Part shown: positions 1 to 21,607 of the stretch, piece after piece | Layout of the letters: every line of letters starts with the position of its first letter | How positions within the stretch are numbered: the first letter of the stretch is position 1 | Made by a program: the position numbers and the translations under genes | The notes under the pieces: generated by a model | Databases searched by the model: none | What the model was told of the DNA's origin: nothing | What the model saw: only the letters and a program-made list of their open reading frames with translations | Virus record (IMG/VR): IMGVR_UViG_3300022602_000478 | Span: 1 to 21,607 of that record | Origin: a virus | Direction: 5' to 3' (one strand) | Length of the DNA: 21,607 bases

Positions 1-2
1 AA

Positions 3-62
3 CAAACACGTCTTGAACGTACTCAACAGTACCTATACAAGAAGGATTCCGAACCCCTATAG
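3..62 (+). CDS. C-terminal end of an upstream gene (partial)
   Basis: The first 60 bases stay open in the third forward frame and end with TAG at 60-62, giving the tail ...QTRLERTQQYLYKKDSEPL. The charged, glutamine-rich composition and codon choice fit the neighbouring virion genes. Frame 1 is also open and ends with TAG at 73-75, so the frame is not certain. In either case a gene enters from the left and stops just before the ribosome binding site of the gene at 78. From its position it would be another virion or tail gene, but no function can be read from so short a piece. Confidence 0.4.
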   Translation, partial: QTRLERTQQYLYKKDSEPL

Positions 63-77
63 TAGTGGAGGTTAGGA

Positions 78-2084
78 ATGGCAGCAGCAGAGCAAAAGAA
101 AAGCTATGCGGTTATTAAACAATTCAGGGGAATTGACACCAAAGCCAACCGCACGGCAATCGAGAAAGATGAGTTTTACTGGCTAGAGAACGCTATGCCC
201 GTTGGTTCGGGTAATTTGCGTATTACGCCTCAATCTACAACTGTCAGTAATTCGTCAGGTAACGCTGTAGTCTTTTCCAATACTGTCACTTATTTGACAA
301 GTGCAAATATCACAGATGATTATTTAGTTGCGTCTCAAATTGACGGGTCAATGCAGTATTTTGACTTGACTAGCTTAACTAGAGGCAATATTGCTGCTGC
401 TGGTACGTTTTCTGCTTCTGGTGTAGCAGCTACACAGTATCAAAACACCAATTTGTACATTGGAGACCCTGTAAAAGGTCTTTATGAGTGGGATGGCGGT
501 AACTTAGTCGCCATAGGTTCTCTAGGTGTTGTTGCAATTACCAACCCTGGAGCTGGATACACGGGCGTTCCTGACGTTGTAATTGGCGCACCTAACCAGA
601 CAGGCGGTGTGCAGGCTACTGCGGTGGCTACAGTCAGTACAGCTAACACAGTCAGTTATATATCACTCACAAATGCGGGTTCTGGGTACACGTCACCCCC
701 GTCAATTACGATTAAAGGCGGTGGAGCGACAACAAACGCTACAGCTATTTGCCAATTAACAACCTTTGCAACGGGTACAGTTTCTGTTTTAATCAATTCT
801 GGGGGCTTTGGATACGGTGCTAATGGCTCTTTTTACGTCACATTTAGCGGTGGTGGCGGGTCAGGCGCTAACGGCACTGCAATCGTTTCTGGTAACGCTG
901 TAACCCAAGTTATTATGAACAATCCTGGCTCTGGATACACTTCAGCGCCTACTGTGAGCTTTGCAAACGGGTATACAGCCAACGTAACGGCAAATGCAAC
1001 GGCTACTGCTATTGTCAACACCAACGGAATTGTGGATGTAGCCACATTCTCAGGACGTGTTTGGGTGGCAGCAGGGCGTACAGTTTATGCGTCTAGTGCG
1101 GTTAGCCCAACAGACTTTAGTTCTGTGTCTGCTGTAGCGTTTAATTTAACGGATTCAACTCTACACGGCAATATTCAGGCTATTTTGTCAGCCAATAATT
1201 TCTTGTACATCTTTGGTGACGACAGTATCAACGTATTTAGTAATTTACAGGTCACTTCTACAGGAAGTACCGTATTTACCAATACAAACGTCTCTGCGTC
1301 TATTGGTTCTAAACGAATTTATGCCATATTCCCGTATTTCAGGTCTGTTTTGTTCTTGAACGACTATGGTGTATACGCTCTTGTGGGTTCTACAACTACC
1401 AAGATTAGTGACCCACTAGACGGTATTTTCCCGTACATAGACTTTACAAAGCCAATTACAGCTGGTCAGGCGTTGCTCAACAATATTTTGTGTGCGGTGT
1501 TTAATTTTTACGTTACCAGCGGATGTCCGTTTGGATACGGTGGTTCTCGGTACATCCAGGCGGTGTTTTTTGAGAAAAAATGGTTTATTACGTATCAAGG
1601 ACAGATTCCTTATGTTACTTCTGCCCCTATAGGTGGAAAAGTAAACCTTTACGGTACAAATACGTCTAATGCGCTATATCAGTTTTACAACAGCACAACG
1701 GCAACCATACCAAGTTACATCCAGACGGCTTTGCAAGATATGGGAGACCCCATAAGAACCAAGCAAGCGTTAAAATTTGCAGTAGAAGCCACGTTAACAA
1801 GCGGTGGACAGTTTAATGTGACGGTAGATTCTGAGCAGGGAGCTAGTCCAACGTATACGTTATCAGACACAGGAGTGTCTTGGCTAAATAACAGTTCTCA
1901 GGTAATATCATGGGTAAATAACAGCAGTACGATAATCCCGTGGCTGTTGTCTACAGGATATTACTTGTTTAAATCGGATGCCTTGCAGTATGGTAAGTAT
2001 TTGGGACTAACCATGACTTCCAACAATGCTGGGTTTGTAGTAAATACGTTTGAGTTTGAACACGAATTAAGAGTGAGGTTCTAA
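78..2084 (+). CDS. Tail stabilization-like virion protein with GYT repeats
   Basis: A 668-residue protein. Its N-terminus (FRGIDTKANRTAIEKDEFYW followed by LENAMPVGSGNLRITPQ) looks to me like the large tail-hub or stabilization proteins (P22 gp10-type) of podovirus-like phages; this is recognition, not a search result. Residues about 155-312 hold an inserted repeat region with four copies of an N-x-G-x-G-Y-T-x-x-P unit (NPGAGYTGVPDVVIG, NAGSGYTSPPSITIKG, a degenerate copy and NPGSGYTSAPTVSF). The rest is rich in beta-forming residues, N, S, T and G, as in tail proteins. No signal peptide or membrane segment is seen. GGAGG at 67-71, six bases before the ATG, supports the start. The tail-fibre genes follow directly. 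The role in closing or stabilizing the tail tube is an inference from family resemblance and position. Confidence 0.65.
   Translation: MAAAEQKKSYAVIKQFRGIDTKANRTAIEKDEFYWLENAMPVGSGNLRITPQSTTVSNSSGNAVVFSNTVTYLTSANITDDYLVASQIDGSMQYFDLTSLTRGNIAAAGTFSASGVAATQYQNTNLYIGDPVKGLYEWDGGNLVAIGSLGVVAITNPGAGYTGVPDVVIGAPNQTGGVQATAVATVSTANTVSYISLTNAGSGYTSPPSITIKGGGATTNATAICQLTTFATGTVSVLINSGGFGYGANGSFYVTFSGGGGSGANGTAIVSGNAVTQVIMNNPGSGYTSAPTVSFANGYTANVTANATATAIVNTNGIVDVATFSGRVWVAAGRTVYASSAVSPTDFSSVSAVAFNLTDSTLHGNIQAILSANNFLYIFGDDSINVFSNLQVTSTGSTVFTNTNVSASIGSKRIYAIFPYFRSVLFLNDYGVYALVGSTTTKISDPLDGIFPYIDFTKPITAGQALLNNILCAVFNFYVTSGCPFGYGGSRYIQAVFFEKKWFITYQGQIPYVTSAPIGGKVNLYGTNTSNALYQFYNSTTATIPSYIQTALQDMGDPIRTKQALKFAVEATLTSGGQFNVTVDSEQGASPTYTLSDTGVSWLNNSSQVISWVNNSSTIIPWLLSTGYYLFKSDALQYGKYLGLTMTSNNAGFVVNTFEFEHELRVRF
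532..1010 (+). repeat. Coding repeats: GxGYTxxP units in the tail protein
   Basis: Four units with spacing of roughly 40-45 residues lie inside the 78-2084 gene. Each starts with N(P/A/S)G, has a G-Y pair and continues into a beta strand followed by Gly/Ala/Asn-rich text. Units 1, 2 and 4 are close to one another; unit 3 has lost the threonine-proline part. Repeats of this type are common in phage surface proteins and are likely small beta modules. Confidence 0.7.
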
Positions 2085-2085
2085 T

Positions 2086-3408
2086 ATGTCTGGTGTACCC
2101 TATACCTTTGCAACCGCAACAACATCTATACCGTTATCGCAGTTAGATGCTAATTTTGCAACTGTAGCAACACTTGGAAACGCTTCTGTTGGGCTTGGAA
2201 ATACAACCAGTGTTGTTGGAAATCTTACACTTCAAAATGTAACTATTACTAGCGGTACAAGTAATATTACAACAAACGTTGCTAGTGTTACAGGAATACT
2301 TCCGCAAGCAAATGGAGGAACAGGCACTACAACTGGATACTATGGCTTTAAGAACCGTATTATTAATGGTGCGATGGTTATTGACCAAAGAGATGCGGGT
2401 GCAAGCGTAACAATAACAAACACAAGTGCTAGAACATACACAGTTGACAGATGGTCTTCTTATGGAACTGTTGCAAGCAAATTTAGCGTTCAACAAAATG
2501 CAAGTTCAGTAACTCCTCCAGTTGGATTTAGTAATTATTTAGGGTTTACTTCTTTAAGCGCATATTCTGTTGGTTCAGGTGATATTTTTAACTTTAGTCA
2601 AGCAATTGAAGGATTTAACGTAGCCGATTTATTTTGGGGAACTGCTAACGCTAAAACTGTTACATTGTCTTTTCAGGTTTACTCATCATTGACTGGCACA
2701 TTTGGTGGCGCAATAACAAATAGTAATAATACTCGTTGTTACCCTTTTAGCTTTACTGTGTCAAGCGCAAATACTTGGACTTCAATTAGCATAACAGTAG
2801 CAGGGGATACTACTGGTACTTGGGGTACTGGAAATGGCGCAGGTATTACAGTTGGATTTTCATTAGGCATGGGTTCAACTTATACTGGAACTGCTAATGC
2901 TTGGACTGGTTCAACCATTCTTGCACCGACTGGGTCTGTCAGCGTAGTCGGTACAAACGGAGCAACCTTCTACATCACAGGCGTTCAACTAGAAGTAGGA
3001 ACCCAAGCAACATCTTTTGATTATCGTCCTTATACGACTGAGTTACAGTTGTGTCAAAGATATTTTGAGATGTCTTATAGTCAAGGTACATCTATTGGAA
3101 CAAGTACTGCAATAAATAGATTTAGCGGATTTACAGCCGCTTACAATGCAACAACTTTTAACGGAACCAATGAAGTTCCTTATAAAGTTATAAAAAGAAA
3201 TTCAACAAACTCAATTACTTTTTATAGTGGTTCTGGAACCGCCAATACTTGGCAATGGACAACTAACGGAGCATCTGGCACAAACTATACTCCTGCAATA
3301 AATAATTATGGAGATGGTGGATTTGAAGTTTCAGGAAGCACTTCAGGGCTAACTACTGGAAATATATATGGTGTAACAGGTCATTGGACAGTATCAGCGG
3401 AACTTTAA
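2086..3408 (+). CDS. Tail fibre / receptor-binding protein
   Basis: A 440-residue protein with a modular tail-fibre look. Residues 1-25 (PYTFATATTSIPLSQLDANF) are a common N-terminal fibre segment. Residues about 29-62 are one copy of the NASVGLGNTTSVVGNLTL repeat shared with the fibre at 3943-5256. LPQANGGTGTTTGYYGFKNR leads into a C-terminal domain beginning KNRIINGAMVIDQRDAG and containing YTVDRWS, QLEVGTQATSFDYRPY and ELQLCQRYFEMSY. These motifs are typical of a jelly-roll-like, carbohydrate-binding-type domain found in many phage fibre proteins. GAGG at 2075-2078 precedes the ATG by seven bases. It probably forms a trimeric spike or fibre that touches the host surface; the ligand is unknown. 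Confidence 0.72.
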   Translation: MSGVPYTFATATTSIPLSQLDANFATVATLGNASVGLGNTTSVVGNLTLQNVTITSGTSNITTNVASVTGILPQANGGTGTTTGYYGFKNRIINGAMVIDQRDAGASVTITNTSARTYTVDRWSSYGTVASKFSVQQNASSVTPPVGFSNYLGFTSLSAYSVGSGDIFNFSQAIEGFNVADLFWGTANAKTVTLSFQVYSSLTGTFGGAITNSNNTRCYPFSFTVSSANTWTSISITVAGDTTGTWGTGNGAGITVGFSLGMGSTYTGTANAWTGSTILAPTGSVSVVGTNGATFYITGVQLEVGTQATSFDYRPYTTELQLCQRYFEMSYSQGTSIGTSTAINRFSGFTAAYNATTFNGTNEVPYKVIKRNSTNSITFYSGSGTANTWQWTTNGASGTNYTPAINNYGDGGFEVSGSTSGLTTGNIYGVTGHWTVSAEL

Positions 3409-3410
3409 TT

Positions 3411-3611
3411 ATGTACAAAATTTATACATCACTTGTTGGAATTGAGTTTGTAATGAAATTGCCAGATGGCCCTCATTTTGGCAAAAGCCCAGACAACACA
3501 GACTACCAACAATTCAAAAAAGACATCCAAAACGGAGTAGTCTTAAACGATCCTGAAGGTAATCCTATTACTGGAGAAACATTAACAACCTTTATAGGAA
3601 CTCTGCCATGA
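3411..3611 (+). CDS. Small fibre-associated protein
   Basis: A 66-residue protein starting MYKIYTSLVGIEFVMKLPDG. The ATG at 3411 lies two bases after the stop of the fibre gene. An in-frame start at 3384 exists but would overlap that gene and has no ribosome binding site. The C-terminal part (YQQFKKDIQNGVVLNDPEGN) resembles small proteins often encoded just after fibre genes in phages of this kind. It overlaps the next gene by ATGA. No membrane segment is present. It could be a fibre assembly helper or a minor virion part; neither can be decided from sequence. Confidence 0.6.
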   Translation: MYKIYTSLVGIEFVMKLPDGPHFGKSPDNTDYQQFKKDIQNGVVLNDPEGNPITGETLTTFIGTLP

Positions 3612-3943
3612 GTGTAAGTTCTCCTTTTTCTCCTTGCGGTAACACAGTAGTCATCTCTGCGACAACTACTGCGTCTACTCCTGCTCAAGTACCATCTAGT
3701 ACGCTTGGTGGTAATCAGTACAGGATTATCAATAGCGGTGCTGTTACTGTTATTTTGGGATATGGTCAGACTGCTGCACTTGCTTCATCTGGAGCAGTTG
3801 TACCTACAACAACACAAAACAACTGCCTACCACTATTGCCTGGTACAGACGAGATTATTACGTTTGCACCTAATGCGTACTTCTCTGCTAACGCAACCAG
3901 CAGTAACGCAACTATTTACATAACGCCAGGGGATGGTGACTAA
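3608..3943 (+). CDS. Small beta-rich virion-type protein (paralogue 1)
   Basis: A 111-residue protein, rich in T, S, A, V and N with alternating hydrophobic residues, suggesting an all-beta fold. It begins MSVSSPFSPCGNTVVISATT and ends NATIYITPGDGD. The overall plan (F-x-P-x-G-x-T-V start, a central N-S-G/D valine-rich strand, an L-P-P/G turn, and an N-A-(S/T)-(I/V)-Y-(I/V)-x-P-G-(D/E)-G end) matches the 116-residue protein at 12156-12506. It overlaps the genes on both sides by a few bases and sits between a fibre companion and a second fibre, so a minor structural or decoration role is the best guess. Confidence 0.6.
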   Translation: MSVSSPFSPCGNTVVISATTTASTPAQVPSSTLGGNQYRIINSGAVTVILGYGQTAALASSGAVVPTTTQNNCLPLLPGTDEIITFAPNAYFSANATSSNATIYITPGDGD

Positions 3944-5256
3944 TGTTAAAAACAGTAGCTATAACAGCGTCAGCGGGAGGTCCAGTTTACAAAGGCACAT
4001 GGGATGCTAATGCAAACGTGCCTACTCTTGTTTCGTCTGTTGGCACTGCAAATCAATATTACGTTGTCTCTGTTGCTGGTAATACCAACCTTAACGGCAT
4101 CACAAACTGGCAAGTCGGTGACTGGGCTATCTTTAACGGCACTGTTTGGCAAAAAGTAGATGGTGGTTCCTACGGTGCAGTCACACAAGTACAGGGTAAC
4201 GGTACTGTCAACGGTATTACGCTTACAGGCAACGTTACAAGCGCTGGTAATCTAACGCTTGGTGGTACGCTCGGCAACATAGCCAACAGTCAACTATCTA
4301 ACAGTACAGCAACACTGGGTAATGCAACCATAACACTTGGTAGCACTACTTCTACTGTCGGTAATTTGACATTAGGTAACGCAAACATAACGTCTGTTGC
4401 GTCTACATTTCCTAATAGCTATTTAGCCAACAACTCTGTAACTATAGGTAACACGTCTGTAGCTCTAGGCAGCACTGTAAATAGCATTGGTAATTTGACT
4501 CTTTCCAACGTAACCATTATTGGTAACAACATAACAGATAACACGGTCACAGCCAATTCTTTTGTTGGCACAGGAAATATATTATCAAGTTCAAATATTG
4601 GCGTATTTTCTTATGGCAATTTATCTTATTCAGACACAGGTGTTGTTGCGTCTTATGCTTCAAGTGTTAACAGCTATGTACAAATAGTTGTACAAAACTT
4701 AAGCAACGGTAATCAAGCATCTACTGACTTTACGGTTGTCAATGATACTGGTACTGCTTACGGTGATTTTGGAATTACATCTAGCACTTATTCTGGTACA
4801 GGAAGGTTTTACAACCCTAATGTTGTTTACGCTTATTCAGGAAATGTGGATTTGGTTATTGGTACTATTACTAATAATTCTGTTCACTTCGTAGGAAATA
4901 ACTCAACAACAGACGCAATGACGTTAAATGGTAACAACACCATTACTATTAACGCATTAGGCGCAACATTTCCAAATAGCTATTTGTCTAATTCAACAGC
5001 TACTTTAGGAAACGCAACAATAACATTAGGTTCAACAACGTCTAGTGTTGGCAACTTAACTCTTTCTAACGTAACAATTACAAGCGGTAACGTAACAATT
5101 AACGCTGGTACACAAAACGTACAAACAATCAACCACACTGCTACGACTAACGCTAATGCCACTATGTCTACGGCTAGTATCCCACTTGTTCCGCAAGGAT
5201 ATATGCTTTTTGATTTAAATGGCACTGTCGTAAAAGTACCTTACTACGCTGTCTAA
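3943..5256 (+). CDS. Second tail fibre protein with internal repeats
   Basis: A 437-residue protein. Residues 15-73 (VYKGTWDANANVPTL, YYVVSVAGNTNLNGITNWQV, GDWAIFNGTVWQKVDGG) form a module recurrent in phage tail fibres. Three copies of a repeat of about 36 residues with core NATITLGSTTSTVGNLTL follow, two before and one after a central domain (about residues 210-325, with motifs TDFTVVNDTGTAYGDFGI, GRFYNPNVVYAYSGNVDLVI and NSVHFVGNNST). The C-terminus IPLVPQGYMLFDLNGTVVKV closes the protein. The repeat family also appears once in the fibre at 2086-3408, so the two fibres probably share history or assemble together. The ATG overlaps the previous stop (TAATG). Host-recognition or fibre-shaft function is inferred. 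Confidence 0.7.
   Translation: MLKTVAITASAGGPVYKGTWDANANVPTLVSSVGTANQYYVVSVAGNTNLNGITNWQVGDWAIFNGTVWQKVDGGSYGAVTQVQGNGTVNGITLTGNVTSAGNLTLGGTLGNIANSQLSNSTATLGNATITLGSTTSTVGNLTLGNANITSVASTFPNSYLANNSVTIGNTSVALGSTVNSIGNLTLSNVTIIGNNITDNTVTANSFVGTGNILSSSNIGVFSYGNLSYSDTGVVASYASSVNSYVQIVVQNLSNGNQASTDFTVVNDTGTAYGDFGITSSTYSGTGRFYNPNVVYAYSGNVDLVIGTITNNSVHFVGNNSTTDAMTLNGNNTITINALGATFPNSYLSNSTATLGNATITLGSTTSSVGNLTLSNVTITSGNVTINAGTQNVQTINHTATTNANATMSTASIPLVPQGYMLFDLNGTVVKVPYYAV
4285..5090 (+). repeat. Fibre repeat family (three copies here, one at about 2171-2262)
   Basis: Copy A lies at about 4288-4395, copy B at about 4410-4520 and copy C at about 4970-5086; a fourth lies in the first fibre gene. Protein core of A: LSNSTATLGNATITLGSTTS; of C: LSNSTATLGNATITLGSTTS. 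A and C are identical over this stretch, yet their codons differ at many third positions (for example ctatctaacagtacagcaac versus ttgtctaattcaacagctac). Confidence 0.8.
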
Positions 5257-5257
5257 C

Positions 5258-5485
5258 ATGGAGTTACAACAATTATTTGATATTGCGGTCACAGTTGCAG
5301 GATTCCTTGCAGGATGGGTGCTGAACAACATCACAAAGACGATAGAAAGACTAGATAATGATGTTCGTGAAACTCAACGTAGTTATGTGACAAAAGAAGA
5401 CTATCACAGAGATATTGACGAGATTAAAGATATTTGTAAACAGATTTTCAACAAGCTAGATAACAAAGCAGATAAGGCAGGGTAA
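5258..5485 (+). CDS. Small membrane-anchored coiled-coil protein
   Basis: A 75-residue protein with one hydrophobic segment at residues 5-23 (QLFDIAVTVAGFLAGWVLNN). A charged helical stretch follows (ITKTIERLDNDVRETQRSYV, then TKEDYHRDIDEIKDICKQIF) ending NKLDNKADKAG. Short proteins with an N-terminal anchor and the YVTKEDY...IDEIKD..KQIFNKLD pattern are common in phage genomes and are often left as holin-like or unknown. Position away from the holin/endolysin pair makes a lysis role uncertain; a virion or membrane-interaction role is equally possible. The ATG is one base after the previous stop, and no strong ribosome binding site is visible, so translational coupling is likely. Confidence 0.6.
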   Translation: MELQQLFDIAVTVAGFLAGWVLNNITKTIERLDNDVRETQRSYVTKEDYHRDIDEIKDICKQIFNKLDNKADKAG

Positions 5486-5489
5486 ATCT

Positions 5490-5831
5490 ATTAATCAAGA
5501 CGACTTAGCTTACGTAGAATTTGGGGATGTCCAAGGTCTCGGTAGGCTTGCGTTTGAAAACTATTTGCAACACGAACTGTTCTATCAAACACTCAACAGT
5601 CGTGGGATTGTTACTCCTTTTTACCCTATAGAAGAAATAGACCCGTCTAACATTGACGACTGGTTACTTATCCACAACCAGATGCACGAGTCATTAGCGT
5701 CTATTCTGAGGCTCAACAACCCGTTTCAGTTGCTAGACGCTGACTTTAACGTTGAAGATGATTTTTATGATTGGCTAGGTGTACACCAAGATATTCACCA
5801 GCAGATAGCACAAGCGTTAGGAGTCGTGTAA
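5490..5831 (+). CDS. Conserved small phage protein with probable ATT start
   Basis: From the ATT at 5490 this reads MNQDDLAYVEFGDVQGLGRL then AFENYLQHELFYQTLNSRGI and on to IAQALGVV, 113 residues. The only NTG start is the TTG at 5565, which would cut the protein to 88 residues, remove the well-formed LAYVEFGDVQGLGRLAF segment and leave no ribosome binding site. The reading frame is open from 5460, and the only purine-rich site (GGCAGGG, 5476-5482) lies seven bases before the ATT. The segment resembles the N-terminus of a small conserved phage protein family as I remember it. The C-terminal part is acidic with repeated WLLIHNQMH and WLGVHQDIH motifs, i.e. an internal duplication of a W-L-x-x-H-x-x-x-H unit. 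Function unknown. It ends overlapping the next ATG (TAATG). Confidence 0.6.
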   Translation: MNQDDLAYVEFGDVQGLGRLAFENYLQHELFYQTLNSRGIVTPFYPIEEIDPSNIDDWLLIHNQMHESLASILRLNNPFQLLDADFNVEDDFYDWLGVHQDIHQQIAQALGVV

Positions 5832-6103
5832 TGGATGACCAACAAAAAGTACAGCAAGTTACACAAGCAATACAACAAGCTATTCAACAGGGCGGGGTGA
5901 ATCCTCAAATAATAGTGCAGTTTGGCAATATGGCAGAACAAGCAATAAAAGACAAAGCGTTGTATCCCATGTTTATTAAACAACTAGAAAATTACAAGCT
6001 AATAGACCCTGGAGAGTTAGGTCAGTCTATTAACTATCATGCTTTATCAATGTTTGTTTTAATGGGCAAGATTGCTCAAAAAATGGCAGGAGGTGTAGCA
6101 TGA
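5831..6103 (+). CDS. Small helical phage protein
   Basis: A 90-residue protein, MDDQQKVQQVTQAIQQAIQQ at the N-terminus, predicted largely helical, without membrane segments. The ATG at 5831 overlaps the preceding stop. An in-frame ATG at 5771 lies inside the preceding gene and is unlikely. The pattern (Q-rich first helix, then QIIVQFGNMAEQAIKDKALY and PMFIKQLENYKLIDPGEL) is consistent with a small virion or assembly protein. It ends with an ATGA overlap with the Ala/Gly-rich protein at 6100, suggesting production in step with it. Function not recognised. Confidence 0.6.
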   Translation: MDDQQKVQQVTQAIQQAIQQGGVNPQIIVQFGNMAEQAIKDKALYPMFIKQLENYKLIDPGELGQSINYHALSMFVLMGKIAQKMAGGVA

Positions 6104-7041
6104 GTTGGTATGGCGACCATGTGCAAAACAAGGTTGAACAACTAGCCCCTATTATTCCTGTTGTTGTAGCGGTTCTTGCTCCAGAATTAGCTCCTGCTAT
6201 TGGAACGTCTTTAGGTTTTACGGGGACTGCTGCTGCAGCAGCAGGAGGGGCTGTTATTAGCGCTGGTACGGCTGCTGCTGAAGGCGCAAATGCAACACAA
6301 ATTGGACAGGCTGCGGTTACTGGCGGTATAGGTGCTGGTGTAGGTTCTGCTGCGGGTGGAGGGATTACGGGAGCTGCTGCGGGTGGAGCAGCAGCAGGAG
6401 GCGCACAAGCAGCTCAAACAGGGCAAGATGTTGCTACGGGAGCACTTAAGGGAGGAGCTGTCGGAGGATTGTCAGCGGGAGCCGCTCAAGGTGTATCTAC
6501 TGCTTTGTCACCTGGACCTATGTCTGGAACAGGGCTTACAGTTCCCACAAATGCGTTGCCACAAGTCAGCCAATTTGAAAATGCCCCCACAAGCACAGAA
6601 GGATTAAAGTTGCCTTCTAGCGTTTTAACGGGAGAAACGGTTGCTCCTGCTGAACCACAAGCCCCAGGACTACAGTACACTTTATCTCCTACTGTTTTTA
6701 CGCCTGGCGGGGTTGATTATGGATTTACTCAAGCCACACCAACAGATACACTAACGTCTACGCCACAAACAACACCAGGTTTATCTCCAGAGGCTCAATC
6801 TGCATTGCAATCTGTGTTTGGATATGGATTAAATCTTGCCTTAGCCCCAAAAACAACAGGGTCTGGAAAAGTAAGCGCAAGTACAACTGGCGTAAGCACA
6901 TCTGGCGGTACAACAGGTACAACGTCTTCTACAACAGGAGGCTCACCTGGTGGTACTGAGCTAGACCCTAGCACGGGTAAAGCACCAGAGTTGGCATGGG
7001 GCGATAAATATTCATCTTTGAAGGAAGGCTTAAACGTATGA
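6100..7041 (+). CDS. Ala/Gly-rich protein, candidate internal virion / ejection protein
   Basis: A 313-residue protein. After MSWYGDHVQNKVEQLAP comes a long hydrophobic Ala/Gly/Val-rich part (about residues 17-140) with runs such as TAAAAAGGAVISAGTAAAEG and GAAAGGAAAGGAQAAQTG, which could insert into or cross a membrane. The second half is P/T/S/G-rich and probably disordered, ending ELAWGDKYSSLKEGLNV. It is the first of four consecutive large proteins after the fibre genes. Podovirus genomes often carry internal or DNA-ejection proteins in such a place, and Gly/Ala-rich hydrophobic stretches suit that role. This is inferred from composition and position; no catalytic motif is present. Confidence 0.55.
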   Translation: MSWYGDHVQNKVEQLAPIIPVVVAVLAPELAPAIGTSLGFTGTAAAAAGGAVISAGTAAAEGANATQIGQAAVTGGIGAGVGSAAGGGITGAAAGGAAAGGAQAAQTGQDVATGALKGGAVGGLSAGAAQGVSTALSPGPMSGTGLTVPTNALPQVSQFENAPTSTEGLKLPSSVLTGETVAPAEPQAPGLQYTLSPTVFTPGGVDYGFTQATPTDTLTSTPQTTPGLSPEAQSALQSVFGYGLNLALAPKTTGSGKVSASTTGVSTSGGTTGTTSSTTGGSPGGTELDPSTGKAPELAWGDKYSSLKEGLNV

Positions 7042-8171
7042 GCGCAATTAAAAAACTTACAGGCATGGGCAGTGATGTTCGCCAGATTGCCAAATTGTTG
7101 CAAGCAAAAGCCCCTCCAGGTCACAAACTAGCTTTTATTAGCGAGGAAGAAGCTGCACTCTTAAAGAGTCGTGGTGGTTCTGGACGTATTACTCCAGAGG
7201 GTATTCCTTCTTATGAAGAAACTTATTATTCAGAACCTACTAGCGTACAAGGTATGCAACCTGTTAGTGAAGCTGCTCCTGTTACTGCCCCAGCGCAGAC
7301 AGGTTCAACATACTATACAGACCCAACAAGTGCACAGGGACAAGCACCTGTTGCGTCAACACCGTCACCCGCAACATCTGACACATCACCATATAGTTTT
7401 AGTGCTAACACGGGAGTTAATCCTCCTGCGTCATCTGATTCTTTAAGAATACCTAGTTACAACGAAAGTTTAGCGTTGCCTAGCTCTTTGCAAGCTCCTG
7501 CATTAGGTTCATTACCCGCTACGCCATCTGCAACAGCTGCTCCTGCTATACAACCAGCGTACAGTTTTAATGCTCCACCAAGTTCTACTGACGTTGGCGC
7601 TGCAGCAGTCTCTCCAACAGCTCCAACTGATAAATCGTTCTACGACAAAACTTTAGAAGCTCTAGGTCAACCAAAAACGTTGGCTGCCCTTGGTATTGGC
7701 GGTACACAGGCTATTTTGGGAGCTAACGCAGTTCGTAAAGCTCAAAACGAAGCTGCTCAAGCAAAACAACAATTGCAAACTATGGCTGCACCTTACCAGC
7801 AACAAGGTCAGCAGTTACAACAGTTGGCTCAACAAGGTCAACTTACTCCCGCTAACCAACAGACTTTACAGGCTGCACGTGCACAGTTAGCCCAAGGTGC
7901 TGAGGCTAGAGGTGGTGTAGGCGCAGCTCAGGCAGCGAACCAGATTGCTACATTAACTAACAGTTTGTTGGCTAACCAAATGAACATGGGTATTCAGTTG
8001 CAAGGCGTTGGCGATAAGATTGCTCAAGGCGCTATTCAAACTGGCATCCAAGCTGACCAATATATCAATCAACTCACCTCTAGCTATGCTCAAAACATTG
8101 CTAGAACGGTTGCAGGAGCTGTTGGCTTGCCTGGTCAAACGCAAACCACAACAACAGTTCAACAATCATAA
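7038..8171 (+). CDS. Virion-associated protein with Gln-rich coiled coil
   Basis: A 377-residue protein. Residues 1-60 (KKLTGMGSDVRQIAKLLQAK, then APPGHKLAFISEEEAALLKS, RGGSGRITPEGIPSYEE) include a GHKLAFISEEEAALLK..GG.G....GIPSY pattern seen in phage structural proteins. A P/S/T-rich linker with two YY(S/T)(E/D)PTS.QG units (residues about 62-105) follows. The C-terminal third is Gln/Ala-rich and helical (AQNEAAQAKQQLQTMAAPYQ, QQGQQLQQLAQQGQ), with LLANQMNMGIQLQGVGDKIA further on. It shares an ATGA overlap with the gene before it. A role as an internal or ejection protein partner of the adjacent Ala/Gly-rich proteins is likely but not proven. Confidence 0.55.
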   Translation: MSAIKKLTGMGSDVRQIAKLLQAKAPPGHKLAFISEEEAALLKSRGGSGRITPEGIPSYEETYYSEPTSVQGMQPVSEAAPVTAPAQTGSTYYTDPTSAQGQAPVASTPSPATSDTSPYSFSANTGVNPPASSDSLRIPSYNESLALPSSLQAPALGSLPATPSATAAPAIQPAYSFNAPPSSTDVGAAAVSPTAPTDKSFYDKTLEALGQPKTLAALGIGGTQAILGANAVRKAQNEAAQAKQQLQTMAAPYQQQGQQLQQLAQQGQLTPANQQTLQAARAQLAQGAEARGGVGAAQAANQIATLTNSLLANQMNMGIQLQGVGDKIAQGAIQTGIQADQYINQLTSSYAQNIARTVAGAVGLPGQTQTTTTVQQS

Positions 8172-8180
8172 GGGGTAGAC

Positions 8181-9596
8181 ATGGCTGAAACACTATCCGA
8201 CATCATGGGCATAAAAGACCCATTTGCTCAAAACGTTCTTAAAGCATCAAAAGCCAAGGGCGAAGTTGAAGCTGCAGAAAAGCAAGAAAAGGTTTATGGT
8301 CAGCAAGAATTGGCAAAAGCTGAAGCAGAAACCACAAAGAAATTTGCAGAAGAACGTGAGCCTAAAGAGTTAAAAGAAAAGTACGAAAAAACTGTTGATG
8401 AGTTAGGCACGCCTTTTATTCCTACGCAACAGACTGCTGGGGATTTAGGCACTATCTTTGCCATGACCAACATTCTTGGTTTCTTAATTGGTGGTGGCGC
8501 TAAAGGTTCTGCTCAAGCTGCTTTATCTGCCCAAAACGGTATGCTAGAAGGTTATCAAAAAGGTCAGCAAGACATTTACAAGAAACAAAAAGACATCTTT
8601 GACGAAAATCAAAAAGCTCTTAGTAAAGCTGTGGAAGGTTTGAGAGATGAGCTTAAACGTGCTGCCGAGACTGCCTCTGTCAACAAAGAACTTGGATTAG
8701 CGCAAGCTAGACAAGCTATTGCAAACCATCAAGCAAAACAAATGGGCGAGTATTTGGACAAGATGGGCGTTGCAGCAACCTATGAGTTGTCTGAAAAGGC
8801 TTGGCAAATCAATGAAAAGTTAAAAGCTGAGAAACGTGCGGAAGAAGACCGTGCGGAAAGACGTGCTCACGATAGAGAAGTAGAGCGTCAAGGTCGTGAG
8901 CGTTTAGCATTAGAAACAAGAAAATTTGAATCTAAAGCATTAAAGACTGTAGATGATGTTCAAACATATTTACAGTCAAAAGGCGTTAACATTGCTTCTC
9001 CCAAGGATAGAGCTGAAGTTACTAAAGTTGTTTCCTCAATGGCTGAGTTAGCTTCATTAAGAAATGATGTTATTAACAATCCTAATCTTATTGGTAGAGC
9101 TGGTCAAATTCAACAATTTACTGATAGATACATAAAATCATTTAAAGGGGAAGCGCCTCCTTTAGATGAGTCAAAAATTGCAGAAGCAGACCAAGAGGCT
9201 TTATTGTTTTCAAAGAAATACGCATCCATGTTGACTCGTTATGAGCAAGCATTGGCTGGTGGTTCTAGAGGATTTACTGTTGCTTTCCAGAAAAGATTTA
9301 ACGATTTGTTGTCTCAGAATCAGTTTAACGCTCCGTCAATTACAAGATTATTTGACGATATGTCTCACGAAATTGCTGCAGGAGCAACTCAAAAAAGCCC
9401 TCAAAAACTTACTTATGGCGTTCTTGAGGACATGGCTTCTAACTTCCAAAATGCGTTAGAAGAACCAGGAGCAACAACAACAACTCCAGCTCAACCATCA
9501 GAGAAACCAATTCCTACGGAAGCAGATAGAAAAAGAGGTCGGTCTAGCGAATCTTCTCGGCAAAACTTTATTAGACATTTTGGAGTAGAACCATAA
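8181..9596 (+). CDS. Long helical virion-associated protein
   Basis: A 471-residue, highly charged, mostly helical protein. Residues 20-75 are a Lys/Glu-rich coiled coil (KASKAKGEVEAAEKQEKVYG). Residues 88-117 are a single hydrophobic Gly/Ala-rich stretch (DLGTIFAMTNILGFLIGGGA). A second long coiled coil follows at about 120-255 (KRAEEDRAERRAHDREVERQ). The remainder is helical and ends with RQNFIRHFGVEP. AAGGGG at 8170-8175 precedes the ATG by five bases. Coiled coil plus one membrane-like segment between other large late proteins suits an internal or ejection protein, or a tape-like part. The gene ends in TAATG with the next one. Confidence 0.55.
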   Translation: MAETLSDIMGIKDPFAQNVLKASKAKGEVEAAEKQEKVYGQQELAKAEAETTKKFAEEREPKELKEKYEKTVDELGTPFIPTQQTAGDLGTIFAMTNILGFLIGGGAKGSAQAALSAQNGMLEGYQKGQQDIYKKQKDIFDENQKALSKAVEGLRDELKRAAETASVNKELGLAQARQAIANHQAKQMGEYLDKMGVAATYELSEKAWQINEKLKAEKRAEEDRAERRAHDREVERQGRERLALETRKFESKALKTVDDVQTYLQSKGVNIASPKDRAEVTKVVSSMAELASLRNDVINNPNLIGRAGQIQQFTDRYIKSFKGEAPPLDESKIAEADQEALLFSKKYASMLTRYEQALAGGSRGFTVAFQKRFNDLLSQNQFNAPSITRLFDDMSHEIAAGATQKSPQKLTYGVLEDMASNFQNALEEPGATTTTPAQPSEKPIPTEADRKRGRSSESSRQNFIRHFGVEP

Positions 9597-11074
9597 TGGC
9601 TGACTTTGATTGGGATAAACCCGAAACAAAACAAACATCAGATTTTTCTTGGGATAAACCTGAGTCAAAAATACCTACTGGTTCAGACCGAACTGTTCCA
9701 TTAAAAGGAGAGTTGGCTGGAGAGCCGAAGTTTTTGGAAAAGGCTGCTATGTATGCTTCAGCCGTTCCTGCGGGTGGATTGGTTGCAGGAGGATTAAAAG
9801 CTGCATCGGCAGGAACTCGTTTTGCACCTTACGCTGCTCAACTTGCTGAGACTTTAATTCCTAAAAGTTTAGGTGCTTTAACAAAGGCTACGGCAGGAGC
9901 TGGAGCTGTAGGAGCTGGAGCAGAGGGAGCTAGAGCTTTATCTGCACAACAAGGCGCGTCTCCGCAAACTCAAGAGTTAGTTGAAATGGGTGCAGGATTA
10001 GGTCTTAGTGGACTGGGAAGTATTCCTGGGTTGGTTAGAAGCGGAGCAAAATCATTGTTAGGTATGCCTACTCAAACTGGAGAAGCTATTGCTAGAGAAG
10101 CAGAGAAACTAGGATTTAAATTGTCTCCAGCGCAAGTACGGGCAGAAGAACCTATTGCGTCTAAAGGAGCTACTTTTGCTGCCGAAAAAAATCAAACTTT
10201 AGCAAACAAATTAGCTTCCAAAGGAACTGGAAAAGAAGTTAGCGAAATTGATTCCAAGTTTATTGGTGACAGATTGAAAGATTTGGGTGGTGATTTTGAT
10301 GCTATATATAAAGGTAAAACTTTTAATATAGACAAATCTGCCATAGATGCTATTAAACAAATTAGCGACATGGAATCTCAATTACCAACTGCGGTAGGTA
10401 TTTCTCCTGTCAAGCAAGTTGCAGATGACATTCTTAGAAATTACCAAGCATTAGCGACAAGACGTGGTGCTCAACCTAGCACGTTTAGTATTGATGGAGA
10501 GGCTTTGCAAAGATTAAGAAACGCATTGACTCAAAAGGCTAGAAGCACGTCAGCGACAAATGCAAGAGAAATTTATAACTTGGTTGATTCTGTTGACGAA
10601 TCTGTAGCTAGGAATCATCCCAATGTAGCTGAAAAGCTAAGTGAATTAAGACCGCAATATAGAAATACCATTATCTTAGAAGACTTGTACAAGCAAGGCG
10701 GTATTCATCAAGGCAATATTAGCTTAGATAGGCTAGGAAATATGCTTAGAACAGACAGAGGTGTTGTTAGACGTAGTGAAAAAGATATTGATAAATTAGG
10801 TGAAATTGGTCGAGAAATGCAATTAAAAGCCATGTGGGAGCAATCTGGTTCACGCACTACACCTGGAACAGATGTTCTGAAATCCGCATTAGGCACTGGT
10901 TTAGGCATGGGAGCAACTGGACTAGGATTAAGAAGCCAGTCTGCTCGTGCTCTACAGCGTAAATTAACTCAGCCCGTGACAGAAGGTACTTCGATTGCTG
11001 CTCCTGCCGTAGTTTCTTCAGTTGTTGGTCAACGTAAACGCAAGGAGAATAAAGATGCCACTCAAGAAAGGTAA
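9596..11074 (+). CDS. Virion-associated protein with DWDKP N-terminal repeats
   Basis: A 492-residue protein. Residues 3-24 hold two copies of (D)F(D/S)WDKPE(T/S)K. A Gly/Ala-rich hydrophobic part follows (about 50-150, e.g. AGAGAVGAGAEGARALSAQQ). The rest is mainly helical with conserved-looking ARNHPNVAEKLSELRPQYRN and DRLGNMLRTDRGVVRRSEKD, and near the end another Gly-rich segment (LGTGLGMGATGLGLRS). It is the last and largest of the four consecutive candidate ejection proteins. Its final 20 bases overlap the next gene, whose ribosome binding site lies inside it. Function is inferred from position and composition only. Confidence 0.55.
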   Translation: MADFDWDKPETKQTSDFSWDKPESKIPTGSDRTVPLKGELAGEPKFLEKAAMYASAVPAGGLVAGGLKAASAGTRFAPYAAQLAETLIPKSLGALTKATAGAGAVGAGAEGARALSAQQGASPQTQELVEMGAGLGLSGLGSIPGLVRSGAKSLLGMPTQTGEAIAREAEKLGFKLSPAQVRAEEPIASKGATFAAEKNQTLANKLASKGTGKEVSEIDSKFIGDRLKDLGGDFDAIYKGKTFNIDKSAIDAIKQISDMESQLPTAVGISPVKQVADDILRNYQALATRRGAQPSTFSIDGEALQRLRNALTQKARSTSATNAREIYNLVDSVDESVARNHPNVAEKLSELRPQYRNTIILEDLYKQGGIHQGNISLDRLGNMLRTDRGVVRRSEKDIDKLGEIGREMQLKAMWEQSGSRTTPGTDVLKSALGTGLGMGATGLGLRSQSARALQRKLTQPVTEGTSIAAPAVVSSVVGQRKRKENKDATQER

Positions 11075-11210
11075 AACCCGTGAAGTCATTTCAGAAAACA
11101 TTAACAAGCTCACAAAAGAGGGTGGTCGCCCCAGGAAGCAAATTATTGCTATCGCTTTGTCAACGGCTCGTAAGTCCAAAAAGCCAGGAAAAAGGAAGTC
11201 AAAAAGATGA
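11055..11210 (+). CDS. Small basic phage protein (DUF6496-like)
   Basis: A 51-residue, very basic protein: MPLKKGKTREVISENINKLT followed by KEGGRPRKQIIAIALSTARK and a Lys/Arg tail. The ATG at 11055 has AAGGAG at 11042-11047, eight bases upstream; the earlier in-frame start at 11022 lacks this. The pattern K-K-G-x-S/T-x-x-x-I-S-x-N-I-x-x-L...Q-x-x-A-I-A-L-x-x-A-x-K is one I recognise from many phage genomes, where it is usually labelled DUF6496. It overlaps the preceding gene by 20 bases and the next by four. Its high charge suggests nucleic-acid contact, perhaps inside the capsid, but this is inference. Confidence 0.7.
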   Translation: MPLKKGKTREVISENINKLTKEGGRPRKQIIAIALSTARKSKKPGKRKSKR

Positions 11211-11434
11211 GCGACAAAAAACCTAATCTATCTGTTGGCAGGGGTGAGAAACAGTCTGTTGCAGCTGGTGGTGGACTCACCGCTAAAGGCAGGGCTAAGT
11301 ACAACCGTGCCACAGGAAGCAATCTAAAAGCGCCTCAGAAGTCTGGTCCACGTCACAAGTCTTTTTGCGCCAGGTCTAAGAGCTGGAAAGGCGAAAGAGG
11401 CAAGGCAGCTAGACGTAGATGGGGTTGCAGATGA
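11207..11434 (+). CDS. Small basic phage protein (DUF6321-like)
   Basis: A 75-residue basic protein. The core GGGLTAKGRAKYNRATGSNL, KAPQKSGPRHKSFCARS and GERGKAARRRWGCR is distinctive and matches a family I know as DUF6321, found in phage and environmental genomes. Two conserved cysteines (in SFCARS and at WGC near the end) may bind metal or form a bridge. It overlaps both neighbours by ATGA. The run of three small basic genes here follows the large virion genes, so a DNA-packing or virion role is possible; no biochemical function is established to my knowledge. Confidence 0.72.
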   Translation: MSDKKPNLSVGRGEKQSVAAGGGLTAKGRAKYNRATGSNLKAPQKSGPRHKSFCARSKSWKGERGKAARRRWGCR

Positions 11435-11652
11435 GCAAGAAAAAAGATAAAGGGCTTAACCCTGAGTTAGAAAGACATATCAATCAGCTTTTGACGATTG
11501 TCATGGCTGACGATACCGCTTCCATTACCGAAAAAATGAAAGTGGTGGACCGTGCGCTGAAACTTGAGGCTTTGAAGGCAAAGGTGTCGGATGATGAATA
11601 CGGTTCAGGGTTCTTTGACCACGCAGACGAGGAAGACGATAAGGATATATGA
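11431..11652 (+). CDS. Small acidic-tailed phage protein
   Basis: A 73-residue protein: MSKKKDKGLNPELERHINQL, then a helical middle (TASITEKMKVVDRALKLEAL) and an acidic end (DDEYGSGFFDHADEEDDKDI). ATG at 11431 overlaps the previous stop as ATGA; an in-frame ATG four codons earlier (11419) is possible. Basic N-terminus and strongly acidic C-terminus are the only clear features. Such short helical proteins often sit in late clusters of phage genomes near packaging genes. Function unknown. Confidence 0.6.
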   Translation: MSKKKDKGLNPELERHINQLLTIVMADDTASITEKMKVVDRALKLEALKAKVSDDEYGSGFFDHADEEDDKDI

Positions 11653-11684
11653 TAATATGATTACCTTTAACAGGAGGGTACATC

Positions 11685-11918
11685 ATGGATTCAGTAGCTT
11701 TAATTCGTCTGGCTTTGGAAGTCATCTCAGACCGATTGATAACGATATTGGCGTTGTCGATGAGTTGCGGACTGGCTTGCTACACAATGTGGGCGGGGGA
11801 TTGGACAAGAGTCGCAACTTTGAGTATATTCGTAATGTTTTCGTACCTGGTGGTAACCAACAAGGAGAGAAGTAATGCCAAGCAACAACCGAAGTATCAA
11901 CCCGATGAGTCCGAGTAG
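11685..11918 (+). CDS. Small two-helix membrane protein
   Basis: A 77-residue protein with two hydrophobic segments at about residues 17-36 (DRLITILALSMSCGLACYTM) and 41-58 (TRVATLSIFVMFSYLVVTNK), separated by a short turn with a Trp-Ala-Gly-Asp-Trp motif. A hydrophilic C-terminal tail (ERSNAKQQPKYQPDESE) follows. AGGAGGGT at 11672-11679 is the strongest ribosome binding site of the region and fixes the ATG at 11685. It is the only gene of its cluster preceded by a short spacer (11653-11684), which contains AT-rich text resembling a -10 box. The shape is holin-like, but a more typical holin lies at 13155, so this may be a second holin, an antiholin-type partner or an unrelated membrane protein. 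It overlaps the next gene by 44 bases. Confidence 0.6.
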   Translation: MDSVALIRLALEVISDRLITILALSMSCGLACYTMWAGDWTRVATLSIFVMFSYLVVTNKERSNAKQQPKYQPDESE

Positions 11919-12156
11919 TGACTATGAAAATAGCCACATGGCTAACTCTAAGCATCAAAGACCACATGAGGTAAATCAGCAAATAGCTAAGTCTATTCGC
12001 CCACAACTTCCTAGAGACGGCACTGCTGATATGGAACGCTGGACTCCTGGCACGTTGCCTAAAGGTGGCTTCAGGTCTGTTATTGACTTCTCTGGTACAC
12101 CTAGCTACAACACCAAAAAGTCGCCTACATCTGGTAGCGGTAAGAAGGTGTACTAA
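11875..12156 (+). CDS. Small hydrophilic phage protein
   Basis: A 93-residue protein, hydrophilic and probably poorly ordered: MPSNNRSINPMSPSSDYENS, then RPQLPRDGTADMERWTPGTL and a Ser/Lys-rich end. A good ribosome binding site (AAGGAGA) lies about seven bases before the ATG. The first 44 bases overlap the end of the membrane protein gene in another frame, and the stop overlaps the next ATG. No recognised domain. The position in the late cluster suggests a virion or assembly part. Confidence 0.55.
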   Translation: MPSNNRSINPMSPSSDYENSHMANSKHQRPHEVNQQIAKSIRPQLPRDGTADMERWTPGTLPKGGFRSVIDFSGTPSYNTKKSPTSGSGKKVY

Positions 12157-12506
12157 TGGCTAATAATATTCCTTTTCAGCCTATGGGACCGACCGTAAAG
12201 GTTGCGGTCACGGGCGCTGCCAACACACAATCTAACGTATTTACCATCACAGCTACCAGTCCTTGCCAACAATTCTATTTGGCAAACTCTGATACCAATG
12301 CTGCGGTATATGTACAGATAAGTGCGTCTAATTCTTTTAATGTCTCATTGCCAGATACAGGTCCTTCTAATGTAATTACTTTACCGCCTTATTCTTATAA
12401 GGTTGTAACGTGGTTGCAAGTTGGTCCTACGGCTAACGTTTATGCAAAGGTAATTGGAGACGCAGCTAACGCATCTGTTTACGTTTGTCCTGGCGAGGGG
12501 TTCTAA
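12156..12506 (+). CDS. Small beta-rich virion-type protein (paralogue 2)
   Basis: A 116-residue beta-rich protein (MANNIPFQPMGPTVKVAVTG at the start, NASVYVCPGEGF at the end). The start, middle and end patterns mirror the 111-residue protein at 3608-3943 (same length class, same F-x-P-x-G-x-T-V opening and Y-V-C/T-P-G-E/D-G close), so the two are probably diverged copies. It has no charged helices and no signal sequence, in keeping with a decoration or minor capsid/tail protein. The ATG overlaps the previous stop. GCGAGGGG inside its last codons serves the next gene. Confidence 0.6.
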   Translation: MANNIPFQPMGPTVKVAVTGAANTQSNVFTITATSPCQQFYLANSDTNAAVYVQISASNSFNVSLPDTGPSNVITLPPYSYKVVTWLQVGPTANVYAKVIGDAANASVYVCPGEGF

Positions 12507-13153
12507 ATAGACCCGTTCACGTTGGCGATGATGGCGTTCTCTGCTGTAAAAAGCGGAGTGGCTGCCTATAAGGAAATTAAGCAAACAGGCGGGGAAGTTG
12601 TCCAAATAGTAAACGAGCTAAGTGGTGCACTTGGCTCTTTTTTTGACCATCAAGACCAGGCTAAGAAGGCTGACGCAGAACTCAAAAAGAATCCTCCCAA
12701 GGGCAAGTCACTGCAAGCCATAGCCCTAGAGAACGTGTTGCGTAAGAAGCAACTAGAACAGGCTGAGTATGATTTAAGACAGATGCTTGTCTACGAGTCA
12801 CCTCCTGAGCTAGGTTCGGTCTGGACAGAGTTTGAAGCAGAGAGAACCAGGCTAGTAAAGGAACAAGAGGCGCTGGACAAAGCTCAAAAAAAAAGGAACT
12901 GCTCGAATCACACGAAAGGCGTATACGAGCAGGAAACGTCAAAGTGGGAGTTGCAATCTGTATCGCTGTTTTCGTTGTTGCGTTTACCATTGGCGGTTTG
13001 ATGTACCAAATACACATTTGGACAGAGGAACGCAAGAGAGAAGAACGTTGGTATATTGAGTTTCACAGGAAATTCGAGGAAAATAGCAAAGAGATAGAGT
13101 GCTACAAGATATTCAGAGAGACAGGATATTTACCTAAATACTGTAAGGATTGA
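12507..13153 (+). CDS. Coiled-coil membrane protein expressed through a -1 frameshift
   Basis: Two frames together make one protein. Frame one starts best at the ATA at 12507, giving MDPFTLAMMAFSAVKSGVAA; AGGGG lies six bases upstream, while the NTG starts at 12522 and 12528 lie much farther away. It runs through a coiled coil (KNPPKGKSLQAIALENVLRK, EYDLRQMLVYESPPELGSVW, TEFEAERTRLVKEQEALDKA) to nine A's at 12886-12894. In the -1 frame the text continues KELLESHERRIRAGNVK, a membrane segment VGVAICIAVFVVAFTIGGLM and a charged tail to the TGA at 13151. In the original frame it stops at 13001 after about 35 unrelated residues. I remember one-piece proteins of this plan in other phages. The gene sits directly before the holin. 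An assembly or mutation indel is the alternative. Confidence 0.6.
12886..12932 (+). promoter_or_regulatory. Slippery A9 tract and downstream stem-loop (-1 frameshift site)
   Basis: Nine A's at 12886-12894 hold A-AAA-AAA in the reading frame of the upstream part. Five bases after the slip codons, CTGCTCG (12899-12905) and CGAGCAG (12926-12932) form a perfect 7-bp stem with a 20-base loop. Slippery heptamer, 5-base spacer and stem-loop match the layout of bacterial -1 frameshift signals such as dnaX. A purine-rich AAGAGG about 16 bases upstream may assist. Confidence 0.6.
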
Positions 13154-13154
13154 T

Positions 13155-13658
13155 ATGGACTGGTTAAAAACGATTGCACCCACGATTGCCACAGCTCTTG
13201 GTGGACCATTTGGTGGACTGGCTTACGAGGCAGTCTCTAAAGTTCTTGGCGTTTCTCAAGACGATGCCAAGAAGATGCTTGACGATGGCAAACTCACTGC
13301 TGACCAAATTGCAAGCGTTCAGCAAGCAGAGATAGCTCTCAAGGCTAAGGCACAAGAACTTGGATTAGACTTTGAGCAGTTGGCGGTGGCTGACCGAAAG
13401 TCGGCAAGGGAGATGCAAACAAATACGCACTCCTTTATTCCTCCCGTCCTCGCTATTATGGTCACCATAGGGTTTTTTGGTATCTTATACGGGTTGATGA
13501 CCGAGCAGTTCAAAACGTCAGACGCACTCCTCCTTATGCTAGGTAGTCTAGGCACAGCATGGACTGGTGTTATTGCCTTTTACTTTGGTAGCTCTGCTGG
13601 TTCGCAAGCCAAGGACGCTATGCTTCACAAATCAACACCTTTGGATGAAAAGAAATGA
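13155..13658 (+). CDS. Holin
   Basis: A 167-residue protein. Residues 1-90 are soluble and helical (GGPFGGLAYEAVSKVLGVSQ, DDAKKMLDDGKLTADQIASV, LAVADRKSAREMQ). Two membrane segments follow at about 94-115 (FIPPVLAIMVTIGFFGILYG) and 124-146 (ALLLMLGSLGTAWTGVIAFY), then FGSSAGSQAKDAMLHKSTPL. The DRKSAREMQ...FIPP...GVIAFYFGSSAGSQAKD pattern is characteristic of a phage holin type that places its hydrophobic hairpin at the C-terminus. AAGGA lies six bases before the ATG. The endolysin follows with an ATGA overlap, making this the lysis cassette: the holin would permeabilise the inner membrane and control release of the lysin. Confidence 0.75.
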   Translation: MDWLKTIAPTIATALGGPFGGLAYEAVSKVLGVSQDDAKKMLDDGKLTADQIASVQQAEIALKAKAQELGLDFEQLAVADRKSAREMQTNTHSFIPPVLAIMVTIGFFGILYGLMTEQFKTSDALLLMLGSLGTAWTGVIAFYFGSSAGSQAKDAMLHKSTPLDEKK

Positions 13659-14074
13659 TTAACTCACGCTCACTAGATGAACTCCTCCCAGAAGTCAAAG
13701 CCAAAGTCGAGCACTTCATTGCCTTATGTCAGGATTCTGGAATTGAACTCCTCGTTACATCCACTTATAGAGACAATGAAAGTCAGGCTGCACTCTATGC
13801 TCAGGGGCGCACTGCTCCAGGCAATATTGTCACGAACGCTGGAGCTGGTGATAGTTATCACAACTACCGCTGTGCTGTGGACGTTGTGCCTATGGTTAAT
13901 GGCAAGCCTGATTGGGATGGAAGTCACCCAGTGTGGGCAACTGTTGGTGCTCTTGGTGAGCAAGCTGGTCTAGAGTGGGCGGGTAAATGGGTGCACTTTA
14001 AAGAGCTTGCACACTTCCAATACACAGGCGGGTTAACCATAGCTCAATTAAAAGAAGGAGCACAAATTGTCTAG
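13655..14074 (+). CDS. Endolysin, M15 peptidase family (L-Ala-D-Glu type)
   Basis: A 139-residue peptidoglycan peptidase of the M15 (VanY / L-alanyl-D-glutamate endopeptidase) family, which cuts the stem peptide of the cell wall at lysis. Visible motifs: TSTYRDNESQAALYAQGRT (residues 35-53), the zinc-binding SYHNYRCAVD (S67-x-H69 ... D76) and the second zinc histidine H120 in ELAHFQY. Length is near that of single-domain phage M15 lysins; no cell-wall binding domain or signal peptide is present, so release would need the holin encoded just upstream (4-base overlap). The ribosome binding site AAGGAG of the next gene lies inside its end. Confidence 0.85.
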   Translation: MINSRSLDELLPEVKAKVEHFIALCQDSGIELLVTSTYRDNESQAALYAQGRTAPGNIVTNAGAGDSYHNYRCAVDVVPMVNGKPDWDGSHPVWATVGALGEQAGLEWAGKWVHFKELAHFQYTGGLTIAQLKEGAQIV

Positions 14075-14213
14075 TACACCTAAAGCTAAACGTGGTCTCT
14101 ACTACAACATCAACAAAAGACGTAAAGCGGGTCTTCCTGCCAAACGTCCTGGACAGGCGGGATACCCTACAGCAGACGCTTTCCGTAAAGCAAAGCGTAC
14201 TGCCAAGAGATAA
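14067..14213 (+). CDS. Short basic phage protein, TTG start
   Basis: A 48-residue, very basic protein: MSSTPKAKRGLYYNINKRRK, then AGLPAKRPGQAGYPTADAFR and KAKRTAKR. AAGGAG at 14055-14060, six bases before the TTG at 14067, fixes the start inside the end of the endolysin gene (8-base overlap). The plan K-x-G-L-Y-x-N-I-x-x-(K/R)R ... P-G-x-x-G-x-P-T-A-x-A-F-x-x-(A/S)-x-x-T-A-K is familiar from small proteins in many phage genomes, often near structural genes. Function unknown. It is the last gene of the plus-strand block. Confidence 0.75.
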   Translation: MSSTPKAKRGLYYNINKRRKAGLPAKRPGQAGYPTADAFRKAKRTAKR

Positions 14214-14232
14214 AAAATCCTAAAACGGATTT
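14211..14232 (-). terminator. Intrinsic terminator of the leftward block
   Basis: On the minus strand AAATCC, a six-base loop GTTTTA and GGATTT form a 6-bp stem (14215-14232). Three further T's continue the GGATTT run, giving TTTTTT in all. It lies about 25 bases past the stop of the methyltransferase gene, between the two convergent blocks. The stem is AT-rich, so termination may be weak. Confidence 0.55.
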
Positions 14233-14255
14233 GGCTTCCCCGCCACCAAGAAAAA

Positions 14256-14945
14256 TCACTTTTCCAGATATGCAAGAACTGCATTACCTAAGTTCTGTAC
14301 ATCTTCATCTTGGCAGATGAGCAAATCTACATACCACAAGGTTTGCTCTGATTTACCCTTTTTCATGCGATTGATGTAGGCATTGAGTGTGTCTACTTCC
14401 GTCCATTTCTTGGTAAACCCGATTAAGCAGCCATAGTTGTCAAACATCCAAATATTGTTGTACTTCTGCTCTTTCAGCCTGTGGTTCATATCAAAATACT
14501 TGGAATACTGCCATTCCTCTTTACCGTCTTCTTCTATGTAAATAGGGGGTGTTGTGGCAAAGCTAAAAGTGTTGATTACGTCCCAGTCGTAGCCATCTAC
14601 GTCAATTTTAAGAAGACCAACATTTCCTTTTACGATTTCATCTAATTTGATGTGCTCTGTGCCTACTTTGCCCTTGATGACATCTACTTTATTTTCTATT
14701 TTTGCTATGTTTTTGTGCAAAAGCTCTAAACACTGGTCTTCAGGCTCTACGCAAATAAAGCTAAGTTCAGGATTGTTCAAACCCATAGAAACAGCTAGTG
14801 CCCCGCAATTAGCCCCTACGTCAACTACAGTACCTTGCAAATAGGGTGCTAAATGAGGCAGAAAGCGGTCATAGAGACGAAATTTCTGTTGATAGTGGGG
14901 TATCAGGTTACCCGCATTAAATTCGACTGTTATTTCTTTGTTCAT
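14256..14945 (-). CDS. FkbM-family methyltransferase
   Basis: A 229-residue SAM-dependent methyltransferase of the FkbM (Methyltransf_21) type. Motif I is VDVGANCGALAVSMG (residues 41-55), the acidic ribose-binding residue is E67 in FICVEPED, and LLKIDVDGYDWDVI (111-124) is the family's D-x-D/E-G-x-(D/E) motif; PPIYIEED (133-140) closes the core. FkbM enzymes usually O-methylate sugars or polyketide-like groups. The gene overlaps the upstream glycosyltransferase by ATGA, so a two-step sugar addition and methylation is likely, acting either on virion glycans or on host surface polysaccharide. It is the last gene of the leftward block. Confidence 0.82.
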   Translation of the reverse strand: MNKEITVEFNAGNLIPHYQQKFRLYDRFLPHLAPYLQGTVVDVGANCGALAVSMGLNNPELSFICVEPEDQCLELLHKNIAKIENKVDVIKGKVGTEHIKLDEIVKGNVGLLKIDVDGYDWDVINTFSFATTPPIYIEEDGKEEWQYSKYFDMNHRLKEQKYNNIWMFDNYGCLIGFTKKWTEVDTLNAYINRMKKGKSEQTLWYVDLLICQDEDVQNLGNAVLAYLEK

Positions 14946-15691
14946 GGCGCTGGTGTGAGTCCACCCTCAAATAAGTAACTACCAAAATGACCTAACTGCG
15001 CCCAGGGTGCTGCCCAGACCTTAAGCCCTGCTTCTCTAGCCTTCCAGCAGAAGAAATAATCCTCTGAGAGCAGTCTTTCTGTACCTGGCTCGATAGCACA
15101 AGCAAAGTACTCGGTAATGCGGTCGTTAGAGATTCCACCGTCTAAGAACAACACGTCATTGTTATAGCTGTTGACAACTGACTTCATTACCTCAAAAGTG
15201 TTACGCTTGATGAGCATAAACCCTGTACCGCCATTAAAAATTTCCACAGGCTCACTGACAGGGACAGTTACGCTACCCGCATAGTCTTTTAAATTGACTA
15301 CAACGCTTGCTGTGCGTGTTTTTAGCTTATCTGTAGGTACACCCTCCTTGACGGCTTTTTCGACCTCTACCCAGTTGATTTCCTTTTTAGGATAGATTCC
15401 GCAGATGATGTCCTTGTCTGCTTCAATCATCTTGATGATGTCTTGCGGGTTAAATTTGATGTCTGCGTCTATGAACATTAGGTGAGTACATTCGGGGCGC
15501 TTCATAAACCCGTGAGCAAGTGCGTTTCTGCCTCTCTGAATTAACGACTCGTTAAACATAGCGCTAAACGCCATGTCATAGCCATTTTGGTTGAGCACAG
15601 GACCAAGTGTCAGCATACTTTGCGTAAAGTAGCCTGTACACATCCCCCCGTACATTGGTACGGCTACGAAAATATTACCCTTTTTTTCCAT
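14942..15691 (-). CDS. GT-A type glycosyltransferase
   Basis: A 249-residue protein with a GT-A fold layout. It has an N-terminal strand with IFVAVPMYGG, RGRNALAHGF (54-63), and the D-x-D metal/nucleotide-sugar motif in LMFIDADIKF (71-80; D75-A-D77). CGIYPKK (97-103) and GGTGFMLIKR follow, then LSEDYFFCWKAREAGLKVWA with the acidic pair expected for the catalytic region, and AQLGHFGSYLF near the end. No membrane segment or signal peptide. It is probably cytoplasmic and works with the FkbM methyltransferase, with which it overlaps by four bases. The acceptor is unknown. Glycosylation of tail fibres or capsid, or altering host polysaccharide, are the likely roles. Confidence 0.75.
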   Translation of the reverse strand: MEKKGNIFVAVPMYGGMCTGYFTQSMLTLGPVLNQNGYDMAFSAMFNESLIQRGRNALAHGFMKRPECTHLMFIDADIKFNPQDIIKMIEADKDIICGIYPKKEINWVEVEKAVKEGVPTDKLKTRTASVVVNLKDYAGSVTVPVSEPVEIFNGGTGFMLIKRNTFEVMKSVVNSYNNDVLFLDGGISNDRITEYFACAIEPGTERLLSEDYFFCWKAREAGLKVWAAPWAQLGHFGSYLFEGGLTPAP

Positions 15692-15714
15692 GATGTTCCT
15701 TGTAGTTAAGAAAG

Positions 15715-15777
15715 TGACAGACTGTGAGATTACAGGGGGTCTGTCAGCACCTGTCCTAACTCCGAGAGTTGCTCTCG
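15715..15777 (-). promoter_or_regulatory. Two stem-loops between the tRNA and the glycosyltransferase
   Basis: In the 108-base leader of the glycosyltransferase, the minus strand shows CGAGAG-CAA-CTCTCG (15763-15777), a tight 6-bp hairpin. Further along is the perfect 8-bp stem TGACAGAC / GTCTGTCA (15715-15746), extended inside by TGT/ACA. ACAGG upstream could pair with CCTGT inside the second stem, an alternative fold. No U-tract follows, so these are not standard terminators. They may guide tRNA 3' processing or control translation from AAGGAAC just before the ATG. Confidence 0.5.
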
Positions 15778-15799
15778 TAGTTGCCTCTCACTGGAATGA

Positions 15800-15875
15800 T
15801 GGTGAGACGTGCGGGGGTCGAACCCACGACCAACAGATTAAAAGTCTGCTGCTCTACCAACTGAGCTAACGTCCC
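15800..15875 (-). tRNA. tRNA-Lys (UUU), CCA encoded
   Basis: A complete 76-base cloverleaf on the minus strand. The acceptor stem is GGGACGT / ACGTCTC with discriminator A and an encoded CCA end; the D arm is GCTC-AGTTGGTA-GAGC. The anticodon arm is GCAGA-CTTTTAA-TCTGT (anticodon UUU, genome positions 15840-15842), and the T arm is GTGGG-TTCGACC-CCCGC. The sequence is very close to the proteobacterial tRNA-Lys as I remember it, especially the D arm and anticodon loop. It should read AAA/AAG lysine codons, which are common in this genome. It sits between two protein genes in the same direction and is probably cut from their transcript. Confidence 0.95.
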
Positions 15876-15880
15876 TGTTT

Positions 15881-15973
15881 TCAACCGTGAGCTATCTTAG
15901 GCGTTGTGACAAAGCTCATTCCGTCTTCAAACCCTTGTTGATAAGCCATATCGTAAATCTCCTGAAGACTCAT
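15881..15973 (-). CDS. Very short ORF (30 residues)
   Basis: MSLQEIYDMAYQQGFEDGMS followed by FVTTPKIAHG. Its ATG lies 11 bases after the stop of the nuclease-like gene, with a GAAG-type site just before, and its stop is five bases before the tRNA. The Y-D-M-A-Y-x-x-G-F-E-D-G pattern looks like a small phage protein rather than random text. A longer reading from 16081 in the same frame would overlap the upstream gene by about 97 bases and is less likely. Function unknown. Confidence 0.4.
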   Translation of the reverse strand: MSLQEIYDMAYQQGFEDGMSFVTTPKIAHG

Positions 15974-15984
15974 GTTCTTCAGCT

Positions 15985-16311
15985 TTATGATATGTCCTCT
16001 ATCCGCAGAACGTACTTCCCAGTCTTGGCTGACTTCCTCCAGCCGTGTACGTGCACTCTGATATTCGCTTTTCTCACCCATGATATGGTCTCGCTTTCTT
16101 GAATTTTTTTAATGCGTGATGAAACGCCAGAGGCAGTTACCTGTACCGCCAGAACCTCATCATCTTTGAGTGCCAAAATGTCACACCAACCCCACAAGTC
16201 TTTTCTAACCCGTGCCCAAGGATTCCAGTATTCCACAATCCACGGGAGGTAGCCTTCCTCTCTTAGGTACTCTAGGCTACGCTGAGTTGGTGATGTCTTC
16301 TTAGTTGCCAT
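15985..16311 (-). CDS. PD-(D/E)XK-like nuclease fold protein
   Basis: A 108-residue protein with a small nuclease-like core: RSLEYLREEGYLPWIVEYWN, PWARVRKDLWGWCDILALKD, DEVLAVQVTASGVSSRIKKI. The D44-(I)-L-A-L strand followed by VLAVQVT (Q57-x-T59) occupies the D...E-x-K positions of PD-(D/E)XK nucleases, but E is replaced by Q and K by T, so activity is doubtful. Proteins with R-x-D-L-x-G-x-x-D-I-L-A-L...L-A-V-Q are common in phages. The ATG overlaps the stop of the HNH gene by one base (TGATG), so the two are translated in sequence. It could be a resolvase-like or host-DNA-acting enzyme, or a non-catalytic relative. Confidence 0.55.
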   Translation of the reverse strand: MATKKTSPTQRSLEYLREEGYLPWIVEYWNPWARVRKDLWGWCDILALKDDEVLAVQVTASGVSSRIKKIQESETISWVRKANIRVHVHGWRKSAKTGKYVLRIEDIS

Positions 16312-16736
16312 CAGAAATCTTCTCTAAGCTCTTTGTGTCGTTGCTTATGACATGGTTGACAGAGCCACATGATGTCAAGTGGTTTGTCGTAGTCTTCATG
16401 GTGCGCCAATGACTTAACATCTCCGCAACGGACACACGGACGCTTTTGCAAAGTTCCTTTGAGAATTGCTCTCCTAACTGCGTTATGCGCTCTGACTCGT
16501 CTTTTGTCTTCGTCTCGCCAGGCACGGTTAACTTCAGTGTTATAGCGAACTCGCTCAGGTCTTTTACCCCTTTCCCTGTCATACGCCCTGACTTTTTCAA
16601 GGTTTTCCGACCTGTGTTTGTTCGAGTCATTTTTTGTACATTCCTTGCATTTGTTGAGATAGCCGTCTCCCATTTGAGAGTGTTTGTAAAATTCTGTAAA
16701 AGGTTTAACGGCTTTGCATTTAAAACAAGTTTTCAT
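16311..16736 (-). CDS. HNH endonuclease
   Basis: A 141-residue HNH nuclease. The N-terminal zinc part has CFKCKAVKPFTEFYKHSQMG and CKECTKNDSNKHR (two CxxC pairs). A basic helical middle part (RERGKRPERVRYNTEVNRAW) follows. The nuclease module has CVRCGDVKSLAHHEDYDKPL and IMWLCQPCHKQRHKE, with the H-H-E-D-Y catalytic start and the C-x-x-C pairs that hold the second zinc. It may act as a free-standing homing enzyme or in DNA packaging. GGAGG at 16741-16745 (four bases before the ATG) and a TATAAT box just before it give the gene its own expression signals, as often seen for mobile HNH genes. Confidence 0.85.
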   Translation of the reverse strand: MKTCFKCKAVKPFTEFYKHSQMGDGYLNKCKECTKNDSNKHRSENLEKVRAYDRERGKRPERVRYNTEVNRAWRDEDKRRVRAHNAVRRAILKGTLQKRPCVRCGDVKSLAHHEDYDKPLDIMWLCQPCHKQRHKELREDF

Positions 16737-16753
16737 GTTGCCTCCATAGCAAC

Positions 16754-16759
16754 ATTATA
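16754..16759 (-). promoter_or_regulatory. TATAAT box of the HNH gene
   Basis: A perfect TATAAT on the minus strand lies 17 bases before the HNH start, giving a leader of only about ten bases with its ribosome binding site GGAGG. It sits in the short gap after the SSB-like gene. No good -35 hexamer is visible at 16-18 bases upstream, though the sequence there is AT-rich, so strength is uncertain. Confidence 0.5.
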
Positions 16760-16770
16760 CCCATTTTAAA

Positions 16771-17097
16771 TCAGAACGGAATATCCCCTCCGTCATCCCT
16801 AGACCGATTAAACGTGTTAGGCTTTCTAGCGTAACCAGGAGTTACCTCTTTAGGTTGCTGCTCCTCTAGCTTCTTTTTCTTGAGCCAGTTGTCTTCACGC
16901 ACAGAGAACATGGTTGTACCCTGTTTTGTCTCTTTCTGCCACAGACCAAAGTTAACACGTTCACCAGCTTTGTAGTCCATGTCTAGCACGAGGTGACCTG
17001 TGAAATCAGGACCTTGTGGGTGCTTTTTATGTTCTGGAGCTTGGTAGAACAGAGTTCCGTAGCCAGATTTGTCGGGATAGTTATTGTTAGTTGCCAT
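16771..17097 (-). CDS. SSB-like protein with DIPF C-terminal tip
   Basis: A 108-residue protein starting at the ATG at 17097: MATNNNYPDKSGYGTLFYQA, then KKHPQGPDFTGHLVLDMDYK and AGERVNFGLWQKETKQGT with WLKKKKLEEQQPKEVTPGYA. It ends SRDDGGDIPF. The acidic end with D-I-P-F is the signature of single-stranded DNA-binding proteins that recruit repair and replication partners through their last residues. The beta-rich centre (GHLVLD...RVNFGLWQK) suits a small OB-like fold but is too diverged for me to name the family. A longer reading to 17262 exists, but it overlaps the HTH gene and lacks a ribosome binding site. Its place after RecT, YqaJ and the HTH protein fits a recombination set. Confidence 0.62.
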   Translation of the reverse strand: MATNNNYPDKSGYGTLFYQAPEHKKHPQGPDFTGHLVLDMDYKAGERVNFGLWQKETKQGTTMFSVREDNWLKKKKLEEQQPKEVTPGYARKPNTFNRSRDDGGDIPF

Positions 17098-17278
17098 GCG
17101 TTTCTCCTGATAAATATTTGTATTGGGCGTACTCTTTCCCGCCCTCTCTAACCATTTTTGTAATGATGGGATGTCCCTCTTTTCTAAGGACTTCGATATG
17201 GGCTGCAAGCCTGAACGAACCGTAGTGCTTGAGGGCATCTTGCGGGGTGATGGTGAGTCCATGTTGTAGGTGTCTCAA
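17087..17278 (-). CDS. Small helix-turn-helix protein (start uncertain)
   Basis: A 63-residue protein from the TTG at 17278: MRHLQHGLTITPQDALKHYG, then SFRLAAHIEVLRKEGHPIIT and KMVREGGKEYAQYKYLSGET. This is the pattern of small phage helix-turn-helix proteins (ITPxxALxxYGSFRLAAxIxxLRxxGHPI). The frame is open upstream and would add ...GTQKSNIL before RHLQ, residues that family members I recall share, but no NTG codon exists there; an ATC directly precedes the TTG. The true start is therefore uncertain. It overlaps the SSB-like gene by 11 bases. It probably binds DNA and could regulate the recombination genes or act in replication. Confidence 0.65.
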   Translation of the reverse strand: MRHLQHGLTITPQDALKHYGSFRLAAHIEVLRKEGHPIITKMVREGGKEYAQYKYLSGETHGN

Positions 17279-17298
17279 GATATTACTCTTTTGAGTTC

Positions 17299-18111
17299 CT
17301 AAACGTCCTGAGACACTGATTGCTTTGGGAGTGGATTACCCCCTGCCTCTGCGATAGCTGCCTTTACCTTTAATTTGTCAACTGTCGTAAAACCGTCAAC
17401 CACAAGCTCATTTGCAACCTTCAAAGAATCTACCTTTTTCTCTTTGTCGGCATCACTAATCTTAGTAGATGACATGATTCTGCTAACCATGTTGCCGTAG
17501 GCTGCAATCCAGTCTTCCACGGAGTGGTAGCTAGAATGTGGTTCGTCTAGGTTGGGTACGTAGAGTTTGAACGCACCGTCCTCGACAACCTCTGTCACAA
17601 CTTCTTGAGCCATTCCCATATCTTTGACTTTTGGAGGGTCAAAGTCTTGAACTTCCTCAACCGCATAGTGACCTAAGATGCAAGCTGGATAAACAGACCT
17701 TACAGCTCTACTAACAACCCTAGAACGGAGCATATCTTCAGGATATTTTGTCCATCCAGAATTATCTTTGTAAAGACCCGCTAATTTAGCCATTTCAATA
17801 GTCCACTCAACCTTCAAAGAACCTCCTTGAGGGTGAGAGAACGTGCCAGAGCACTTTGTAGGAGATATTTCGTGCCAGTCAACCTTTCCTCCTGCCAACT
17901 GGAAACGAGCAAGCATAGCCTGTGATTTAAGAGCTGGTCTTCCCATAATAATGTCGTACTCTTGAACGACTGTTGCGGGATGTTTTCCTTCTGCCTGTGC
18001 AACAAGCATAACGGCTAACATTTGGTCTTTGTTTTTAAATCCGTAAAAGTTTGATTTCACCATAGCGTCAGCCATGACGTTCATATCAGATACTGCTACT
18101 AAGTTACTCAT
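17299..18111 (-). CDS. recT: RecT-family single-strand annealing protein
   Basis: A 270-residue protein with the pattern of phage RecT proteins: MSNLVAVSDMNVMADAMVKS at the start, then NKDQMLAVMLVAQAEGKHPA, EYDIIMGRPALKSQAMLARF, GGKVDWHEISPTKCSGTFSH and WTKYPEDMLRSRVVSRAVRS. VYPACILGHYAVEEVQDFDP follows. RecT anneals complementary single strands during recombination-dependent replication and repair. The partner exonuclease (YqaJ type) is encoded two genes upstream, a standard pairing. GGGAG lies seven bases before the ATG, and the start overlaps the previous gene by eight bases. The C-terminal 90 residues are charged and diverged. Confidence 0.82.
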   Translation of the reverse strand: MSNLVAVSDMNVMADAMVKSNFYGFKNKDQMLAVMLVAQAEGKHPATVVQEYDIIMGRPALKSQAMLARFQLAGGKVDWHEISPTKCSGTFSHPQGGSLKVEWTIEMAKLAGLYKDNSGWTKYPEDMLRSRVVSRAVRSVYPACILGHYAVEEVQDFDPPKVKDMGMAQEVVTEVVEDGAFKLYVPNLDEPHSSYHSVEDWIAAYGNMVSRIMSSTKISDADKEKKVDSLKVANELVVDGFTTVDKLKVKAAIAEAGGNPLPKQSVSQDV

Positions 18112-18313
18112 CTTTATTCTCCCTTGCTTTAATCATTGCGTCAGCTTGCTTATAAGCACGTTTCGCAAACAATTCCTCACTTAAATCAATACTATCCACA
18201 GAAACTAATGCTTCCATAGCCAACCCTGCAAACCAGTCTCTGAGTTCCATGCCTTCGTGTTCCACAATTAACCCTGTGGTAGGGTGTTTGTACATGATTG
18301 GATATGCTTTCAT
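18104..18313 (-). CDS. Small phage protein between YqaJ and RecT
   Basis: A 69-residue protein: MKAYPIMYKHPTTGLIVEHE, then GMELRDWFAGLAMEALVSVD and LSEELFAKRAYKQADAMIKA. The GM-x-L-R-D-(W/Y)-F-A-x-x-A-M-x-x-L ... A-Y-x-x-A-D-A-M-(I/L)-K-A-R pattern recurs in many small phage proteins that I recognise by sight but for which I know no established function. It overlaps both neighbours (ATGA with YqaJ, eight bases with RecT), so it is made with the recombination pair and may assist it. Confidence 0.65.
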   Translation of the reverse strand: MKAYPIMYKHPTTGLIVEHEGMELRDWFAGLAMEALVSVDSIDLSEELFAKRAYKQADAMIKARENKDE

Positions 18314-19209
18314 TTCAGTAAAAACCTCCTAGAACCTGGTACTTCCCTGATAAACGACTTGTAGACATCAGGCATAGATTGCTCAAATAGCTTGGCATCA
18401 AACTTATTGCTTGCTTTCGCTGCCTTCCAAGTTGCCAACACTTTTCCGTCTATGGTCTGCAAACTGGATGCTGTCTCCATAAACCCAGCTATCAGGGTCT
18501 GTAACTGCTCCTCACGACCCTCTAAGAGCTTAATTTCCTCTTTGATGCTACGTAGGGCTTGGCAAGCCTCCTCAACGCTCCTAGAAGCCATCCTGACGCT
18601 TTCTGGATTGTCTTTAGGGTAAAGCAGCTTGACTTGCTCCAAGTCTTCAGGCGGGAGGGTAGTACCCGTCTGTACGTGTGCCCAAATAGTTGCCATCTTT
18701 TGGATTAACTCATCCTTCTGAGTGTCTGAGATGTCAAAGGGGAACATAACGAACTCTTGACCACCGAATAGGACGGCCAGGTAGATACGGGTATTTCCGA
18801 ATACTGCGGTTTCGTGGACTAACTGAGCAAAATCAGCGTCAGGAATGGTATTAGAAATATCGTCAAACTTATTACGCACACCAGCGTTATAGTTTTTACA
18901 CTCGACCAGAATTGTTTGTCCATCTTTAGTCCCTGCAAAATCAAAATGTGATTTAAACCATGATTCCTTTTTGTGAGTCAGGCTTTCCTCTATCTTGTTA
19001 AGCTCTATACCCAGTTTTGCCTGTGCAAGCCTACCGATTACGGGTTCCATGACGTGTCCCATCTGGACTGCCTCTATGCCTGACAAGTCTGGTATGTCCA
19101 TCTTGCCCTGCTTGGTCAAAATAACCTCATTAGCTTTGCCCATAGCTACTCTACGGGAGTCACCTGACCAGATAGCAGAATTACGTGTTTGTGGTGTGAA
19201 ATCAGACAT
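18310..19209 (-). CDS. YqaJ-type viral recombinase exonuclease
   Basis: A 299-residue protein of the YqaJ / lambda-exonuclease class. From the ATG at 19209 (GGAGG seven bases upstream) it reads MSDFTPQTRNSAIWSGDSRR. Motifs: GIEAVQMGHVMEPVIGRLAQ (E55), SWFKSHFDFAGTKDGQTILV with D90, then VECKNYN (E103-x-K105, the PD-(D/E)XK pair) and ADFAQLVHETAVFG (Q129). A C-terminal helical extension includes IKEEIKLLEGREEQLQTLIA. The enzyme would resect duplex ends to leave 3' single strands that RecT anneals. An in-frame start at 19236 lies inside the previous gene and is unlikely. Confidence 0.82.
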   Translation of the reverse strand: MSDFTPQTRNSAIWSGDSRRVAMGKANEVILTKQGKMDIPDLSGIEAVQMGHVMEPVIGRLAQAKLGIELNKIEESLTHKKESWFKSHFDFAGTKDGQTILVECKNYNAGVRNKFDDISNTIPDADFAQLVHETAVFGNTRIYLAVLFGGQEFVMFPFDISDTQKDELIQKMATIWAHVQTGTTLPPEDLEQVKLLYPKDNPESVRMASRSVEEACQALRSIKEEIKLLEGREEQLQTLIAGFMETASSLQTIDGKVLATWKAAKASNKFDAKLFEQSMPDVYKSFIREVPGSRRFLLK

Positions 19210-19414
19210 GGTTAGCCTCCTCAAAATAAATGGCACTCATTTGGCATCTTTCGGGTACTGTACTGTTCCGTTCTATAGAGCAGTAGGGTAGTTCGTCTAA
19301 GGGTGTTGGAGAGCCGTCTACGGGGCTTAAAACACGTCCACGGGTACATTTAGCAAATGTATTGCGTGAATCTACAGGGACTTCAAAATACTTACAGTCG
19401 ATACAGAGTTTCAT
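19202..19414 (-). CDS. Small Cys-rich protein, first gene of the recombination operon
   Basis: A 70-residue protein starting MKLCIDCKYFEVPVDSRNTF, then AKCTRGRVLSPVDGSPTPLD and ELPYCSIERNSTVPERCQMS. Five cysteines (C4, C7, C23 and two later) in a C-x-x-C ... C ... C ... C order suggest zinc binding. The ATG at 19414 is preferred over the one at 19423: AAAGG lies nine bases from the former but directly against the latter. Similar M-K-L-C-x-D-C-K-(Y/H)-F proteins are common in phages; their function is not known to me. It follows the operator/promoter at 19447-19478 and overlaps the YqaJ gene by eight bases. Confidence 0.68.
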   Translation of the reverse strand: MKLCIDCKYFEVPVDSRNTFAKCTRGRVLSPVDGSPTPLDELPYCSIERNSTVPERCQMSAIYFEEANHV

Positions 19415-19446
19415 GTGAAACATCCTTTAAGTTAAGTTAGGAAAAT

Positions 19447-19466
19447 ATCACATACGTATATGTGAT
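19447..19466. promoter_or_regulatory. Operator-like perfect palindrome
   Basis: ATCACATA (19447-19454), four bases CGTA, TATGTGAT (19459-19466): two perfect 8-bp arms. It covers the predicted transcription start of the leftward recombination operon, exactly where a dimeric repressor (for example a Cro/CI-type or other HTH dimer) would block RNA polymerase. Confidence 0.65.
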
Positions 19467-19472
19467 GAGAGG

Positions 19473-19481
19473 ATTATAGCA
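19473..19481 (-). promoter_or_regulatory. Extended -10 promoter of the recombination operon
   Basis: On the minus strand TGC-TATAAT: a perfect -10 hexamer (19473-19478) with the TG extension that can replace a -35 box. No good -35 hexamer is seen at 16-18 bases. Predicted start about 19466, directly at the palindrome. The leader runs about 50 bases to the ATG at 19414. Confidence 0.65.
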
Positions 19482-19518
19482 TTAGATGATTAGTCTAAGT
19501 AGAATGATTGTCTCCTTA

Positions 19519-19539
19519 TGTAAAGTTTGTGTAAAGTTT
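19519..19539. repeat. Tandem 10-bp direct repeat upstream of the promoter
   Basis: TGTAAAGTTT occurs at 19519-19528 and again at 19530-19539, an 11-base period close to one helical turn. The second copy overlaps the stop codon of the upstream gene (19538-19540). Lying about 55-75 bases before the predicted start, it could bind an activator that helps the promoter lacking a -35 box. Confidence 0.55.
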
Positions 19540-19765
19540 AGGTATTGTTATTTTTTAGGATGTCTTCTATTAACTTGATGACTTCCACATGGGTTAATTG
19601 GCTTAACTCCTTGTATTGCTCATCATTTAACCCTACCCATTCTTTAGGATGAGTATAGAGAAGAACTCCAGAAGAACCAACTGTAACTTCTCGCCAAATA
19701 CCATCGTTAAACTTTGCAAACTTGCCCACAGGCTCATCCTGCTCTTGCTTTACTTCTTTACTCAT
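19538..19765 (-). CDS. Small phage protein, unknown function
   Basis: A 75-residue protein: MSKEVKQEQDEPVGKFAKFN, then DGIWREVTVGSSGVLLYTHP and KEWVGLNDEQYKELSQLTHV. The A-K-F-x-D-G-x-W-R-E-V-x-x-G-S-S-G-V-x-L-Y-x...W-V-G-L-x-(D/E)-E pattern is familiar from small phage early proteins, without a known function. It starts with an ATGA overlap with the previous gene. The middle is beta-type and the end helical. Confidence 0.65.
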   Translation of the reverse strand: MSKEVKQEQDEPVGKFAKFNDGIWREVTVGSSGVLLYTHPKEWVGLNDEQYKELSQLTHVEVIKLIEDILKNNNT

Positions 19766-19968
19766 ACTGCCTCCAGTCCACTCATAAGGGTCACTAAGTT
19801 ACCCAGTTCCTCCCTAAACCCTGCAGCATCTACCTCTGCCTCTATAAGCCTCTTATAGCGTCTAGTCATGATTAGATTCTCACGCAGACGTGCAAGCGTA
19901 TCTATATCTGGCTGACGTTTATACATGGCTTTTAATTCTTTTCTACGTTGTTCCAATAGTTCTATCAT
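19762..19968 (-). CDS. Small coiled-coil early protein
   Basis: A 68-residue charged helical protein: MIELLEQRRKELKAMYKRQP, then DIDTLARLRENLIMTRRYKR and LIEAEVDAAGFREELGNLVT. Regular leucine/charge spacing suggests a coiled coil. Its ATG overlaps the stop of the 52-residue gene before it, and its end overlaps the next gene by four bases. GGAGAA lies a few bases before the ATG. No recognised family. Confidence 0.6.
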   Translation of the reverse strand: MIELLEQRRKELKAMYKRQPDIDTLARLRENLIMTRRYKRLIEAEVDAAGFREELGNLVTLMSGLEAV

Positions 19969-20123
19969 TTTTTTCTCCTAGGAAGATTAATAATGCAATG
20001 ACAAGCCCAGTCTCTAACAACTAAAGCAAATAGCATTTTTTTATCAAACTGTTCTCTTTCGTCATAATAATATATAAGCCACATAGCATCATTTAAGATA
20101 CTGTAAAGTTGCCTCTCATTCAT
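19965..20123 (-). CDS. Very short early protein (52 residues)
   Basis: MNERQLYSILNDAMWLIYYY, then DERE, QFDKKMLFALVVRDWACHCI and INLPRRKK. It fills the gap between two longer early genes exactly: the start overlaps the upstream stop (TAATG) and the stop overlaps the next start, and AGGGA precedes the ATG by about six bases. Aromatic-rich and partly hydrophobic but not a clear membrane segment. Function unknown. Confidence 0.6.
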   Translation of the reverse strand: MNERQLYSILNDAMWLIYYYDEREQFDKKMLFALVVRDWACHCIINLPRRKK

Positions 20124-20353
20124 TATTTTTCCCTTTCTTCAAGCATGTGTACAGCAGTCCATTCTCCCATTCCAGCAAACTCTCTAGCCCATTCTTTACG
20201 CTCTTTTTCTGCTATTAGTTTGGCAAATTTTTCAAGACTGTCATTTTCTAATCTAAATTTAATGGAAATTGTTGGGCCTTCCATATCAGTAACATATTTC
20301 ATTTCTTCAGCACCTAAATTTATAGCCAACTCAATTATTTCTTCTTTAGTCAT
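20123..20353 (-). CDS. Small early protein, unknown function
   Basis: A 76-residue protein: MTKEEIIELAINLGAEEMKY, then VTDMEGPTISIKFRLENDSL and EKFAKLIAEKERKEWAREFA. Acidic, helical at both ends with a short beta part between. It shares a four-base overlap with the zinc-ribbon gene upstream and a one-base overlap with the 52-residue gene downstream. The E-L-A...L...F-A-x-L-(I/V)-A-x-x-E-R plan looks like small phage early proteins whose function is not known to me. Confidence 0.6.
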   Translation of the reverse strand: MTKEEIIELAINLGAEEMKYVTDMEGPTISIKFRLENDSLEKFAKLIAEKERKEWAREFAGMGEWTAVHMLEEREK

Positions 20354-20682
20354 TTATCACCCCATAAATTTGTATGGCAAACCGGACACCCGTCATCAAT
20401 AAGTCTGCTATCGTGCATGTACTGGCGACCACATACTCCACAATTCCAGAACTTATCTTTTTCTATTACGTCCTTAACTGTCTTGGGTATTGCTTTATAT
20501 GTCCAATACCAACCAATACCAAACTCAACACTTCTAAAGAATCGACAACCCGTACGCTCAACGTACTCTAGCCATCTGTAATCATGGGCACTTATCTCAA
20601 CTGGATACCATGCAAACCACTTATGGGGCTTAGATAGTCTGTCTATTTTTTCTAAATGGGTCTCTCCAAAATCTATCTTCAT
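20350..20682 (-). CDS. Early protein with C-terminal zinc ribbon
   Basis: A 110-residue protein. The N-terminal 80 residues are rich in W, Y and F (KPHKWFAWYPVEISAHDYRW, FGIGWYWTYKAIPKT). The C-terminus carries WNCGVCGRQYMHDSRLIDDG then CPVCHTNLWG, two C-x-x-C pairs that form a rubredoxin-like zinc ribbon. Such ribbons often serve protein or nucleic-acid contact. It starts four bases after the stop of the previous gene and overlaps the next by four bases. No family name can be assigned. Confidence 0.65.
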   Translation of the reverse strand: MKIDFGETHLEKIDRLSKPHKWFAWYPVEISAHDYRWLEYVERTGCRFFRSVEFGIGWYWTYKAIPKTVKDVIEKDKFWNCGVCGRQYMHDSRLIDDGCPVCHTNLWGDK

Positions 20683-20686
20683 TTTT

Positions 20687-20920
20687 TTATCTTTCAGTTA
20701 GGATTTTTTTAATATGCTCATGCTCATCTTGCGATAAGTCCTCATACCTCTTAAACACATTGACGCACATAGTGCATAAGGGGTAATCTTTTTTATCATG
20801 GGTCACTTTATATTTTTTTTTATTAAGTCCTCCAGTGGTGTACATACTGCAATAAGAATCTATACCAGTCCAAATATGAGCCTTATTCTTACCACACGTA
20901 TTACGTATTAAATACATCAT
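20687..20920 (-). CDS. Early Cys-containing small protein after the structured leader
   Basis: A 77-residue protein from the ATG at 20920: MMYLIRNTCGKNKAHIWTGI, then DSYCSMYTTGGLNKKKYKVT and DYPLCTMCVNVFKRYEDLSQ. GAGG six bases upstream supports ATG 20920; a TTG at 20932 in the same frame has no site. Four cysteines (TCG, YC, LCTMC) and a histidine suggest a zinc site. It is the first gene after the gene-free leader (20940-21270) and may be controlled by it. No known family. Confidence 0.6.
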   Translation of the reverse strand: MMYLIRNTCGKNKAHIWTGIDSYCSMYTTGGLNKKKYKVTHDKKDYPLCTMCVNVFKRYEDLSQDEHEHIKKILTER

Positions 20921-20939
20921 ATATAACCTCAATATTTAG

Positions 20940-21164
20940 TTTCTATATATAGTCTTACTACTCTGCCAACGGTGGACGTACCTAGCCTCCTAGGTTACGC
21001 CTTCAACTATGCCTTACGGAGCCACAGCACCCGCCAGTCTTGCGCTCATGGGGCACTAGCTTCGCCACCCCTAGGACTCTCTCAGAGCTTACCCACAGTA
21101 GTCCATTTCCCTTACCCCTGCCGTATGGTGACCGAACGGGTAAGCGGTAATCGTAAAGCACAAT
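20940..21164 (-). ncRNA. Gene-free structured leader / candidate RNA
   Basis: No credible gene lies here on either strand, and the text is clearly more GC-rich than the genes around it. Inverted repeats are dense. GCTTACCC (21087-21094) pairs perfectly with GGGTAAGC (21138-21145). The same GGGTAAG can instead pair with CTTACCC at 21111-21117. ACCTAG / CTAGGT (20980-20985, 20990-20995) extends by CGT/ACG with one bulge into a 9-bp hairpin with a CCTC loop. CTG...CAG and GGTG/CACC around it suggest a multibranched fold. It lies between an early promoter and the first early gene of the run, so it is probably a cis-acting leader RNA or a processed small RNA. No known RNA family was recognised. 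Confidence 0.45.
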
Positions 21165-21239
21165 AAAAAAAGCCACTTACTACTGCATCCTGGTAGTAGT
21201 CCCTCGGTATATCGGGGCAGGACGCATGAGTAAATGGCT
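21165..21239 (-). terminator. Complex intrinsic terminator / attenuator
   Basis: On the minus strand AGCCATTTACT (21229-21239) pairs with AGTAAGTGGCT (21171-21181) in an 11-bp stem (one G-T pair), followed by seven T's. Inside, GCGTCCTG (21218-21225) pairs with CAGGATGC (21185-21192). ACTACT/AGTAGT at 21179-21200 offers an alternative hairpin. It would stop a transcript from the promoter at 21274-21303 after about 100 bases unless overridden. Confidence 0.6.
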
Positions 21240-21247
21240 TCTAACAT

Positions 21248-21267
21248 TGTTGACTACTACGACAACA
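21248..21267 (-). promoter_or_regulatory. 5' hairpin with loop complementary to the terminator core
   Basis: TGTTG / CAACA (21263-21267, 21248-21252) forms a stem at the very start of the predicted transcript. The loop and its edge carry GTAGTAGTC (21252-21260), which is the perfect 9-base complement of GACTACTAC (21193-21201) inside the terminator structure, so a pseudoknot or switch is possible. Confidence 0.5.
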
Positions 21268-21273
21268 GGGCAA

Positions 21274-21303
21274 ATCATACCACAATTTTATTTATTGGGG
21301 CAA
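21274..21303 (-). promoter_or_regulatory. Leftward sigma70-like early promoter
   Basis: TTGCCC (21298-21303), 18-base spacer, TATGAT (21274-21279) on the minus strand: four of six and five of six matches to the consensus. Predicted start about 21267, just before the structured leader. It would drive the early genes to the left. Confidence 0.55.
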
Positions 21304-21348
21304 TCGGGACATCTAGGGGTCTTTTGACAAACCCCCAGCTCCTCACAA

Positions 21349-21483
21349 CTAAAAGCCAAGATACAGCACCACTACACCCATGCCTGCGAGAAATGCACCC
21401 AGTAGGTACAAAACTAGGTCTTGCGTATCTAGGGTCACTTGAGACCTCTGGGGCTTTTCAATTCCAAAATCTGGCTTATACAT
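21349..21483 (-). CDS. Very short single-membrane-segment protein (44 residues)
   Basis: MYKPDFGIEKPQRSQVTLDT, then QDLVLYLLGAFLAGMGVVVL and YLGF. The last 20 residues are one hydrophobic segment ending at the C-terminus, so the protein is probably tail-anchored in the inner membrane. AAGGAG eight bases before the ATG supports translation, and the gene overlaps the previous one by eight bases. Small early membrane proteins of phages sometimes block superinfection or alter the host membrane, but nothing specific can be claimed. A longer plus-strand reading over the same place is a shadow. Confidence 0.55.
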   Translation of the reverse strand: MYKPDFGIEKPQRSQVTLDTQDLVLYLLGAFLAGMGVVVLYLGF

Positions 21484-21607
21484 GGTCTAACTCCTTATTG
21501 TTTAGTTGTTCAATCTTTCTGTAAATGTGCAATAGTTTTGCGTCTAACTGGTCATTCGTCAATTCTAGGTAATCCGCAAAGACTAACCTAAGTAGTTCCA
21601 TTTCCAT
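21476..21607 (-). CDS. Short helical early protein (possibly cut by the window edge)
   Basis: MEMELLRLVFADYLELTNDQ, then LDAKLLHIYRKIEQLNNKEL and DHV. The ATG sits on the last three bases of the window, so the real start may lie farther right, outside. A second ATG two codons on is also possible. Amphipathic helical protein of at least 43 residues, overlapping the next gene, with no recognised family. Confidence 0.5.
   Translation of the reverse strand: MEMELLRLVFADYLELTNDQLDAKLLHIYRKIEQLNNKELDHV

Follow-up and report, generated by a model that had tools for sequence, protein, structure and literature searches.

The window analysed here, meaning the whole stretch of DNA that was studied, is a 21.6-kb virus record (21,607 nt) with a gene-free, structured interval ahead of a small gene, all parts of which lie on the minus strand. 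A sequence-only reading had described this area as a structured leader; it is better delimited as 21303-20971, comprising a promoter, a small pseudoknotted RNA that we call RNA1, a spacer and a second RNA that we call RNA2. The following features are referred to below:

21274..21303, minus strand: sigma70-type promoter assigned to RNA1, with TTGCCC (21303-21298), 18 nt and an extended TG-TATGAT (21279-21274), 9/12 matches
21165..21267, minus strand: RNA1, ~103 nt, with P1, P2, P3, the pseudoknot and U7 (Model R1, 92.6 bits, with the window itself in the training set of the model)
21248..21267, minus strand: P1 hairpin, TGTTG / CAACA (95% of cells paired in 56 sequences)
21252..21260, minus strand: 5' strand of the pseudoknot, the P1 loop GTAGTAGTC
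21193..21201, minus strand: 3' strand of the pseudoknot, GACTACTAC, within P2 and 3' of P3
21165..21241, minus strand: P2, the stem of the intrinsic terminator (arms ~21241-21218 and 21190-21168), enclosing the P3 hairpin
21171-21165, minus strand: U7 tract closing the P2 terminator
21147..21164, minus strand: post-terminator spacer, ~18 nt, offering the 5' arm and loop of P1 an alternative pairing (P0)
21029..21146, minus strand: part of RNA2 covered by RF02932 (Betaproteobacteria-1 RNA; Rfam model match)
20971..21028, minus strand: RNA2 3' extension beyond RF02932, to GTCCACC (conserved columns; 96% identity with L012)
20687..20920, minus strand: first gene after RNA2, ~77 aa (open reading frame)

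No PHROG match and no Pfam match over the cut-off was found for the product of this first gene. The operon downstream of RNA1-RNA2 includes genes for a RecT-like annealing protein and a RecE-like exonuclease (17299-19236), and a tRNA-Lys (TTT) lies within the early operon at 15800-15875 on the minus strand.

The perfect complementarity between GTAGTAGTC (21260-21252) and GACTACTAC (21201-21193) that the sequence-only reading had spotted inside the terminator is exact, though the final base of each 9-mer also closes P1 or P3, so that ~8 pairs are free for the pseudoknot in the window. The multi-stem terminator with its U7 tract is equally well supported, with an RNA fold of -43.9 kcal/mol (z -6.5) that was equalled by 0/200 shuffles. 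For the interval behind it, said to be GC-rich, free of open reading frames and dense in repeats, the first two properties largely hold: GC content is 59% across the RF02932 match, and the only open reading frames are small (no more than 96 aa), unconserved and without Pfam match. No conserved protein gene runs across the interval, in which relatives differ by indels. The repeat density is weak, as we found a single 9-nt direct repeat besides the stem arms.

RNA1 is confirmed as a phage RNA family that had not been catalogued before, is widespread and changes quickly; it is present in more than 119 viral contigs that were retrieved with a pattern built from the terminator arms alone, leaving the pseudoknot out. 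Membership in a known Rfam family is ruled out, given that RNA1 of the window reached the gathering score of no family in Rfam 15 (best chance match fstAT, 21.9 bits versus 72) and that scans of 14 further loci against Rfam returned nothing over RNA1 either. Every one of 47 RNA1 clusters carries a correctly placed complement of 7-15 nt to its own loop, with at least 25 different loop 7-mers among them, and the score cut-off is reached by 96% of clusters with their own partners compared to 7.6% with swapped and 3.9% with shuffled ones. In an alignment of 56 sequences, P2 is paired in 99.8% of cells, changes on both sides are seen in 7/7 pseudoknot pairs, 3/4 P1 pairs and 8 P2 pairs, and the covariation score is matched by no shuffle, while slid registers all collapse. 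The same can be seen in close relatives: the sequences of L114 and L116 differ at two positions over 300 nt, which together form one pseudoknot pair (A-U to U-A), and the RNA1 sequences of L098 and L106, counted from P1 onward, are set apart by exactly two compensatory pairs, with only scattered differences in the upstream and RNA2 flanks. Swaps, shuffles and covariation thus rule out chance complementarity of loop and partner, in line with the expectation of the sequence-only reading that the match exceeds coincidence and that relatives should show compensatory changes. In the phage genome MW202484.1, which was found by blastn, the P1 stem is kept with the loop GTAACGGT and its partner ACCGTTAC.

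The invariance of TTACTCATGC and GCAGTAGTAAG in alignment A2 has a simpler explanation, because A2 was retrieved using fixed terminator letters and the search pattern thereby fixed these very positions. A role of conserved P2 sequence as an aptamer core is ruled out, since P2 differs in the RNA1-like leaders of phages with RF02932 or with the type A RNA2 described below.

The proposed sigma70-like promoter (TTGCCC-18-TATGAT with extended -10 box) is borne out beyond the window as well: matches of at least 9/12 are found in 73% of 52 distinct sequences upstream of RNA1 and in 7% of shuffles. Across these sequences the -10 box ends mostly 6-7 nt ahead of P1, and the predicted transcript start is therefore the first base of P1, at ~21267. 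From this promoter position, RNA1 appears to be transcribed from its own promoter starting at P1 base 1.

Each phage record carries one copy of RNA1, and a multi-copy leader element is ruled out, with second weak matches representing the same hairpin read backwards. All relatives of RNA1 are metagenomic contigs with the exception of MW202484.1, itself an uncultured spring-water genome. By blastn in cultured phages, MW202484.1 was the only match for RNA1 and Acidovorax phage AP1 the only one for RF02932. Both RNAs are missing from 73/74 genomes of the host family of the sole metagenome-assembled genome (MAG) that matched, which rules out a host gene.

The sequence of RNA1 changes very fast between otherwise close relatives. 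Between the window and its close relative L012, identity amounts to 92% for the product of the neighbouring gene, 89% for the promoter and 96% for the RNA2 core but only to 52% for RNA1, which nevertheless keeps all structural parts. Loci L061 and L066 provide a second case of divergent RNA1 between near-identical flanks. RNA1 is either swapped as a cassette or under diversifying selection; with either cause, its exact sequence would be free and its self-complementarity would not. That the loop, its partner in the terminator and its partner behind the terminator change together and fast suggests selection for self-recognition and not for a fixed sequence.

RNA2 of the window matches the full RF02932 model (positions 1-120) with 91.9 bits (gathering score 49.4, E 3e-16), and its minimum free energy is not unusual (z -0.4). 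The notion of a small, roughly 100-base phage RNA followed by another structured RNA, one of several options in the sequence-only reading, thus proved right in the shape of the RNA1 family and RF02932. Across 51 distinct RF02932 loci, conserved columns extend ~58 nt past the Rfam model, which covers, judging from this conservation, only the first 120 nt of ~176 conserved nt. The RF02932 core motif is found in 80 other viral contigs, and RF02932 is also present in Acidovorax phage AP1.

Nearly all loci have a gene-free stretch of ~200-450 nt after RNA1, which falls into several sequence types. Type A, or RNA2-A, is ~275 nt long, accounts for 39/61 distinct loci and usually begins 10-25 nt past the U tract; it has covarying helices and was found without Rfam match. 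That it could be RF02932 is ruled out by the lack of any match at E 0.1 in type-A loci. RNA2-A lies downstream of RNA1 in, for example, L084, L085, L092, L093, L094, L133 and L176; its conserved 3' end, ATCCACCCTTGGAGAACCTATG, holds the start codon of the next gene in some phages, and in L155 the middle 200 nt of RNA2-A are gone, with the first 50 and last 28 nt left. Type C, found in L088, L099, L158, L183 and L187, has two copies of GATAAACG and no sequence relationship to type A or type D. Type D is RF02932 and lies directly after RNA1 in the window and three further records (50 tested); in MAG G050, a fourth record with an RF02932 match, RF02932 and RNA1 are on different contigs.

Looking from the side of RNA2, with RNA1 unused, a hairpin-pseudoknot-terminator element is found upstream of 14/14 distinct type-A RNAs (shuffles 6%), and an RNA1-like element upstream of 21/48 distinct RF02932 copies (shuffles 5.6%); these calls were automatic and a few may be wrong. 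RNA1 and RNA2 thus form a general tandem, with RNA1 almost always immediately ahead of an RNA2, and the pair looks like one two-part regulatory RNA device. Other copies of RF02932 mostly lie ~20 nt after a Toprim/primase-like gene, as in Acidovorax phage AP1, where RF02932 follows an annotated primase, and because RF02932 exists in this setting without RNA1, RNA2 is not dependent on RNA1. The T7-like podoviruses have the unit between the scaffold and capsid genes, with type A as RNA2 in some and RF02932 in relatives; since the two alternate at this one capsid locus, RNA2 types can replace each other behind RNA1. Elsewhere the unit is found beside terminase or replication genes, depending on the phage, so that its position at the head of early genes, as the sequence-only reading had it, does not generalize. 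The neighbour labels "Toprim", "HNH", "scaffold" and "capsid" come from reading the sequences and not from profile searches. Genes downstream of the unit are unrelated between lineages, and in some lineages a promoter-like sequence can be seen by eye after RNA2.

A few loci deviate from the common layout. In L109 a gene lies between RNA1 and RNA2, which resumes behind it, and in L167 a gene that reads like an HNH homing endonuclease directly follows RNA1; the RNA junction behind RNA1 may be a homing target at these two loci. In MW202484.1, the hypothetical protein UOF77725.1 (record positions 33533-33892) coincides with RNA1 and RNA2-A; its gene is probably spurious, with RNA in its place. L108 has a weak match to the int-alpA RNA RF02996 at 805-879, ~420 nt past RNA1 (31.4 bits, gathering score 35.8).

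In addition to the partner within the terminator, a further potential partner of the RNA1 loop lies behind it: the spacer that separates the U tract from RNA2 shows complementarity to both the loop and the 5' arm of P1. In the RNA1 family, the loop pairs better with its own spacer than with swapped ones (KS p = 1.4e-9), with null results for windows 30-114 nt further on and for one upstream window. Among 31 independent elements from outside the discovery set, the first 14 nt of P1 prefer their own spacer (p = 5e-5), and the loop alone against the spacer is not significant in this diverged set (p 0.18). This pairing, P0, is thereby shown statistically as a property of the family, at the level of predicted base-pairing, and is weak in the window, where it is only average (rank 0.30). 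P0 is incompatible with P1 and the pseudoknot and compatible with P2.

Taken together, we somewhat favor a reading in which RNA1-RNA2 is a switch between terminated and read-through RNA that works like IsrK of prophages, with the structured RNA2 as the read-through product. Judging from the promoter position, transcription would begin at the first base of P1; P1 and the pseudoknot, as defined by covariation, would fold first and P2 next. Most polymerases would then halt at the U tract and release a compact RNA of ~103 nt with both ends sequestered, while a minority would read through into RNA2, which begins 10-30 nt further on. The U tract and RNA2 lie too close together to accommodate a promoter for RNA2, which should therefore arise by read-through of RNA1 or from an upstream operon. 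Once part of the read-through RNA, the 5' arm and loop of P1 could give up P1 and the pseudoknot and pair with the spacer to form P0, which would join RNA1 and RNA2 in one folded unit. The same complementarity of the spacer could also let terminated RNA1 act in trans on the read-through RNA. In either way, the RNA1 module would set the amount of RNA2 or the fold that RNA2 takes. What speaks against this reading is the weak P0 of the window, the presence of RF02932 copies that lack RNA1, the varying genes downstream and the ordinary minimum free energy of RNA2.

For IsrK of the Salmonella prophage Gifsy-1, a short RNA formed by termination and a long one formed by read-through have been described; one segment forms pairs inside the short RNA or else with sequence past the terminator, and the short form acts in trans on its own read-through transcript (PMC4825925). 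The likeness to RNA1 lies in terminated and read-through isoforms and in alternative pairing across the terminator, with the isoforms predicted for RNA1 and its pairing statistical and weak in the window. The two differ in that read-through of IsrK yields an mRNA (orf45-anrP) and that of RNA1 would yield a structured RNA, and the sections consulted on IsrK describe no pseudoknot (PMC4825925). RNA1 is likened to IsrK by mode of working and not by homology.

Several other readings have to be weighed against this switch. The most serious of them, which we regard as possible but doubtful, views RNA1 as an independent RNA that acts in trans through a loop specific to itself, determining immunity or incompatibility like the P1/P7 C4 RNA, the P4 CI RNA or the loops of plasmid antisense RNAs, and RNA2 as a separate product of the locus. 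Its own promoter and strong terminator, its single copy per phage and a loop system that changes fast and wholesale between relatives would all fit such an RNA, but within RNA1 the loop is itself tied up in the pseudoknot, and RNA2-A is never found without RNA1, which points to a tie in cis to RNA2. The sequence-only reading had instead suggested an attenuator in which the pseudoknot chooses between termination and read-through into early genes, and promoter, terminator and pseudoknot are indeed in the right order for this, with genes after the read-through region. Yet the 3' strand of the pseudoknot lies within P2 and is compatible with it, so that neither structure excludes the other, and both are conserved together; no conserved anti-terminator was seen, P0 as the sole alternative pairing found leaves P2 intact, and the downstream genes are unrelated between lineages. 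Given this lack of competition and the differing downstream genes, we consider an attenuator unlikely.

Slightly harder still to sustain is the idea that the stretch acts as DNA, as a replication origin or a recombination or packaging site whose folds are those of single-stranded DNA. The stretch is indeed gene-free, present once per phage and often near replication, Toprim/primase or terminase genes, but a sigma70 promoter at fixed distance and a T tract on one strand only fit an RNA, and the GC-skew turn visible in the window lies at ~14 kb, where the coding strand switches, and not at RNA1-RNA2, with the contig ending 0.3 kb beyond the latter. The put-like cis antiterminator of the HK022 type that had also been proposed would fit a structured RNA at the extreme 5' end of a phage transcript. 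As RNA1 ends in its own terminator and U tract instead of preceding one, occurs once per phage and lies away from the early promoter in many phages, we deem this reading very improbable.

Comparison with known RNAs sets RNA1-RNA2 apart in further respects. RNA2 of the window matches RF02932 over the whole model, but RNA1, the pseudoknot, the tandem arrangement and the extension are all outside the Rfam entry; the literature collection searched contained no paper on RF02932 or RNA1. P1/P7 C4 and P4 CI are small antisense immunity RNAs of phages that owe their specificity to short stretches pairing with the leader transcript of the same phage. Unlike these, RNA1 has its partners within and flanking an intrinsic terminator with a structured RNA after it, and it had no cmscan match. 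With HK022 put RNA it has in common a structured RNA at the transcript start and differs in architecture (by-eye comparison), single copy and built-in terminator. The Pistol ribozyme resembles RNA1 in a 5' hairpin whose loop pairs, as a pseudoknot, with an internal segment further downstream. RNA1 differs in having its pseudoknot strand on the 3' side of the inner hairpin and in lacking a conserved core beyond the pairing pattern, and no cmscan match was obtained.

RNA1 thus represents a new family of phage RNAs, one that stands outside Rfam 15, is nearly missing from the records of cultured phages and has a pseudoknot supported by unusually clear evidence. Together, RNA1-RNA2 accounts for the annotated "hypothetical protein" of MW202484.1, which is probably RNA, and the orphan Rfam family RF02932 gains a partner, fuller boundaries and a testable context. 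As a tentative idea, a self-recognizing, pseudoknotted terminator RNA might set phage-specific immunity or dosage for one of several interchangeable large structured RNAs, RF02932 among them, in a two-part and rapidly diversifying system. If this immunity or dosage reading is true, RNA1-RNA2 would, to the best of our knowledge, be the first two-RNA specificity module of this kind and RF02932 would gain a function, and if self-specific pairing is the point, RNA1-RNA2 would provide a simple model, built on two RNAs, of the diversification of RNA-based control in phages.
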